Assembly (NCBI RefSeq): GCF_024699925.1
Contig: NZ_JAJOMX010000001.1
Location: forward strand, 4,688,001 to 4,752,000
Length of the DNA stretch: 64,000 bases
Source: Mesorhizobium sp. J428
GTDB taxonomy: Bacteria; Pseudomonadota; Alphaproteobacteria; Rhizobiales; Rhizobiaceae
Reading direction: 5' to 3'
In this document: piece after piece, positions 1 to 64,000 of the stretch
How positions within the stretch are numbered: the stretch's first letter is position 1
How the letters are laid out: each line of letters begins with the position of its first letter
Notes under the pieces: model-generated
Databases searched by the model: none
What the model was told of the DNA's origin: nothing
Seen by the model: the letters and a program-made list of their open reading frames with translations, nothing else
Program-made: the position numbers and the translations under genes

Positions 1-2
1 TC

Positions 3-2603
3 TACGCGCTGTCGAAGCGGCTCGACCGGCGCATCATGGTCCGGCTGGTCAAGGGCGCCTACTGGGACACGGAGATCAAACGGGCGCAGACGCTGGGGCT
101 CGCCGGCTATCCGGTGTTTACCCGCAAGGCCAATACCGACGTCTCCTACATCGCCTGCGCCAAGAAGCTGATCGGCATGACCGACCGCATCTACCCGCAG
201 TTCGCCACGCACAATGCGCATACGGTGGCCGCGATCCTGGCGATGGCCGAGGACAAGTCGGCCTTCGAGTTCCAGCGCCTGCACGGCATGGGCGAGGCGC
301 TGCACGAGGCGGTGCGCGCGAGCGAAGGCACGCGCTGCCGCATCTATGCGCCGGTGGGCGCGCACCAGGACCTGCTCGCCTATCTGGTGCGGCGCCTGCT
401 GGAGAACGGCGCCAACTCGTCCTTCGTGCACCAGATCGTCGACGAGGAGGTGAGCGCCGAGACAATCGCGCGCGATCCGTTCGAGATCGTGGAGAACCAG
501 GGCAGCGCGCATAATCCGCTCATTCCTTTCCCGTCCGAGATCTTCCTTCCTGCCCGCCAGAACTCCATCGGACACGACCTCAACGACCCGATCGCATTGT
601 CGGACATCCATGCCGGGCGTGGACAGTTTTCCGACAAGAACCGCTGGACGGCGGGCGGCGCGGGACGCGAGCGGCCGATCGTCAACCCTGCGAAGCCGAA
701 CGACATCGTCGGCACCGTGCGCGAAGCGGGCGCGGAGGCAGTGAAGGCCGCCGTCGGCCGCGCGGTCGAGGCGTTTCCGGCCTGGGCGGCAACGCCGGCG
801 GCGGAACGGTCGGCGACGCTGCTGCGCGCCGCCGATCTCTACGAGGCGCACGAGGCCGAGTTCCTGGCGCTGTGCACCCGCGAGGCGGGCAAGACGCTCG
901 CCGACGGCGTGGCGGAACTGCGCGAGGCGGTCGACTTCCTGCGCTACTACGCGGCGGAGGCCGCGAAGGCGGAGGTGGGGACTTCCGCGCGCGGCGTGAT
1001 CGCCTGCATCTCGCCGTGGAATTTTCCGCTGGCGATCTTCACCGGCCAGGTGGCGGCGGCGCTCGTCACAGGCAATGCGGTGATCGCCAAGCCCGCCGAG
1101 CAGACGCCGCTGATCGCCGCGCGGGCGGTCGCGCTGCTGCACGAGGCGGGGGTGCCGGAAGACGCGCTGCAGCTTCTGCCGGGCGACGGCCCGTCGGTCG
1201 GCGCGCCGCTGACGGCCGACCCGCGCATTGCCGGCGTCTGCTTCACCGGCTCGACCGAGGTTGCCCGGATCATCGAGCGGCAGCTGGCCGAGACGGCGGC
1301 GCCAGACGCGATGCTGATCGCCGAGACCGGCGGGTTGAACGCAATGGTGGTCGATTCGACCGCACTCCCCGAGCAGGCGGTGCGCGACATCCTGGCCTCG
1401 GCCTTCCAGAGTGCAGGCCAGCGTTGCTCGGCGCTGCGCATCCTCTATGTGCAGTCGGACGTCGAGGACAAGGTGCTGGAGATGCTGACCGGCGCGATGA
1501 AGGCGCTGGTTGTCGGCGATCCCTGGCTCTATCCGACCGATGTTGGGCCGGTGATCGATGTCGAGGCGCGCGACACGATCTCGGCCTATTGCAAGGCGAT
1601 GGCGGCGAAGGGGCGGCTGGTCGCAAAGCTCGACGCGCCGGGCGAGGGGCTGTTCGTGCCGCCGCACATCTTCCGCGTCGACGGCATCGCCGAGATGGAG
1701 CGCGAGGTGTTCGGCCCGGTGCTGCACGTCGCGACCTTCGAGCCGGAGGAGCTCGACCTCGTGGTGGCGAACATCAACGGCAAGGGCTACGGCCTGACTT
1801 TCGGCCTGCATACCCGTATCGAGGCGCGCGTGCAGCGGGTCATCGACCGCATCCATGCCGGCAACGTCTACGTCAACCGCAACCAGATCGGCGCGGTGGT
1901 GGGCTCGCAGCCCTTCGGCGGCGAGGGCTTGTCGGGCACGGGCCCCAAGGCCGGCGGACCGCATTACCTGCGCCGCTTCCGCACCTCGGCGGTGGCCACG
2001 GGCGACGTCGGCCAGGCCGCGGCAGTGGCGCTGCCGCGCCGCTTCCCCGATGCGCGGATGGACAACTGGTCGACGCGGACGGACCGGATCGCGGTGCTGC
2101 GCAAACACCTGCGCGGCAAGGCGGGCGAGGCGATCGCGGCCGCCGCCGCGACCGAGTTCGGCCCGGTCGACCTGCCGGGACCGACGGGCGAATCGAACAC
2201 GCTGACGCTGGTGCCGCGCGGCAAGGTGCTGTGCCTGGGACCCGACGCGGACACGCTGCTGGCGCAGACGGTGCAGGCGCTCGCTGCCGGCAATTCGGTG
2301 GTCGCCGTGGCGCCGAGGGCCGCGGCAGCGCTCCAGCCGCTTATCGGCAAGGGCCTGCCGCTCGACGTGCTGGACGGGACGCTTATGCAGGGGGAACTCG
2401 CCGCGACAACGGTCGACGCGGTGGCCTATTCGCGCGCCGGAGCGACCGCGCGGGAGATCAGGCGCATACTTGCCGAGAAGCCCGGCCCGATCGTGCCGCT
2501 GATCGCGGAGACGATCCACCCGGCCGCCTATGCCCACGAGCGCTCGGTCTGCGTCGACACCACCGCCGCCGGCGGCAATGCGAGCCTGTTAGCGGCAAGC
2601 TGA
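3..2603 (+). CDS. putA: Bifunctional proline dehydrogenase / L-glutamate-gamma-semialdehyde dehydrogenase PutA, 5'-truncated by the window edge
   Basis: PutA oxidises proline to P5C with an FAD-dependent PRODH domain and then oxidises glutamate semialdehyde to glutamate with an NAD-dependent ALDH domain. The reading frame is already open at base 3, so about 866 residues are present and the N-terminus lies outside the window. Visible are the end of the PRODH barrel (VKGAYWDTEIKRAQ, THNAHT, HGMGEAL, APVGAHQDLLAYLVRRLLENG), then the ALDH domain with GSTEVA, the catalytic-region Glu in AETGG and the catalytic Cys in SAGQRCSAL, then a C-terminal ALDH-like domain ending in the usual VDTTAAGGNASLL signature. 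This is the long trifunctional-type domain layout, but the N-terminal DNA-binding region cannot be checked. It stands alone, with about 270 non-coding bases downstream. Confidence 0.97.
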   Translation, partial: YALSKRLDRRIMVRLVKGAYWDTEIKRAQTLGLAGYPVFTRKANTDVSYIACAKKLIGMTDRIYPQFATHNAHTVAAILAMAEDKSAFEFQRLHGMGEALHEAVRASEGTRCRIYAPVGAHQDLLAYLVRRLLENGANSSFVHQIVDEEVSAETIARDPFEIVENQGSAHNPLIPFPSEIFLPARQNSIGHDLNDPIALSDIHAGRGQFSDKNRWTAGGAGRERPIVNPAKPNDIVGTVREAGAEAVKAAVGRAVEAFPAWAATPAAERSATLLRAADLYEAHEAEFLALCTREAGKTLADGVAELREAVDFLRYYAAEAAKAEVGTSARGVIACISPWNFPLAIFTGQVAAALVTGNAVIAKPAEQTPLIAARAVALLHEAGVPEDALQLLPGDGPSVGAPLTADPRIAGVCFTGSTEVARIIERQLAETAAPDAMLIAETGGLNAMVVDSTALPEQAVRDILASAFQSAGQRCSALRILYVQSDVEDKVLEMLTGAMKALVVGDPWLYPTDVGPVIDVEARDTISAYCKAMAAKGRLVAKLDAPGEGLFVPPHIFRVDGIAEMEREVFGPVLHVATFEPEELDLVVANINGKGYGLTFGLHTRIEARVQRVIDRIHAGNVYVNRNQIGAVVGSQPFGGEGLSGTGPKAGGPHYLRRFRTSAVATGDVGQAAAVALPRRFPDARMDNWSTRTDRIAVLRKHLRGKAGEAIAAAAATEFGPVDLPGPTGESNTLTLVPRGKVLCLGPDADTLLAQTVQALAAGNSVVAVAPRAAAALQPLIGKGLPLDVLDGTLMQGELAATTVDAVAYSRAGATAREIRRILAEKPGPIVPLIAETIHPAAYAHERSVCVDTTAAGGNASLLAAS

Positions 2604-2758
2604 GGCGCGCCTCCTTCTTCCCGTTCATGGAGAAGGTGCCCGAAGGGCGGATGATGGCATGGCGCAAGCTTGCGGAAGCTGGGCAGCTCCCTCGCTATCC
2701 TGATCTGCGCTCTGACGTGGTCGCGACAGTCGAACTGCTTGCTTGCCCGACGCTCTGG

Positions 2759-2787
2759 ATTCCGGGTTCGCTGCGCGGACCCGGAAT
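2759..2787. repeat. Short palindromic (REP-like) element
   Basis: Nine-base inverted arms, ATTCCGGGT (2759-2767) and ACCCGGAAT (2779-2787), flank an 11-base loop and are followed by GACGGGCG. It lies in the non-coding stretch after putA (2604-2877), where I see no convincing gene. The CCGGG/CCCGG core followed by a GACG motif resembles the elements at 3516-3655 and 12771-12810, so these may be one dispersed family. Confidence 0.45.
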
Positions 2788-2877
2788 GACGGGCGCGCGC
2801 GATTGTCCTCCCCGTGTGAGGGAAGGCCGATCTCATATGTATTGACCACTGCGAGAAGGGGCACGACAGGCGCACCT

Positions 2878-3279
2878 TCAGGATGTGTCATGGAGTTCGA
2901 CCGGAACGACGGCTATGGCGCGCCTCTCGATGAGCGCGCTCAGGCCATGGATCGCGGCGCCCTCATTGCCGGCCTCATCGGAGGCCTGACCCCGATGCAG
3001 GAACGAGAGATGCAGCAGCTGCGCCGCGATGGCCTGCATGTAGAGCCCAAACGCCCTGAGTGAATCGGCGATGTCCTCGGCATCGAAGGGATTGCTGCCG
3101 AAGCCGGCCGGCATCGGGACGGGCGTCCAGGTTCCGCGTGCGGAGCTCCGAAGCGAGCCCTCGACATAGCCCCTGAGCAGCGCATTGGCCTGCCAGGCGG
3201 CCCACAGCACGCACCAGCGGACCCAGAACGAGCGGCTGGCAGCCTGTTCGGCCATGTCGGCGATCGAGAACAGGCGCAT
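2878..3279 (-). CDS. Hypothetical protein, about 133 aa
   Basis: I do not recognise this gene. From the ATG at 3279 it would encode a 133-residue protein, tryptophan-rich near the N-terminus (SFWVRWCVLWAAWQANALLR), followed by a Pro/Gly stretch and a helical segment (SLRAFGLYMQAIAAQLLHL). The mix of amphipathic helices and ordinary codon use makes it look more protein-like than the overlapping plus-strand frame (2890-3063). No signal peptide or known motif is evident. The spacing of hydrophobic and Trp residues is loosely reminiscent of phasin or PHA-associated proteins, but that is only an impression. A longer in-frame start exists at 3333. Confidence 0.4.
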   Translation of the reverse strand: MRLFSIADMAEQAASRSFWVRWCVLWAAWQANALLRGYVEGSLRSSARGTWTPVPMPAGFGSNPFDAEDIADSLRAFGLYMQAIAAQLLHLSFLHRGQASDEAGNEGAAIHGLSALIERRAIAVVPVELHDTS

Positions 3280-3772
3280 GACGATCCTCGCCTTTAACGC
3301 CTGTTCCCTCCCCGCCTTCGCCCTCCAGCCCATCGCCGGCTCCCGTTTGACTGGGCACAGTGTGGTGCATGCTGGAAGAGGGTGGATGGAAAAGATTTGC
3401 GCGTCAGCAGGAACAAGGGGTTAGCGGAGAACAGGCGGAAATTGGTCCATCGAATGGATGTACCGGAACCGACCGCCGAGGCTTTCCCAAGTCGGCGCTC
3501 GCCCCTTCGCGCGACGTCATCCCGGCGACCGGAGGTCAGCCGGGATCGATTAACCTTGGCGGGTCGGCGCTACCCTGTTCTGCGACCGTGGGGTGTTTCG
3601 GCGTATAACCGGAGAGAGGAATGGGTCCCGGCTGACCTCCGGTCGCCGGGATGACGGTCGCGTAGGGTGGGCGTTGCGCGGGGCGGGCGAGACGGACGGC
3701 TCGTCCCGGCAAGGGACCGCCGAAGGCGGTGGAGGGCGCGCCGGGGCGTGACTGCTCGGCGGGCGGCTGCGC
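3280..3772. other. Intergenic stretch, no convincing gene
   Basis: About 490 bases separate the hypothetical gene at 2878-3279 from the haem locus. Short frames exist on both strands, but none has a plausible start, composition or recognisable product. The stretch contains the long inverted repeat described at 3516-3655. Nothing else is visible. Confidence 0.5.
3516..3655. repeat. Long inverted repeat with perfect 30-base arms
   Basis: The left arm at 3516-3545 is the exact reverse complement of the right arm at 3626-3655; the match extends one base further outward and then continues after a one-base gap. The 80-base interior shows no gene. Each arm carries the ATCCCGGCGACCGGAGGTC core. The pair could form a large cruciform or hairpin, or could be two oppositely oriented copies of a dispersed intergenic repeat. 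A diverged relative of the right arm (GAATGGGTCCCGG then CCGGGA then GACG) occurs at 12771-12810. Confidence 0.75.
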
Positions 3773-4087
3773 TTACGCGCCTTCGACGATCGAGAAACCT
3801 TCGAAGGTCGGGTGGCCGAGATAGCTGGGTTTGGTCGTGCCGGCATTGCGGTGCGAGGCGCGGAACTGTTCGGATTTGGTCCAGGCGCTGAAATCGTCGA
3901 AGCTGTCCCACACGGTGTGCGAGGCGTAGAGCGTGTAGCCTTCGGCCTCGTTGACCGGCCCTTTCAGCAGATGGAACTGCTTGAAACCCTTCATCTCGTG
4001 CAGGTTCGAATCGCGCCCCTTCCAGACGTTCTCGAAGCCCTCCTCCGAGCCGCGAACGACCTTGAAGCGATTCATGGCGATATACAT
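3773..4087 (-). CDS. hmuQ: IsdG/HmuQ-type haem-degrading monooxygenase (antibiotic biosynthesis monooxygenase fold)
   Basis: A 104-residue protein of the ABM-fold haem monooxygenase group, which cleaves imported haem in the cytoplasm to release iron. Seen in the sequence: the N-terminal strand YIAMNRFKVV, the motif WKGRDSNLHEMKGFKQFHLLKGP, the YTLYASHTVWDSFDDFSAW block and a conserved C-terminal His region (RASHRNAG). The ATG at 4087 shares its A with the TGA of the upstream gene and has AAAGGA about seven bases before it; a TTG at 4090 is the alternative. It is the last gene of the minus-strand haem operon (receptor, secreted protein, tonB, unknown, this gene), which supports a haem-degradation role. 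The symbol rests on family resemblance plus context; hmuD is the other possible name. Confidence 0.8.
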   Translation of the reverse strand: MYIAMNRFKVVRGSEEGFENVWKGRDSNLHEMKGFKQFHLLKGPVNEAEGYTLYASHTVWDSFDDFSAWTKSEQFRASHRNAGTTKPSYLGHPTFEGFSIVEGA

Positions 4088-4356
4088 CAACGGGTTCCTT
4101 TCAGGCTGCGGGAGTCGCGGTCGGGCAGCTTTTCCTCCGCTGCGCGGCCGATGACGCTTAGAACGTTGCCGGGGACAAATAGGCCGGGGCGACCCGACGG
4201 GGAAGGGCCTGCCTGCTCCGGCACGCCATGATCGGCCAGGCGCACGACCTGCGGGTCGGCCTCGAGGCGCGCGCGTTCCTCGAACAGGCGGAGGAGATCG
4301 GGGTGGAGGCCATCGCCGAAGGCGCTGGCGAGCTCGTGGAGGCGCAGGAGGTTCAT
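4087..4356 (-). CDS. Small unknown protein in the haem operon
   Basis: An 89-residue protein I cannot assign. It is rich in Leu, Arg and Glu at the N-terminus (LLRLHELASAFGDGLHPDLLRLFEERARLE) and ends in a charged tail; there is no signal peptide, membrane segment or cysteine. The ATG at 4356 is preferred because GAGAGGA lies about seven bases upstream, whereas the ATG at 4362 sits almost on top of that site. It starts 13 bases after tonB, and its stop codon overlaps the start of the haem monooxygenase gene, so the genes are almost certainly co-transcribed. A role as an accessory factor in haem handling is inference from position only. Confidence 0.6.
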   Translation of the reverse strand: MNLLRLHELASAFGDGLHPDLLRLFEERARLEADPQVVRLADHGVPEQAGPSPSGRPGLFVPGNVLSVIGRAAEEKLPDRDSRSLKGTR

Positions 4357-4369
4357 GGTCATTTCCTCT

Positions 4370-5689
4370 CTACCGCGCCAGGCCGAGCGGAATCGTGAAC
4401 TGCCAGCTGCTGCGTCCGGCGCCGTCAGGAATGGCAGGGAAGGGGGCTGCACGGCGCACCGCAGCAAGCGCGGCCTGATCGAGTGAGGCCGAGCCGGAGC
4501 TGCGGGCTATGCCGAGGCTGCCCAGCCCGCCGCTGGCGGTGACCGTGAACGCCACCGTCACGTCGCGCTCAGCGCCGGCGCGATCCCTGCGCGAGATACG
4601 CGCGACGGCGCGGCTGATCTTCTGCCTGACCTTGCCAGGATAGTTGGTGACCGCGGAATTGCCAGCGGCCGACGCCTTGCCCTTGCCGGCGTTGTCGGCG
4701 CGGGTTCCGCTCGCCTCGCCGTCGGCGACACCCTTCCTGCCATCGGCCTTGTTCTTGCCGCCCGCACCCGCCGTTGACTTCTTCTCGGCCTTTTTGGCCG
4801 GAGCGTCGGCCTTGGCGGGTTGCTTATCCGCCGGCTTGGCCTCGGCCTTCTTTGCCGGCTTCTCCGCCTTCGGTTTCTCGGCCGGCTTCCGCTTTGCTTC
4901 CGGCACCTTCGGCGACGGGGCAGGTTCGGGCTTTTCCGGCTCGGACGTTTCGGCCACGGCCGGCTCCTCAGGCACCTCGACCACGTCGTCGGGGGGAGGC
5001 AGGGCGGCCGCCTGGGGCACGACGGGGGCGACGGCCTCCTCGTCGGGCACGATCTCGGCCGTGTCGACGGCCAGCACCTGCTGCTGCACCGGGGAGGGCG
5101 CGGCGGTCGCGGCATCGGCCGGCACCGGTTCAACGCGCGGCGGCTCGGCCAGCTCGGCGATCCGTTCGGTGGCGCTTTCCTCGACGGGACTCACCGTCTC
5201 CTCGACCGGCTGCACCGCTTCGACCGGCTCGACCTCGGAGGCGTCGACGGTCTCGACAGGTTTTGCCGGCGTCATGGTGATGATGGAGACGTTGGTGGCG
5301 TCTTCCTCGCCCTCCGGCGTCATGTCGGCATCGGAATTGCCATACATCGCGACACCCGCCTCCTGCGAGCCGGCGATCTGCACACCCTCGTCCTCGCCGC
5401 GCAGCAGGAAGAAGCCGGCGATGGCGGCGTGGAGCGCGACAGAGGCAAGTAGCACCGTCATCCACTTGCGCGGCGCGCGCGAAGCGACGGCTGTCTCGGC
5501 AAGCGGCGCGACCGGCAGCGGCGCAAGGTCGGGATTTTCGGTCTCGATCCAGGCCGGGCGCTGAGGTTCGCGCAGGAAGACATGATGCGGCGCCTGGAAC
5601 GCGTTCGGCGGGTCAAGCCGCGCACGCCGTGCCGCCTGCCGAAGCGGGACCGGAGATCGCGGCAGCGATGGTGCGGGCTGGACCGACAT
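4370..5689 (-). CDS. tonB: TonB family energy transducer
   Basis: TonB couples the proton-motive force from ExbB/ExbD at the inner membrane to outer-membrane receptors. The 439-residue protein has a 76-residue cytoplasmic lead (unusually long), one membrane helix at about 77-96 (MTVLLASVALHAAIAGFFLL), a long periplasmic Pro/Glu/Lys-rich spacer (KPAEKPKAEKPAKK), a Gly/Lys-rich linker and a TonB_C domain over roughly the last 95 residues (SRRDRAGAERDVTVAFTV ... AVRRAAPFPAIP). It begins five bases after the secreted-protein gene and belongs to the operon headed by the haem receptor, so it probably serves that receptor. No exbB/exbD lie in the window. An in-frame start at 5779 would overlap the upstream gene and is rejected. 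Confidence 0.9.
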   Translation of the reverse strand: MSVQPAPSLPRSPVPLRQAARRARLDPPNAFQAPHHVFLREPQRPAWIETENPDLAPLPVAPLAETAVASRAPRKWMTVLLASVALHAAIAGFFLLRGEDEGVQIAGSQEAGVAMYGNSDADMTPEGEEDATNVSIITMTPAKPVETVDASEVEPVEAVQPVEETVSPVEESATERIAELAEPPRVEPVPADAATAAPSPVQQQVLAVDTAEIVPDEEAVAPVVPQAAALPPPDDVVEVPEEPAVAETSEPEKPEPAPSPKVPEAKRKPAEKPKAEKPAKKAEAKPADKQPAKADAPAKKAEKKSTAGAGGKNKADGRKGVADGEASGTRADNAGKGKASAAGNSAVTNYPGKVRQKISRAVARISRRDRAGAERDVTVAFTVTASGGLGSLGIARSSGSASLDQAALAAVRRAAPFPAIPDGAGRSSWQFTIPLGLAR

Positions 5690-5694
5690 TGAAT

Positions 5695-6129
5695 CTACCG
5701 CCCGAAGGAGATGCCCGAGGTGGACTGGGTCCTCAGCGCGGCGAGGCAGGCGTCGGGGGCGGTGCCCGCGCCTGTGCATTCCGTGGCGTCGTTGATCAGC
5801 ACGCGGCTGACATTGGCGCAGTCCACGCCCTTGAGGTCGAACCGGCTCACCTTGGTCTTGCCGGCCGGCAGCGACTTGAAGTCGAGCACGGTGAGGCGGT
5901 CGACCACGCCGGCCTTGTCGAACAGCGCCATCTCGAAAGCCGCGCGATCGACCGGGGTGGCGAGGTTGTTCGCCACCACGAAGGTCAGCCTGCAGCCGCC
6001 TTCCGACGGCTGCAGGGCATTGAGATCGAGGGAGACATGCTGCTCCGGCGAGGCGCTTTGCGCCGCCGCCGGAGCGAGCGGCATCGCGACCAGGGAGGTC
6101 AATACGAGGAGGGATGCCGCAAGGCGCAT
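5695..6129 (-). CDS. Secreted protein between haem receptor and TonB
   Basis: A 144-residue protein with a clear Sec signal peptide (MRLAASLLVLTSLVAMPLAP ending AAAQS). The mature part is a predicted beta-rich domain (CRLTFVVANNLATPVDRAAFEMALF, VSRFDLKGVDCANVSRVLI) with four cysteines (CRLTF, DCANV, ECTG, DACLA) that could form two disulfides. I do not know a function. The ATG at 6129 is chosen; a GTG at 6135 overlapping the receptor's TGA is the alternative and would add two residues. Its place between receptor and tonB suggests a periplasmic partner in TonB-dependent haem uptake, which is inference. Confidence 0.7.
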   Translation of the reverse strand: MRLAASLLVLTSLVAMPLAPAAAQSASPEQHVSLDLNALQPSEGGCRLTFVVANNLATPVDRAAFEMALFDKAGVVDRLTVLDFKSLPAGKTKVSRFDLKGVDCANVSRVLINDATECTGAGTAPDACLAALRTQSTSGISFGR

Positions 6130-6131
6130 GA

Positions 6132-8301
6132 TCACCAGCCGATTTGCTTGGACAGGGAGAGCTTGAACGTACGGCCCTTGGCCGGATCGTTCATGAGGAA
6201 CTCCTTGTACGGGCGGTTGAAGACGTTATCTATGCCCGCCTGGACCTCCCAACCGCGCGCAGCACCTTCCTTCGGAGTCCAGGAGAGGAAGATGTCGTGG
6301 ACGTCGAAGGCTGTAGAGTAACGCGTAGTATTTGTGCTCGGAGGGACGTCGCTATTACGGAAGTCTGCCATCGGCCCTGCCACGAAACGCGCGTTCCAAC
6401 CAAAGCGAACGTCATGCTGCGGAACCTTGCCCCCGAGTGTGAGCTTCAATTCATGCGGTGCAACGGAGGTCAGATACTCTTCGGTGCGGGTAGCCGACAG
6501 ATTGTGACCCACCGTGTACGTATACGCCGCGTTCGCGAATACGTAGTCTGAATCATAGGCCGTCTCGATTTCGAAGCCGTAGATTTCAGCGCTGTCGAAA
6601 TTAACAAATCCCTGAAGATCGGGGTTATCGCCAGCGACGAGCTCCGGATTGAATGCGATCAGGTCAGTCACGTCGTTGTAGAAACCGGTGAACTTGAGCT
6701 GACCGGCGTCGCCTGCCTGAAGCATGTCGTAACCGGACAGGGCAAAGCCCGCCTCATAGTTGGTGGAAAACTCCTTCTTAAGATCAAGGCTCGGAAGGAA
6801 GGTTGCACTCGACCCGCTCGTCGAGAACACTTCGTCGATCGTCGGGAAGCGCTCGGTGTGCGCGATCGAGCCGAAGACGGCAATCGTGTCGTTCAACTTG
6901 TAGTGTGCCGCAAGCTTCGGCGAAATCGCCGTGTCTGTGAACAGAATCGGAACCAGAGACCGCGTCTTCCGGCGTCAGTTCATGCCAGTCGAGACGGACG
7001 CCCGGGATGAGCGTGAGGCGGTCATTCCAGATGAACTCGTTCTGCACGAAGAGACCAGCCTTGAGGTCGGTTCCTTCGGGATGGAACTGAAGATCCATCG
7101 GAGTTCCGTCGTTTTGATAAACGGACGCAACACGCGACTGATGCGCGATCTGGGTGCCGTACGTGAGGTAGTTCTCCCAGCTCGCGCCGCGCCACTCCAT
7201 CGTGTTCTGCGCGTTGAACTGCACAGTCTTGTAGGCGTAGTCAGAGTCGCAAACGACGGCGAACGATCCGGGGCTACAGGCCATCCGCAGGTCAGCGTCG
7301 CGCTGCTTGTTGTTCGTGTCGGAGTAGGACAGCGCCACCTTCACGTCGAGCATGTCGTTGTCCGAGAAGGGGTTCTCATACGAGGCGATCGCCGTCTGAT
7401 CGACGACATGACGGTCCACCAGACCGAAGAACGTGGCAGTCGACGTCTGCGAGAGCTGCTGGTCGTCGAGATCGGAATCCCAACGCTGGTAGGAGAGGCG
7501 GAGCGTGCCCTCGTCGCCAACCTTGAAGGTGCCCTTCGCCAGGCCAGACCAGGCACGGAAATTGGTGCCGATGATCTCGCTTCCATTGCCTGATTCGTAG
7601 ACGTCGGCCTGGCGCCAGTTGCCCATCAGCAGGAATTCGGCGTTCTCGCCCATGCGCTGGGCAAGCGTCGCGGAGCCGAGAACTCCCTTGCCGTTGCTCT
7701 CCAGCGTGGACTTCAGCTTCAGCGCGCCACGCTCGCCCTCGGCAATGAAGTCTGAGGCGTCCTTGGTGGTGAAGTTGACCACGCCGCCGAGCGCGCCGGA
7801 GCCGTAGAGTGTCGACGACGCCGGGCCACGCAGGACCTCGACGCGCTTGAACAGTTCCGGGTCGGAGAAGAATGAACCCAGGCGGTACTGCTCGTAGAAT
7901 TTCTGCACGCCGTCGACATTGACGATGATGCGGCCCTGGTCGCCGGAGTTTTCCGGCGCGCCGACGCCGCGGATATTGAAGGACTGGCCGAGCACGCGGT
8001 CCGAACCGGTGACGTTGACGCCCGGTATCTTGCGGATCACGTCCGCGACGCTGGAGGGCTGCGCGGAGTCGATGTCTTCCTGCTCAAGAACGCTCACCGC
8101 CTGCGGCGTATCGATCGCGACTTTTTCCTGGCCGGCGCCCAGCACCAGGCGCTGGAGTTGGGTGACGCGGCCTTTCTTCTGGCTTTCAGTCGTCACCTGT
8201 TCCGTCGTGGCGTCTTCCTGCGCCTGAACCATTCCCACATTCGCGAAGATCGCGAGGGCGGTGCCGCATAGCAGCGCCCTGTTTCGTCCCACCAGCCCCA
8301 T
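6132..8301 (-). CDS. hmuR: TonB-dependent haem receptor, frameshifted near 6942
   Basis: Outer-membrane receptor for haem. The N-terminal part has a signal peptide (MGLVGRNRALLCGTALAIFA...VQAQ), a plug domain (TPQAVSVLEQEDI, FNIRGVG, VEVLRGPASSTLYGSGALGG) and beta-barrel strands. The frame breaks at SGSDS: the reading continues as FTDTAISPKLAAHYKL one base over, consistent with one extra base at about 6942. The downstream frame runs through AHTERFPTIDEVFSTSG to the C-terminal aromatic signature LSLSKQIGW. Repaired, the protein is about 722 residues, normal for the HmuR/ShmR family. It heads the minus-strand operon and diverges from hmuP across a region with an iron-box candidate. The last third looks less GC-rich than its neighbours. 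A sequencing indel is more likely than true loss, but decay cannot be excluded. Confidence 0.88.
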
Positions 8302-8419
8302 AGTCCTGCTCCTGACACGTTATGGTCATGCTGGCTGGCCCAAAGGCTGGCTCGCTTCATATCTGATCCCGAATTTAAACTTGACTCGTTTACTCCGGTA
8401 TTGCACTCCCTAATAAAGC

Positions 8420-8434
8420 TGATAAGCAGTGTCA
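8420..8434. promoter_or_regulatory. Candidate iron-responsive operator (RirA IRO box)
   Basis: TGATAAGCAGTGTCA fits the TGA-N9-TCA palindrome described for RirA-controlled promoters in rhizobia. On the minus strand it overlaps a TTGACA that could be the -35 element of the haem receptor promoter. It lies in the 198-base gap between the divergent receptor and hmuP genes, and a rirA gene is 4.5 kb away, so repression of both arms by RirA when iron is plentiful is a reasonable inference. Confidence 0.5.
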
Positions 8435-8499
8435 ACAATCCATATCACGATGTCGCCGAGCCAGCCAAGCGAGCAAGGCGCGATGAAGGGGCCGCCACC

Positions 8500-8712
8500 G
8501 TGAACACGAGATTTACCTTCGATCATTCCACAGACGCCGACCGTTCGCTGCTGCGGCGCGAAGGCCTCGCCCGGCCGGTTGCTCCCGTTCCGGCGCGCCG
8601 TGTCGACAGCGCGACCCTGTTCCGGGGCGAGCACGAGATCGGCATCGAACATCATGGTGCGCTCTACCGCCTCAAGATCACGCGGCAGGGCAAGCTGATC
8701 CTAAACAAGTAG
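8500..8712 (+). CDS. hmuP: HemP/HmuP family haem-uptake regulator
   Basis: A small protein of the HemP family; in Bradyrhizobium HmuP is a co-activator of haem-uptake genes. From the GTG at 8500 it is 70 residues and carries the family's C-terminal signature: DSATLFRGEHEIGIEHHG then YRLKITRQGKLILNK. The GTG is preferred because GAAGGGG lies about nine bases upstream; a TTG at 8401 in the same frame would fall in the promoter region and cover the iron-box candidate. It is the first gene of the plus-strand hmuPSTUV operon, 31 bases before hmuS. Confidence 0.88.
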   Translation: MNTRFTFDHSTDADRSLLRREGLARPVAPVPARRVDSATLFRGEHEIGIEHHGALYRLKITRQGKLILNK

Positions 8713-8743
8713 CCACACAGACAGCCAGGACGGGACCAGACTT

Positions 8744-9802
8744 ATGAGTGCAGACCGACCCACGCCCGACGCAATCCGCCGTGCGCGCGCCGAAAACCCC
8801 AAGATGCGCGAGCGCGACCTCGCCGGTCAGCTCGGCATTTCCGAGGCCGAGTTCGTGGCCGCCTGGGTGGGCGAGGGGACCAGGCGGATCCGCCCGGACG
8901 TCGACGCCTTCCTGACCGGCATGGAGGCACTGGGCGAGGTGATGGCGCTCACCCGCAACGAGAGCGCCGTGCACGAGAAGATCGGCGTCTACGACAAGGT
9001 CGTGCTCGGCGAGCACGCCGCCATGACGCTCGGCGAGCAGATCGACCTGCGCATCTTCCCGAAGGTGTGGGCGCATGGCTATGCCGTGTCGAAGACCGAC
9101 GAGGACGGCACCGTGCGGCGCAGCCTCCAGTTCTTCAGCGCCAGCGGCGAGGCCGTGCACAAGGTGCACCTGCGCGCGGCCTCGAACGTCGAGGCTTACG
9201 AAAAGCTGGTCGCGACCCTGATCCATCCCGAGCAGGAGCAGACGCTGCGTGTCGTCGCGCCGGTGACCTCGATCGCGCCGGCTGTCAATCCGTCCGTCGA
9301 TGTCGAGGACTTGCGCGCGCGCTGGTCGTCGATGACCGACGTGCACCAGTTCATGTCGATCCTGCGCGACTTGAAGCTCACCCGCCAGCAGGCGGTGCAT
9401 CTCGTCGGTGAGGAATATGCCTGGCCGGTCGATCACGATTCGGTCGCGGCGATGATGCGGATCTCGGCCAACGAGGAGATCCCGATCATGTGCTTCGTCG
9501 GCAACCGCGGCTGCATCCAGATCCACAGCGGGCCGGTGAAAGAGATCAAGCCGATGGGCCCGTGGATCAACGTGCTCGACGAGACCTTCCACCTGCACCT
9601 GCGGCTCGACCACATCCGCGAGGTCTGGGCGGTGCGCAAGCCGGCAAGCGAAGGCCATGTGACGTCGCTGGAAGCATATGACGCGGCCGGCCAGCTGATC
9701 ATCCAGTTCTTCGGCAAGCGCAAGGAAGGCGCGTTCGAGCGCGACGACTGGCGCGGCTTGGTCGAGAACCTGCCGCGCGGCCCGCGCTCGACCGCAGCCT
9801 GA
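8744..9802 (+). CDS. hmuS: Haemin-degrading factor HmuS
   Basis: Cytoplasmic haem-binding protein of the HemS/HmuS family, which receives haem from the HmuTUV importer and is linked to its breakdown. The 352 residues form the usual tandem repeat: one half at about 30-160 (GEVMALTRNESAVHEKIGVY, QIDLRIFPKVWAHGYAV, SLQFFSASGEAVHKVHL) and a second at about 195-340 (IPIMCFVGNRGCIQIHSGPV, LDETFHLHLRLDHIREVWAVRKP, LIIQFFGKRKEG). Length and spacing are normal. It follows hmuP and is followed by hmuT after 13 bases. Confidence 0.95.
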   Translation: MSADRPTPDAIRRARAENPKMRERDLAGQLGISEAEFVAAWVGEGTRRIRPDVDAFLTGMEALGEVMALTRNESAVHEKIGVYDKVVLGEHAAMTLGEQIDLRIFPKVWAHGYAVSKTDEDGTVRRSLQFFSASGEAVHKVHLRAASNVEAYEKLVATLIHPEQEQTLRVVAPVTSIAPAVNPSVDVEDLRARWSSMTDVHQFMSILRDLKLTRQQAVHLVGEEYAWPVDHDSVAAMMRISANEEIPIMCFVGNRGCIQIHSGPVKEIKPMGPWINVLDETFHLHLRLDHIREVWAVRKPASEGHVTSLEAYDAAGQLIIQFFGKRKEGAFERDDWRGLVENLPRGPRSTAA

Positions 9803-9815
9803 GGAGAGAATGCCC

Positions 9816-10736
9816 ATGACCCTCTTTCTTCCCAACGCGCGGACGCGCCGCGCGGCCATGTGGGCGGCGGCCGTCGCGCTGACGCTCGCGGCCCTCGCTG
9901 CCCCGACGCCCAAGGCACATTCGGCCGAGGACATCGCTGCCGTGGCGAAGGCCAAGCGCATCGTCTCGATCGGCGGCTCCGTCACCGAGATCGTCTATGC
10001 GCTGGGCGAGGAGGGTCGGCTGATCGCACGCGATTCCACCGGCCTCTATCCGCCGGCCGCACTCGCCCTGCCGGACATCGGCTACATGCGCGCGATCTCG
10101 CCCGAAAACGTGCTCGGCATCAATCCGGACGCGATTATCACGCTCGAGGGCAGCGGCCCGCCGGAGGCGATCGAGGTCTTGAAGAAGGCGAGCGTTCCCT
10201 TCGCCACCGTGCCTGAGAAGTTCGACGAGGCCGGCATCCTGGAAAAGATCCGCGTGGTCGGAACCGCGCTCGGCGTCGAGGACAAGGCGGCGAAGCTGTC
10301 GGCCGAGGTGAAGGCCGACATCGACGCGGCGATCGCTGCGACGGCCGGAATTTCCGAGCGCAAGCGTGTCCTGTTCATCCTGTCGATGCAGGGCGGCAAG
10401 GCGCTGGCGTCGGGAACGGACACCGCGGCCGACGGCATCATCAGGATGGCCGGCGGCGTCAACGTGATCTCGGAATTCCCGGGCTACAAGGCGCTGACCG
10501 ACGAGGCGATCGTCACCGCCAAGCCCGACCTGATCCTGATGATGGACAGGGGCGGCGACCATTCGGCGGCGAATGCCGACATCAAGGCGCATCCCGCTCT
10601 GTCGCAGACGCCGGCTGTGCAGAACGACGCCATCGTGCGCATGGACGGCGCCTATCTCCTCGGCTTCGGCCCCCGGACGGCGGCTGCCGCGCGCGATCTC
10701 GCCAAGGCGCTCTACGGCGACCGCGTCCTCAACTGA
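9816..10736 (+). CDS. hmuT: Haem ABC transporter substrate-binding protein HmuT
   Basis: Periplasmic haem-binding protein of the HmuTUV importer. It has a signal peptide with an Arg-rich start (NARTRRAAMWAAAVALTLAALA ... AHSA), then the cluster A-III two-lobe fold: the typical opening RIVSIGGSVTEIVYALGEEGRL, DIGYMRAISPENVLGINPDAII, the helix backbone, and a C-terminal lobe ending RDLAKALYG. The ATG at 9816 has GAGGAGA at good spacing; the ATG at 9810 is too close to it. It sits between hmuS and the permease gene in one operon. Confidence 0.94.
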   Translation: MTLFLPNARTRRAAMWAAAVALTLAALAAPTPKAHSAEDIAAVAKAKRIVSIGGSVTEIVYALGEEGRLIARDSTGLYPPAALALPDIGYMRAISPENVLGINPDAIITLEGSGPPEAIEVLKKASVPFATVPEKFDEAGILEKIRVVGTALGVEDKAAKLSAEVKADIDAAIAATAGISERKRVLFILSMQGGKALASGTDTAADGIIRMAGGVNVISEFPGYKALTDEAIVTAKPDLILMMDRGGDHSAANADIKAHPALSQTPAVQNDAIVRMDGAYLLGFGPRTAAAARDLAKALYGDRVLN

Positions 10737-10745
10737 GTAGGGCCG

Positions 10746-11843
10746 GTGCTGCAAAAAGTATCAGACATGCCGGCCGCGGTCCGGAAGCCCTCATCTGAGG
10801 GCGACCGGCGCCAGCGGGCCCGGATCGCAATCGTCGTCCTCGCCGTCGCGCTTGGCGCGGCTTTTCTTTTCAGCCTCGCCTCCGGCGCCTCGGACGCGTC
10901 CGCGGTGGCGGTGCTCGGCGAGCTGCTGGGGATCGGCGCGGAAGGTGCGATGTCGGCGCGCGACCGCATCATCGTCATGGACATCAGGCTGCCGCGCGCC
11001 GTGCTCGGCGTGCTGATCGGCGCAGCGCTCGCCGTGTCCGGCGCGGTGATGCAGGGCCTGTTCCGCAATCCGCTCGCCGACCCGGGCCTCGTCGGCGTAT
11101 CCGCCGGCGCGGGGTTGGGCGCGATCTCGATCATCGTGCTCGGCGGCACCGCGCTTGCGCCGCTGACCGCGCTGCTCGGCATCTATTCGCTGCCGCTGGC
11201 GGCGTTCTTCGGCGGCCTGCTGACGACGCTGGTGCTCTATCGCGTCGCGACGCGGCGCGGCCAGACGTCGGTCGCGACCATGCTGCTCGCCGGCATTGCG
11301 CTGGGCGCCATGGCCGGCGCGCTGTCGGGCCTGCTGGTCTATATGGCGGACGACCGGCAGCTGCGCGACCTGACCTTCTGGGGCCTCGGCTCGCTCGCCG
11401 GCGCGACCTGGATCAAGATCGCGGCCGCCGGCCCGATCATCGCCGTGGCACTCGTCGCAGCACCGTTCCTGGCACGGGGGCTGAATGCGCTGTCGCTTGG
11501 CGAGTCGACCGCCAACCATCTCGGCATTCCCGTCCAGCGGGTGAAGTCGGTTGCGATCGTCACGGTGGCGGGCGCGGTGGGCGCGTCGGTCGCGGTTTCG
11601 GGCGGCATCGGCTTCGTCGGCATCGTGGTGCCGCACCTGCTGCGGCTGGTGATCGGCCCGGACAACCGCTACCTGCTTCCAGCCGCGGCCCTTCTGGGCG
11701 CGAGCCTGCTGCTTCTGGCGGATTCGGTCAGCCGCACCATCGTGGCGCCCGCCGAACTGCCGATCGGCATCGTCACGGCCGCCGTCGGCGCGCCGTTCTT
11801 CCTCTGGATCCTGCTGCGCAAGCGCGGCGTCATAGACCTGTGA
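10746..11843 (+). CDS. hmuU: Haem ABC transporter permease HmuU (FecCD family)
   Basis: Inner-membrane permease of the BtuC/FecCD type, with about ten hydrophobic segments. Family blocks are clear: RLPRAVLGVLIGAALAVSGA, MQGLFRNPLADPGLVGVSAGAG, LAGIALGAMAGALSGLL, the coupling region NHLGIPVQRVK and the end block GGIGFVGIVVPHLLRLVIGPDNRYLLPAAALLGA. A GTG at 10746 (365 residues, with GTAGGG a few bases upstream) is used; an ATG at 10767 is an alternative. Its TGA overlaps a possible GTG start of hmuV. Confidence 0.94.
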   Translation: MLQKVSDMPAAVRKPSSEGDRRQRARIAIVVLAVALGAAFLFSLASGASDASAVAVLGELLGIGAEGAMSARDRIIVMDIRLPRAVLGVLIGAALAVSGAVMQGLFRNPLADPGLVGVSAGAGLGAISIIVLGGTALAPLTALLGIYSLPLAAFFGGLLTTLVLYRVATRRGQTSVATMLLAGIALGAMAGALSGLLVYMADDRQLRDLTFWGLGSLAGATWIKIAAAGPIIAVALVAAPFLARGLNALSLGESTANHLGIPVQRVKSVAIVTVAGAVGASVAVSGGIGFVGIVVPHLLRLVIGPDNRYLLPAAALLGASLLLLADSVSRTIVAPAELPIGIVTAAVGAPFFLWILLRKRGVIDL

Positions 11844-11851
11844 GACCCGGC

Positions 11852-12643
11852 ATGATCGAGCTCAGCACGGTTTCGGTCGACATCGGAACGAAGCGAATCG
11901 TCTCGGACGTCTCGTTCGCAGCGCAGGCGGGCGAGGTGACGGCGATCGTCGGGCCGAACGGGTCCGGCAAGACGACGCTGCTGAAGGCGATCTCGGGCGA
12001 GTGGGCCTATCACGGCTCGATCAAGCTCGCCGGCCGGGAATTGCGGACCATGAAGCTGTGGGAAACGGCGGGCTTCCGCGCGGTGCTGCCGCAGGCAACG
12101 ACGCTGTCGTTTCCCTTCACCGTGCTTGAAATCGTAAGGCTCGGCCTGACGAGCGGGCGTTCCGGCGTAAGCGGATCGGCATTGGAGCTGTTGGCCGAGG
12201 AGGCGCTGGAGCGTGTCGACCTGGCGGGCTTCGCCGGGCGGTTCTACCAGGAACTCTCGGGCGGCGAGCAGCAGCGCGTGCAGCTTGCCCGCGTGCTGTG
12301 CCAGGTCTGGCAGCCGGTGCTCGACGGCCAGCCGCGCTTCCTGCTGCTCGACGAGCCGGTGTCGAGCCTCGACATCAAGCACCAGCTGGTCATCATGGGC
12401 ATCGCGCGGGACTTTGCCAAAGCCGGCGGCGGCGTGATCGCCATCCTGCACGACCTCAACCTGACGGCGATGTTCGCCGACCGGATCGTGATGATGCACC
12501 GGGGCAGGGCGGAGGCGGTCGGAAGCCCGTCGGAGGTGCTGGTGGACGAACGGATCAGCCGGGTGTTCGAATGCGGCCTGCGTGTCGGGATCACGCCGGC
12601 CGCGGGCGCGCCGTTCGTGCTGCCCCAGTCGGCGACGCTGTAG
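11852..12643 (+). CDS. hmuV: Haem ABC transporter ATP-binding protein HmuV
   Basis: The ATPase that drives haem import through HmuU. The 263 residues carry Walker A (GPNGSGKTT, about 35-43), a Q-loop (LPQAT), the ABC signature (LSGGEQQRV), Walker B (FLLLDEP), the D-loop (SSLDIKHQ) and the switch His (ILHDLN). The ATG at 11852 gives the usual MIEL start; a GTG at 11840 overlapping the hmuU stop would add four residues. It is the last gene of hmuPSTUV. The ~210 bases to rirA hold only a REP-like element. Confidence 0.95.
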   Translation: MIELSTVSVDIGTKRIVSDVSFAAQAGEVTAIVGPNGSGKTTLLKAISGEWAYHGSIKLAGRELRTMKLWETAGFRAVLPQATTLSFPFTVLEIVRLGLTSGRSGVSGSALELLAEEALERVDLAGFAGRFYQELSGGEQQRVQLARVLCQVWQPVLDGQPRFLLLDEPVSSLDIKHQLVIMGIARDFAKAGGGVIAILHDLNLTAMFADRIVMMHRGRAEAVGSPSEVLVDERISRVFECGLRVGITPAAGAPFVLPQSATL

Positions 12644-12770
12644 AAAAACGTTCGTCATGCCGGAGGCCGAAGGCCATGCGGTATCCATTGGCATGCGCGA
12701 TTGAAGCGCGGCTTTTCGCCGAAACAAAACGGCGTCAGAGGCGGAATCAGAACAGCGCCAATCCTCCTAG

Positions 12771-12810
12771 AAGAATGGGTCCCGGATCGCCTGCGGCGTC
12801 CGGGAAGACG
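12771..12810. repeat. REP-like intergenic element
   Basis: The stretch starting AAGAATGGGTCCCGG and ending TCCGGGAAGACG contains 7-base inverted arms (TCCCGGA and TCCGGGA). It has the same skeleton as the right arm of the inverted repeat at 3626-3655, where AGGAATGGGTCCCGG precedes CCGGGATGACG. It sits between hmuV and rirA, which face each other, and has no T-run. Confidence 0.4.
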
Positions 12811-12856
12811 TTCGTCTGTTGGATGACGCGTATAGTGACTTATGCCGTCGAAATTC

Positions 12857-13318
12857 TCAGGCCGCGGCGACAGGCTGCGCGGGCTGGGGGATGCCGAGAA
12901 GCAGGCGGACGTCTGTCCGATCCTTGACGAGATCTTCGATGGTGAAGCTCTCCAGAACGTCGAAGAAGGCGCCGAGCGCCTTGCGCAGCGCGCTGTTGAG
13001 GGCGCAGGAATCGATCAGCGGGCAGTCGACAGCGTCATTCTCGAAGCACTCCGCCATGGCGAAGTTCTCTTCCGTGACGCGCACCACGTCGAACAGGGTG
13101 ATCTCGGAGGCGGCGCGCGCCAGCCTCACACCGCCATTGCGGCCACGGACGGTCTCCACCAGGCGCGCTTCAACAAGCGGCTGCAAGATCTTGAAAAGAA
13201 ATAGTTCCGACACGTTATACGCCGACGCGATCTCGGGGATCCGGCTCAGCCGACCGCTGTTGGCCGCGCAATACATCATAATGCGGACGGCATAATTGGT
13301 CTGACGGGTAAGGCGCAT
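12857..13318 (-). CDS. rirA: Iron-responsive Rrf2-family repressor RirA
   Basis: RirA is the Fe-S-sensing global repressor of iron uptake in many Rhizobiales. The 153-residue protein has the Rrf2 winged helix (MRLTRQTNYAVRIMMYCAAN, VSELFLFKILQPLVEARLVE, GRNGGVRLAR) and the three cluster-ligand cysteines C91, C99 and C105 in the RirA-type spacing (ECFENDAVDCPLIDSC). It converges on the hmuPSTUV operon, whose promoter region has an IRO-box candidate, so it is the probable regulator of this locus. Its own upstream region contains an Irr-box-like palindrome at 13381-13393. Confidence 0.93.
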   Translation of the reverse strand: MRLTRQTNYAVRIMMYCAANSGRLSRIPEIASAYNVSELFLFKILQPLVEARLVETVRGRNGGVRLARAASEITLFDVVRVTEENFAMAECFENDAVDCPLIDSCALNSALRKALGAFFDVLESFTIEDLVKDRTDVRLLLGIPQPAQPVAAA

Positions 13319-13380
13319 TGGATCGCTTTCCTTGGACGTTCCGGGTTTGCCACCGGTTAACGTCTATATGCGCCCCTTTT

Positions 13381-13393
13381 TGGAATTATTCCA
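13381..13393. promoter_or_regulatory. Candidate Irr box (ICE-like palindrome) upstream of rirA
   Basis: TGGAATTATTCCA is a perfect palindrome about an odd centre, in an AT-rich patch 63 bases upstream of rirA. It matches the shape of the TTxxGAA-N3-TTCxxAA Irr box with G/C in place of A/T at the symmetric position. Irr repression of rirA is known in Agrobacterium. A weaker TGA-N9-ACA sequence at 13402-13416 could be a degenerate RirA site. No binding is shown here. Confidence 0.4.
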
Positions 13394-13428
13394 GACTAGA
13401 TTGAGATAAGCTGACAAAAAAGTTCAAC

Positions 13429-14890
13429 TTAACTTGTCTGCCATCGAACGCCGCCGCCTCTGCCGGTAGCTGCCTCGTAACCGGCGGCCGCGCGCAGCAC
13501 GTCGGCGTCGCGCCGCGGCGGGCCGATGAGCTGGAACCCCATGGGGCGTCCTCGCCCGTCGAGGCCCGCCGGCAGGCTGGCCGCCGGGCAGCCGGCCATG
13601 GTGGCGAGCGCCGTCACTTCCATCCAGCGATGGTAGCTGTCCATCTTCCGGCCGCCGACCTCGTCCGGCCAGTGGGTGTCGACGCTGAAGGGGAAGACCT
13701 GCGCAGTCGGCAGAGCGAGGAAGTCATAGCGCTCGAACAGGCGCAGCACGGCCTTGTACCACTCGGAGCGGACGACCGAGGCGGCATGAATGGCCGGGGC
13801 CATGAGATCGATCGCGCCCTCGATCTCCCAGACCGCCTCGGGCTTGAGCAGCGGCCGGCGGGCGGGGTCGTCATAGTGCACCTTGAGCGCACAGCCGCTG
13901 GTCGCGTGGCGCAGCGTGATGAAGGCCTGCCAGATCCGCTCGAAATCGACGTCCGGGATATGCGGCTCGACCGAAAGACCGATCGGCTCGAAGTCGCCAA
14001 GTGCGGCCTCGCAGAGCGCCAGCACGCCGTCCTCGGTCGCAAGGTGCCCGCCGAGATCACCCAGCCAGGCGATGCGGCCGCGTTCGAAAGGGCGCGACAA
14101 TTGCTTGGGGAAGTCGGTGTCGACGCCGCCGAGCGACAGCGGCGCGCCGGGCTCGTAGCCGGCCTGCACGGAGAGAAGCAGCGCGAGATCGGCGACGTTG
14201 CGGGCCATCGGGCCTTCGACGCCCATCTGGCTAATGAACAGCTCGCCGCCCGGCCCGCCGGGCACGAGGCCCTGCGAGGGCCGGAAGCCGTAAATGTTGT
14301 TCCAGGCAGCGGGATTGCGCAGCGAACCGCCCATGTCGCTGCCATCGGCGAGCGGAACCATGTGCAGCGCGGTGGCCACCGCGGCACCTCCGCTCGATCC
14401 GCCCGAGGTAAGGTTCTGGTCGAAGGCATTGCGGGTCGGGCCGAACACCTCGTTGTAGGTCTGCGACCCGAAGCCGAATTCCGGCACGTTCGTCTTGCCG
14501 ATGAAGATGGCGCCGGCGGCGCGCATGCGGGCGACGAAGAAATCGTCTTCTTCAGGCACGAAGTCGGCGAAGATGCGCGAGCCGTAGGTGGTCCGCAGCC
14601 CCTTGGTGCCGGCAATGTCCTTCACCGCGATCGGCAGGCCGAAGAGCGGTCCCGCCGTTCCACCTGCCGCCAGATGCCTGTCGGCCGCCTCGGCCTCGGC
14701 AATGATCTCGGCGCGCGGGCGCAGCGACACGATTGCGTTCACCGCCGGGTTGACCGCCTCGATGCGGTCGAGGAACGCCTCGGCGACCTCCCGGCACGAA
14801 AGTTCGCGGGCGCAGAATCTTCCGGGAGATCTCGACGGCGTCGAGGCTGCAGATCAGGCCGGGAGCGGGGAAAGGCGTCGTGTTCGTCAT
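13429..14890 (-). CDS. Amidase (amidase signature family), frameshifted near 14808
   Basis: Amidase-signature hydrolase. The N-terminus starts at the ATG at 14890 (MTNTTPFPAPGLICSLDAVE ISRKIL) and shifts frame at a GGG run (14808-14810), after which RELSCREVAEAFLDRIEAVNP continues in the next frame; one extra base explains it. The rest has the catalytic triad region: PIAVKDI with the Lys, TSGGSSGGAAVATA with the Ser-cisSer pair, and GSDMGGSLRNPAA, followed by FRPSQGLVP. The repaired length is about 486 residues. It could be an aryl/acyl amidase or a nylon-type amidase; nothing here fixes the substrate, and it is not next to gatB or gatC. It is transcribed away from the GNAT gene. Confidence 0.85.
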
Positions 14891-15026
14891 GCCGACTGGA
14901 TGCGCGCGGTGCGGGCCGCTTGTCAATTTCCAGCATGTGACAGAACTTTGGGTCTCGCGCGGCGTTCCGTTGACGCTCCGTCGCCGCGAGAAATCGTGGC
15001 TAGTATATATACGCACTTGAATTTTA

Positions 15027-15041
15027 TTGTGCGCTGCACAA
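15027..15041. promoter_or_regulatory. Perfect palindrome TTGTGC-N3-GCACAA upstream of the GNAT gene
   Basis: TTGTGCGCTGCACAA is a perfect 6-3-6 palindrome 58 bases upstream of the acetyltransferase start and within the amidase/GNAT divergent region. It closely matches two copies of TTGTGC-N3-GCAAxA upstream of the phasin gene at 18494-18531. A shared regulator, such as the PHB-responsive PhaR/AniA known from alphaproteobacteria, is a hypothesis. Confidence 0.4.
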
Positions 15042-15099
15042 TATCAGCTCCGACAACACGTCGATGACTCGCGGGAGGAACACCACGAGGATCGCGCCG

Positions 15100-15649
15100 A
15101 TGATGAAGAACAAGCACTCGCACCCCAGGCTCACAGGACAGATCCGCCAGTTGCGGCCGTCCGACCTTGCGAATTTTCGCGAGCACCTGCTGCGGCTCGA
15201 CCCGGAAAGCCGGCGCGACCGCTTCAACGGCATGACGGACGATGTCTTTGTCGCCTCCTACGCCGCGCGCTGCTTCTCGCAGGGCGCCACCGTGATCGGC
15301 TATGTCGAGAACGGCGAGGTGCATGGTGCGGCCGAACTGCACGAGCGCCCCGACCTCGACCCGCCGACCGGCGAGATCGCCTTCTCTGTGGAACGGCACC
15401 TGCAGCACAAGGGTATCGGCAGCCAGCTGTTCAAGCGTCTGATCGGCCATGCGCTTGCGCTGGGCTATGAGAGCCTGCGCGTCACCACGCATCCGAACAA
15501 CCAGGCGATGAAGTCCCTGGCGCGCAAGTTCGATGCGAGATCTGCACTTCGAAGACGGCGAGACGGTCGGATCGATCGACCTTACCGGCATGCACATGTC
15601 GTTCACGACGCACCTGCCGACAGGCAGCGTCATCCGAGCGGTCGTATAG
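15100..15649 (+). CDS. GNAT family N-acetyltransferase, frameshifted near 15537
   Basis: A GCN5-related acetyltransferase of about 182 residues after repair. Seen: RQLRPSDLANFREHLLRLDPESRRDRFNG, AAELHERPDL, the acetyl-CoA-binding block VERHLQHKGIGSQLFKRLIGHA and VTTHPNNQAMKSLARKFDA. At DA the frame shifts by one extra base; the continuation DLHFEDGETVGSIDLTGMHM ends at a TAG at 15647. ATG 15100 follows GAGGAT at nine bases; ATG 15064 is the upstream alternative. The substrate is unknown. It lies downstream of a TTGTGC palindrome shared with the phasin promoter region. Confidence 0.75.
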
Positions 15650-15852
15650 GTCTTTCACTGCCAAACACGCAGCCGGAACAACGGTTTGCGTGGCTCGCCG
15701 GAAATTTTTCGCGAGCCCCTTGAAAGGCAAAAATCCCAGAACCAAATCATCGTCCGCGCGGTGCCCCCGGGGCCGCGCTTGCCCCGCGTCCGCCGCTACG
15801 GAGGCGGCCGCGGAGGAATTTCAAAACCTGTTTGTCCTTGAAGGAGAACGTC

Positions 15853-16167
15853 ATGAAGTTCCGACCCCTCCACGACCGTATCGTCGTGCGCCGCATCGAA
15901 GCCGAGGAGAAGACGGCCGGCGGCATCATCATCCCCGACACCGCCAAGGAAAAGCCGAGCGAAGGCGAGGTGATCGCCGTCGGCCCCGGCGCCCGCGACG
16001 AGAGCGGGAAGCTGGTCGAGCTCGATGTGAAGGTGGGCGACCGCATCCTGTTCGGCAAGTGGTCCGGCACCGAGATCAGGCTCGGCGGCGAGGACCTGCT
16101 CATCATGAAGGAGAGCGACGTGATGGGCGTGATCGAGCAGACCGCAGAACTGAAGAAGGCCGCCTGA
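15853..16167 (+). CDS. groES: Co-chaperonin GroES
   Basis: The 10-kDa lid of the GroEL chaperonin. The 104-residue protein shows the whole family pattern: [19 protein letters not shown], the mobile loop with [28 protein letters not shown], the [17 protein letters not shown] strand and [14 protein letters not shown]. The ATG at 15853 has GAAGGAGAA upstream; an in-frame TTG at 15832 would precede that site. groEL follows 51 bases later. I looked for the CIRCE element (TTAGCACTC-N9-GAGTGCTAA) upstream and did not find it, so control by an RpoH-type promoter is more likely than by HrcA, but I could not place one convincingly. Confidence 0.97.
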
Positions 16168-17844
<1,677 letters not shown>

Positions 17845-17863
17845 TCAGCCGACACTGACATGG

Positions 17864-17900
17864 AAAAACCCCGCCGGATCGCTCCGGCGGGGCTTTTGTT
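17864..17900. terminator. Bidirectional rho-independent terminator
   Basis: A 9-base GC stem (CCCCGCCGG at 17869-17877, CCGGCGGGG at 17884-17892) with a 6-base loop is followed by CTTTTGTT on the plus strand and preceded by AAAAA, which reads as TTTTT on the minus strand. It can end groESL transcripts from the left and phasin transcripts from the right. Confidence 0.88.
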
Positions 17901-17931
17901 ATGCGGACGCTACTTACGCGGGACGCTACGC

Positions 17932-18411
17932 TTACGCAGCCTTCTTGGTGTAGAGGGCCGAAATCTCGGACTGGATGGTCTTGGCGCCGTCAACGGCAGC
18001 CACGCGGGCGGCCTCGGCGGCTTCGCGGGCGCGCTCGAAGTTCGAGCGGGCGCTGTCGCGGACATATTCGACCTGGATCTGCGCCGCTTCGTTGAGCGAC
18101 TTGGCGGAGGCGACCTTCTCGACCGTGGCGAGCGCATGGCGGACATTGGCGAGCGAGGCTTCGACCAGGCCGCGCGTGAAATCGGCATAGCCGCTGACGA
18201 GCGAGGTCGCGAAGGTCTCGGCGCGATGCGTGGCGCTCTTGACGTCTTCGTGCAGGTTTTCCGCGCGCTCCTGCGCGTCGGTTGCCATGCGCTTGACGAA
18301 GTCGCGCGCGGCGGCGGGAACTTCCATTTTCGACTGAACGGTTTCGACGGCTTCGGAAAGCGCGGACATGGCGTCCTGGGCGACGGAAGCGGTGTTGGTG
18401 GCCTTGGCCAT
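17932..18411 (-). CDS. Phasin family protein
   Basis: Phasins coat polyhydroxyalkanoate granules. The 159-residue protein is almost entirely helical, Ala/Glu-rich and without cysteine, with family-like stretches such as SYADFTRGLVEASLANV-type heptads (GYADFTRGLVEASLANVR) and FERAREAAEAARVA. The ATG at 18411 (MAKATNTAS) is chosen because GGAGAA sits just upstream; ATGs at 18429 and 18423 overlap that site. Upstream are two copies of a TTGTGC-N3-GCAAxA motif that suggests PHB-linked control. It ends at the bidirectional terminator shared with groEL. Confidence 0.82.
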   Translation of the reverse strand: MAKATNTASVAQDAMSALSEAVETVQSKMEVPAAARDFVKRMATDAQERAENLHEDVKSATHRAETFATSLVSGYADFTRGLVEASLANVRHALATVEKVASAKSLNEAAQIQVEYVRDSARSNFERAREAAEAARVAAVDGAKTIQSEISALYTKKAA

Positions 18412-18493
18412 GATTTTCTCCATCCTCATAACGGGAGCAACGGTTCGCCTCGTTCACCATGACCCGAGGCTTAGCCGGCATATAGGTCGGCCA

Positions 18494-18531
18494 TTGTGCA
18501 TTGCAACATAAGATTTGTGTGCACTGCAAAA
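18494..18531. promoter_or_regulatory. Two tandem TTGTGC-N3-GCAAxA boxes upstream of the phasin gene
   Basis: TTGTGCATTGCAACA (18494-18508) and GTGTGCACTGCAAAA (18517-18531) are the same imperfect palindrome, centre to centre 23 bases, about two helical turns. They lie about 83 bases upstream of the phasin start. Alphaproteobacterial PhaR/AniA repressors bind TGC/GCA-type repeats in front of phasin genes, so these are good candidates for PhaR operators. No phaR is in the window. Confidence 0.5.
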
Positions 18532-18622
18532 AATACCGTGATTGCAGCGCATGCCGCAGGGCAGGGGTGGCGCGCATGGCCGCGGACGCCTAGATCACGG
18601 CGGACGAGCCGGATCGCATTCC

Positions 18623-19909
18623 ATGCAGGACATCGCCAGCACCCCTCCGCTCTCCGCGCCCGACGCGGCGAAACTGGCCGCGCTGCGGCGGATGAAGGCG
18701 CTCGCGACGGGCATGCTCGTGCTGTGCCTGATCGTGTTCCTCTTGGCGCGCAGCTTCGAGGCGTCGGTTCCGGCACTCGCCTTCGTGGCGGCCTTCACGG
18801 AGGCGGCGATGATCGGCGGGCTGGCCGACTGGTATGCGGTCGTGGCGTTGTTCCGGCGGCCGCTCGGCCTGCCGATCCCGCACACGGCCATCATCCCGTC
18901 GAACCAAGAGCGCATCGCCGACAATCTCGGCCATTTCATCGAGCAGAACTTCCTCGCGCCCGAACCGGTGAGCCGCAAGCTGCGCGAGGTGGACTTCGCC
19001 GCCCTGGTGGCGGACTGGCTGGCGGAGCCGGAGCGCGCGGCAAGCCTGTCGCGCTTCGTGGCGCGGCTCGTGCCGCAGGCGGTGACGGCAATCGAGGGCT
19101 CTGGCCTGAGGGAGTTCGTGGCGCAGCGCGTCACCGAGCAGATCGAGAAGGTGCAGGTGGCGCCGCTGGCGGCGGAGCTGTTGACCGCCTTCACCGACGA
19201 GCGGCGGCACCAGCGGCTGCTCGACGAGATCGTCAAGGTGCTGGCGCGCTTCCTCAACGACCAGGAGGCGCTCGACGCGCTGCGCGACAGGATCCGAGAC
19301 GAGCTTCCCTCGCTGGCGAAGCTGTTCCGGGCGGACGCCTATCTCCTGAAGAAGATCGTGGCTTCGGCCGGCGCGCTGCTGGACGAGGTGAAGACCGATC
19401 CGGACCATCCGATGCGGGCCGAATTCGACCGCTTCGTCGAAGGGTTCGTCGAGAAGCTCAGGACGTCGAAGGCCTATGCGAAGCGGGCCGAGACGCTGAA
19501 GCGCGACTTCCTCGCCCGGCCGGAACTCCGCGACCTTGCGGGGGACATGTGGCAGGGATTTCTGCCGTTCATCGAACAGGATGCCCGCTCCGAAACCTCG
19601 ATGATCCGCCGCCACATGGCGTCGCTCTTCGTCGATGTCGGCCGCCAGCTTGCGGCCGACCCCGCGATCCGCGCCGACATGAACGCCGGCTTCGTCGTGG
19701 CGCTGTCCTCCTTCGTGGAGAGCCAGAAGAGCGGCGTGTCGCGCTTCATCGCCGACCAGGTGAAAGGCTGGGACCTCGGCCAGCTCACCCGGCTGATCGA
19801 GATCAATGTCGGGCGCGACCTGCAGTTCATCCGCTTCAACGGCATGCTGGTGGGCGGACTGGCGGGGTTGGCGCTGCATGTCGGCGAGCTGCTGATCTTC
19901 GGCAATTGA
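18623..19909 (+). CDS. DUF445 family membrane protein
   Basis: A 428-residue protein of the DUF445 (YjiN-like) family, function unknown. One or two N-terminal membrane segments (MKALATGMLVLCLIVFLLAR, VAAFTEAAMIGGLADWYAVV) precede the family block ALFRRPLGLPIPHTAIIP and NLGHFIEQNFL; a long soluble helical region follows, and a C-terminal membrane helix (FNGMLVGGLAGLALHVGELLIF) closes it. ATG 18623 is used; the longer frame from 18542 would run through the promoter region. It sits between two phasin-like genes, so an envelope role linked to storage granules could be imagined, but nothing shows it. Confidence 0.88.
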   Translation: MQDIASTPPLSAPDAAKLAALRRMKALATGMLVLCLIVFLLARSFEASVPALAFVAAFTEAAMIGGLADWYAVVALFRRPLGLPIPHTAIIPSNQERIADNLGHFIEQNFLAPEPVSRKLREVDFAALVADWLAEPERAASLSRFVARLVPQAVTAIEGSGLREFVAQRVTEQIEKVQVAPLAAELLTAFTDERRHQRLLDEIVKVLARFLNDQEALDALRDRIRDELPSLAKLFRADAYLLKKIVASAGALLDEVKTDPDHPMRAEFDRFVEGFVEKLRTSKAYAKRAETLKRDFLARPELRDLAGDMWQGFLPFIEQDARSETSMIRRHMASLFVDVGRQLAADPAIRADMNAGFVVALSSFVESQKSGVSRFIADQVKGWDLGQLTRLIEINVGRDLQFIRFNGMLVGGLAGLALHVGELLIFGN

Positions 19910-19979
19910 CCTTCCCCGGCCATGGCCTAATCTGGCCCGGCGCGGCACGGCATGCGAGGCCGCGAGACGGGAGGACGAG

Positions 19980-20411
19980 ATGGCGAAAAAGACCGAGAAC
20001 GGGTCGTTCATCGACATGTTCAAGAGCTTCGGCGAGGAGCTGAAGATGCCGAGCGTCGATGTCGACAAGATCATAGAGCACCACCGCAAGAACCTGGAGA
20101 CGCTGGAGAAGACCGCCAGGGCCGCGACCGCGGGTGCGTCGAGCCTGATGGAGAAGCAGCGCCGCATCCTCGAGGAGACGCTGCGCGAGGTGAGCGACAT
20201 GGCGCAGGATTTCCGCGCCTCCGGCGGCCCGCAGGAGCTGATGAGCAAGCAGGCGGATTTCGCCAGGCGCTCGTTCGAGACCGCGGTCAAGAACGCCAGC
20301 GAGATGGCCGATGTGGTGCGTAAATCTTCCACCGAGACGATCGAGATCCTGCGCGACCGCATCAAGGAGGCGATGGAGGAGATCCGCGAGGGGATGGAGC
20401 GGAAGAAGTAG
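19980..20411 (+). CDS. Phasin-like helical protein
   Basis: A 143-residue, wholly helical protein: IDMFKSFGEELKMPSVDVDK IIEHHRKNLETLEKTARAAT, then QRRILEETLREVSDMAQDFR and QADFARRSFETAVKNASEMA. The pattern of an Asp/Ile/His-rich entry followed by heptads fits the phasin/granule-associated family. SD GGGAGGACGAG precedes the ATG. It follows the DUF445 gene by 70 bases and precedes an FMN oxidase gene by 24 bases. A second phasin gene lies 1.6 kb away on the other strand. Confidence 0.75.
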   Translation: MAKKTENGSFIDMFKSFGEELKMPSVDVDKIIEHHRKNLETLEKTARAATAGASSLMEKQRRILEETLREVSDMAQDFRASGGPQELMSKQADFARRSFETAVKNASEMADVVRKSSTETIEILRDRIKEAMEEIREGMERKK

Positions 20412-20435
20412 GCCGGTCCTGATCAGAGGGAAGCC

Positions 20436-21683
20436 ATGACTTCGCCGTCGCCCGGCCGCTTGCGGCAGATGCAGATTTACGTGCCCGGCGTGGGCGGGGC
20501 GAGGCCGTTGGTGCCGGTGGCGCCCGATGCTCTGGAGGCGAAGGCCGCGGCGGCCATGAGCCCGGACGCGGCCGCCTACATCATTGGCGGCGCGGGTATG
20601 GAATCCACGATGCGCGCCAACCGCGCCGCCTTCGAGCGCCACCGCTTCGTGCCGCGGGTGCTGAACGACGTCTCGACGCGCGATCTGTCGGTCGAGCTGT
20701 TCGGGCGCAGGCATGCCGCGCCCGTTCTGCTCGCGCCGATCGGCGTTCTCGAAATGGTGCATCCGCAGGCCGATCTTGCGGTGGCGCGAGCGGCGGCAGC
20801 CGAAGGGATCGGCTACGTCTTTTCCAATCAGGCCTCGGTTGCGATGGAGAAGACGGCGGCCGCGATGGGGGCGGCACCTCGCTGGTTCCAGCTCTACTGG
20901 TCGAGCGACGACGCCTTCGTGCAGTCGCTCGTCGGCCGCGCCGAAGCCTGCGGCTGCGAGGCGATCGTGGTGACGCTCGACACGACGCTGCTCGGCTGGA
21001 GCCCGCGCGACCTCGACAAGGCCTCGCTGCCGTTCCTGAAGGGGCAGGGCCTGGCGCAGTATCTCTCCGACCCGGTGTTCCGCGCCGCGATCCCCGCGAA
21101 GCCGCCCGAGACCGGTGTAAAGCCCAAGGGACTGGGGGTGATCGAGGCGCTGCTGAGCCTGCGCCGCAAGGGCAAGGCGTTCGACCTGTCGATCGGCCAG
21201 GTGCGCGCGGCGGTCGGGCATTTCGTGGCGACCTATTCGCGGCCCGACCTGACCTGGGCTGACCTCGCGCGGCTCAGACAGATGACGAAGCTGCCGATCC
21301 TGCTCAAGGGTGTGCGCCATGCCGACGACGCCAAGCTGGCGAAGGAGCATGGCTTAGACGGCCTTGTAGTCTCGAACCATGGCGGGCGGCAGGTGGACGG
21401 CGAGATCGCGACGCTCGACGCCCTGCCTGGCATAGTGGCCGCGGCGGGCGGAATGCCGGTGCTGTTGGATTCGGGCATCCGCTCGGGCGGGGACGTCGCT
21501 AAGGCATTGGCGCTGGGCGCCCGCGCAGTCCTGCTCGGCCGGCCCTATGTCTACGGCCTCGCGCTGGCCGGGGAGGCGGGCGTGGGCGAGGTGATTCGCA
21601 ACGTCGTCGCCGAGCTCGACTTGACGCTCGCGCTGATCGGCAGGACGCACGCGGCGGAGCTCGGCCCGGACTGCCTCGAATAG
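20436..21683 (+). CDS. FMN-dependent alpha-hydroxy-acid oxidase (lactate 2-monooxygenase-like)
   Basis: A 415-residue TIM-barrel flavoenzyme of the lactate/glycolate oxidase family. Key blocks: [57 protein letters not shown], the [20 protein letters not shown] strand with the FMN-binding Lys, the catalytic His in [11 protein letters not shown], and the phosphate-binding [20 protein letters not shown]. The insertion between the Thr-Leu-Asp strand and the active-site Lys (about residues 195-260) resembles lactate 2-monooxygenases more than short glycolate oxidases. The substrate is not settled by the sequence. Confidence 0.88.
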
Positions 21684-21785
21684 GCCGCGTCTCATTCACT
21701 GACATGAAAGAACGCCGGCCGCTTTGCAGAACGGCCTGAGGGGTCTAGATGCCTGCGGGCTGATGAAGCTTACAGGAGAGTCTGC

Positions 21786-22265
21786 ATGGCGAAGGTGACA
21801 TTCGACGGCCTCAAGGGCATGGTCGGGCAGGAACTCGGCGTGTCGTCCTGGGTGACGGTCGACCAGAAGATGATCGACGCCTTCGCCGATACGACCAACG
21901 ACCACCAGTGGATCCATGTCGATGTCGAGCGGGCCCGGCGCGAGGCGCCGACGAAGTCGACCATCGCGCATGGCTACCTGACGCTGTCGCTGATTGCCGC
22001 GCTGTCCTACGAGATCGACGCCACCCCCGAAGGAACGACGGCCGCCTTCAACTACGGTCTCGACAAGGTGCGCTTCATCAATCCGGTCAAGGCAGGGTCC
22101 CGCGTGCGCCTGCGCTCGACGCTCGTCTCCTTCGAGGAGAAATCGCCGGGCCAGTTCCTGATGAAGACGAACAGCACGGTGGAGATCGAGAGCGAACAGA
22201 AACCGGCCCTGATCGCCGAGACGCTGGTTTTGTTCGTGAGGGAAAGCGTGGCCGCGCAGGGCTGA
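21786..22265 (+). CDS. MaoC family (R)-enoyl-CoA hydratase-like dehydratase
   Basis: A 159-residue single hot-dog domain protein. The hydratase 2 motif is visible: FADTTNDHQWIHVDVERARR with the catalytic Asp/His pair, then TIAHGYLTLSLIAALSYEI and NYGLDKVRFINPVKAGSRVR. Such enzymes hydrate enoyl-CoA to (R)-3-hydroxyacyl-CoA and can feed PHA synthesis (PhaJ type), which would fit the nearby phasins, but many MaoC proteins act elsewhere. SD AGGAGAG is present. It converges with recQ. Confidence 0.88.
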   Translation: MAKVTFDGLKGMVGQELGVSSWVTVDQKMIDAFADTTNDHQWIHVDVERARREAPTKSTIAHGYLTLSLIAALSYEIDATPEGTTAAFNYGLDKVRFINPVKAGSRVRLRSTLVSFEEKSPGQFLMKTNSTVEIESEQKPALIAETLVLFVRESVAAQG

Positions 22266-22382
22266 CAGCGCGTCCGCGGACGAGGGCGACGGAAGCAATA
22301 GCTGATCGTGCACGCCGGCCGTGGTCGATGCGACCGGCATGGCTTGCTCACGAGTCAGGAAAGTCCCGTGCATGCGGCGCGC

Positions 22383-24242
22383 CTATCCATCGTGCTGCCG
22401 GATCACCTTCAGGAACGCGTCGCCATAGCGCTCGAGCTTGGACTGGCCGACGCCGGAAATGCCGAGCAGTGCGTCGCGGCTCGTCGGACGCTCGGTGGCG
22501 AAGGCGACCAGCGTCGTGTCCGGAAAGACGACATAGGGCGGCACCGCTAGCTCCTTCGCGATCGCAAGGCGCGCGGCGCGGAGCGCCTCGAAGAGCTCCA
22601 TGTCTGCCCCTTCCAGCGTCGATCTGGCGTTGGTCGAGCGCGGCGAGGCGCCTCTCGACGCCTTTGCCGTGGTCGGGCGATCCTTGCGGAAGCGCACCTC
22701 GCGTTCGCGCCGGAACACGGGCCGTGCTTCCGGCTCCAGCTTCAGCGCGCCGAAGGCGCCATGATCGACGCTGACGAGGCCGGCGGCGAGGAGCTGGCGG
22801 TAGACCGACTGCCAGGTCTTGGCGGGAATCTCCTTGCCGGCGCCGAAGACCGGCATGTCGGCATGGCCGAAGCGGACGGTCTTCTCGTTGCGGTTGCCCA
22901 TGAGCACGTCGATCAGGTGTCCGGCGCCGAAGCGCTCGCCGGTGCGGTAGATCGCAGCCATTGCCTTGATGGCGGCCTCCGTCCCGTCCCAGGTCTCGAC
23001 CGGCCTGAGGCACGTGTCGCAATTGCCGCAGCCGCCCCTGTGCGCTTCGCCGAAATGGGCGAGGATCGCCTGCCGGCGGCAGCCGGGCGTCTCGCAGATG
23101 GCGAGCAGGGCATCGAGCTTGGCGCGCTCGACGCGCTTGATGTCGTCTCCGGCGGTTCCCTCGTCGATCATCCGGCGGCGCTGGATGACATCCGCCATGC
23201 CGTAGGTCATCCAGGCGTCGGACGGCAGCCCGTCGCGGCCGGCGCGGCCCGTCTCCTGGTAATAGGCCTCGACGGAGCCCGGAATATCGAGATGGGCGAC
23301 GTAGCGCACGTTCGGCTTGTCGATGCCCATGCCGAAGGCGACGGTGGCGACCAGGCACAGGTCCTCCTGGCGGAGAAAGGCGTCCTGGTTGGCGTCGCGG
23401 ACGGCGCGGTCCATGCCCGCATGATAGGGCAGGGCGCGGATGCCCTGTCCGCTCAGCCATTCGGCTGTGTCCTCGACCTTGGCGCGCGACAGGCAGTAGA
23501 CGATGCCGCTCGAGCCCTTATGGCGGGACAGGAAGCGCAGGAGCTGCTGGCGCGGCTGGTCGCGCTCGACAATCTCATAGGCGATGTTCGGTCGGTCGAA
23601 CGAGGTGGTGAACACCTCGGCGGAGCGCAGCTCCAGCCTGTCGATGATGTCCTCGCGGGTGTGCGGATCGGCCGTCGCCGTCAGCGCCATGCGCGGCACG
23701 CCGGGATACTGCGCGGCGAGTTGGCCAAGCTCGCGATATTCCGGCCGGAAATCGTGACCCCACTGCGACACGCAATGCGCCTCGTCGATGGCGAAGAGCG
23801 CAATCCGGGCGTTGCCGATCAGCTCCTTGAAAGCCGGCGTGACGATGCGCTCCGGCGTAACGTAGAGAAGGTCGAGCTCGTCCCTGGCGATCGAGCGGCG
23901 CACCTCGATATATTCGTCGCGCGTCAGCGAGGAATTGAGGGCTGCGGCGCGCACGCCGAGCTGCTTCAGCGCCTCGACCTGGTCGCGCATCAGCGCAATC
24001 AGCGGCGACACGACGATGCCGACGCCCGACCGGCACAGTGCCGGGATCTGGAAGCACAGCGATTTTCCCGCACCCGTGGGGAACAGCACGACCGCATCGC
24101 CGCCCGCCACGACCCGCTCGACGACGGCCGCCTGCTTGCCGCGGAACGAGGCATAGCCATAGACCCGCTTCAGCACGCCGAGCGGATTTTCCGTCCCTTC
24201 GCTGCCAAACAACGGATCGATACGGCCTTGGACCTGCGGCAT
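22383..24242 (-). CDS. recQ: ATP-dependent DNA helicase RecQ
   Basis: A 3'-5' DNA helicase in recombination repair, 619 residues. Helicase core: Walker [13 protein letters not shown], motif [19 protein letters not shown], motif III ALTATAD, motif [15 protein letters not shown]. The RQC region has the zinc-ligand cysteines ([15 protein letters not shown]), followed by a winged helix, and a C-terminal HRDC domain ([40 protein letters not shown]). All domains are intact. It is divergent from dusA with about 180 bases between. Confidence 0.96.
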
Positions 24243-24425
24243 GGAATCGCTTTCGTAAGGACCCGCTTATTGCACAGGCCCACCACGGTCGCGAGCTTTG
24301 GGGCGATGGTCTTGCCTACGGCAAGCGCAACGACAACATTCTCACCATATGGGCTATGGCCTTGTGGGCTGCGTCGATCGCTGCGAAGACGTGACAAAAC
24401 CTGAAACGGATCATATTTGCCTTCC

Positions 24426-25409
24426 ATGCAAGCGAAATTCGCCATCGCCCCGATGATGGATTGGACGGATCGGCATTGCCGGTTCCTCCATCGTCAACTG
24501 ACGCGCCATGCGCTGCTCTACACGGAGATGGTGGTGGCAGACGCGGTGATCCATGGCGAAAGGCAGCGGCTGCTCGGGTTTGATGCGGCCGAGCATCCGG
24601 TGGCGCTGCAGCTCGGTGGGTCGGACCCGCAGAAGCTGGCGGAGGCGGCGCGGATCGGGGCGGGGTTCGGCTACGACGAGATCAACCTCAACTGCGGCTG
24701 TCCGTCGGACCGGGTCCAGTCGGGCAGGTTCGGCGCCTGCCTGATGCGGACGCCGGGGCTGGTCGCCGAGGGAGTGGCCGCGATGAAGCAGGCGGTCGAC
24801 GTGCCGGTGACGGTGAAATGCCGCATCGGCGTCGACGAGCAGGACACGGAGGTCGCGCTCGACGCGATGGCCGACGCGGTGTTCGCCGCCGGCGCCGACG
24901 CGCTGTGGGTGCATGCACGCAAGGCCTGGCTGGAGGGTCTGAGTCCAAAGGAGAACCGCGACATCCCGCCGCTCGACTATGGCCGCGTCTATCGGCTCAA
25001 GCAGAAATATCCGAACCGGTTCATCGGCATAAACGGTGGAATTCACTCGCTGGATGAGGCTGAAGCGCATCTTGCCCATGTCGACGGCGTGATGCTCGGC
25101 CGCGCGGCCTATCATACGCCGGACATCCTTGCGGAGGTGGATGCGCGCTTCTACGGCGAGCCGGCGCGCATGTTCGATCCGGAGGCAGTGATCGAGGCGG
25201 TGGCGGAATATGCCGCGCGGCACATCGAGGCCGGCGGCAAGCTCGGCCAGGTGACGCGCCACATGGTGGGGCTGTTCCATGGCCGGAAGGGCGCGCGCCG
25301 CTTCCGCCAGATCCTGTCGACCGAGGCGACGCGGCCGGGCGCGGGGCCGGACGTGATCCGCCGCGCCTATGCGGCCATCGAGGGCGAGGCGGGCCGCGAG
25401 GCCGCCTGA
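24426..25409 (+). CDS. dusA: tRNA-dihydrouridine synthase A
   Basis: Flavin enzyme that reduces uridines in the tRNA D-loop. The 327 residues include the DusA opening APMMDWTDRHCRFLHRQLTR, YTEMVVADAVIHG, QLGGSDPQKL, the catalytic Cys in NLNCGCPSDRVQSGRFGACL, the VKCRIGVDEQD strand, and FMN phosphate binding at GINGGI and GVMLGRAAYHTP. ATG 24426 is used; a TTG at 24417 would add three residues. It converges with the protease gene, with only eight bases between. Confidence 0.95.
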   Translation: MQAKFAIAPMMDWTDRHCRFLHRQLTRHALLYTEMVVADAVIHGERQRLLGFDAAEHPVALQLGGSDPQKLAEAARIGAGFGYDEINLNCGCPSDRVQSGRFGACLMRTPGLVAEGVAAMKQAVDVPVTVKCRIGVDEQDTEVALDAMADAVFAAGADALWVHARKAWLEGLSPKENRDIPPLDYGRVYRLKQKYPNRFIGINGGIHSLDEAEAHLAHVDGVMLGRAAYHTPDILAEVDARFYGEPARMFDPEAVIEAVAEYAARHIEAGGKLGQVTRHMVGLFHGRKGARRFRQILSTEATRPGAGPDVIRRAYAAIEGEAGREAA

Positions 25410-25417
25410 CACTGGCG

Positions 25418-26119
25418 TCAGTCGATCAGCACCATGCGGTCGCCGCGCACGTCGTAGCCCGACAGCGAGTTGAGGAAGCTCATGCCGAGCAGGCTGGTGT
25501 CCAGCACGCCGGGCTGCGCCACGAGCATGACCTGCCTTTGCCTGACGATGTTGCCGACGCGGATCTCGTCGGCGGTGACGCGGGCGGCGCGCGTCATGCC
25601 GTTGGCCGTCGAGATCGGGATATCGAAGGACAGCGCGCCGACGTCGAAGCCGGCACTGGCCGCGTCGGCGCTGGTGAGCACCGTGGTCGTGGCCCCGGTG
25701 TCGACGAGGAAGCGCACGCTCCTGCCGTCGACCTCGGCGCGCGCCTGGAAATGGCCGTCGCCCTGTTTGTCGAGGAGCACGGTGCGGCTGCCGTCCGATG
25801 CCGTCATCGAGATCGGGCTGCCGGGAATGAGGCCAGCGGTCAGCCGGCTGCCGATGTCCTGCAGCTCGTAGCGGAACTGGTAGACGGCGATGAAGGCGAC
25901 GATGATGACCAGCCACATGGCGAGGCTGCGCCCCACCGTGCCGATCGGGATGCCCGACCCGAGGATGCCGGACGCCACCACTGCGCCGAAGATGCCGAGA
26001 TAGAGCAGGCGGCCGAAATCCTGGTCGGCCATGTCGAAGGCTTGTCCGGACCCGCCGAAGACGAGGAAGATCAGGCCGGCCGCCATGACGGCTGCGATGA
26101 ACCACCAGAAGCGGTCCAT
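25418..26119 (-). CDS. Retropepsin-like aspartic protease, membrane-anchored (TIGR02281 type)
   Basis: A 233-residue protein with three N-terminal hydrophobic segments (FWWFIAAVMAAGLIFLVF, LLYLGIFGAVVASGIL, LAMWLVIIVAFIAVYQF) and a C-terminal retropepsin-like domain. The active-site motif is VRFLVDTGATTTVLT, followed by the flap region and LLGMSFLNSLSGYDV. Bacterial members of this family are thought to be dimeric periplasmic or membrane proteases of unknown substrate. The gene starts one base after the DUF1289 gene, suggesting co-transcription. Confidence 0.88.
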   Translation of the reverse strand: MDRFWWFIAAVMAAGLIFLVFGGSGQAFDMADQDFGRLLYLGIFGAVVASGILGSGIPIGTVGRSLAMWLVIIVAFIAVYQFRYELQDIGSRLTAGLIPGSPISMTASDGSRTVLLDKQGDGHFQARAEVDGRSVRFLVDTGATTTVLTSADAASAGFDVGALSFDIPISTANGMTRAARVTADEIRVGNIVRQRQVMLVAQPGVLDTSLLGMSFLNSLSGYDVRGDRMVLID

Positions 26120-26120
26120 G

Positions 26121-26378
26121 TCAGAGGCCTTCCGCCCGCTCGCGCGCCATGCGGCCGCGCCGGGTTTCGCGCCGGGGACGCCGCTCGACCGTCTCGAGCC
26201 GTGCGGGAAGCTCGGCCATCACGGCGCGGCGCGTTTGCGGCGTCATGGTGAGCCACGCGCTGATCTCTTCGCGCGTGCGACCGCATCCGAAGCAATAGCC
26301 GGTCTTCATGTCGATCGAGCAGACCAGGATGCAGGGGGATTCGATGGCGTCCAAGGCGTCGTCCTGTGCGGTTGACAA
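26121..26378 (-). CDS. DUF1289 family protein
   Basis: A short cysteine-containing protein with the DUF1289 signature: ESPCILVCSIDMKTGYCFGC GRTREEISAWLTMTP, then an Arg-rich tail. The four cysteines in CxxxC and CxxC spacing suggest metal binding. No ATG is available. A TTG at 26378 gives MSTAQDDALDAIESPC, like family members; a TTG at 26408 would add ten residues. The stop is one base from the start of the retropepsin gene. Function unknown. Confidence 0.78.
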   Translation of the reverse strand: MSTAQDDALDAIESPCILVCSIDMKTGYCFGCGRTREEISAWLTMTPQTRRAVMAELPARLETVERRPRRETRRGRMARERAEGL

Positions 26379-26495
26379 GGATGTGGGCCAATCGACCGGT
26401 CGATGCAAGGCCTCGAAGGGCTTATGCCTTCGGCCTCATTGTGCTGCGGCGGTCGACGCGTTAGAGCGCGCCATTCGAACAATTTGGGCCCGCTC

Positions 26496-27485
26496 ATGTC
26501 CACCGAACATCCGCTCGACGATTTCCGCGCGCTGCTGCAGCGCATGCCTACGCTGGACACGCAGGCGGGGGCCGCAGCACGCCAATTGTTCGAGACGCAA
26601 GGGGCGGGCGCGAGCCGCCTCGCCGACGTCGCGGCGTTGATCGCCAGCGTCACGGGTGCCCGGCCGTCGGTGAGCCGGCCGTCGCTGGCTCTGTTCGCTG
26701 GCGCGCACGGGATTGCCCGCCACGCTATTTCGTCGCGGCGGATGGATGCAACGCTTGCGACCGTCGCCGCCTGCGGCTCGGGCGACGCGCCGGTCAGCCA
26801 TCTCTGCGCGGCGAACATGATCGGGCTCAAGGTCTACGACCTGGCGCTGCATCTGCCGACTGGGGATATTTCGACGGCGCCGGCGATGGACGAGCGCAAC
26901 GCGGCGGCTACCATGGCCTTCGGCATGGAGGCGATCGCCGGCGGGGCCGACTGCGTGCTGGTCGGTTCGATCGCCTCGACCGGCGACGAGACGGTCGCGG
27001 CGGCGCTGTTCTGCGCCTTCCACGGCGGCGATCCGGGCGAATGGCTGCCGGACGACGACCATGCGCAACGCCGCGCCGAACTGGTGGCGGCAGCGCTCGG
27101 GACCGATCATGCGGCGCTCGGCGATCCGCTGGCGGCGCTGGCGGCGCTCGGCGGGCGCGAATTCGCTGCCATGGCCGGCGCGATCCTGGCCGCTCGCGTC
27201 GAAAAGGTGCCGGTGATCCTGGACGGGGTGACGGCGCTCGCGGCGGCCTCGGCGCTGTGGGCCGCCGATCCCGCCGCCATCGCGCATTGCCTGCTGGCGG
27301 ATGCGCCTGCGGGTGTGGGGCAGCGTGCGGCGGGACGGCTGAGGCTCGTGCCGCTGCTCGGCGAAGGACTGGCGGCGGGCGAGGGGACGGCGGCGGCGCT
27401 GGCGACGGCCACCGTCCGTGATGCGCTCGCGCTGCATGCTGGGTTTGCGGCGCAGGCGCGCGCGGCGCATCATCACCATCACTGA
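26496..27485 (+). CDS. CobT-like protein (nicotinate-nucleotide-dimethylbenzimidazole phosphoribosyltransferase family), altered active-site loop
   Basis: CobT makes alpha-ribazole phosphate for cobalamin. The 329 residues match the fold closely in places: LALFAGAHGIARHAIS, NMIGLKVYDLALHLPTGDIS, MAFGMEAIAGGAD, LGGREFAAMAGAILAARVEK VPVILDG. However, the highly conserved GEMGIGNTT loop is replaced by GSIASTGDET (about 155-165), and the N-terminal KPxGSLG motif is missing, while GEGT near the C-terminus (the family's catalytic Glu region) is kept. The protein ends in five histidines. ATG 26496 is used; the longer frame from 26403 overlaps the opposite gene. It may be a diverged paralogue with another substrate or lost activity. 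No other cob gene is adjacent. Confidence 0.8.
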   Translation: MSTEHPLDDFRALLQRMPTLDTQAGAAARQLFETQGAGASRLADVAALIASVTGARPSVSRPSLALFAGAHGIARHAISSRRMDATLATVAACGSGDAPVSHLCAANMIGLKVYDLALHLPTGDISTAPAMDERNAAATMAFGMEAIAGGADCVLVGSIASTGDETVAAALFCAFHGGDPGEWLPDDDHAQRRAELVAAALGTDHAALGDPLAALAALGGREFAAMAGAILAARVEKVPVILDGVTALAAASALWAADPAAIAHCLLADAPAGVGQRAAGRLRLVPLLGEGLAAGEGTAAALATATVRDALALHAGFAAQARAAHHHHH

Positions 27486-27492
27486 ACGGGAA

Positions 27493-29022
27493 TCAGGCGG
27501 CGCGGGAATCCCGGCGTCCGCCCTGCGCCGTCGGCACGGCCGGCAGGTTTTCCATCACGCGTGACCGCGGGAAGATGGCGATCGCCTCGGTGCCTTCGCG
27601 GATCTTCGAGCGCAGGTCGAACTCGCCGCCATGCATGGCGACGAGACCCTGGACGATCGGCAGGCCGAGCCCGGTTCCCTGCTCGGCGCTCTTGATGGCG
27701 ATCGCGCCCTGGCCAAAGGCCGCGAGCACGACCGGGATCTCCTCGGGCGGAATGCCGGGACCGTTGTCCCTGACCGAGAGATACTGGCCGCCACCGGCGG
27801 TCCAGCCCACCTTGACCTGGATCTCGCCGCCGGTCGGCGTGAACTTGACCGCGTTGGAGAGCAGGTTCAGGGCGACCTGGCGCACCGCCCGTTCGTCCGC
27901 GAATAGCCGCGGCAGGCCCTGCTCGAACTGCTGGACGATGCGGATGTTCTTGGCGCGGGCCCTCAGTTCCATCATGTGGCAGCACTCTTCGGCCGTCTCG
28001 GCGAGATAGAGCGGCTCTTCATGCAGCCGGTAGCGCCCGGCCTCGATGCGCGAGAGGTCGAGGATCTCGTTGATCAGATTGAGCAGATGCTGGCCCGACG
28101 CATGGATGTCGTTGGCGTAGTCGCGGTAGGTGGCATTGCCGATGGGGCCGAGCACTTCGCTCCCCATCACCTCGGAGAAGCCGAGGATGGCGTTGAGCGG
28201 GGTGCGCAGCTCGTGGCTCATCGACGCAAGGAAGCGCGACTTGGCGAGGTTGGCGTCCTCGGCGCGCCGGCGCGCCTCGTCGGACATGGATTTCGCCGTC
28301 TCCAGCTCGGCGATCAGGTAGTCCTTCTCGGTGCGGAAGGACAGGAATGCCAGCGCCGACTGGTTGAGATGGGTGGAGACGTACATGAAGAAGGGCAGTG
28401 CCGCGAAGACGAGGCCGGCCATCAGCACCTCCACCGGCTCGCGGTAATCGATGGCAAAGGCGGCGAAGGCGAGCACCGGAAACGTGAAGGTGGCGACGAG
28501 GGCGCCGCGCAGCGCATAGGCGAGTATCGCCGTCGCCGACAGAGCGAGCAGCAGCACCACCGCCTTGACCACCGGCAGCGGCTGGATCTGGCAGGCGTCG
28601 CAGTGCAGCGTGGCGAAATAGGCCCAGCCTAGGCCGGAGACGACATGCGCGGCGAGAAAGAGGCGGCGGGTCTTCTCGGCGTCGATCGCCTGCGCCTCGC
28701 TGCGATCCGTCCGGCGGGCGACGACGGCGAGCGCGGCGTAGCAGGAAACCGTAATCAGCGCCCAGACGAGGATGTCGACGCCGAGCCCGATGAAGATACC
28801 GGCGAGCGCGATCGCCATGACGAGCAGCGGGATAGCGGTGGCGCCGTTCAGCGTTGCCCGGGCATGGTGCTTAAGCAACTCACGGTCGAAAACGGGATTG
28901 CCGGACTTCTGCGCCAGCTGGTCGCGCGTCTTGCGCACCGCGCGCGCGACCTCGCTGTTGCGGTGCGCCTTCGTGCGGTCCACAATATTCTTGTCTGCCG
29001 TCGTCGAACGGGTAAGCGCCAT
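27493..29022 (-). CDS. Membrane sensor histidine kinase (PleC/DivJ/PdhS-like group)
   Basis: A 509-residue kinase. About five to six hydrophobic segments lie at 60-230 (LLVMAIALAGIFIGLGVDIL, TVSCYAALAVVA, VVLLLALSATAILAYAL, FPVLAFAAFAI, VLMAGLVFAALPFFMYV), then a short coiled coil, HisKA with the phospho-His in LASMSHELRTPLNAILGFSE and HATPase with NLLSNAVKFTP, DNGPGI and GTGLGLPIVQGLVAMHGG. The HisKA sequence resembles the cell-cycle DivJ/PleC/PdhS kinases of Rhizobiales, but the assignment is not certain. No partner response regulator is adjacent. It converges on the CobT-like gene. Confidence 0.9.
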   Translation of the reverse strand: MALTRSTTADKNIVDRTKAHRNSEVARAVRKTRDQLAQKSGNPVFDRELLKHHARATLNGATAIPLLVMAIALAGIFIGLGVDILVWALITVSCYAALAVVARRTDRSEAQAIDAEKTRRLFLAAHVVSGLGWAYFATLHCDACQIQPLPVVKAVVLLLALSATAILAYALRGALVATFTFPVLAFAAFAIDYREPVEVLMAGLVFAALPFFMYVSTHLNQSALAFLSFRTEKDYLIAELETAKSMSDEARRRAEDANLAKSRFLASMSHELRTPLNAILGFSEVMGSEVLGPIGNATYRDYANDIHASGQHLLNLINEILDLSRIEAGRYRLHEEPLYLAETAEECCHMMELRARAKNIRIVQQFEQGLPRLFADERAVRQVALNLLSNAVKFTPTGGEIQVKVGWTAGGGQYLSVRDNGPGIPPEEIPVVLAAFGQGAIAIKSAEQGTGLGLPIVQGLVAMHGGEFDLRSKIREGTEAIAIFPRSRVMENLPAVPTAQGGRRDSRAA

Positions 29023-29095
29023 AAGGTGCCGGAATTTCAGGTCTCTGATGCCAAAGGGAAAATTACTTCCGAATGATTAAGAGACCCTTCCCGAA

Positions 29096-29713
29096 ATGAG
29101 ACGCATGCAGGGCGGTGGGCGATATCGGCCGCGCAGGGCAACCTACAGGCGAAGCACAGGCCGCCGCTATGCCGAATATGCGCTGACATTCGCGCTGTTC
29201 ATGGCGCTCGCGGTGGTCGCGGCGCGCATTGACCGGACGCAGACCGTGCGCCCGGAGGGCAGGGCGCTCGTCAACGACGGCGACACGATCACGCTGGCCG
29301 GCGAGAGGATCAGGCTGCGCGGCATCGATGCGCCGGAATACGACCAGACCTGCACGCGGGCAGGCACCCCCTACCCGTGCGGGCGCCAATCGCGGCGCGA
29401 GCTCGAACGACTGGTCGCCGGGCGCGCGGTCACCTGCGAGGGCTGGGAACGGGACAAATACGACCGGCTGCTCGCGGTCTGCCGCGCCGGTGACGTCGAT
29501 CTCAACCGGCGGCTCGTGGAGGAAGGCTGGGCGGTCGCCTATGGCGACTATGCCGATGCCGAACGAACCGCGCGCGCCGCCGCCAGGGGCATCTGGGCCG
29601 GTGAATTCGACCGGCCGCGCGCCTGGCGCGAGCTGAAGGGCGGTGTCGCCGAGGCGGAGCACAGCGCCGTCCAGACGATTTTCAACTGGATGAGGCAGGT
29701 GCTCGGCTGGTAA
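29096..29713 (+). CDS. Thermonuclease (SNase) family protein, membrane-anchored
   Basis: A 205-residue protein with an Arg-rich start, a membrane or signal helix (YALTFALFMALAVVAARI) and a staphylococcal-nuclease domain: VNDGDTITLAGERIRLRGID APEYDQTC with catalytic Asp/Arg, CGRQSRRELERLVAGR, and the DKYDRLLAVC strand with its Arg, ending GIWAGEFDRPRAWR. Four cysteines could form disulfides outside the cytoplasm. It likely acts at the membrane or in the periplasm. An alternative start is 29105. Confidence 0.88.
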   Translation: MRRMQGGGRYRPRRATYRRSTGRRYAEYALTFALFMALAVVAARIDRTQTVRPEGRALVNDGDTITLAGERIRLRGIDAPEYDQTCTRAGTPYPCGRQSRRELERLVAGRAVTCEGWERDKYDRLLAVCRAGDVDLNRRLVEEGWAVAYGDYADAERTARAAARGIWAGEFDRPRAWRELKGGVAEAEHSAVQTIFNWMRQVLGW

Positions 29714-29746
29714 GTCGAGCGGGTATCGATGCTCGGGAGGAATGAA

Positions 29747-30358
29747 ATGAAGCTCTACGACGGCGGGCGCGCGCCCAATCCGCGCCGCGTGCGCATCTAT
29801 CTGGCGGAAAAGGGGCTTTCCGTGCCGCTCGAGTCGATCGACATGGGCGCGCTGGGCCACAAGTCCGAGCCCGTCGCCTCGCGCAACCCATTGAGACGCC
29901 TGCCGGTGCTGGAGCTGGACGACGGAACGATCCTGACCGAATCGATCGCGATCTGCCGCTATTTCGAGGAACTGCATCCCGAGCCGCCGCTGTTCGGCAT
30001 CGGCGCGCTCGGCAAGGCGCGCGTCGAGATGTGGCAGCGACGGATGGAACTGAACTTCCTCTCGGTGGTTGCGAATGCCTTCCGCCACATCCATCCGGCG
30101 ATGAAGGAGTGGGAGATCCCGCAGATCCCGGAATGGGGCGAGGCGAACAAGCCGAAAGCGCTGGAATTCATGCAGCTTCTGGACCGGGAACTCGCATCGC
30201 GCGAATTCGCCGCGGGCGACGAGTATACGGTCGCGGACATCACCGGGCTGGTGTCGATGGACTTCCTGAAGCCCGCGCGCATTACAGTGCCGGACGAGTT
30301 CACCCATGTGAAGCGCTGGTATGCGGCGATCTCGGCGCGACCGAGCGCTGGTGCGTGA
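29747..30358 (+). CDS. Glutathione S-transferase family protein
   Basis: A 203-residue protein with an N-terminal thioredoxin fold (MKLYDGGRAPNPRRVRIYLA EKG; LPVLELDDGTILTESIAICR YFEE, with the glutathione-binding ES) and an all-helical C-terminal domain containing EYTVADITG and FTHVKRWYAAISARPS. Normal length. SD GGGAGGAA precedes the ATG. The catalytic residue is not obvious in the NPRR motif. It runs almost directly into the next gene, one base apart. Confidence 0.92.
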   Translation: MKLYDGGRAPNPRRVRIYLAEKGLSVPLESIDMGALGHKSEPVASRNPLRRLPVLELDDGTILTESIAICRYFEELHPEPPLFGIGALGKARVEMWQRRMELNFLSVVANAFRHIHPAMKEWEIPQIPEWGEANKPKALEFMQLLDRELASREFAAGDEYTVADITGLVSMDFLKPARITVPDEFTHVKRWYAAISARPSAGA

Positions 30359-30359
30359 C

Positions 30360-30974
30360 ATGGACCAGAGGCTGCAGGCGCTGGCGCTCGACGCCCGCGC
30401 ATGCCGCATCTGCCGCGACACGCCGCTCGGCAGGCCGCTGCCGCACGAGCCGCGCCCGGTGCTCTGGCCGTCCTCGACGGCGCACATCCTGATCGCGGGC
30501 CAGGCGCCGGGCACGAAGGTCCATGCCAGCGGCATTCCCTTCGACGACCGCTCCGGCGACAGGCTGCGCGACTGGCTCGGCGTGACGCGGGACGAGTTCT
30601 ATGACAGTGACCGGTTTGCGATCCTGCCGATGGGCTTCTGCTTTCCGGGGCAAGACGCCAAGGGCGGTGACCTGCCGCCGCGCCGCGAATGCGCGCCCGC
30701 ATGGCGCCGGCCGCTGATGGACCTGATGCCGCAGATCGATCTCGTGCTGGCGATCGGCATCTATGCACAAGCCTGGCATATGGGAGAACAGCGCAGCGCC
30801 AGCCTGACCGAAACCGTGGCGCGCTGGCGCGAGATTTTCGAGGCGAATGTCGCGCCGCGCGTCCTGCCGCTGCCGCATCCGTCATGGCGCAACACCGGGT
30901 GGCTGAAGCGCAACCCTTGGTTCGAAACCGGTCTCCTGCCGCGTCTCAAAGAGGAAGTGGCGGCAAGAGTCTGA
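30360..30974 (+). CDS. Uracil-DNA glycosylase family protein
   Basis: A 204-residue UDG-fold protein. Motif 1 is HILIAGQAPGTKVHASGIPFDD and motif 2 is LPLPHPSWRN; cysteines in ACRICRD, GFCFPG and RRECAPAW are placed so that they could bind an Fe-S cluster or zinc, as in family 4/5-type enzymes. It probably belongs to the uracil-DNA glycosylase family of unknown exact specificity found in alphaproteobacteria. ATG 30360 lies directly after the GST stop; upstream GTG codons in frame would overlap GST. Whether it removes uracil is not shown by sequence. Confidence 0.85.
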   Translation: MDQRLQALALDARACRICRDTPLGRPLPHEPRPVLWPSSTAHILIAGQAPGTKVHASGIPFDDRSGDRLRDWLGVTRDEFYDSDRFAILPMGFCFPGQDAKGGDLPPRRECAPAWRRPLMDLMPQIDLVLAIGIYAQAWHMGEQRSASLTETVARWREIFEANVAPRVLPLPHPSWRNTGWLKRNPWFETGLLPRLKEEVAARV

Positions 30975-31081
30975 CCGTTGGAATTCCATTCTCACATTCG
31001 CGGCTGGTCGGGTATGGTTTTGCCTTGAAAAGACATTCCTGAATCTGGCATTTGAAAGAAAAAACTTGCCGGAGAATCCCG

Positions 31082-31567
31082 ATGGACCGCCTCGACCGGA
31101 AAATACTTCGCCTCCTCCAGGAGGATTCAACTCTCGCCGTCGCCGACGTCGCGAAGAAGGTCGGTCTGTCCACCACGCCCTGCTGGCGCCGCATCCAGAA
31201 GCTGGAGGAGGAAGGCGTGATCCGCCGCCGGGTTGCGATCCTTGACCCGGTCAAGGTGAATGCGCGGGTGACGGTGTTCATCTCCATCCGCACCTCCTCG
31301 CACAGCCTCGAATGGCTGAAGCGCTTCTCGGAAGTGGTGCAGGAGTTTCCGGAAGTGGTCGAGTTCTACCGCATGAGCGGCGACGTCGACTACCTGATCC
31401 GGGTCGTGGTGCCCGACATCGCCGCCTATGACGCCTTTTACAAGCGGCTGATCGCCAAGATCGAAATCCGCGACGTGTCGTCGTCCTTCGCAATGGAACA
31501 GATCAAGTATACGACCGAGCTTCCGCTCGACTATATGGTGCTCGACAAGGAATCGGCAAACAGCTGA
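31082..31567 (+). CDS. Lrp/AsnC family transcriptional regulator
   Basis: A 161-residue regulator. N-terminal HTH: MDRLDRKILRLLQEDSTLAV, VAKKVGLSTTPCWRRIQKLE EEGVIRRR; C-terminal RAM/AsnC effector domain: VTVFISIRTSSHSLEWLKRF, VVEFYRMSGDVDYLIRVVV, RDVSSSFAMEQIKYTTELPL. The ATG at 31082 follows GGAGAATCCCG. Lrp members in rhizobia often control amino-acid catabolism; a target is not evident, and its neighbours are repair genes. Confidence 0.93.
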   Translation: MDRLDRKILRLLQEDSTLAVADVAKKVGLSTTPCWRRIQKLEEEGVIRRRVAILDPVKVNARVTVFISIRTSSHSLEWLKRFSEVVQEFPEVVEFYRMSGDVDYLIRVVVPDIAAYDAFYKRLIAKIEIRDVSSSFAMEQIKYTTELPLDYMVLDKESANS

Positions 31568-31579
31568 TCTGCCAGGGGC

Positions 31580-32305
31580 TTAGCCGGATTTCTTCCTGCG
31601 GCTTTTTTCGCGTCTGGCGATGCCGGTCAGCGTCTTTTCAGCGGTCAGCTCGCGGATCGTATCCTTGCCGTTCCAGCGCGCCGTCTTGTCGGGCGATTCC
31701 GCCAGTCGGCGAGCGGTTTCGAGCGCGGCTGCGTTGAGCACCATCGAGTCCTTGCCGATCGAGCGCAGCGCCCAGTTGACCGCCTTACGGACGAAATTGC
31801 GCGGGTCGGTGGCGTAGCGCTCGATGAGCGGGAGATAGGAGAGGAAGGTCTCGTCCGGCTCCTTCTTCCGGTGTACCACCGACCAGGCCATCATCGCGAA
31901 GGCCGTGCGGCGGACGAATTCGCGCTCGTCCGCGGCGAATTCGTCGATGAGCGCGCGCCACGCGTCGCTGTCGACGAACAGGTCAGAGACGCCGTCGACG
32001 ATGTCCCAGGAATCGAACTCCGCCGCCCAGGCCCGCGCGTCATCGGCGGTGAAGCGCTTCGGGTCGGCGGTGATCGAGGCGATGAAACGCGCCTCGACGA
32101 TGCCGCTCGCCCAGAGTTCGAAGGCGCGTTCGTGGTTCCTGCCGATCAGCTTGCCGATGCGACGCTGCTCGCCATGCGAAATGCCAAGCGCCCGGTCGAT
32201 CCTGATGCCGTAGCGCTTCATGCCCTGCCGGTTCTCTTCCGATCCGAGGGTCCTGAGATGCGCGATGACCTCCTGCGCGGTCGAGCCTTTCGACAGGTCG
32301 GCCAT
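31580..32305 (-). CDS. AlkD-like DNA alkylation repair protein
   Basis: A 241-residue HEAT-like-repeat protein. Typical blocks: RQGMKRYGIRIDRALGISHG, HERAFELWASGIVEARFIAS, DSWDIVDGVSDLFVD, WVHRKK-like region VVHRKKEPDETFLSYLPLIE and FVRKAVNWALRSIGK. AlkD enzymes excise alkylated purines. The ATG at 32305 overlaps the stop of the upstream dehydrogenase gene (ATGA), indicating co-transcription. The tail is Lys/Arg-rich. Confidence 0.9.
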   Translation of the reverse strand: MADLSKGSTAQEVIAHLRTLGSEENRQGMKRYGIRIDRALGISHGEQRRIGKLIGRNHERAFELWASGIVEARFIASITADPKRFTADDARAWAAEFDSWDIVDGVSDLFVDSDAWRALIDEFAADEREFVRRTAFAMMAWSVVHRKKEPDETFLSYLPLIERYATDPRNFVRKAVNWALRSIGKDSMVLNAAALETARRLAESPDKTARWNGKDTIRELTAEKTLTGIARREKSRRKKSG

Positions 32306-33174
32306 CAACGCTCCAGTCGCGCGAGCAGCGAGGACGTGTCCCAGCGACGTCCGCCCATCTGCTGCACGTCCTTGTAGAACTGGTCGACGAGGGCGGTGAC
32401 GGGCAGTTTCGCGCCGTTGCGGTCGGCCTCGTCCAGCACGATGCCGAGATCCTTGCGCATCCAGTCGACCGCGAAGCCAAAATCGTATTTGCCGGCATTC
32501 ATGGTCTTGTGGCGGTTCTCCATCTGCCACGAGCCCGCCGCGCCCTTGGAGATGACGTCGACGACCTTCTCGATGTCGAGCCCGGCCTTGCGGCCGAAAT
32601 GGATGCCTTCCGCCAGGCCCTGCACGAGGCCCGCGATACAGATCTGGTTGATCATCTTGGTGAGCTGTCCGGCGCCTGCCGGCCCCATCAGGCCGACCAT
32701 CTTGGCGAAAGCCGAGATCACCGGCTTCGCCGTCTCGAAGACCTTTGCATCGCCGCCGACCATGACGGTGAGCTGGCCGTTTTCCGCGCCTGCCTGACCG
32801 CCCGAGACCGGGGCATCAAGGGCGGCGAAGCCCCGCGCCGCCGCCGCCTCGGCCAGTTCCCGCGCGATCTCCGCGGAAGCGGTCGTGTTGTCGACGAAGA
32901 TCGCGCCCTTCTTCATGGTGCCGAACGCGCCGTCCGCGCCGAGCGTCACCTGCCTGAGGTCGTCGTCGTTGCCGACGCAGGCGAAGACGAAGTCCTTGCC
33001 CTCGGCGGCGGCCGCCGGGGTCGGCGCGAAGGCTCCGCCATGTTCGGTCACCCATTTCTCGGCCTTGGCCGTGGTGCGATTGTAGACGGTGACGTCATGA
33101 CCGCCGCGGTTTTTCAGATGCGCCGCCATGGGATAGCCCATGACGCCAAGTCCCAGAAACGCGATGCTGGCCAT
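32305..33174 (-). CDS. NAD(P)-dependent beta-hydroxyacid dehydrogenase (3-hydroxyisobutyrate dehydrogenase-like)
   Basis: A 289-residue enzyme with the Rossmann motif AFLGLGVMGYPMAAHLKNRG, NRTTAKAEKW, the substrate-binding DAPVSGGQAGAENGQLTVMV GG, and the catalytic Lys in LTKMINQICIAGLVQGLAEG. This is the HIBADH/tartronate-semialdehyde-reductase/GLYR family; the exact substrate is open. It is not in a valine-degradation operon, since its partner is the AlkD-like gene. The ATG at 33174 has AGGAGAATTTG upstream. Confidence 0.92.
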   Translation of the reverse strand: MASIAFLGLGVMGYPMAAHLKNRGGHDVTVYNRTTAKAEKWVTEHGGAFAPTPAAAAEGKDFVFACVGNDDDLRQVTLGADGAFGTMKKGAIFVDNTTASAEIARELAEAAAARGFAALDAPVSGGQAGAENGQLTVMVGGDAKVFETAKPVISAFAKMVGLMGPAGAGQLTKMINQICIAGLVQGLAEGIHFGRKAGLDIEKVVDVISKGAAGSWQMENRHKTMNAGKYDFGFAVDWMRKDLGIVLDEADRNGAKLPVTALVDQFYKDVQQMGGRRWDTSSLLARLER

Positions 33175-33209
33175 GTCAAATTCTCCTGCAGTCTTCTTAA
33201 TGTCGCGCG

Positions 33210-34037
33210 TCAGCGCCTGAGGTGGCGCGTGATGCGCCTTTCGATCAGCTCGACGACATTGCGCAGCAGCTCGACGATCGCAAGATAGATGATCGCCGCC
33301 CAGATGTAGGTCTGGAAATCGAAGCTGCGCGAATAGGCGAGCCGGGTGACGCCCATCAGGTCGTAGACGGTGATGATGGCGACGATCGCCGAACCCTTGA
33401 TCATCAGGATCAGCTCGTTGCCGTAAGGGCGCAACGCGACGATGAGCGCCTGCGGCAGGATCACCATTCTCAGCGTCTGCCATTTCGACAGGCCGAGCGA
33501 GGCCGCACCTTCCCATTGCCCCTTTCCGACGCTCTCAATCGCGCCACGCAGGATTTCCGCCTGGTACGCGGCGGTGTTGAGCGTGAAGGCGAACACGGCA
33601 CAGTACCAGGCCTCGCGGAAAAAGCTCCAGAGACCAACCATCTCGAGCTGGGGCCGGAACGTGCCGAGGCCGTAATAGATCAGGAATGTCTGCGCGAGCA
33701 GCGGCGTGCCGCGGAAGAAATAGACATAAGCATAGGCGATTGCCGACAGAACGCGGTTCTTCGACATCCGCATCGCCGTCACCGGGATCGACAGCAGCAC
33801 GCCGAGCACCGTGGAGACGCCCACGAGAAGCAGCGTGACGCCGAGGCCGGAGATGTAGTTGGGGGCGTAGCGCTGGAACAGCGCCGGATCCCAGGCGGTC
33901 ACCAGATAGGCGACGAGGGCGAGCCCCAGAAGGATCCAGCCTGACACAAGCGCATAGCCTACGATGCGCGTGCCCGGCCAGCCGCGCTCGACGGGCGGCG
34001 GCAGATTCAGCGTGTCGGCCTTCGACAGGGCGCTCAT
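33210..34037 (-). CDS. Polar amino acid ABC transporter permease (HisM/OccM-like)
   Basis: A 275-residue inner-membrane permease with five to six helices: YALVSGWILLGLALVAYLVT, YISGLGVTLLLVGVSTVLGV, the AYVYFFRGTPLLAQTFLIYY block, and the EAA loop EILRGAIESVGKGQWEGAAS LGLSKWQTLRMVILPQAL. The His/octopine family signature is clear. It overlaps the next permease by four bases (ATGA) and is the last gene of a three-gene operon with the binding protein; no ATPase follows. Confidence 0.93.
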   Translation of the reverse strand: MSALSKADTLNLPPPVERGWPGTRIVGYALVSGWILLGLALVAYLVTAWDPALFQRYAPNYISGLGVTLLLVGVSTVLGVLLSIPVTAMRMSKNRVLSAIAYAYVYFFRGTPLLAQTFLIYYGLGTFRPQLEMVGLWSFFREAWYCAVFAFTLNTAAYQAEILRGAIESVGKGQWEGAASLGLSKWQTLRMVILPQALIVALRPYGNELILMIKGSAIVAIITVYDLMGVTRLAYSRSFDFQTYIWAAIIYLAIVELLRNVVELIERRITRHLRR

Positions 34038-34747
34038 CGGCGCGTTCCCGACTGGCTGACCGAGCGTTCGACCGCGTTGATGCCGAAGGAGGAGATGATC
34101 GCGAGCACCAGGTAAATCAGACAGGCGACGCCGAAGAACAGGAAGGGCTCGCGGGTGACGCGGGCGGCGACGCCGCTCTGGCGCAGGATGTCTGACAGGC
34201 CGATCGCCGATACGAGCGCGGTGTCCTTGAGCAGGATGAGCCAGAGATTGGCGAGGCCTGGCAGGGCGATCCGCACCAGCTGCGGCAGGATCACCAGCCG
34301 CATGGTCTGGTAGCCGGTGAGCCCGATGGCGAAGCCGCCCTCGTATTGGCCGCGCGGGATGGCGCGGAAGGCGGACAGGAAGACCTCGCTGGCATAGGAG
34401 GAGAAGACGACGCCGAGCGCCACCATGCCGGAGACGAAGCTGTTGACCTCGATCGTCGCCGCCGGGTCGATGATGCGGACGAGGCTCTGCAGCAGCGTCT
34501 GCACGCCGTAATAGACGAGGAAGAGCGTCAGGAGCTCGGGCAAACCGCGGAAGATCGTGGTGTAGACGTTGCCGGCGAGCCTGAGCGAGGGTTCGTCCGA
34601 CTGCTTGGCGAGCGCCACCACGAAACCGATGGCGAGCCCGACCGGAAGCGTCGCGAGCGCGAGCGAGACGGTGATGAAGACGCCATAGGCGATGTCGTCG
34701 AGCCAGCCCTGCGGCCCCCAGCTCAGCAGCGTCCAGACACTCTGCAT
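34034..34747 (-). CDS. Polar amino acid ABC transporter permease (HisQ/OccQ-like)
   Basis: A 237-residue partner permease: GVFITVSLALATLPVGLAIG, the TTIFRGLPELLTLFLVYYGV block, the EAA loop VFLSAFRAIPRGQYEGGFAI GLTGYQTMRLVILPQL and a C-terminal helix FGVACLIYLVLAIISSFGIN. It forms a heterodimer with the downstream permease in this family. It starts 87 bases after the binding-protein gene, a gap typical of differential expression in such operons. Confidence 0.93.
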   Translation of the reverse strand: MQSVWTLLSWGPQGWLDDIAYGVFITVSLALATLPVGLAIGFVVALAKQSDEPSLRLAGNVYTTIFRGLPELLTLFLVYYGVQTLLQSLVRIIDPAATIEVNSFVSGMVALGVVFSSYASEVFLSAFRAIPRGQYEGGFAIGLTGYQTMRLVILPQLVRIALPGLANLWLILLKDTALVSAIGLSDILRQSGVAARVTREPFLFFGVACLIYLVLAIISSFGINAVERSVSQSGTRR

Positions 34748-34834
34748 CAGCGTGTGCGCTTCATCCGTTGACGGGAAAGCAGGAGGGGATGCGACGGCGG
34801 AAAGCCTCCGCCGCCGCGCCCGGCATCAGGCAGC

Positions 34835-35614
34835 TCAGCCGCCGTAGACGTCGAAGGTGAAGTACTTGTCGTTGATTTCCTTGTACTTCCCGTTCTTGCG
34901 GATCGCGTCGATGGCAGCGTTGAACTTTTCGGCCAGCGCCGTCTCGCCCTTGCGGACGGCGATGCCCGCGCCCTCGCCATGAATTTCGGGCACGGGGGTG
35001 ATCATGCCGACAATCTTGCAGCAGGCGCCGTCAGTTGTCTTCAGCCATTCCTCGAGCACGGAGACGTCATCGGTAACTGCGTCGAGACGGCCGTTGGCGA
35101 TGTCGAGCAGGAATTCCTGGCTGGTCGGATAACCCTTCAGCGTGGTGTCCGTATAGGTCTTCTCGGCATAGTTGTAATGCGTGGTCGACGTCGCCGCGCC
35201 GAGGGTCTTGCCGGCCAGATCTTCCTTGGTCACGCCCTTGATGTCCGTGTCCTTCGGCGCGACGATCGCGGAGGGGGTGTTGTAGTATTTGTGGGTGAAG
35301 TCGACCTTCTGCTTGCGCTCGTCGGTGATCGACATCGAGGCGATGATCGCGTCGAACTTGCCGGCCTGCAGCGCCGGGATGATGCCGTCCCAGTCCTGCG
35401 TGACGAATTCGCACTTGACCTTCATCTCCTCGCAGAGCGCGTTGGCGATGTCGATGTCGAAGCCCTCGAGCTTGCCGTCTGAGGTCAGGTTGTTGAAGGG
35501 CGGGTAGGCACCCTCGGTCCCGATCCGCAGGGTCTCCTGCGCGTTGGCCGCTCCCAGGCCGAACGCAAACGCGGCGACGGTCAGACCGAGCGCCAGACGC
35601 TTCGTGATACGCAT
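34835..35614 (-). CDS. Polar amino acid ABC transporter substrate-binding protein
   Basis: A 259-residue periplasmic binding protein (family 3). It has a signal peptide (MRITKRLALGLTVAAFAFGL GAANAQ), then LRIGTEGAYPPFNNLTSDGK LEGFDIDIANALCEEMKVKC, QDWDGIIPALQAGKFDAIIA SMSITDERKQKVDFT and GAGIAVRKGETALAEKFN. The fold and motifs fit lysine/arginine/ornithine or octopine binders. ATG 35614 is preferred because GAGG abuts the ATG at 35620 but is six bases from 35614. An 8-base hairpin (35643-35650 with 35662-35669) lies in its leader. Confidence 0.94.
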   Translation of the reverse strand: MRITKRLALGLTVAAFAFGLGAANAQETLRIGTEGAYPPFNNLTSDGKLEGFDIDIANALCEEMKVKCEFVTQDWDGIIPALQAGKFDAIIASMSITDERKQKVDFTHKYYNTPSAIVAPKDTDIKGVTKEDLAGKTLGAATSTTHYNYAEKTYTDTTLKGYPTSQEFLLDIANGRLDAVTDDVSVLEEWLKTTDGACCKIVGMITPVPEIHGEGAGIAVRKGETALAEKFNAAIDAIRKNGKYKEINDKYFTFDVYGG

Positions 35615-35761
35615 GTTCATCCTCTTTCTTTGTCGTTGCCGCCCCGCACGCGAGGCGGTGTCGTGCGGGTCGCTTTGCCCGCAAACTGGTCGATATTCCC
35701 ACTATTCTCGCGCGGATTGCAATCGCAAAACCGCCCTGCAGCATGCCATGCGCGGCACGGA

Positions 35762-36283
35762 TCAGGCCGTGGGGGGAGGGCGCAGTGCCATGCGGGCGAT
35801 GACGAAATCGGCGATGGCCGGGACGTCATCGATGTCGAAGACCGGAAGCTGTTCGCCCGGCTGGGGCACGTCGGCGGCGACGGCGACGATCGCGGGATCG
35901 TCGGGCGAGAGAGGGGACGTGTCCTTTGCGCCCAGCCGGCGCGTCTCGATCTTCAGGTGCGCTTCGCGCTTGTAGCCTTCGACCAGAACGAGGTCGCAAG
36001 GGGCAAGCCGTGCCAGGATCTGCGCGAGCGGCGGCTCGTCCTCACCGCGCAACTCGTGCATCAGCGCCCAGCGCCCGTGCGAGACGATCGCCACCTCGTG
36101 CGCGCCGGCCGCCCGATGGCGAAAGGAATCTGTGCCTTCCTTGTCGATGTCGAAGGAATGGTGGGCGTGCTTCACCGTCGAGATGCGATAGCCGCGCTCC
36201 GTGAGCTCGGCGACGAGCCGCTCGGTGAGCGTGGTCTTGCCGGAGTTCTTCCAGCCGGTGATGCCGAACACCTTCGCGTTCAT
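35762..36283 (-). CDS. mobB: Molybdopterin-guanine dinucleotide biosynthesis protein MobB
   Basis: A 173-residue P-loop GTPase-like protein: VFGITGWKNSGKTTLTERLV with Walker A, STVKHAHHSFDIDKEGTDSF RHRAAGA (the conserved MobB block), and LVLVEGYKREAHLKIETRR. MobB assists MobA in attaching GMP to molybdopterin. Its start overlaps the mobA stop (36280-36283), so the two are co-transcribed. Confidence 0.95.
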   Translation of the reverse strand: MNAKVFGITGWKNSGKTTLTERLVAELTERGYRISTVKHAHHSFDIDKEGTDSFRHRAAGAHEVAIVSHGRWALMHELRGEDEPPLAQILARLAPCDLVLVEGYKREAHLKIETRRLGAKDTSPLSPDDPAIVAVAADVPQPGEQLPVFDIDDVPAIADFVIARMALRPPPTA

Positions 36284-36870
36284 TCCGCCGATTCCAGCAG
36301 GCTTTCCGCCCTTGCGAGCTCTTCCGGCGTGTTGACGTTGAAGAACGGGTCGAACGGGACGGCCGGAAAGTCGATCGCGACATAGCCGGCCGCCTCGGCG
36401 AAATCCAGCACCCTGCGCGAGGTTCCCGCCTCAAGAAACGCCCCCAGCGTGTTCCGCAAGGATAACGGCCACAGCGCGCAGGTGGGGTGAAGCCGTCCCT
36501 CCGAGCGTGCAACGGCAACGCCCGCGCCGACTTCGCTCAGCCTGCTCACGAAATCGGCCGGCAGGAAGGGCGTGTCGACGGAGGCGGTGGCGACGTGGGT
36601 GATGCCCACGACGCCGTCGGCCCAGCACAGGCCGGCGTGAAGGCCGGCGAGGGGACCGGGAAAGCCGGCGAACCGATCGGGAAGTATCGGGTTTGCACCC
36701 GCGACTTCGTCCAACCCGACATTCGAATTGACCGCTAGCGCATGCACCTGCGGCGCGAGCCGCGCCATCAGCCGGGCGAGCAGCGTCTGTCCGCCGAGCT
36801 CGACCAGAGCCTTGTTGCGCCCGCCCATGCGAGACGACCGTCCTCCGGCGAGGATGACGCCCGCGATCAT
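36280..36870 (-). CDS. mobA: Molybdenum cofactor guanylyltransferase MobA
   Basis: A 196-residue nucleotidyltransferase: AGVILAGGRSSRMGGRNKAL VELGGQTLL, ILPDRFAGFPGPLAGLHAGL, the metal-binding region VATASVDTPFLPADFVSRL, and HPTCALWPLS; C-terminal FDPFFNVNTPEELARAE. It attaches GMP from GTP to molybdopterin. The ATG at 36870 overlaps the stop of the MFS gene, and the gene overlaps mobB at its end. Confidence 0.95.
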   Translation of the reverse strand: MIAGVILAGGRSSRMGGRNKALVELGGQTLLARLMARLAPQVHALAVNSNVGLDEVAGANPILPDRFAGFPGPLAGLHAGLCWADGVVGITHVATASVDTPFLPADFVSRLSEVGAGVAVARSEGRLHPTCALWPLSLRNTLGAFLEAGTSRRVLDFAEAAGYVAIDFPAVPFDPFFNVNTPEELARAESLLESAE

Positions 36871-38078
36871 GGCCGTGAGGCGCCGCCGGCGCGCGATACC
36901 AGCATGATGAACGAGCTCGCCGCGATCGAGGCGATCGCCGAGAAGAGCATGATCGCGAGCAGCGGATAGACGCCCGTCTCCGGCGACAGGAACAGGCCGG
37001 GCAGAGCGGAGAGCGCCGCGCCGCCGCCGATCTGCATGGCGCCACCGAGGCCCGAGGCCGATCCGGCAAGGCTCGGCTTGACGCTGACGACACCCGAATT
37101 CGCGCTCGGAAGCGTGAAGCCGTTCCCGGCGGTCGCAAAGGCAGCCGGGACGAAGAGTGCGAGCGGATCGGCCACGCCGGACGCGAACAGCACGATGGCG
37201 ATGAGCACCGCGACGCCCGAGATGATGTTTCCGGCGAGCATCATCCTGTTGATCCCGACGCGGGCGGTGTAGCGGCCCGCGATGAAATTGCCGACCATGT
37301 ATCCGAGGCCGAGGCAAGCGAAATAGAAACCGTATGTGGACGGCGACATTCCGAAAAGAACCGAAGAGACGTAGGGCGCGCCGCCGAGGAAGGTGAAGAA
37401 CGAGCCCGACGTGAAGGCGGCCGTGAGTGCGTAGCCCCAGAACAGCCGCGAGCGCAGCAGTTCGGGATAGGCGCGGAACTGCGCGCCGAGACTCGCCGAG
37501 GGATTTCTGTTGGTCTCGCCGAGATCGAAAAAGATGATCGCGAAGGACAGGATCCCGAAAGCGAGCGTCAGCCCGAAGGTAGCCTGCCAGCCGTAGAGTT
37601 CGTCAAGCACGCCGCCGATGGCAGGCCCGATCATCGGCACGAGCGTCATGCCCATGGTGATGTAGCCGATTCGACTCGCGGCAAGGTTGGCGCTGACCGT
37701 GTCCCGCACGATCGCGCGCGACAGCACCATGCCCGCCGCCGCAAAGGCCTGGAAAACCCTGCACGCCAAGAGGAACTCGATCGACGGAGCGAATATCGCT
37801 GCAAGCGTGGCCATGATGAAGATCGCGAAGGAGGCGAGCATCACCGGCCGCCGGCCGAACCGGTCGGAAGCCGGCCCGACCAGAAGCTGCAGCACCGCGG
37901 TGGAGGCAAGGTGCAGCGAGACGGTGAGCTGGACCAGTCCGTAATCCGCTTCGAAATAACGCGCCATGGCCGGCAGGGACGGCAGGAAGACGTTGAGCGC
38001 CAGTGCGCCCGCCGACGTCGCGACGACGAGAGTCGTGACGTGCGGCGCGGTCCGGCGGTTGAGATAGGCTCGCGACAC
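36867..38078 (-). CDS. MFS multidrug efflux transporter (Bcr/CflA family)
   Basis: A 403-residue, 12-helix transporter. Motif A-like LVGPASDRFGRRPVMLASFA and the DHA1 Bcr/CflA pattern (LALNVFLPSLPAMARYFEAD, LSRAIVRDTVSANLAASRIG YITMGMTLVPMIGPAIGG) are clear. The start is a GTG at 38078 sharing its G with the TAG stop of the upstream EamA gene; the frame remains open far upstream but runs through EamA out of frame. It is translationally linked to EamA and mobA. The substrate is unknown. Confidence 0.9.
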   Translation of the reverse strand: MSRAYLNRRTAPHVTTLVVATSAGALALNVFLPSLPAMARYFEADYGLVQLTVSLHLASTAVLQLLVGPASDRFGRRPVMLASFAIFIMATLAAIFAPSIEFLLACRVFQAFAAAGMVLSRAIVRDTVSANLAASRIGYITMGMTLVPMIGPAIGGVLDELYGWQATFGLTLAFGILSFAIIFFDLGETNRNPSASLGAQFRAYPELLRSRLFWGYALTAAFTSGSFFTFLGGAPYVSSVLFGMSPSTYGFYFACLGLGYMVGNFIAGRYTARVGINRMMLAGNIISGVAVLIAIVLFASGVADPLALFVPAAFATAGNGFTLPSANSGVVSVKPSLAGSASGLGGAMQIGGGAALSALPGLFLSPETGVYPLLAIMLFSAIASIAASSFIMLVSRAGGASRP

Positions 38079-39106
38079 TAGAGGCCGTCCGGTCCCATGG
38101 CGGGCGAAGTGCTCTCCGCGCCCGGGCGACGTCCCACGACACGTTCGCGGTAGAGCATATAGAGGCCGGAGCCGACGATGACGGTGGAGCCGACGATCAT
38201 GGCGAGGTCCGGGACGTCCGCGAACACCAGATAGCCGAGGAGAATTGCCCAGAGGAGAGCCGTGTAGCGGAATGGCGCAACGAAGGAGATGTCGCCGACC
38301 CGCAGGGACAGGATGATGAACTGGTAGCCGACGACCAGGAGCGCCGCGGCAAGCGCGAGCATCGCAAAGGTGCCGTACGACACCGGCGCCCAGCCGCCCA
38401 TCGGAACGACGAGCAGGCCGCCTGTCACAGTGACCACCACCGCCGTCGCGGTGGAGACGAGGAAGGACGATATTTCCTGCGGGATGCGTTTGGTGGCTAT
38501 ATCGCGGATGGCGCAGAAGAATACGCAGGCCAGCGCCCACAGCGAATAGACGCTGAACCCTTCTAGGCCAGGCCGGACAATGATCAGCACGCCGCCGAAG
38601 CCGGCCGCGATCGAAAGCCAGCGCCGCCAGCCGACCGGCTCGCCGAGAACCATCGCCGCCCCCATCGTCACGGCAAGCGGCAGAGCCTGGAGGACGGCCG
38701 AGACATTGGCGATCGGCAGGTGGCTCAGCGCCACCAGGAAGCAGGAGGTGGCCAGGGCTTCGCCCATGACGCGGACGGCGACCATCGGATGGAACGCCTG
38801 TCCGATCCGCCGCAGCGCGCCGCGATGCCAAGCGATCAGGCCGATCAGACAGCAGGCGAAGAGGCCTCGGATCAGCATGATCTGACCCGGGTTGATCGTC
38901 TCGGAGGACAGCTTGGTCAGTGTATCGTTCAGCGCAAAGCCGACCATCGAAATCGCCATGAACACGGCGCCGCGCAGATTGGGCGAGAGGGGCAAGGAGC
39001 GTTTCCGAATTCTGGCCAGCGAAGCAGCCTGTTTTCGGATCGGTGTAGCAGCCAGTCCGCAAATCGCAACCGATATGCGATGGTCCAGACGAAGGCCCCG
39101 GAACAT
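38078..39106 (-). CDS. EamA/DMT family transporter
   Basis: A 342-residue membrane protein with two EamA repeats, about ten helices: LRGAVFMAISMVGFALNDTL TKLSSETINPGQIMLIRGL, LVALSHLPIANVSAVLQALP, VLIIVRPGLEGFSVYSLWAL and YTALLWAILLGYLVFADVPD. The drug/metabolite transporter fold is clear, the substrate is not. The first 40 residues are extra relative to the membrane core, so a downstream start is possible. It heads the EamA-MFS-mobA-mobB chain of overlapping genes. Confidence 0.9.
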   Translation of the reverse strand: MFRGLRLDHRISVAICGLAATPIRKQAASLARIRKRSLPLSPNLRGAVFMAISMVGFALNDTLTKLSSETINPGQIMLIRGLFACCLIGLIAWHRGALRRIGQAFHPMVAVRVMGEALATSCFLVALSHLPIANVSAVLQALPLAVTMGAAMVLGEPVGWRRWLSIAAGFGGVLIIVRPGLEGFSVYSLWALACVFFCAIRDIATKRIPQEISSFLVSTATAVVVTVTGGLLVVPMGGWAPVSYGTFAMLALAAALLVVGYQFIILSLRVGDISFVAPFRYTALLWAILLGYLVFADVPDLAMIVGSTVIVGSGLYMLYRERVVGRRPGAESTSPAMGPDGL

Positions 39107-39139
39107 CGCCCCGGGGCCACGGGGCGGGTGGTCCGGCCG

Positions 39140-39499
39140 TCAGTTGGCCGGCGTCAGCCTCTCGGTGCCCGTTCCGCCTTCGCCCTGGATGGTCCAAAGT
39201 CCTTCCATCGAGCCGTCGGCGTTGACCCTGTAGATGACGAGGCCGATGGAATCCCCGAGCACATAGGCAGCGGCGAAAGCGTTGTTATTGCGGCTGCAAA
39301 TGCCGTGCGATTCCGTCGAGCCGGTAACCCAGTGGATCTCGCAGGTCGTGTCGCTGGTCAAAGTGATCTCGGCGATGCCCTCATAGGTGCTGCCGTTATG
39401 GTTGGTGCCTTCGACGGTGTACGAACCGCCGATGTCCTGCGCGTGCGCCAAGCCTGCCAGTCCGGCGAAGGCCAGGCCGAGTGCCAATGTCCTGAACAT
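39140..39499 (-). CDS. Small secreted protein of unknown function
   Basis: A 119-residue protein with a signal peptide (MFRTLALGLAFAGLAGLAHA Q), then a beta-rich domain: GGSYTVEGTNHNGSTYEGIA EITL, TCEIHWVTGSTESHGICSR (two cysteines), and ALYVLGDSIGLVIYRVNADG-like strands (YVLGDSIGLVIYRVNADGSM EGLW). I recognise a pattern common to small alphaproteobacterial secreted proteins but no function. It stands between moaA and EamA with gaps of 106 and 33 bases. Confidence 0.75.
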   Translation of the reverse strand: MFRTLALGLAFAGLAGLAHAQDIGGSYTVEGTNHNGSTYEGIAEITLTSDTTCEIHWVTGSTESHGICSRNNNAFAAAYVLGDSIGLVIYRVNADGSMEGLWTIQGEGGTGTERLTPAN

Positions 39500-39605
39500 G
39501 TCGGAAAACTCCCCACGGACGACATTGTCCGCGGGCAAAGACAGTACGTAAGCGCGAAATCTCTGTAAATGCCGCAACGGAAATTTCGAGCAGATCGGCG
39601 GGGTG

Positions 39606-40622
39606 TCAGCCGCCGGTGACGCTCATGTGGCGCGATACCGCCGGGCGACGGGTGGCGCGGTCGATGACGAAGTCGTGGCCCTTGGGCTTGCGGCCGATCG
39701 CCTCGTCGATGGCGTTGGAGAGAAGCTCGTTGCCTTCCGAGGCGCGCAACGGCGCACGAAGGTCGGCCGCATCCTCCTGGCCGAGACACATGTAGAGCGT
39801 GCCGGTGCAGGTGATGCGGACGCGGTTGCAGCTCTCGCAGAAATTATGCGTCATCGGCGTGATGAAGCCGAGCTTTCCGCCGGTCTCGGCCACCTGGACA
39901 TAGCGCGCCGGCCCGCCCGTCTTGAACGGGATGTCGGTCAGCGTGAACTCGCGCTCGAGATTGGCGCGCAGCAGCGACAGCGGCAGGTACTGGTCCGTGC
40001 GGTCGGCGTCGATCTCGCCCATTGGCATGGTCTCGATGACGGTCAGGTCCATGCCGCGGCCATGCGCCCAGTGCATCAGCTCCGGCAGTTCGCGGTCGTT
40101 GAAGTCCTTCAGCGCCACGGCATTGAGCTTGACATGGATGCCGGCGGCCTGCGCGGCGTCGATGCCTTCGAGCACTCGGTCGAGATTGCCCCAGCGGGTC
40201 ACGGTGCGGAACTTGACCGGGTCGAGCGTGTCGACCGAGACGTTGATGCGCCTGACGCCGCAGTCCGCGAGTTCGGCGGCATGTTTCGCAAGCTGCGAGC
40301 CGTTCGTCGTCAGCGTCAGTTCCTCCAGTGCGCCGGAGGCGAGGTGGCGCGACAGCTGGCGCACGAGATGCATGATGTTCTTGCGCACCAGCGGCTCGCC
40401 GCCGGTCAGCCTTAGCTTCCGCACGCCCTTGTCGATGAAGACAGTGCACAGCCGGTCGAGTTCCTCGAGGCTCAGGAGATCCTTCTTGGGCAGAAAGGTC
40501 ATGTCCTCGGCCATGCAATAGGTGCAGCGGAAATCGCAGCGATCCGTCACGGAGACGCGCAGATAGGTGATCGAACGCCCGAACGGGTCGATCATCGGCG
40601 AGGTGTGATGCTGCAAGTCCAT
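39606..40622 (-). CDS. moaA: GTP 3',8-cyclase MoaA
   Basis: Radical-SAM enzyme that starts molybdopterin synthesis. The 338 residues contain the N-terminal cluster motif [57 protein letters not shown], the second cluster cysteines in [20 protein letters not shown] and the C-terminal GG needed for activity. It is transcribed in the same direction as mobAB but separated by the secreted-protein gene. Confidence 0.97.
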
Positions 40623-40781
40623 ACGGCGCTCATCTGGCTGCGGTACACGTCCGCCAGCATCATATAGCTATTCGACGTCTTCAAGGCCACAGTCAGTGAC
40701 CTTTGGTCGAAGCCGCCATACCCTGCCACTTTCATTGGAGCGCGATGCGCTTTATTGCGGGGCGACATCGGAGGACCACCC

Positions 40782-41132
40782 ATGACCGCCCCGACCGAAC
40801 TGCGCGTGTCGAAGGACCGTCGGCTGATGACGGTGAGCTTTCCCGGGCACCAGGCCTTCGAGCTTCCGGCCGAGATGCTGCGGGTGCTGTCGCCTTCGGC
40901 CGAGGTGCAGGGCCATTCGCCGGAACAGCGCGTGACCGTGCCGTCCAAGCGCAACGTCGCCATCTCGAAGATCGAGCCGACGGGCAATTATGCCGTCAGG
41001 ATCACCTTCGACGACGGCCATGATACCGGCATCTTCACCTGGGACTACCTGCATACGCTGGGCCATGAGAAGGCGGAGCGCTGGCAGGCCTATCTGGACG
41101 AGCTTGCCGCCAAGGGATTGACGCGCGACTGA
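40782..41132 (+). CDS. DUF971 domain protein (gamma-butyrobetaine hydroxylase-like N-terminal domain)
   Basis: A 116-residue single-domain protein: TELRVSKDRRLMTVSFPGHQ AFELPAEMLRVLSPSAEVQG H and NVAISKIEPTGNYAVRITFD DGHDTGIFTWDYLHTLG. DUF971 forms the N-terminal part of gamma-butyrobetaine hydroxylases and occurs alone in many bacteria, sometimes linked to Fe-S biogenesis. ATG 40782 follows GGAGGACCACCC; a longer start at 40755 overlaps that site. It diverges from moaA. Confidence 0.9.
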   Translation: MTAPTELRVSKDRRLMTVSFPGHQAFELPAEMLRVLSPSAEVQGHSPEQRVTVPSKRNVAISKIEPTGNYAVRITFDDGHDTGIFTWDYLHTLGHEKAERWQAYLDELAAKGLTRD

Positions 41133-41207
41133 GGCGCGGAGCGGTCATACGCCTGTCATGCAGCTGGCGAAGGAAGCCGGCCGGATGCAGGCGAAGGAGG
41201 CAGGGAC

Positions 41208-41819
41208 ATGCGCAGGATCGAGACCGTCGCGGAACTGGAGGCTCTTTACGGCTTTCCGGGCGAGACGTCGCTGGTCAAGGAACTCGACCACATCATCCCC
41301 GAATACGCCGCCTTCATCGAGGCCTCGCCCTTCGTGGCGCTCGCGAGTGCGGGGCCGGAGGGGCTGGACTGCTCGCCGCGCGGCGATCTCGCAGGTTTTG
41401 TCCGCATCCGCGATCCGCGGACGCTGATGATGCCGGACCGGCGCGGCAACAACCGCGCGGATTCGCTTAAGAACATCATCAGAGACGGCCGCGTCGGGCT
41501 TCTGTTCCTCGTTCCCGGCTCGGGCACGACGCTCAGGGTCAATGGCGATGCCTATGTCACCGACGATGCCGAGCTCTGCGAGAGCTTCACCATAGAAGGC
41601 AAGGCGGCCCGCACCGTCACCGTGATCCAGGTCCGCTCGGTCTATTTCCAGTGTGCGCGGGCGATCCATCGCTCGGAGCTGTGGAATCCGGCGCGGCATG
41701 TCGATCCGAAATCGCTGCCGACGCCCGGAAAGATCCTCGAGGTGACGAGCCGCGCGGCAATCGACGGCGCAGCCTATGACGCCGAGTGGCCCGAGCGGGC
41801 GAAGAAATCGATGTGGTGA
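41208..41819 (+). CDS. Pyridoxamine 5'-phosphate oxidase family flavoprotein (MSMEG_1061-like)
   Basis: A 203-residue split-barrel protein: ASPFVALASAGPEGLDCSPR GD, DPRTLMMPDRRGNNRADSLK NII, VGLLFLVPGSGTTLRVNGDA YVTDD and VYFQCARAIHRSELWNP. These blocks match the PNPOx-like FMN-binding family whose members are often of unknown substrate. SD GGAGGCAGGG precedes the ATG. It does not look like PdxH itself. Confidence 0.88.
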   Translation: MRRIETVAELEALYGFPGETSLVKELDHIIPEYAAFIEASPFVALASAGPEGLDCSPRGDLAGFVRIRDPRTLMMPDRRGNNRADSLKNIIRDGRVGLLFLVPGSGTTLRVNGDAYVTDDAELCESFTIEGKAARTVTVIQVRSVYFQCARAIHRSELWNPARHVDPKSLPTPGKILEVTSRAAIDGAAYDAEWPERAKKSMW

Positions 41820-41859
41820 GGCGGTTTCGCGCGTGCATGCACTGCGCTAACCAGTTCTC

Positions 41860-42180
41860 ATGAAGACACCGATCGTCTACGCGTTTGCCGCCTTTGCCGA
41901 GATCGCCGGCTGCTATGCCTTCTGGGCGTGGCTGAGGCTGGACAGGTCTCCGCTGTGGCTGGCGCCGGGGCTGGTGTCGCTCGCCGCCTTCGCCTGGCTC
42001 TTGACCTTCGTCCCGTCCGAAGCGGCGGGGAGGGCGTTCGCGGCCTATGGCGGCGTCTACATCGCCGCATCGCTCGCCTGGCTGTGGGCAGTGGAGAAGA
42101 CGGCGCCGGACCGCTACGACCTCGCAGGCGCCGCGCTGTGCATTGCGGGCGCTGCCGTGATCATCGGCGGACCGCGCTGA
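41860..42180 (+). CDS. YnfA family (UPF0060) small membrane protein
   Basis: A 106-residue protein with four membrane helices ([76 protein letters not shown]). The [13 protein letters not shown] and [10 protein letters not shown] motifs define the YnfA family, related to small multidrug resistance transporters. It converges with the MarR gene with no gap. Confidence 0.93.
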
Positions 42181-42633
42181 TCATTCGTCCTTCAGCATTT
42201 CGGAGATCTTGCGCATCGTATCGCCCATCGCGTCGCATTGCGCCGGTGTCGAGCTCGCCATGACGCGGTCGATCAGCGCCGTATAGGCCTTCAACGCCTT
42301 GAGCAGGACGTCCTCGCCCTTCTCGGTCAGGTAGAGCCGCAGCACACGCTTGTCCTTGGCGTCGCCCTCGCGGCGGATGAGGCCCTGTCTCTCCATCTGC
42401 GGCATCAGCATCGTCACGTTTGAACGACCGACGAGCAGCTTGCGCGCAATGTCGTGCTGGGACGTGCCCGGATGACGGTAGAGATTCATCAGCAGGTCGA
42501 GCTGGGCGATCTTCAGGTCGAAGGGCTGCAGCGCCTTGGTGAGCGCGCGCACGATCGCCTTCTCGGCCTGCACCACGGCGATCCAGTTGCGGAATCGCGG
42601 ATTGTCCCAGGGGAGGTCTTGCATTTTGTTCAT
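42181..42633 (-). CDS. MarR family transcriptional regulator
   Basis: A 150-residue winged-helix regulator: AQLDLLMNLYRHPGTSQHDI ARKLLVGRSNVTMLMPQMER QGLIRREGDAKDKRVLRLYL TEKGEDVL is the complete MarR DNA-binding region. Starts at 42633 (MNKMQD) or 42624 (MQDLPW) are both possible; neither has a good SD. It is divergent from an alpha/beta hydrolase gene, and two 14-base palindromes lie between and over the start region, which is the classic arrangement for an autoregulated MarR gene and its target. Confidence 0.9.
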   Translation of the reverse strand: MNKMQDLPWDNPRFRNWIAVVQAEKAIVRALTKALQPFDLKIAQLDLLMNLYRHPGTSQHDIARKLLVGRSNVTMLMPQMERQGLIRREGDAKDKRVLRLYLTEKGEDVLLKALKAYTALIDRVMASSTPAQCDAMGDTMRKISEMLKDE

Positions 42634-42661
42634 GCTTGAACGATAATGTTCATGTTTGAAC
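42628..42661. promoter_or_regulatory. Twin palindromic MarR operator candidates
   Basis: GTTCATGCTTGAAC (42628-42641) and GTTCATGTTTGAAC (42648-42661) are GTTCA-N4-TGAAC palindromes exactly 20 bases apart, two helical turns. They sit between the divergent MarR and hydrolase genes. The MarR protein itself is the natural candidate to bind both. Confidence 0.65.
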
Positions 42662-42681
42662 GAATCCAATGGAGAGCCATT

Positions 42682-43618
42682 GTGGCATCATTCGGGTTGA
42701 GAATCATCCGTACCCTGTTTGGCATGGTCGATCCGATCGCGCCACGTCTTGCGGGCCGCGTCGCCTTCGAGGTGTTCTGCCGCACCGCCGATCCTCGCAG
42801 ACCTTCGGCCGCGGAAGAGCGGGTCCTGGAGCGCAGCCGCGATTTCATGCAGGAGGCACGCCTGCATCGGCTGACCGTCGATGGCGGTCGCGTGGCTGCG
42901 CACGAATTCCGGCCGGCTTCCGGCCGCTGGTCCGCGACGGTCCTCGTCATCCACGGCTGGAAATCGCGCACCGAACACATGCGGGCGGTAATCGACGGCT
43001 TCAGAAACGCCGGGGTGCGGGCGATCGCCCTCGACCTTCCCGGCCACGGCGCCTCGTCCGGGCGCCGCCTCAACATGGCGATCGCAGTGTCGGCGGTGCG
43101 GGCGGCCGATCTGTGGTTCGGGCCGTTCGACGCGATGGTCGGCCATTCCTTCGGCGGCGCGGTCGCGGTCAACGCGGCCGTGGGCTCCATCACCGGTGTG
43201 GAGAAAGTCAGCACCGACCGCTTGGTTCTGATCGCGGCGCCGAGCTCGCTGCCGATGATCTTTGCCGACTTCGGACGTTTCCTCAATCTCGGGCCACGCA
43301 CGCAGACGGCGATCGCGGACATCGTCGAGAGGATCGCCGGGCAGCCGCTGGAGGCCTATGCCGGGCAATGCCCAGCTCGCCGAGCACCCGATCGAGGCGC
43401 TGGTGATGCACGCCGCCGACGACAAGGAGGTGTCTCCGCTCCATGCGGAAGGATATGCCAAGGCAGGTCCGCATGTCCGGCTCAGCTGGGTCAACGGGCT
43501 CGGCCACAGGCGCATCGTATCCGATCCGTCGGTCGTGGTGCAGGCGGTCGATTTCGCTCTCGGCGAGGCCGTCGATCTACCGGCGCCGAGGAGAGCCGCG
43601 ACCCGCCACAAGGGCTGA
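42682..43618 (+). CDS. Alpha/beta hydrolase, frameshifted near 43368
   Basis: A serine hydrolase of about 311 residues after repair. The oxyanion region is VLVIHGWKSRTEHM; the next strands are RAIALDLPGHGASSG and the nucleophile elbow AMVGHSFGGAVAV. At EAYAG one extra base shifts the frame; NAQLAEHPIEALVMHAADDK EVSPLHAEGYAKAG supplies the acid, and WVNGLGHRRIV the catalytic His. A GTG at 42682 with GGAGAG five bases upstream is preferred; ATG 42646 lies inside the operator region. Likely repressed by the divergent MarR. The substrate is unknown. Confidence 0.8.
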
Positions 43619-43873
43619 CTCAGGCTTTCTTCTCACCCCTCGCGACGGGCATGCCCGCGGCCATCTCTCCACCGTTCCGACCGTAGATGCCGTCACTCTT
43701 GTGATTGAGCGTCGGGCGGGTTGCCGTATCGAGGTGCGTAGGTCGGCTTCGGCCGTGAAAGTCATGGTACGTCAACGATTTGATGCGAAAAGGCCGGCCG
43801 GCGGGCAGCAACGTTTCGCCGCATTCCGCGTTCATTGTGGGTAACGGTCGTGAACATGATGGGAGTTGAGGAC

Positions 43874-44068
43874 ATGGCTCACGAGATCCAGCCCGACAAT
43901 GCAAAGCCGGCGAAAGAGTGGAAGCCTCAGTGCTCCGAACTCAGCGCCGCCATGACGCGGCGTTTCCTGGCACGCCCGGCCCGGCAGGACCAGCTCTACC
44001 AGCTCATTCCGATCTGGAAGCAATGTTCGGAACGCACGACAGAGACAGCGCCGCGGAGCGACGTCTAG
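43874..44068 (+). CDS. Small hypothetical protein, 64 aa
   Basis: The ATG at 43874 follows GAGGAC and opens a 64-residue frame: MAHEIQPDNAKPAKEWKPQC then LSAAMTRRFLARPARQDQLY QLIPIWKQCSER. It has two cysteines and no membrane segment. I do not recognise it. The good ribosome site and ordinary amino-acid mix support a real gene; it is isolated, with about 255 bases of featureless sequence before it. Confidence 0.45.
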   Translation: MAHEIQPDNAKPAKEWKPQCSELSAAMTRRFLARPARQDQLYQLIPIWKQCSERTTETAPRSDV

Positions 44069-44232
44069 GACGCCCACGTAGACGCGCCTGACTGTGTGTG
44101 ATCCGCATCACGTTTCATTGAGATCGTCACGGAGTAGGTTTTTTGCCGTCGTGTCGGCGGCGGTTACGGTTATACTGGCAGGGTGATTGCTTCGGCGGGC
44201 GGACGAGGACCCCGCAGACCGGAGCGTTCCTA

Positions 44233-46119
44233 ATGCATGGCGGAGCAGGGAGAGGGATTTTGAGGGGACGAAACGGATCGATGCGCGTCCTGGCGGCGGG
44301 CGCCGCCATCGGCGTGTTCGTCGTGGCGCATGTGCAGCCGGCCGCGGCGCAGAACTTTTTCGACCGTCTGTTCGGCGGCGGCGTCCAGCGCCGCAGCGAC
44401 TTCCCGCCACCGCCGCCGCCCCCCGAAAAGCGTCCCGCGAAGGCGATCGCGAAGATCTCGGCGCCTTCCTACTACACCTATAAGGTCGACTCGCTGGCCA
44501 AGGTGAAGGTTCCGCTGGCCGCAGCGCCTGCTGCTCTTCCTGAGCTGACTCTGGTGGTCGCTTCCGGCGTCCGCTTCTCGGAAGCCATGCCGCTGCTGGG
44601 CGACATGGATCTCGTCGCCGAGAAGGAGGTGGCCGACGCGATCGCGGCGCACTATGCGGCGCATCCAGATTTCGTCTGGATCTCCGGTTACGGCCTCAAC
44701 AGCCGCGCCCAACAGGCGCTGCGCGTGCTTGCGGAAGCGTCCAGCCACGGTCTCGACCCGGCCGACTATTCGGTGGAGGTGCCGCGCGCCTCGTTCTCGA
44801 TGGACGACATGGCGTCGCGCCAGCGCGAACTCGCCCGTTTCGAGCTTACGCTCTCGGCCAAGGTGCTCCGCTATGTCCGCGACGCCGCGCGCGGCCGCAT
44901 CGATCCGAACCGGCTGTCGGGCTACCACGACTTCGCGCCCAAGCAGCTCGACCTTGCAGGTACCCTCGATAAGCTTTCGCGCACCTTCGACACGGCGGTG
45001 CTGCTGGAATCCTACCATCCCCAGAACGAGGAATACCGCCAGCTGCGCGCTGAGCTGGAATCGCTCTCCGCGCAGGAGGAGAACGACATCGTCGTCGATC
45101 CGAACCTGCTTTTGAAGCCGGGCGGCAAGAGCGCCGAACTGCCGAAGCTGATCGCCCTCATCGAGCGCAAGGCGACGCCGGACTTCGCCACGCGACACTC
45201 GGTGCTGCTGGCGCTCTCGCGCGAGAAGGAAGACTACACGCCCGACCTCGTGCCGCTGATCAAGGACGCGCAGGAGGAGCACGGGCTCAAGGGCGACGGC
45301 GTCATCGGCCCGCGCACCGTCCAGGCGCTTGCCGGCGTCTCGCGGTCGGACCGGATCGCCAAGGTCAAGGTCGCGCTCGAGCAGTTGCGCTGGTTGCCCT
45401 CCGACCTCGGCGCGCGCCGGGTCTTCATCAACCAGCCGGCATTCACGGCGACCTATTTCGAGAACAATGCCGAGAAGCTGTCGATGCGCGTCGTCATCGG
45501 CCGGCCGTCGAACCAGACCAGCTTCTTTCAGGACGTGATCGAGCAGATCGACTACAATCCCTATTGGGGCGTGCCGCAGTCGATCATCGTCAACGAGATG
45601 CTGCCGCGCCTGCGCGGCGATCCTGGTTATCTCGACCGGGCGGGCTACGAGGTCACCGACGCCAAGGGCAAGCGCATTCCATCCTCCGCGATCAACTGGG
45701 GCCAGTTCGGCGGCAAGGTGCCGTACAGCGTGCGACAGAGCCCGAGCGAGGCGAACGCGCTCGGCGAGCTCAAGATCCTCTTCCCGAACAAACACGCGAT
45801 CTACATGCACGACACGCCGCAGAAGGCGTTGTTCGACCGTGAATCGCGCGCCTTCAGCCATGGCTGCGTCAGGCTGCACCAGCCGCGCGAGATGGCCGCC
45901 GCGCTGCTTGGCAAGGATATCGACTACGTCAAGACGAAGCTGGCCGCCGGGCATTCCTCGGAGAAGATCCCGGGCAACATTCCGGTCTACGTCGCCTATT
46001 TCACCGCGTGGCCGAACAAGGACGGCGTGGTCGAATACTTCCCCGATGTCTACAGCCGCGACGAGAAGGTTCTGACCGCGATCGAGAAGACCGAGGCGGT
46101 GCGGGTGCCGGCGAGCTGA
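44233..46119 (+). CDS. L,D-transpeptidase YcbB/LdtD-like
   Basis: A periplasmic peptidoglycan cross-linking enzyme of about 628 residues. A signal peptide around MRVLAAGAAIGVFVVAHVQP AAAQ is followed by a Pro-rich patch, a scaffold domain, a peptidoglycan-binding block (EEHGLKGDGVIGPRTVQALA G) and a YkuD domain with MHDTPQKALFDRESRAFSHG CVRLHQP, containing the catalytic His/Cys. NPYWGVPQSIIVNEMLPRLR is typical of the YcbB type. ATG 44233 has GGAGCG upstream; 44281 (directly at MRVLAAG) is the alternative. Such enzymes make 3-3 cross-links and are prominent in Rhizobiales cell walls. Confidence 0.93.
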   Translation: MHGGAGRGILRGRNGSMRVLAAGAAIGVFVVAHVQPAAAQNFFDRLFGGGVQRRSDFPPPPPPPEKRPAKAIAKISAPSYYTYKVDSLAKVKVPLAAAPAALPELTLVVASGVRFSEAMPLLGDMDLVAEKEVADAIAAHYAAHPDFVWISGYGLNSRAQQALRVLAEASSHGLDPADYSVEVPRASFSMDDMASRQRELARFELTLSAKVLRYVRDAARGRIDPNRLSGYHDFAPKQLDLAGTLDKLSRTFDTAVLLESYHPQNEEYRQLRAELESLSAQEENDIVVDPNLLLKPGGKSAELPKLIALIERKATPDFATRHSVLLALSREKEDYTPDLVPLIKDAQEEHGLKGDGVIGPRTVQALAGVSRSDRIAKVKVALEQLRWLPSDLGARRVFINQPAFTATYFENNAEKLSMRVVIGRPSNQTSFFQDVIEQIDYNPYWGVPQSIIVNEMLPRLRGDPGYLDRAGYEVTDAKGKRIPSSAINWGQFGGKVPYSVRQSPSEANALGELKILFPNKHAIYMHDTPQKALFDRESRAFSHGCVRLHQPREMAAALLGKDIDYVKTKLAAGHSSEKIPGNIPVYVAYFTAWPNKDGVVEYFPDVYSRDEKVLTAIEKTEAVRVPAS

Positions 46120-46122
46120 GGA

Positions 46123-47052
46123 TCAGGTTTCCGACAGGATCTTGTCGGCCGCGGCCTTCAGGATCTGCAGGGCTTCCGGGCGCGGCTCGCCGTAGACGAG
46201 ATGCGGCCGGGTCGCGCGCCGGAACTCCTTGCCGCGAACGGTGCGATATTCGGCAAGATAGTCGCGCATCTCGTCAGGCATCTGCTCTTCGGGTCGATTT
46301 GTCATGATACCACCGTGGAACTGGTGGAACGTCGCCTCACCGAACAGGCAGACGATGCGCAGATCCGTCAGTTCGCAGACGCGGTTGTAGAAATCGAGAT
46401 TGGCGAGGCCGCCGCCGCGGATGACGAAGCCCGCATCCATGCCGCCCAGCCTGTCCCAGGTCTCGCGCGGCATTGAGATGAGGTTGCTTTCGGCCAGCGG
46501 CTCCAGCCAGCCGCCGCCGCTCGACGGCGCGAGCGCCCCGATCTCGAACAGCCGATAGCCGTCCTGCGGCCAAGCGATCGACGCAAGCAGGCCGTCCTCG
46601 ACGGTGCGGTCGTAGCCCCGCGTCATGGTGCGGAACTGCACGTCCGGGCCGAGATGCAGCGCGATAGTGGTCACCGCGGCCGGCCGGAATGCTTCGAGCG
46701 CCTCCAGCGTGCGTGCAACGATGCCAGGCGTCGCCATGCGAGCGCCGTCGATCATGGCGCCTATGTTCGGCGCGATCGCCAGCGAGGCGCCGTGGTTCAC
46801 GGCGCCGACGGGCGAGGGCGCCGCATTGGCGATGTAGGTGTAGCGAAAGTTCGGGCCGATGGCCGCCACGGCTGCCGGGTCCAGCGGCTCCGTCGATCCG
46901 TTCTCGACCACGATCACCTCGTAGTCGCCGGCAGAGACGCCCTGCTGGTAGGCAGCGGACAGCGAATGAAGCGTGCGCGGCGCCTCGCGCCGCATGTTGT
47001 AGACGACCACGACTATCGACAGGCGGGGCGAAGCGGATGGAGGCGTCGTCAT
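46123..47052 (-). CDS. Glycosyltransferase family 2-like protein
   Basis: A 309-residue GT-A protein: LSIVVVVYNMRREAPRTLHS LS, DYEVIVVENGSTEPLDPAAV, GASLAIAPNIGAMIDGARMA (the metal-binding region, here IDG) and a C-terminal part with RLGGMDAGFVIRGGGLANLD FY resembling acceptor-domain motifs. It is the last gene of the six-gene minus-strand operon and overlaps the preceding sulfotransferase-like gene by four bases. Confidence 0.87.
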   Translation of the reverse strand: MTTPPSASPRLSIVVVVYNMRREAPRTLHSLSAAYQQGVSAGDYEVIVVENGSTEPLDPAAVAAIGPNFRYTYIANAAPSPVGAVNHGASLAIAPNIGAMIDGARMATPGIVARTLEALEAFRPAAVTTIALHLGPDVQFRTMTRGYDRTVEDGLLASIAWPQDGYRLFEIGALAPSSGGGWLEPLAESNLISMPRETWDRLGGMDAGFVIRGGGLANLDFYNRVCELTDLRIVCLFGEATFHQFHGGIMTNRPEEQMPDEMRDYLAEYRTVRGKEFRRATRPHLVYGEPRPEALQILKAAADKILSET

Positions 47053-47753
47053 CGGGCCAACTCCTGCAGCCGCGCATAGGTGTCGGCGAGATGAGAGGGG
47101 AGGGCGCGGGCTTCCTCAACGGTCTGATGCCGCAGATTGTTGTCGTAGAAGCGGGCGGCGGCCTCGGGATCGGGCAGTCCGAGCGCGGCGGCGATCCGCG
47201 TCACCGCACTCAGATATGCGTCGCCATGCCGGTCATAGCTGATGAGGCGGACCGGGAAGCGGGCCGCCACCCGCACCAGCCGCTCGTTGTAGGCGCGCCA
47301 CAATTCGAGGCCCTCGTCGATGGACAGGCTTGGATCGCGGCTGTTGAGCGACTGCGCCACGGCCAGCGGATGGCGGAAGCTCGCGGCGATTTCGACTGGC
47401 CCGAGCACGTTGAGCCATCCGTCGAGCGTGAGCAGCGTGCGCGGGTCCTTGAAGCCCCAGGCGCCTTGGCCGGCGATCGCGGCGGCGACTTCCGCGCCTT
47501 TCCGCATCTGCTCCGCGGACCAGACGACGTCCTGCGGCGGCTCGCGCCACGATCCGCCGTTCGATGCCAACACCTCGTCGTTCATATGCATCACGGCGAG
47601 GTTCTCGCGATTTCCCTTGGCGTTATACATCGCCTGGGTGTTGACCTCGCCCGAAATGAGCCCGGCGGCCTGCAGGCAGCCGGCCAGACAACTGGTGCCG
47701 GATCGATGCATGCCGAGGATCAGCATCGGCCTGCCGGGCAAGGGTTCGGTCAT
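47049..47753 (-). CDS. Sulfotransferase-like protein
   Basis: A 234-residue P-loop protein. The 5'-phosphosulfate-binding motif is MLILGMHRSGTSCLAGCLQA AG, and the 3'-phosphate region may be FKDPRTLLTLDGW and SFRHPLAVAQSLNSRD. These are the hallmarks of the PAPS-dependent sulfotransferase superfamily. Its stop overlaps the GT2 gene and its start overlaps the next sulfotransferase-like gene, each by four bases, so the three are translationally coupled. The acceptor is unknown, probably a glycan. Confidence 0.82.
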   Translation of the reverse strand: MTEPLPGRPMLILGMHRSGTSCLAGCLQAAGLISGEVNTQAMYNAKGNRENLAVMHMNDEVLASNGGSWREPPQDVVWSAEQMRKGAEVAAAIAGQGAWGFKDPRTLLTLDGWLNVLGPVEIAASFRHPLAVAQSLNSRDPSLSIDEGLELWRAYNERLVRVAARFPVRLISYDRHGDAYLSAVTRIAAALGLPDPEAAARFYDNNLRHQTVEEARALPSHLADTYARLQELAR

Positions 47754-48730
47754 GGTTGGCTTCTCAATTCGGATTGCGGCGGAAGGTCGCCATCTTCGAG
47801 AACCATGAACGGTCCGGCTGCTGACATAGCAAAGCTCATAGTGCCCGCCGGTCTGTCAGCCAAGTTAGGATCTGCGCAAGAATGGCCTCCTGCCGATCGT
47901 TGAGGGGGCATGATGCCCTGCGCAACAGCCAGGTTCGCCTTGTTCCTGAGCAAAGCAGCATCGTGCTGTCTTGCGTAAAGAAGAAGACCGTTATGATCGG
48001 TATGGAGCACGTTTTGGACCACGGCGAGGAACTGCGAACGCTGCTGTTCCGTGAGGCCCTTGCCGTTCACCTGCCTCACGATTTCAACAACATCGTCCGA
48101 AACCGAGACATGAACTTTCTGAAGCGGCGCGAACGTCGGCAAAGTGGTAATTCCGGCCACTTTGATGAGGTCGCTCAGCCAGTCGCCCTCGTATTTCGAA
48201 ACGACGACATCCGCAGCGCCGTATTTGACCGACAGATCGCTGGCCAGCCTGTCATAGTCTGCAAGCCGTCGTGTCCTCTCAAGCGCCGAAAACTCGTTCA
48301 AATTCAATGACGTTGCGTAGTTGAACCGAAGGATCGGCGGATTTAGTACAGCCTGCTTGTAGTATGATTTGAGAAAGAACTCCTTGTCGCGCACGACCAG
48401 GAAAATCCGAACGGCGAAGCCGTGAAGAGCTGTCCTGAATTCCTCGAGAGCCCCGTCCGAGAAATCGTAGAGATGGTTCGTAAGACCTTCCGTCGTGAGT
48501 ACGACAGTCTGCTCCGTCGTGTTCTGGAGAGCTTCCCGCATCCGGTTCGCATGGCCCGAGAACAGATCCTCGACGATATACTGATGTTTTGGAGATATCG
48601 AACGCGAATCGGGAGGCGGGTAGGCGATGCCGTCAGCAAGGAAGTTCTCCCTGTTGCGATAGCACCAGTCCTGAAGTGCTGACGTGCCGGTCTTTGGAAG
48701 ACCGACGTGAATCACGGCTTTTCGTGTCAT
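47750..48730 (-). CDS. Second sulfotransferase-like protein
   Basis: A 326-residue protein with the sulfotransferase P-loop variant VIHVGLPKTGTSALQDWCYR NR, then TVVLTTEGLTNHLYDFSDGA and the 3'-phosphate-type motif RIFLVVRDKEFFLKSYYKQA V. It is clearly distinct from its smaller neighbour. GC is visibly lower than in the surrounding housekeeping genes. The C-terminal 50 residues (after GIMPPQRSAGG) look like an extension without homologous motifs. Confidence 0.78.
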   Translation of the reverse strand: MTRKAVIHVGLPKTGTSALQDWCYRNRENFLADGIAYPPPDSRSISPKHQYIVEDLFSGHANRMREALQNTTEQTVVLTTEGLTNHLYDFSDGALEEFRTALHGFAVRIFLVVRDKEFFLKSYYKQAVLNPPILRFNYATSLNLNEFSALERTRRLADYDRLASDLSVKYGAADVVVSKYEGDWLSDLIKVAGITTLPTFAPLQKVHVSVSDDVVEIVRQVNGKGLTEQQRSQFLAVVQNVLHTDHNGLLLYARQHDAALLRNKANLAVAQGIMPPQRSAGGHSCADPNLADRPAGTMSFAMSAAGPFMVLEDGDLPPQSELRSQP

Positions 48731-48743
48731 TTGCCGTTCGATC

Positions 48744-49676
48744 TCATCTAAGCCAGTGCGGATTGAGGAACTTGTCGTAGTGCGGCGCCACAGAGTCCAG
48801 CCGTCTGATGACCGCCTTGGCCTCCTCTATCGAGGCGTTGAGATTTCTGACCGCGTCCGTCATCGAAGGATGCAGGCCGTTTGTCGTCAAATTCCTGTTC
48901 TCGTCGAAAGATTCGGGGAAGGACGGTATGTGCCCGGTCGTCAGGTGAAACGCACTCGGGCTCTGGAACTCCTTCATCGAATAAAGCGTCATGTTCAACT
49001 GTGGGGGAAAGAACTCAACGTCCTCGCCAAGCTGTTCCATGGCAAGCGCAAAGCCCACCTGATCCACATGAACATGCCAGCGTTCGAGGAGATCACGGTT
49101 CTCGATCAGCCATTTGGCCCACCGCCTCCAAGTCAAGGCAAGGCTCAAAGATCTGCCGGATGGCGCGGCGACGATACCGGCCGAGATGTTGTTGATGTGC
49201 GTCTCGCGCTCGTTCTCCGCGCCCGGGAAAAGGGATGATCCCGGCCGGTATTCCCCAACGCCGGCTCTGCTCAGTATCGACTTGAAGATGCGCGAAGGCG
49301 GGTTGCAGTGATTGTTAGGTCCTGCGCGGTATCGTAAGGCTTTCAGGTATACCGATACATCCGACACAAAATACAGATCGCAATCGGACACGATCACCCA
49401 GTCGGATTCGTGCTGATCGAAGAACGGCCCGATCTTGTTGCAATGCGGAGAGCCGTCAACGATTGGGGTACTGACTATGGTCGCGACGCCTTGCGTCCGA
49501 ATCCATTCGATCAGATCAGCCGGCAAATCGCCGAACGTATATACCTTGATCTGATCCCCGGCTTTCGCCGCGTATCTCGTTGCACAGATGACCCAGAGAA
49601 TGACCTCGACATACAGGCGCGGCTGCTGGTCAAGGGCGCAACAAAACGTGATGCTCTTCGAGTGCGACGTCCTCAT
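48744..49676 (-). CDS. Putative glycosyltransferase (GT-A-like, DxD motif)
   Basis: A 310-residue protein. ITFCCALDQQPRLYVEVILW and IKVYTFGDLPADLIEWI open an apparent nucleotide-sugar fold; SDWVIVSDCDLYFVSDVSVY carries a DxD-type SDCDLYF motif; HVDQVGFALAMEQLGEDVEF FP is like the acceptor-side block of polysaccharide glycosyltransferases. I cannot name a family with certainty. It lies in the low-GC part of the operon, 13 bases before the sulfotransferase gene. Confidence 0.65.
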   Translation of the reverse strand: MRTSHSKSITFCCALDQQPRLYVEVILWVICATRYAAKAGDQIKVYTFGDLPADLIEWIRTQGVATIVSTPIVDGSPHCNKIGPFFDQHESDWVIVSDCDLYFVSDVSVYLKALRYRAGPNNHCNPPSRIFKSILSRAGVGEYRPGSSLFPGAENERETHINNISAGIVAAPSGRSLSLALTWRRWAKWLIENRDLLERWHVHVDQVGFALAMEQLGEDVEFFPPQLNMTLYSMKEFQSPSAFHLTTGHIPSFPESFDENRNLTTNGLHPSMTDAVRNLNASIEEAKAVIRRLDSVAPHYDKFLNPHWLR

Positions 49677-49720
49677 GATACCAGCTGTCTACGACCGACC
49701 AATACGGTCGACGTAGACAG

Positions 49721-50809
49721 TTACTGCGGCTTTCTCAACCGTTCTATCTCGGCCGTCAGCTGGTCCTGGGTCGATTTAAGCTGCGAAATGTAGATGTGAG
49801 CTTTCTCGAGCTCGTGCAGAATCCCCTCGACCTTGCGCGTCAAATCCATGGGTTCTCCCTCCGGCGTCGATCCGACGGCGGGGAGATACTTCTGCGAGAA
49901 CATGAACTCCTTCTGTTCCTCGATCGACGGAATCTCGAAATCCGGCTCGAAGACACGATCGCAGCCGACACTACAGCTTCCGCTGGTGGTGATCGAACCC
50001 GGAATAATCAGGTTGCCCGCGCTCGTCAGGCGGAATTGATTGATCCCGAGCCCGTCATAGGTAATTCGAAACTCGTTGGTATTCGTGTTGAAGTTCAGTC
50101 GGACTGGATTGGGTTGCGAACCTGAGTCGAGGCGAATTGCGACGGGGCCCGTAGTTCGCCTGATGTGGAGCGTATCTGCCGGGCTGCCCGTGCCTAAGCC
50201 CACGTTTCCGGTCGCAGCGATGTCGATCGAACTCGTCGGCGCACCGGGACGGATGCGGAACGGCAGCCTGCTGCCCGTGGTCACGTCGCGAACGAAGAAA
50301 TTCGCCTCGTTGCCGGCGACGTCCCAGGTCTGCGCCGTGAAGCCGCCGGCGTTGGTCTGCTCCAGGCGCATTGCGGGCGTATTGCTCGTCGTCACATGAA
50401 GGTCAAGCACGGGTGTAGCCGTCCGGAAGCCGACGCGGCCCGTCGAGTCGACGAACACGGAGTTCGCCGGTGCCCCGGCAGTGAATGTTGCAATTCGCTG
50501 GCCGGAAGTGAAGTCCAGAATGCCGAGGAAATTGGCGCCGCCGCTTGCGCTGTCGTTCGCAACGATCTGCCAGTCATTCGCCGGAAATGCACCTACCGAG
50601 GTGTCGTCGAATTCGATCCGGGTATTGTTCTCTTTCAGCCGTATTGTAGCGAAGCCGAAGCTTTCGTTGTTCACGCAGTCGAAACCGGCGCAGATGCTGC
50701 CCTGAACGATCAGGTCGTCCGGGATCACTTGGTCCGCGCGCGCGGCGGAACTTGTTGCGAGTGCGATGGCCAGAGCGGCGGTGCCGGCTGCAAGATCATA
50801 TCTCTTCAT
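49721..50809 (-). CDS. Secreted fibre-like protein with C-terminal coiled coil
   Basis: A 362-residue protein with a signal peptide (MKRYDLAAGTAALAIALATS SAARA), a long series of short beta repeats of tail-fibre/adhesin type (VFVDSTGRVGFRTATPVLDL HV, IAATGNVGLGTGSPADTLHI RR), then RVFEPDFEIPSIEEQKEFMF and LTRKVEGILHELEKAHIYIS QLKSTQ, a heptad coiled coil. The end resembles the trimerising tails seen in phage tail-fibre or peptidase S74-like proteins, but the catalytic S74 dyad is not evident. It is second in the operon, followed by the glycosyltransferase and sulfotransferase genes. Confidence 0.72.
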   Translation of the reverse strand: MKRYDLAAGTAALAIALATSSAARADQVIPDDLIVQGSICAGFDCVNNESFGFATIRLKENNTRIEFDDTSVGAFPANDWQIVANDSASGGANFLGILDFTSGQRIATFTAGAPANSVFVDSTGRVGFRTATPVLDLHVTTSNTPAMRLEQTNAGGFTAQTWDVAGNEANFFVRDVTTGSRLPFRIRPGAPTSSIDIAATGNVGLGTGSPADTLHIRRTTGPVAIRLDSGSQPNPVRLNFNTNTNEFRITYDGLGINQFRLTSAGNLIIPGSITTSGSCSVGCDRVFEPDFEIPSIEEQKEFMFSQKYLPAVGSTPEGEPMDLTRKVEGILHELEKAHIYISQLKSTQDQLTAEIERLRKPQ

Positions 50810-50831
50810 GATGGTTCTTCCCCGGCCCGGT

Positions 50832-51287
50832 TTACCGCGCCGTCCCTTCCGTCATGTTGGACGTGTCAACGATCCGGCCGCCCTTGACCAGGAATGATCC
50901 GGACATCGCCGCCGGGACATGCACCGACATTTCGCCGCGCATGTTCACCTGGCTCGCCGGAATGTCGCGCCCGTCCGCGCCATCGGCCTTGACGGCCTTG
51001 GTCTTCGGCGAAGCCGCCGTGATCTGGTAGGTGTAGACGCCGTCGCCCATCGCATTCTGGCCGGAGATGTCGATCACCGGCGAGCCCTGCTTGGCGGATG
51101 CGGTGAGAACCCTGCCATCAGGACCCGCGACCGACAGAGTCGCATTGAAATAACCTGCGGGCAGGACGAAGCTGACCTTGGTTCCGGCCGAGGCACTGCG
51201 CGCGCTCATGACCTCGTCCGCAAGCGCCGGTATGGCAAGACACGCCGCCACCGCCGCCAAGGCTGCAACGCGAATGGAATGTCTCAT
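50832..51287 (-). CDS. Secreted protein of unknown function heading the fibre/sulfation operon
   Basis: A 151-residue protein: signal peptide MRHSIRVAALAAVAACLAIP ALA, then a single Ig-like beta domain (KVSFVLPAGYFNATLSVAGP DGRVLTA, VIDISGQNAMGDGVYTYQIT AASP), and a C-terminal strand set ending SGSFLVKGGRIVDTSNMTEG. GGGGGAGGTC immediately before the ATG at 51287 is a strong ribosome site. It is 22 bases before the fibre-like gene and probably its partner at the surface. No known function. Confidence 0.68.
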   Translation of the reverse strand: MRHSIRVAALAAVAACLAIPALADEVMSARSASAGTKVSFVLPAGYFNATLSVAGPDGRVLTASAKQGSPVIDISGQNAMGDGVYTYQITAASPKTKAVKADGADGRDIPASQVNMRGEMSVHVPAAMSGSFLVKGGRIVDTSNMTEGTAR

Positions 51288-51467
51288 GACCTCCCCCATC
51301 TTCGCCGACATGACGCACAAGCAGCGTCGAATCCCGATCCGAACCTAACCCCACGTAAAATTAGCACTGCACGGGCATGCCGTTCAAGCGCGAGATGCAC
51401 GATTTCTCGGTATCCGGACACACGTCCGGAGAGCGCAATTAAACGCGCGCGACAGCCCGCGCGACCG

Positions 51468-51496
51468 TTGTGTCGTTGCGTAAGCTTGGATAGCAT
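51468..51496 (+). promoter_or_regulatory. Possible sigma-70-type promoter for the permease-VCBS gene
   Basis: TTGTGT (51468-51473) and TAGCAT (51491-51496) are separated by 17 bases, 35 bases upstream of the 51532 start. The 244-base divergent region also has a CCGGAC-ACAC-GTCCGG hairpin at 51414-51429. Assignment is by consensus only. Confidence 0.35.
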
Positions 51497-51531
51497 TTGC
51501 GCGCAGGAAGACCAAGCCGTTGGGGGGCAGG

Positions 51532-54500
51532 ATGGGCTCGTTCGTTATCCGGCCGTATGAGAAGCGCTTCGTCCTGAGCCTGATACTGGTCGCGCTGCTC
51601 GCGATCCAGTTCTGGACCCAGTCGCGCTACCCCTCGCTGAACGAGAAAGCGATGATGAGCGGTGCGATCCAGCTCGAGGATCCGCTGAGCTTTGAGGCAA
51701 AATATCCGCTGAAGCCTGAATACACCACCATGCAGCGGATCGGCTATTCGACGCTGAACTGGATCGAGACCAATCGCAAGGGAATGACCTTCGGCATCCT
51801 GTTCGGCGCCGCCTTCCTCACCCTGATGGGCTATGTGCGCCAACATTCTTTCAAGGGCCGCTTCGCTAACTCTCTGCTCGGCATGGGAGTGGGCGCGCCG
51901 CTCGGCGTGTGCGTCAACTGCGCGGCGCCCATCGCCAAGGCGCTCTATTCCGGAGGGGCGCGCGCCGAGGCGACGCTGTCTGCCATGATCGCCTCGCCGA
52001 CGCTCAACGTCGTCGTGCTGACGATGATCTTTTCGCTGATGCCCTTCTATGTCGGCGTGCTGAAGGTGGCTCTGAGCATCTTCGTGATCCTCGTGGCGGT
52101 GCCCGTCATCTGCCGCTTCCTGCCGGAGAACCAGCTCAAGGTGTCGTCTGCGCCGGAGAAATTCCTGCGCATGCCCAAGCCTGCTCAAGCGGGAACGACC
52201 GAGAACCTCTTCCAGTCGATATGGCGTTTCGCCTGGGATTTCGCGAAGAGCCTGTGGTTCATCGTCTCCCGCACGCTGCCGCTGATGCTGCTGGCCGGCT
52301 TCCTCGGCGCGGTGGTGGCGACTCTCGTGCCGCCGGAAACCTTCTCCGGCCTCAGCTTCGGCTTCGTCACCGTCTTCCTCGCCGCGCTGCTCGGCACCTT
52401 CCTGCCGGTGCCGATCGGCTTCGACGTCGTCGTGTCGGGCGCGTTGCTCGGCGGCGGCATGGATGTCGGCCTGGTGATGACGCTGCTGTTCACGCTGGGT
52501 ATCTTTTCGGTCTACTCCTTCTTCATCGTCGCCGGCGCGATCTCGCTCCGCGCCGCCTCGCTGCTCGCGGGCACCATCGTCGCCATCGGCACGCTGGCCG
52601 GAATAGGGGTTCACTACTACCATCACTATCTCCAGAGCCGGGCACTGGAGATCCTCACCTCCTTCGAGATCCGTCTCGTCTCCTCGGCACAGGCCGCGGA
52701 GCCCGAAGAGGTGCGCAGCCTCGCAGACGGCGCCAACACGATCACCGTCTCGCGCCGCGCCTTCGAGCCGCGCTCGGCCCCGAGCGAAAAGCGTTTCGCC
52801 AAGACGGAAGCGTGGAAGCTCGGCATCGACCAGCCGGTCGAGTTCTCCTTCGGCGACATGTGGCCGCCCTTCTGGGAGGGGCGGGGCATTACTGCCGGCG
52901 ACTGGGACAATGACGGCTGGCAGGACATCGCCATCGCGTCCACTCTCGCGGGAGTCCATTTCTACCGGAATGCCGGCGGAACATTCGAAAAGGCCGCCTT
53001 CGACATCGGCGAGATCGCCAAGATGCCGGTCTTCAACGTCGCCTTCGTTGACATGGACAATGACGGCTGGCTCGACCTGTTCTTCACCACGTTCCGGCAA
53101 GGCAACTATGTGCTGCGCAACACGGGTGGATCGTTCGCGGCGGCAAACCTGTCGCAGGTCGCAAACCGCGACGACGCCGTCCTGACGCTCGCGGCCAGCT
53201 TCGGCGACGTCGACCGAGACGGCTATCTTGACGTCGCCCTGGGCAATTGGGCGGCGGGCTGGTATCGACGCATCCCCGGTACCGAGGCGACGAACCGCGT
53301 CGTCTTCAACAAGGGCGGTGTGCTGGACGGTTCCGCCTTCTCGGAGCTTGCCGGCCCGCCGGGCGAGACGCTTTCGATCCTGCTCACCGACTTGAACCTC
53401 GACGGCAAACTTGATCTTCTCGAGGGCAACGACTTCGAGATGCCCGATATCTTTTCTCTCGGCGACGGCACCGGCGCGTTCAGGCCGATCCGCCGCCAGG
53501 ATAATGTCATCCCGATGACGACGCAGACGACCATGGCGTTCAAGACCGCCGACCTCGCCAATACCGGCCGGCAGGACATTTATGTCGGCCAGATCGCCGG
53601 GCGCTCGTCGGGCATTGCTACCAAGCTCAGGACCCAGCCGCTTGAACTCTACTGCGCCGGCATCGGGCGCGAGAGCGACAAGGCGATCTGCCGGAAGAAC
53701 ATGGCGATCAAGGAGTGGTACAAGTCCGGCCACAGTTTCGACCCGTCCAATGCCTCGCGCTGTGCCCAATTGGACGAACCGGACCGCTCGGAATGCCGGG
53801 CGATGCTGGTGAAGGACCTTGCCATCCAGAGCAAGGATCCCTCGATATGCGACCTTATTGCCATGGCGCAGGTGAGGGCGCGCCAGCTTTGCGAAATCCA
53901 TTTCCGGCCGATCCGGCAGCCGGTGCAGGCCGAGTTCGACGAAGCGATCCCGCAGATCCAGCGCCGCAACGTGCTCCTGTCGCCAAAGGCCGACGGCACG
54001 TACGAGGAGCACGCCGTGCCGGCCGGCGTCGAGATCGGGGGGTGGACCTGGGACGTGAAGGTCGAGGATGTGGACAATGACGGCTGGAAGGACATCTATG
54101 TGCTGAACGGCACGTGGATCCCGAACGAGATCAGTCCGTCGAAGATCCTCTTCGTCAACGACGGCACCGGGAAGTTCAAGGAGGAGACGGTCGCCGCCGG
54201 CATGGAGGATTACCTGATCACCGCCGCCGCAGTGGCGATCGATCTCGACAATGATGGCGACCAGGACTTCATCACCGTGCCGGTGAACGGCCCGCCGATG
54301 GCCTATATCAACGGTTCGGCCGAGGGCAATTCGATCGCCTTCGAATTCCGCGACAGCGTCGGCAATCGCTACGGCATCGGCAACCGCATCGAGATCGGCA
54401 CGGCCGACGGCCTGACCCAGATGCGCGAATTGCAGAGCGGCGGCGGCTTCATGTCGTTCGACGCGCCGGTGCTGCATTTCGGCGCCGGCGAGGCCCGGCG

Positions 54501-54612
54501 CATCGAAAGCGCGAAAGTCCACTGGTCCACGGGCGAGACGACGGTGCTCGACGGCGGTCTCCACACCGGCGCGCTCTATCGCATCGCCCGCGAGGGGACG
54601 GCGACGCGCTGA
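51532..54612 (+). CDS. Permease-FG-GAP/VCBS-UnbV (ASPIC) fusion protein
   Basis: A 1026-residue membrane protein. Residues about 1-370 contain about eight to ten helices resembling the DUF318/ArsP-like permease family, with GMGVGAPLGVCVNCAAPIAK ALYSGG (Cys about 127 and 130). After an AQAAEPEEV linker comes a soluble beta-propeller with six calcium-type DxDxDG loops at about 457 (DWDNDGWQD), 507, 558, 620, 846 and 905. Between loops four and five is an insert with six cysteines (about 705-786). The last ~90 residues are a UnbV/ASPIC-like domain (SAKVHWSTGETTVLDG). The ATG at 51532 follows GGGGGG. It diverges from the six-gene operon. A transporter coupled to a Ca-stabilised extracytoplasmic propeller is inferred. 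Confidence 0.85.
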   Translation: MGSFVIRPYEKRFVLSLILVALLAIQFWTQSRYPSLNEKAMMSGAIQLEDPLSFEAKYPLKPEYTTMQRIGYSTLNWIETNRKGMTFGILFGAAFLTLMGYVRQHSFKGRFANSLLGMGVGAPLGVCVNCAAPIAKALYSGGARAEATLSAMIASPTLNVVVLTMIFSLMPFYVGVLKVALSIFVILVAVPVICRFLPENQLKVSSAPEKFLRMPKPAQAGTTENLFQSIWRFAWDFAKSLWFIVSRTLPLMLLAGFLGAVVATLVPPETFSGLSFGFVTVFLAALLGTFLPVPIGFDVVVSGALLGGGMDVGLVMTLLFTLGIFSVYSFFIVAGAISLRAASLLAGTIVAIGTLAGIGVHYYHHYLQSRALEILTSFEIRLVSSAQAAEPEEVRSLADGANTITVSRRAFEPRSAPSEKRFAKTEAWKLGIDQPVEFSFGDMWPPFWEGRGITAGDWDNDGWQDIAIASTLAGVHFYRNAGGTFEKAAFDIGEIAKMPVFNVAFVDMDNDGWLDLFFTTFRQGNYVLRNTGGSFAAANLSQVANRDDAVLTLAASFGDVDRDGYLDVALGNWAAGWYRRIPGTEATNRVVFNKGGVLDGSAFSELAGPPGETLSILLTDLNLDGKLDLLEGNDFEMPDIFSLGDGTGAFRPIRRQDNVIPMTTQTTMAFKTADLANTGRQDIYVGQIAGRSSGIATKLRTQPLELYCAGIGRESDKAICRKNMAIKEWYKSGHSFDPSNASRCAQLDEPDRSECRAMLVKDLAIQSKDPSICDLIAMAQVRARQLCEIHFRPIRQPVQAEFDEAIPQIQRRNVLLSPKADGTYEEHAVPAGVEIGGWTWDVKVEDVDNDGWKDIYVLNGTWIPNEISPSKILFVNDGTGKFKEETVAAGMEDYLITAAAVAIDLDNDGDQDFITVPVNGPPMAYINGSAEGNSIAFEFRDSVGNRYGIGNRIEIGTADGLTQMRELQSGGGFMSFDAPVLHFGAGEARRIESAKVHWSTGETTVLDGGLHTGALYRIAREGTATR

Positions 54613-54715
54613 GACCTCCTGGCGGTGAAACAGTTTGCGATGCCGGCATGGATCGTCTGGCCGTGAGCGGATATAGCCGGTGTGGTGAGCCGCAACCCGG
54701 CTCGAGAGGAACCGA

Positions 54716-56250
54716 ATGAAGTCCATCCGAAGCGCCGTCGGCGTCGCATTGCTCGTCCTGACCGCCGTCGCGCTGCCGTTCCCGGTGCTGGCGCAGCAGG
54801 CTGCCGTGTCTCAGGCTGCGCCGACTATGGCGGACTCGGAAGCCGCTTACGCGGCTGGCGACTACGACAAGGCGATCCAGATCGTGCGCGTGCTCGCGGA
54901 AGCCGGCGATGCGCTTGCCCAGTATCGGCTGGGCTACATGACCGCGCTTGGGCAGGGCACCGAAAAGGACCTGAACGCGGCGGCCGGCTGGTTCCGCAAG
55001 GCGGCCGATCAGGGCGAGCCGGCCGCGCTGCTGCAACTCGGTGTCTTCCATATTCAGGGATCGGGCGTCGAGCGAAGCGAGACCGAGGCGGCGCGCCTGT
55101 TCAAACTCGCCGCGGAGAAGGGGAACACCTTGGCGCAGCTCTATGTCGGCCAGATGTATCTCGTCGGCGCGGGCATCGAGAAGAACGAGGTCGCAGGGCT
55201 GACATGGATCATGTCGGCCGCCCGTGCGGGCAATGCGGAGGCCCAGTTCAAGCTCGGCACGATCTACGCCACTGGCGAGGGCGCCACGAAGGACGCGAAG
55301 GAAGCGCGCAAATGGTTCGAGCTCGCCGCCGAGAGCGGGCTCGCCAGCGCCCAGTACACGCTGGCGGGCAATCTGATGGCGGGCACCGGCATCGAGAAGG
55401 ACAAGGCGAAGGCGCGCGAATGGTATCGCAAGGCCGCCGAACAGGGCATGCCGGCAGCGCAGCGCGACCTCGGCGCGATCTATCTCGCCGGCATCGACGG
55501 CAAGCCCGACTACGCGCTTGCCTATGAATGGACCAGGAAGGCCGCGGATGCCGGCGACGCGGGCGCGCTGAGCAATCTCGGCTACATGTATTATTCCGGC
55601 AAGGGCGTTCCGCAGGACGACCAGCGCGCGGCGGAGGCCTACGGCAAGGCGGCCGAAAAGGGGCTGGCTCGATCCGCCACGGCACTCGGCGCGCTCTACG
55701 AGGCGGGCAGAGGCGTGGAGAAGAGCGATGAGAAGGCGGCGGAGTGGTACGCAAGGGTGCGCTCGGCGGGGACCGCAACGCGCTCGCCAGGCTCGTCGCG
55801 CTGATCGTCGGCGAACGGGCCAGACTCCAGGAGGCAGACGCCGCGCTGTGGGTCGCGCTCGCGGCAAAGGGCGGCGACGCGGCGGCGCGCTCATGGCTGG
55901 AAGCCAAGGCCGGCGGCTCGGCCGCGGCAAAATCGAGGCTGGCGGAACTCGTCGACTCGGAGACCAAGGACGCCGCCGGCGATGCGCGGGCGGTCGCGCT
56001 CTATCTCGAGGCGGCCGGAGCTGGAGACGGTCTGGCGCAACTGGCGCTCGCCAGGAAGTATGCGGCCGGCGAAGGGGTGGACCAGGATTATGTCGCCGCG
56101 CACCAGTGGGCCAACATCGCCGCGACCGACGGCAACGAGGATGCCGTCAAGCTGCGCGATAATCTGTCGAAGCTGATGACGCGCGAGCAGATCGCGGACG
56201 CGCAGAAAAAGGCACGGGAATGGACCGCCAAGGCGCGCGACGGCGGCTGA
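54716..56250 (+). CDS. Secreted Sel1-repeat protein, frameshifted near 55752
   Basis: A Sel1/TPR-like repeat protein of about 511 residues after repair. A signal peptide (MKSIRSAVGVALLVLTAVAL ... VLAQQ) is followed by about ten 36-residue repeats with A-xx-LGxxYxxGxGVxxD and WYRKAAEQGxxxAQ patterns. At EKAAEWYA one base is missing (TACGC-AAG), after which KGALGGDRNALARLVALIVG continues and the C-terminal repeats follow. Such repeats mediate protein-protein contacts in the periplasm. It is the first of two tandem Sel1 genes, about 100 bases after the permease-VCBS gene, and overlaps the second. Confidence 0.8.
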
Positions 56251-57497
56251 GGCGGGCAGGGCCGTTCGCGGCGGCCGTGCTCCTGCTTGCCTTGGTCACA
56301 GCATTTCCCGCCCGCGCGGAAACGGTCGAGCGCGCGGCGGCCCTCCTCGACGCCGGCGAGGTGATGGCGGCGATACGGATCATCGAGCCGCTCGCGAAAG
56401 CGGGCGATGCCTCCGCCGAATATCTGCTCGGCAGGACCCATCTCGACGGGATCGGCGTGCCGCAGGATTTTACCACGGCGGCCCGGTGGATCGCGAGAGC
56501 CGCCGAGAAGGACGACGCCCGCGCCCAGAACCTGCTCGGCCGCCTCCATGCGCAGGGCCTGGGGGTGGAACGGGATACTGCGGCCGCCGCGCGCTGGATG
56601 AGGCGCGCGGCGGAAAAGGGCGATCCAGTCCACCAATACGATCTCGGCATCCTTCTCGACGATGCGGGCATGGGCGCGCAGGACAGGCAGGAGGCCGTAC
56701 GCTGGTTCGAAGCCGCGGCTGCGCAAGGTCATGCGCCCGCGAAGACCAGCCTCGGCCTCGCCTATCAGCAGGGCGCAGGCGTCCCGAAGGACTTGGCCCA
56801 GGCGGCACGGCTCTTCGGCGAAGCGGCCGATGCTGGCGATGCGCGCGCCCGCAACAATCTCGGCCTGATGCTTGCCCGTGGCGAGGGCGTGCCGCAGGAT
56901 TATGAGGAGGCCGTCGAACTCTTCCGCAAGGCGGCTGCGCAGGGCCAGTCCCAGGCGATGTACAATCTTGGCGTCATGTACGAAAACGGTTTCGGCATCG
57001 ACCGCGACGAGGCGAAAGCCAGGGAGCTTTACGCGCAGGCCGGACGCACCGGTGGCGACAGCGCCACCGACGCCGTATCGGAGAGCGGATTGCTTTATGA
57101 CGCGCGGCTCCAGCCGCTCGACATGACGAAAGCACGCGCCGAAGATTTCGCCGCGGCGGCCGGAAGCGGCGACCCGATCGCGATGTTCCTGGTGGGCTAT
57201 GTCGAGGCAATGGACGAGACACAGGGGGGCGGCGCGGGTCGGGCAGCTGGATGGTTCGAAAAGGCCGCCGGACTGGGTCTGCCGGCGGCGATGGCCAATC
57301 TCGGCCTTCTCCACATCCGCGGCCGCGGCGTGCCGCAGGATTACGTGGTCGGATATATGTGGCTCAACCTCGCCGCCGCCGCCGGGCTTGCCGAGGCAGC
57401 CATGCTGCGCGACCGCGTCGGCGCCACCATGACACCGGCACAGCTCGCCGAAGCGCGCGAACTCGTCGAGAGCAGATGGCAGGCGATCCGCAAGTAG
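56220..57497 (+). CDS. Secreted Sel1-repeat protein
   Basis: A 425-residue protein. An Arg-rich signal peptide (FAAAVLLLALVTAFPARAET) precedes roughly nine Sel1 repeats (AEYLLGRTHLDGIGVPQDFT TAARW, LGLMLARGEGVPQDYEEAVE LF, MYNLGVMYENGFGIDRDEAK AREL), ending in GYMWLNLAAAAGLAEAAMLR D. The ATG lies inside the end of the preceding gene in another frame (31-base overlap), so it is likely translated by coupling. It is a diverged paralogue of its neighbour. Function unknown. Confidence 0.88.
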   Translation: MDRQGARRRLRRAGPFAAAVLLLALVTAFPARAETVERAAALLDAGEVMAAIRIIEPLAKAGDASAEYLLGRTHLDGIGVPQDFTTAARWIARAAEKDDARAQNLLGRLHAQGLGVERDTAAAARWMRRAAEKGDPVHQYDLGILLDDAGMGAQDRQEAVRWFEAAAAQGHAPAKTSLGLAYQQGAGVPKDLAQAARLFGEAADAGDARARNNLGLMLARGEGVPQDYEEAVELFRKAAAQGQSQAMYNLGVMYENGFGIDRDEAKARELYAQAGRTGGDSATDAVSESGLLYDARLQPLDMTKARAEDFAAAAGSGDPIAMFLVGYVEAMDETQGGGAGRAAGWFEKAAGLGLPAAMANLGLLHIRGRGVPQDYVVGYMWLNLAAAAGLAEAAMLRDRVGATMTPAQLAEARELVESRWQAIRK

Positions 57498-57509
57498 CGG
57501 TCGCGGACC

Positions 57510-57776
57510 TCAGTTCACCTTGCAGCCCAGACGCTTTTCCTGCCGCCGGATCTGGTCGATCCGCCGCTGCTCGGCCTTCGTGAAGCTCGGATCGTTGGTG
57601 TAGCAGTCGCTGTTGTCGAACACCCGTTTGCCGAGCGCCGTCCTGAAGCAATAGCCGTTGTCGTCATAGATCGCGTTGCGCTCGTACCAGAGATCGTAGC
57701 AGCTGTCCGCGAAGGCGCTCTGCGCGGTGAAGACAAGCAGCGATGTTGCCAGCAGATGAAGTGAAAGTCTGCGCAT
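57510..57776 (-). CDS. Small secreted YARHG-domain protein
   Basis: An 88-residue protein: signal peptide MRRLSLHLLATSLLVFTAQS AFA, then the YARHG pattern SCYDLWYERNAIYDDNGYCF RTALGKRVFDNSDC, ending in a Lys/Arg-rich helix and a final Cys. Four cysteines are present. The YARHG domain is thought to be extracellular and of unknown function. It converges with the Sel1 gene. Confidence 0.82.
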   Translation of the reverse strand: MRRLSLHLLATSLLVFTAQSAFADSCYDLWYERNAIYDDNGYCFRTALGKRVFDNSDCYTNDPSFTKAEQRRIDQIRRQEKRLGCKVN

Positions 57777-57878
57777 GGATGAATCCCCAAGCCGAAATCG
57801 ATGGCGCCCCGGGGGCAACATCTGCGCCGTCCGGGCGGTCCTCGTCAATCGTGATCGGAGGCCGTGCTCCTCACCGGT

Positions 57879-59407
57879 TCACTGCGTCAGCGACAGCTGG
57901 GCGATGGCGTTGCCGATCTTCTGGAATGCGACCTTGAGCTGGCTGACATTGCTGGTCGGGTAGTAGTTCGACGGGCTCGACGCGCAGGCGGAGTAGAGCG
58001 TTCGGTTGGCGGCGGTGTCGGCGCCCAGAAGCACGGTGAAGATTTGCACGTCCTGGTTCTTCAGCGCGGTGCACATCGACGAGGTCCAGGTGTTGACGTT
58101 TGTTAGCGCCGTCGAGCGGTTGGTGGTGCCGAAGCGGCCGGAATCGAGGAAGCTGTAGGCACCGTAGTCCGACGTGTTGAAGCTCTGGCTGCTTGCCCCG
58201 AACACCGTGTTCTCGCCATCGGTGAACACCACGACGACCTTCGACACGCTTTCCTGCTTGAACGGTTTCCCCTGCGTGTAGGGCTCGCTGGGAGAGAGCA
58301 CGCGCATGCCCCAGGCCAAACCCTCCGAGACGTTCGTATGCCGCCGCCTTCCCAGTAGGTCATTGCGCTGATGGAAGCCTTGAGCTTGGTGAAATCGTCG
58401 GTCAACGGGGTGATCGGCGTAGCGCAGGCATAGTTGGGGCCGGTGCTGCGCGGCGGCTTGTCCTCGATATAGCGTGCGGTCGCAGCCGAGAGGTAGCGCG
58501 CCACGTCCTTCACCTTCGACTTGTCGGACGAGGTGAAGCTGTCCGCGAGGTAGGAGTTGTTCCAGGCGCTCGAAGAGTTCGGCGACTTGGCGGCGGCACC
58601 CGGATTGTCCGGCGCGAAGGACGGCACGAAGAGCGTCGCTGGCGTTTTGGGGTCGGGTGCGGTGTCGTCGAGATTGTAGGGCGCCGGCCTCGCCTCGACG
58701 CAGCCCTTCCAGTCCACCTTCAGGTGCTTGAACAGGTCGAGATGGTTGTAGTTCTTGTTGCCGTTCTTGTCGAAATTGGCGCCGTTGTAGGGAGCCTTGC
58801 CATTCACGTCGATCCAGCTCTCGCTGTATCCTTCGCCTTTCACGTTGACCTGCGCGACGAAGGGGACGAGGGCAGCCCGCACCTTGCGATTCGAGGAGCT
58901 CGCATTCTCCAGGATATTGACGAGATCGGTGGCGGCGGAGCGCAGGGCGGCCATGTTCGTGGCGCCCATCGAGCCGGTGTTGTCGAGGACCAGCGCCACT
59001 TCGAGCTCGTTGGTCGACTCATATGCGGAGGCGTTGACGGACAGGCGCTGGACGGGGCCGCGCAGCAGCATGAGCTTGACATCGGCCGTCAGCGTCGCAT
59101 CCGTGCGGATGTAATTGAGGCCCTTGTCGACGCTCAGATCTCCGTCGGCGTTCTCGATGCTGTTCATATTGGCGAGGTTGGCCGCGAGGAAGGCCTGAAA
59201 CAGGTCGTCCCGTGCTTCGCTCGTATCGTCCAGCCGGGATGCGGCGAGCACGGCTGCGTCAAGCGCCGACTGCATGTGCGAGCGCGCGCTGGCCAGCGTG
59301 GTGATGTCGATGGCGAGCCCGATGGCGCCAAGGAACACCGGCGCGGCAAGCGCGAACATCATGCCGAAATTGCCACGCTCGGATGCGAGAAAGCGATAGA
59401 AGATCAT
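57879..59407 (-). CDS. TadG-like pilus-assembly / von Willebrand factor A protein, frameshifted near 58338
   Basis: A membrane-anchored protein of about 509 residues after repair. It starts with a TadE/TadG-type N-terminus (FLASERGNFGMMFALAAPVF LGAIGLAIDITTLASARSHM QSALDAAVLAA), followed by a VWA domain with the MIDAS-type LVLDNTGSMGATNM. The frame shifts after TYWEGGG; the continuation LAWGMRVLSPSEPYTQG, VVVFTDGENTVFG and the TadG-like end FQKIGNAIAQLSLTQ lie in the next frame. A net loss of one base, or gain of two, explains it. No other tad/flp genes are near. It may take part in surface structures or act alone. Confidence 0.85.
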
Positions 59408-59542
59408 GAGTGCCCCAACCCATTGGTCGGGCGAAAATCGCAGAGAAACCTCAATAACGGGTTCACGGCCGCGCACTGCGCTCGACTCGCCCGCGTAGCG
59501 TGCCAAAAATGCTGCTGCGCCTTCAAACGACGATAGGGGGAG

Positions 59543-59618
<76 letters not shown>

Positions 59619-59628
59619 CTGACGCGCG

Positions 59629-59657
59629 GATTTAGGCGGTCGGCCTTTCAGGTGCAA
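59629..59657 (-). promoter_or_regulatory. Promoter of tRNA-Val
   Basis: On the minus strand TTGCAC (59657-59652) and TAAATC (59634-59629) are spaced by 17 bases and end 10 bases before the tRNA-Val 5' end. Assignment is by consensus and position. Confidence 0.45.
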
Positions 59658-59749
59658 GGAAAAAGCAGCCGGATGACGGCGCAATCGCCCTTTTCCGCGG
59701 CCTTTCGCACGGGCATGCGAAAGAGCCGGCAAAACCGGCGCAGGGCAGC

Positions 59750-59777
59750 TTGACAGCCCGGAACGAACCCCTTAATT
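59750..59777 (+). promoter_or_regulatory. Promoter of tRNA-Asp
   Basis: TTGACA (59750-59755) and TTAATT (59772-59777) are spaced by 16 bases and lie about 40 bases before the tRNA-Asp gene. The consensus -35 makes this a fairly good candidate. Confidence 0.55.
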
Positions 59778-59818
59778 CCGCGCCATCGACACGGGGCCCA
59801 CGGCTCCATGTCGCAAGC

Positions 59819-59895
59819 GCGGGTGTAGCTCAGTCGGTTAGAGTGCCGGCCTGTCACGCCGGAGGTCGCGGGTTCGAGCCCCGTCACTCGCGCCA
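59819..59895 (+). tRNA. tRNA-Asp (anticodon GTC)
   Basis: A complete cloverleaf: acceptor GCGGGTG with CACTCGC, D-arm AGCTCAGTCGGTTAGAGT, anticodon arm CCGGC-CTGTCAC-GCCGG with GTC, T-arm GCGGGTTCGAGCCCCGT and encoded CCA, followed by a TTTTTTCTTT tract that could help termination. Confidence 0.97.
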
Positions 59896-60242
59896 TTTTT
59901 TCTTTACGTGATTCCAATTCCCGACAGGGTGGCGAGACACCTCTAGGTATCTGTTCGCACCTGCGAAATGCGGGGTTGTGTCCGGGTAGTCGTCTCCGTC
60001 GACGGAAGCGCCAGCACGATCACGAGACAGTGACAAAATCGCGCACAATCCGTTGAAGCCGAAAGCGGGAATCCGGCCGATTGAGGCCAATGTTTGGCTT
60101 GCACCGCATCCGCCGCTGGGATAACCCTCGCCGCATTGCAGCAAGCGTTGGAGCTGGTCGCGCGGGCGGCCAATCTGTCGCGTACGAACGACCTGAAACC
60201 ATGCTAGGGTCGACCGTATCAGAAAGACCCACAAGGCACGTC
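59896..60242. other. Intergenic leader region before nuoA
   Basis: About 350 bases with no convincing gene on either strand. It must contain the promoter of the nuo operon, but I could not single out a -35/-10 pair with confidence. Short frames here have no recognisable product. Confidence 0.5.
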
Positions 60243-60608
60243 ATGGATGCACTCCTGAGTTCCTATCTGCCGATCGTCATCTTCATGGGCGTCGCGCTCC
60301 TGATCGGCGTCGCGCTGATCGTTGCGCCGTTCCTGGTGGCCTACCGCAACCCGGACCCCGAGAAGCTCTCGGCGTATGAGTGCGGCTTCAACGCTTTCGA
60401 CGACGCGCGCATGAAGTTCGACGTGCGCTTCTATCTGGTGTCGATCCTGTTCATCATCTTCGACCTCGAAGTGGCGTTCCTGTTCCCCTGGGCCGTGTCG
60501 TTCGGCGAGATCGGCATGCTCGGCTTCTGGTCGATGATGGTCTTCCTGGGCGTGCTGACGATCGGCTTCATCTATGAATGGAAGAAGGGAGCGCTCGAAT
60601 GGGATTGA
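60243..60608 (+). CDS. nuoA: NADH-quinone oxidoreductase subunit A
   Basis: The small membrane subunit of complex I, 121 residues with three helices ([23 protein letters not shown], the conserved loop [63 protein letters not shown]). All family motifs are present. The ATG at 60243 is used rather than the long upstream frame. Its stop overlaps the nuoB start by 10 bases. Confidence 0.96.
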
Positions 60609-61180
60609 ACGATTCGACCGGAACGCTCGTCGCGCCGAAGCCAAAGGGGATCCTTGATCCTGCCACCGGCAAGCCGATCGGGCATGACGACCGCTTCTTC
60701 ACCGAGATCAATGCCGAGCTGGCCGACAAGGGCTTCCTCGTCACGTCGTCCGAGGCGCTGATCACCTGGGCCCGCACCGGCTCGCTGATGTTCATGACCT
60801 TCGGCCTGGCCTGCTGCGCGGTGGAGATGATCCACACCTCCATGCCGCGCTACGACAGTGAGCGCTTCGGCGTGGCGCCGCGCGCTTCCCCGCGCCAGTC
60901 CGACATCATGATCGTGGCCGGCACGCTCACCAACAAGATGGCGCCGGCGCTGCGCAAGGTCTACGACCAGATGCCAGAGCCGCGCTACGTCATCTCGATG
61001 GGCTCCTGCGCCAATGGCGGCGGCTACTATCACTATTCCTATTCCGTGGTGCGCGGCTGCGATCGCGTGGTGCCGGTGGACATCTACATTCCGGGCTGCC
61101 CGCCGACCGCGGAAGCGCTGCTCTACGGCATCCTTCTCCTGCAGAAGAAGATCCGCCGCACGGGCACGATCGAAAGATGA
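60599..61180 (+). CDS. nuoB: NADH-quinone oxidoreductase subunit B
   Basis: The N2 [4Fe-4S] cluster subunit, 193 residues. Cluster ligands are in [59 protein letters not shown]. The N-terminal extension [24 protein letters not shown] is typical of alphaproteobacteria. It lies between nuoA and nuoC. Confidence 0.97.
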
Positions 61181-61259
61181 GGAACGATGCCGGCCGATTC
61201 CCGGCCGGCGTCGACAACGGCCGGGCACGCGCGGTGTCCGGTGAACTGGAAACGGACAG

Positions 61260-61866
61260 ATGAGCGAAGCGCTGAACGACCTCGCGGCCTATCTGAAGGA
61301 AAAGCTCGGCGACGACATCGAAAAGGCTGTCGTCGCGTACGGCGAGCTGACGGTCACCGTCGCTCCGGACGACATCATCGACGTGCTCAATTTCCTCAAG
61401 CGCGACGTGCAGTGCCAGTTCATCTCGATCATCGATATCTGCGGCGCCGACTATCCTTCGCGACAGCGTCGTTTCGACGTCGTCTACCATCTGCTGTCGC
61501 CGCGTCAGAACCAGCGCATCCGCGTCAAGGTCGAGGCCGACGAGGAGACGCTGGTGCCGTCCGCGACCGCCGTCTACCCCGGCGCCGACTGGGTACGAAC
61601 GCGAGACCTACGATCTCTACGGCGTCCTGTTCACCGGACATCCGGACCTGCGCCGTCTGCTCACCGACTACGGTTTCGAGGGGCACCCGCTGCGCAAGGA
61701 TTTCCCGCTCACCGGCTTCGTCGAGGTTCGCTACGACGACGAGGTGAAGCGCGTCGTCTACGAGCCGGTCGAGCTCAAGCAGGAATTCCGCAATTTCGAT
61801 TTCCTCTCGCCTTGGGAAGGGACGGATTACGTCCTGCCCGGGGACGAGAAGGCGAAGCCGAACTGA
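61260..61866 (+). CDS. nuoC: NADH-quinone oxidoreductase subunit C, frameshifted at 61591-61593
   Basis: The 30-kDa peripheral subunit. The start region [20 protein letters not shown] and [21 protein letters not shown] are normal. At GADW the sequence TGGGTACGAA has one G too many: reading TGG-TAC-GAA restores [41 protein letters not shown], then [20 protein letters not shown]. The repaired protein has about 201 residues, as expected. Since nuoA, nuoB, nuoD and nuoE are intact, this extra G in a homopolymer is most simply a sequencing error. Confidence 0.93.
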
Positions 61867-61876
61867 GGTTGGCAAA

Positions 61877-63067
61877 ATGGCCGAAACCGCCGTCCGCAAC
61901 TTCAACATCAACTTCGGTCCGCAGCATCCGGCCGCGCACGGCGTGCTGCGCCTCGTGCTCGAACTCGATGGCGAGGTGGTCGACCGCGTCGATCCGCATA
62001 TCGGCCTGCTGCACCGCGGCACCGAGAAACTGATCGAGGCGAAGACCTACCTGCAGGCGGTGCCCTATCTCGACCGGCTCGACTATTGCGCGCCGATGAA
62101 CCAGGAACACGCCTTCGCGCTCGCCACCGAGCGTCTGCTCGGCATCGAGGTGCCGAAGCGCGGCCAGATCATCCGCGTTCTCTATTCCGAGATCGGCCGG
62201 ATCATGTCGCACATCCTCAACGTGACGACGCAGGCCATGGACGTCGGCGCGCTGACACCGCCGCTGTGGGGCTTCGTCGAGCGCGAGAAGCTGATGGTGT
62301 TCTACGAGCGCGCCTCCGGCTCGCGCATGCACGCAGCCTATTTCCGGCCGGGCGGCGTGCATCAGGACTTGCCCGAGAAGCTGATCGAGGACATCGGCAA
62401 GTGGATCGATCCGTTCCTCAAGTCGATCGACGATCTCGACGCTCTGCTCACCGAAAACCGCATCTTCAAGCAGCGCAATGTCGACATCGGTGTGGTGTCG
62501 CTGGAAGACGCCTGGGCCTGGGGTTTCTCCGGCGTGATGGTGCGCGGCTCGGGCGCCGCGTGGGACCTGCGCAAGTCGCAGCCCTACGAGTGCTACTCCG
62601 AAATGGAGTTCGACATCCCGATCGGCAAGAACGGCGACTGCTACGACCGCTATCTCATCCGTATGGAGGAGATGCGCCAGTCGGCCAAGATCATGCGCCA
62701 GTGCGTCGACCTGCTGCTCGGCAAGGAGAAGGTCGGGCCGGTGTCGAACACCGACGGCAAGATCGTGCCGCCGAAGCGCCAGGCGATGAAGCGCTCGATG
62801 GAGGCGCTCATCCACCACTTCAAGCTCTATACCGAGGGCTATCGCGTGCCGGCCGGCGAGGTCTACGCCGCCGTCGAGGCGCCGAAGGGCGAGTTCGGCG
62901 TCTATCTCGTCTCCGACGGCACCAACAAGCCGTATCGCTGCAAACTGCGCGCGCCCGGCTTCGCGCATCTGCAGGCGATGGATTTCCTGTGCCGTGGTCA
63001 CCTGCTCGCCGACGTCACGGCGGTGCTGGGTTCGCTCGATATCGTGTTTGGTGAGGTCGATCGCTGA
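61877..63067 (+). CDS. nuoD: NADH-quinone oxidoreductase subunit D
   Basis: The 49-kDa subunit lining the quinone site, 396 residues. Motifs: [64 protein letters not shown], and the C-terminal [37 protein letters not shown] ending in the usual DR. It starts 10 bases after nuoC and is followed by nuoE after one base. Confidence 0.98.
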
Positions 63068-63068
63068 A

Positions 63069-64000
63069 ATGTCCGTCCGCCGTCTCGCCGAGCCAGCCCT
63101 CCAGCCAGCCGCGTTCGCCTTCTCCAAGGCGAAGGCCGCGGAGGTAAAGACCTGGATCGCTAAATACCCCGAGGGCCGCGAGCAGTCGGCCGTCATCCCG
63201 CTGCTGATGCTTGCGCAGGAGCAGGAAGGCTGGGTCACGCGTGCCGCGATCGAGCATGTCGCCGACAAGTTGGGCATGCCCTACATCCGCGTGCTCGAGG
63301 TTGCGACCTTCTATACCCAGTTCCAGTTGAAGCCGGTTGGCACTCGCGCCCACGTGCAGGTCTGTGGCACGACGCCCTGCATGCTGCGCGGCTCCGAGGA
63401 ACTGATGGACGTCTGCCGTTCCAAGATCCATCACGAGCAGTTTCACACCAATGCCGACGGCACGCTGTCGTGGGAGGAGGTGGAGTGCCTCGGCGCCTGC
63501 GTGAACGCGCCGATGGTGATGATCTTCAAGGACACCTACGAGGACCTGACGCCGGAACGGCTGGCCGAGATCATCGATGCCTTCGAGGCCGGCAAGGGCG
63601 ACACCGTCACGCCGGGCCCGCAGATCGACCGCTTCTATTCCGCGCCCCAGGGCGGTTTCACCACGCTGAAGGACGAGAAGGCTGTCCTGAAGTCGACTCG
63701 CGACCGCGAGGCGAAGGCGGCTGCGACAACCGCGCCTGGTGCTGAGACCGTCGCACCGTCGAATGCGGCCAAGCCGAAGACGGACGCGCCCGAAACCAAC
63801 CCGGCAATCAAGTCGCCGTCCAAGGTGAAGGTGGCTCCGGCCGCCGAACAGACCAAGAGCGTCGCGCCGGCGGTTTCCGCCACGGCCGCGAACCTCGCGG
63901 AGCCGGCGGTCGAGAAGACCGTCAAGCAGCGCAACGGCAAGGCCGCGAAGGCCGAACCCGTCTCCGCCTACAAGGCGCCCGAAGCGTCCGTCAAATCGTC
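63069..64000 (+). CDS. nuoE: NADH-quinone oxidoreductase subunit E, 3'-truncated by the window edge
   Basis: The 24-kDa [2Fe-2S] subunit. The ATG at 63069 opens a frame that is still open at base 64000 (310 residues so far). The thioredoxin-like domain covers about residues 15-190: SAVIPLLMLAQEQEGWVTRA, EVATFYTQFQLKPVG, the cluster cysteines in VCGTTPCMLRGSEEL and ECLGACVNAPMVMIF. After about 200 the sequence becomes an Ala/Pro/Lys/Thr-rich extension, more than 100 residues long and probably disordered, as known from rhizobial NuoE. Confidence 0.95.
   Translation, partial: MSVRRLAEPALQPAAFAFSKAKAAEVKTWIAKYPEGREQSAVIPLLMLAQEQEGWVTRAAIEHVADKLGMPYIRVLEVATFYTQFQLKPVGTRAHVQVCGTTPCMLRGSEELMDVCRSKIHHEQFHTNADGTLSWEEVECLGACVNAPMVMIFKDTYEDLTPERLAEIIDAFEAGKGDTVTPGPQIDRFYSAPQGGFTTLKDEKAVLKSTRDREAKAAATTAPGAETVAPSNAAKPKTDAPETNPAIKSPSKVKVAPAAEQTKSVAPAVSATAANLAEPAVEKTVKQRNGKAAKAEPVSAYKAPEASVKS

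Follow-up and report, generated by a model that had tools for sequence, protein, structure and literature searches.

The permease-propeller gene and its neighbours

The window, a 64,000-nucleotide stretch of the Mesorhizobium sp. J428 genome, contains a gene that joins a permease to a propeller in one chain. The Pfam scan covered 20 proteins out of about 66 candidate ORFs of the window, spanning 44.1-57.5 kb. Fractions out of 55 refer to the relatives with full flanks, and alignment rows are described below.

46123..47052, minus strand: family 2 glycosyltransferase (PF00535, 32.4 bits, cut-off 23.3)
47049..47753, minus strand: sulfotransferase-like protein (weak PF13469 match, 19.6 bits, below the cut-off of 27)
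47750..48730, minus strand: sulfotransferase-like by eye, LPKTGTSALQ near the N-terminus, no Pfam match; relatives in L057, L030, L029 and L019
48744..49676, minus strand: glycosyltransferase-like by eye, no Pfam match; relatives near the fusions in the same four loci
49721..50809, minus strand: fam3, fibre-like protein, family of about 360-400 aa, found in 46/55 loci
50832..51320, minus strand: fam2, small protein with a signal-like N-terminus by eye, no Pfam match; family in 51/55 loci
51532..54612, plus strand: fusion gene, 1026 aa
51532..52701, plus strand: membrane half, residues 1-390 (PF03773, predicted models, elevator-type fold matches, YraQ alignment)
51910..51921, plus strand: CVNC motif (C127-C130), where the first hairpin breaks
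52405..52416, plus strand: PVPI (residues 292-295), where the second hairpin breaks; the invariant D298 comes after it
52705..53601, plus strand: first propeller part, residues 392-690, four good Dx[DN]xDG loops and one degenerate (Pfam, model)
53617..53943, plus strand: helical insert with six invariant Cys, residues 696-804 (alignments, model)
53971..54366, plus strand: last propeller part, residues 814-945, two Dx[DN]xDG loops (Pfam, model)
54373..54552, plus strand: UnbV/ASPIC domain, residues 948-1007 (Pfam)
54716..55804, plus strand: Sel1-repeat protein directly 3' of the fusion (PF08238, 204.1 bits)
56220..57497, plus strand: second Sel1-repeat protein (PF08238, 192.3 bits)

The permease-propeller fusion is real and is not an accident of frame. 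A single open frame runs from the ATG at 51532 to the stop at 54612 and encodes, from the N- to the C-terminus, an ArsP_1/YraQ-type permease, a calcium-loop FG-GAP propeller interrupted by the six-Cys helical insert, and the UnbV/ASPIC domain. This is the uninterrupted frame of the original prediction, and the three families named there for a domain search all match above their Pfam cut-offs: ArsP_1 (PF03773, residues 108-358, 63.5 bits vs 32.3), FG-GAP_3 (PF13517, five stretches, 109.9 bits vs 26.9) and UnbV_ASPIC (PF07593, 52 bits vs 23.4). Reading the translation by eye also recovered the six good loops claimed earlier (starts at 457, 507, 559, 620, 846 and 904, with a degenerate loop at 674) and the Cys-rich insert between loops four and five (Cys at 708, 720, 744, 755, 773 and 787). 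In the fold comparison the first propeller part matches the CRTAC1 structure 9etn_A.

The predicted models of the membrane half consist of TM1 followed by a pair of four-element units, and in each unit one segment is broken (re-entrant). The CVNC-type motif expected from the original prediction corresponds to C127-C130 and is modelled at the tip of one re-entrant hairpin. Among the listed fold matches, the membrane model comes closest to transporters of the elevator type that have two re-entrant hairpins; judged by the model, this half of the protein resembles a genuine transporter. When the permease alignment was compared as a profile with solved structures, nothing was found (best E 0.19). 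The protein is predicted to lie in the inner membrane with its propeller in the periplasm. Of the two earlier suggestions, a transporter with a propeller or a surface receptor, the model favours the former and the predicted location disfavours the latter. A signal-peptidase-like site behind the last helix (SSAQA-AE, approximately residues 384-390) was dropped as a release site because its conservation is only partial.

Among the neighbours, fam3 has a signal-like start and a coiled-coil-like end by eye and a conserved Cys pair (CxGxDC); C40 and C45 are present in 72 of 78 rows and the remaining rows are gapped. The window copy of fam3 has no Pfam match, and one relative bears Peptidase_S74. 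The fam2 alignment contains no conserved Cys. Both Sel1 proteins have partial NCBIfam matches below cut-off to MerG, a phenylmercury resistance protein (105.5 and 115.5 of 350 bits), which most likely arise through the Sel1 repeats.

Conservation and gene neighbourhood in relatives

Relatives are encoded at 199 places in GTDB genome contigs, and the best 80 of the 199 were kept, mostly with coverage of the whole query. Full-length rows number 79 (the query and 78 loci). Left out were sequences shorter than 985 aa (L060 at a contig end, L080, L081, L082, L087 and L096), repeats of counted loci or of the window (L001, L054, L091, L092 and L095), L094 (G039, a same-family genome, 45% identity), and L067/L093, which run off the contig and were not called as ORFs. 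The L087 copy is broken into three ORFs. Genomes G030, G129, G114 and G077 were taken as the same records as L003, L080, L005 and L067. A survey of relatives had been named beforehand as the test of an artefact: G030, of the same genus, carries the whole fusion (89%), and 78 loci are fused. The part found in G129, also of the same genus, matches residues 640-1026 only.

C127, C130 and all six insert Cys are present in 79/79 rows, and a ninth, C194, in 67/79. Both hairpin Cys are kept in 24/24 ArsP-type rows of the alignment, with CANC in L053. Compared with the nearest relative, L003, dN/dS is 0.044 (0.029/0.659) for residues 1-390 and 0.124 (0.074/0.598) for the remainder on the propeller side. 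These comparisons indicate that the fusion is conserved and under purifying selection. Its presence in fused form at 78 further loci, together with such selection, rules out an assembly or frame artefact. Fusion carriers make up 19 of the 195 genomes sampled from the order of G215. The fusion also occurs on at least 8 plasmids, where the annotation reads only 'FG-GAP-like repeat-containing protein', a name that hides the permease.

A Sel1 gene together with fam2 or fam3 lies beside the fusion in 51/55 relatives with full flanks; Sel1 counted alone gives the same 51/55. At least three type II secretion (T2SS)-type genes lie near the fusion in 34/55, and one locus, L026, has none of these genes. 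GspD and GspK were named by Pfam domain, and GspG and GspE by match to the T2SSG and T2SSE proteins of the window's own genome; other Gsp letters were assigned from gene order and the L086 annotation and may be swapped. T2SS genes are not adjacent to the fusion in the window; the locus of its own genome is 0.85 Mb away (C1:3.886-3.895 Mb, with T2SSE, T2SSM_b, PilN, secretin, T2SSG and A24 matches). The T2SSG match of G077 stops approximately 100 bases upstream of the fusion match. Within the host's family, a T2SSG gene occurs in 4/6 fusion carriers vs 20/145 non-carriers (one-sided Fisher p 0.006; three of the six carriers come from the same genus, and the carrier and T2SSG surveys are assumed to cover the same 151 genomes). 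A sulfotransferase was considered as a common neighbourhood factor, but at 19/55 loci it is too weak alone. With T2SS genes adjacent to the fusion in relatives, an accessory role to T2SS is a candidate function, and the fusion may be a new component of a cassette for type II secretion and fibres.

More distant relatives occur in lasso-like clusters. HprK-like, sulfotransferase, PqqD and Asn-synthase-like genes are close by in 6/9 members of family f13 (PqqD and Asn synthase in 6/9, B2 in 4/9) and in G167. Relatives in G538 and G167 are surrounded by the lasso-type set of kinase, nucleotidyltransferase and sulfotransferase, much of which also occurs in four more f13 genomes besides G665; PMC8498205 describes genes of these types. 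The clusters of G167 and G538 already have an ABC exporter. An initial search by motif found no convincing precursor peptide, and the later pattern was drawn up after the first candidates had been seen; the lasso-type candidate peptides contain no Cys. Unlike these clusters, the window protein's own clade has no AsnB, PqqD, HprK or B2 match beside the fusion (0/79 loci). The fusion may likewise be a new component of lasso-like peptide clusters.

In L099 and L100, two genomes of other classes, a propeller with four Cys lies behind an RnfD-like membrane domain instead of ArsP_1, and PF03116 (NQR2/RnfD/RnfE) is found in these two only. The RnfD half of L099 scores 96 bits with an RnfD-like Metabacillus protein vs 68 bits with UnbU; therefore, it is the pairing with UnbV, not closest similarity, that ties this half to UnbU. 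G519 was rejected as a third such fusion, as its RnfD-like protein is free-standing in the part of the sequence that was read. The Metabacillus protein is also alone, with a redoxin gene adjoining. In G151, the second RnfD-type fusion, no lasso-like genes were seen up to the contig end just behind the gene. The type II secretion and fibre link, the lasso-like relatives and the RnfD-like alternative half do not appear in the original prediction.

Proposed role and alternative explanations

Since the fusion is real and its relatives lie beside genes for the export of surface fibres or small modified peptides, it is probably an undescribed export helper and not an accident. We tentatively propose, as a possibility short of an even chance, that the fusion is a transporter-propeller protein of the inner membrane which helps secreted polypeptides to mature or to be exported. 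The N-terminus would be cytoplasmic and the propeller periplasmic, with the insert Cys paired as disulfides. The hairpin tips, CVNC and PVPI, may form a binding site for a small, probably thiol-seeking ligand (a metal ion or a sulfur compound, for example), which the permease would shift to the periplasm by an elevator-like motion. The propeller and its Cys arm could then take the ligand or dock the exported polypeptide, and the ligand might be used to fold or finish the polypeptide ahead of release. Release would be through type II secretion here and through the ABC exporter in lasso-like clusters.

The permease may now be mainly an anchor, with the propeller as a periplasmic platform that keeps cargo near the secretion machine. 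Propellers often bind proteins, the same propeller occurs on two different membrane domains, and the link to secretion genes is tight. However, the permease is the more constrained half by dN/dS, and a mere anchor would not need the hairpin Cys that all ArsP-type rows keep; this explanation is rather unlikely. A redox relay is likewise unlikely, and slightly more so: the membrane half would transfer electrons or thiol equivalents instead of a solute, and CVNC would hand them to the Cys arm, which would make or break disulfide bonds in exported polypeptides, for instance in the fibre and its Cys pair. The invariance of CxNC and the six insert Cys and the retention of fibre C40 and C45 agree with such a relay, as does the alternative membrane half, since the NQR2/RnfD/RnfE family is known from redox complexes. 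The membrane model is nevertheless akin to solute transporters, both CVNC Cys lie within one hairpin, the Pfam matches include no thioredoxin-like domain, fam2 has no conserved Cys, and the lasso-type candidate peptides have none at all.

It is improbable that the propeller binds a secreted product which the permease then imports or expels. The domain arrangement suggests that a ligand is captured on the outer side of the inner membrane, and some relatives adjoin peptide-type biosynthetic clusters, but the fibre is far too large for a permease and the lasso-like clusters of G167 and G538 already include an ABC exporter. An ArsP/SO_0444-type pump for the efflux of metals or metalloids is very unlikely. 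PF03773 membership and a weak match to the SO_0444 Cu/Zn model (28.4 bits) point to it; however, that score is far under the 300-bit cut-off, none of the 20 window proteins scanned belongs to an arsenic or metal-resistance Pfam family, and the conserved neighbourhood points to secretion. The earlier label 'ArsP-like' holds for the domain family, but arsenic efflux finds no support here.

Comparison with known systems

The permease groups with the ArsP_1 family by its Pfam score and by its first-hairpin Cys motif, which lies on that of E. coli YraQ (CVNC on CTCC). The two align over 324 profile columns (prob 97.7, E 2e-12), with CTCCAAP on CVNCAAP. At 19% identity to YraQ, the fusion protein differs in its extra periplasmic module of approximately 630 residues and an extra conserved segment, FWTxSRYP. 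It differs from the ArsP organoarsenical efflux permease in lacking an arsenic gene neighbourhood among the proteins scanned across 44.1-57.5 kb. Similarity of the permease to the Cu/Zn efflux protein SO_0444 (NF033936) and to SaoE (NCBIfam; 24.5 bits vs a cut-off of 325) is weak and partial.

The propeller resembles murine CRTAC1 (9etn) in fold and in having PF07593 and FG-GAP matches above cut-off. CRTAC1/UnbV proteins are separate chains, and 9etn is not joined to a permease, whereas the window protein has the permease in the same chain and an additional six-Cys helical insert. A permease joined to a CRTAC1/UnbV propeller was not found in the open-licence literature searched.

In enediyne clusters the RnfD-like and propeller parts are separate genes, UnbU and UnbV, known as E5 and E4. 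An enediyne polyketide synthase was found neither among the 20 window proteins scanned nor in the annotation of five plasmid loci. The S. clavuligerus protein in the UnbV position is propeller-ASPIC-like (profile match E 1e-17) and adjoins a UnbU gene; unlike the window protein, it has no Cys insert. In the window protein ArsP_1 also replaces the RnfD-like half, whereas in L099 and L100 the propeller-ASPIC module is fused to a part of the RnfD family, and the L099 part aligns with UnbU. It is possible, though doubtful, that the fused proteins and the split UnbU-UnbV pair are versions of one machine, in which an interchangeable ArsP-like or RnfD-like transporter is wired to a UnbV-type periplasmic propeller and used in finishing a ribosomal peptide, secreted fibre or polyketide at or beyond the membrane. 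If so, the job of E4/E5 could be tested outside enediyne producers, in tractable alphaproteobacteria with the fused form.

Conservation and distribution of the fusion gene

The fusion gene is an uninterrupted open frame at 51532-54612 (+ strand) encoding 1026 residues. ArsP_1 (residues 108-358), FG-GAP repeats and UnbV/ASPIC (residues 948-1007) all score above the Pfam cut-offs in the fusion protein. The original prediction had the right positions for the six Dx[DN]xDG loops, for the CVNC motif and for the six-Cys insert, which separates loop four from loop five. The antisense frame 51439-54726 (- strand, 1095 aa) is longer than the gene and covers all of it; high G+C probably accounts for it, and both the domains and the conservation belong to the + strand. 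The host genome has a single full copy, and no other ArsP_1 gene was found in it.

A scan of GTDB contigs gave 199 places encoding a relative. The best 80 of these share 49-89% identity with the query and most span it entirely; 78 full-length rows could be aligned with it, so the joining of permease and propeller, first read from this one frame, is conserved. C127, C130 and all six insert Cys are present in 79 of 79 rows (the query included). Across 35 aligned rows DMWPPFWEGR does not vary, and NGTW-PNE and GGGFMS-DA hardly do. Compared with L003, a full fusion from another Mesorhizobium genome, residues 1-390 have a dN/dS of 0.029/0.659 and the remaining residues one of 0.074/0.598.

The distribution is patchy. 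The gene occurs in 6/151 genomes of the host's family and 19/195 of the order of genome G215. In a phylum sample 8/398 genomes have a match at E 1e-15, of which three match in the ASPIC part only and two are RnfD-type fusions. Eight records with coverage of at least 80% are plasmid-borne. The Parasedimentitalea marina plasmid pW43A has two copies (L087, L114), each over three annotated ORFs. One MAG contig has the locus twice (L053, L054), with about 95 kb between the copies, possibly through an assembly duplication. In the same-genus genome G129 (L080/L109) only residues 640-1026 have a counterpart; it lies in a frame of 794 aa that begins unlike the query, and next to it there is no match to the fibre, to fam2 or to the permease.

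Neighbouring genes and type II secretion

Clustering of the ORFs of the loci revealed a recurring cassette, and tblastn was used to count its genes in 79 loci (the best 80 of 199 minus L054). Full 10-kb flanks are available in 55 of these. With queries drawn from the counted loci themselves and no random-locus baseline, Sel1-repeat genes and the small signal-bearing family fam2 are each found in 51/55, the fibre-like family fam3 in 46/55 and prepilin peptidase in 33/55; at least three type II secretion (T2SS)-type genes occur in 34/55, the same number as have any. L026 is the only full-flank locus without any Sel1, fam2, fam3 or T2SS gene. The fam3 proteins look like secreted fibres, since one has a Peptidase_S74 end and two bear the annotation 'tail fiber domain-containing'. 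Three loci (L077, L069, L059) have several fam3 genes each, as if the cargo had multiplied.

In the window, fam3, fam2, the fusion gene and two Sel1 genes are consecutive, with glycosyltransferase-like and sulfotransferase-like genes beyond this row. The first Sel1 protein (54716-56250 region) has 362 aa here and 534 aa in L003 and L080, and a second frame (55744-56250) has further weak Sel1 similarity; this suggests that the gene may be interrupted in the J428 genome.

The host genome has its T2SS locus some 0.85 Mb from the fusion gene. An initial GspK-family search of the host genome gave no match. A second secretin (G000:C1:2769931-2770456) was matched there as two pieces. T2SSG is present in 4/6 carriers and 20/145 other genomes of the host's family; a T2SS therefore also occurs outside the carriers and was not seen in every carrier.

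Distant relatives and lasso-like clusters

Fused proteins also occur in family f13, which shares the class of the host: among the 296 genomes of its order, nine carry one. One of these proteins, L098, has an ArsP_1 score of 37.8, barely above the Pfam cut-off of 32.3, and the other eight are 39-91% identical to it. CVNC and the six insert Cys are present in 9/9. In six of the nine, HprK-like, sulfotransferase, PqqD and Asn-synthase-like genes lie within about 8 kb of the fusion, and four of these six also have B2. None of these lasso-like genes was found in the stretches examined of G748, G772 and G700. The B2 protein of genome G538 scores 84.4, above the NCBIfam cut-off of 33; its cyclase (240.8 of 525) and PqqD (62.5 of 80) are below theirs. 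Lasso clusters that encode a nucleotidyltransferase, a sulfotransferase and an HPr-type kinase whose target is a C-terminal Ser are described in a review (PMC8498205).

Each of the six f13 members has, amid the cluster genes, a small ORF that combines a W-x-x-P leader with a C-terminal Ser, and genome G167, which also has the lasso-like gene set, has two. These are only candidate precursor peptides, because the pattern was devised after the first candidates and seven other ORFs fit it in the 11 loci scanned.

Candidate precursor peptides of the lasso-like clusters, all showing the W-x-x-P leader and C-terminal Ser pattern (L numbers are sequence stretches)
L107:9307-9450, one candidate
L128:8034-8177, one candidate
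L129:11735-11887, one candidate
L133:3455-3598, one candidate
L134:5761-5892, one candidate
L135:5443-5574, one candidate
L105:6963-7157 and 7597-7791, two candidates

Probable exchange of the membrane half and comparison with known systems

Genomes G167 and G151 represent two further classes; in them the same propeller and ASPIC module comes after an NQR2/RnfD/RnfE domain (43 and 38.6 bits against a cut-off of 27.7), and the insert has four Cys. The G151 contig stops behind the fusion gene. The RnfD half of L099, one of these two fusions, is 28% identical to Streptomyces clavuligerus UnbU over 240 columns (E 1e-14, two-sequence comparison), but a stand-alone RnfD-like protein of Metabacillus outscores UnbU against it. 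The S. clavuligerus gene order is DUF1702, propeller, UnbU, PKS and thioesterase. This order fits the E3/E4/E5/E/E10 cassette, which PMC5181780 gives as common to all enediynes.

A tree of the propeller half, built with the insert left out, makes the two RnfD-type rows the sister group of the 24 ArsP-type rows (together 99/96, ArsP-type 88/77), and one UnbV and four CRTAC1 rows stand apart; its rooting is weak, as long branches meet at the root. A single exchange of the membrane half is therefore probable.

The preferred reading, at fairly low confidence, is a transporter-propeller serving the maturation or export of secreted polypeptides; how the gene linkage translates into function is inferred. 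Its main rivals are that the protein acts as a redox relay or as a docking scaffold.

The permease and propeller halves are each already known. No description of their fusion into one protein, of the Cys arm, of the links to secretion and peptide genes or of the probable membrane-half exchange was found in the openly licensed literature searched.
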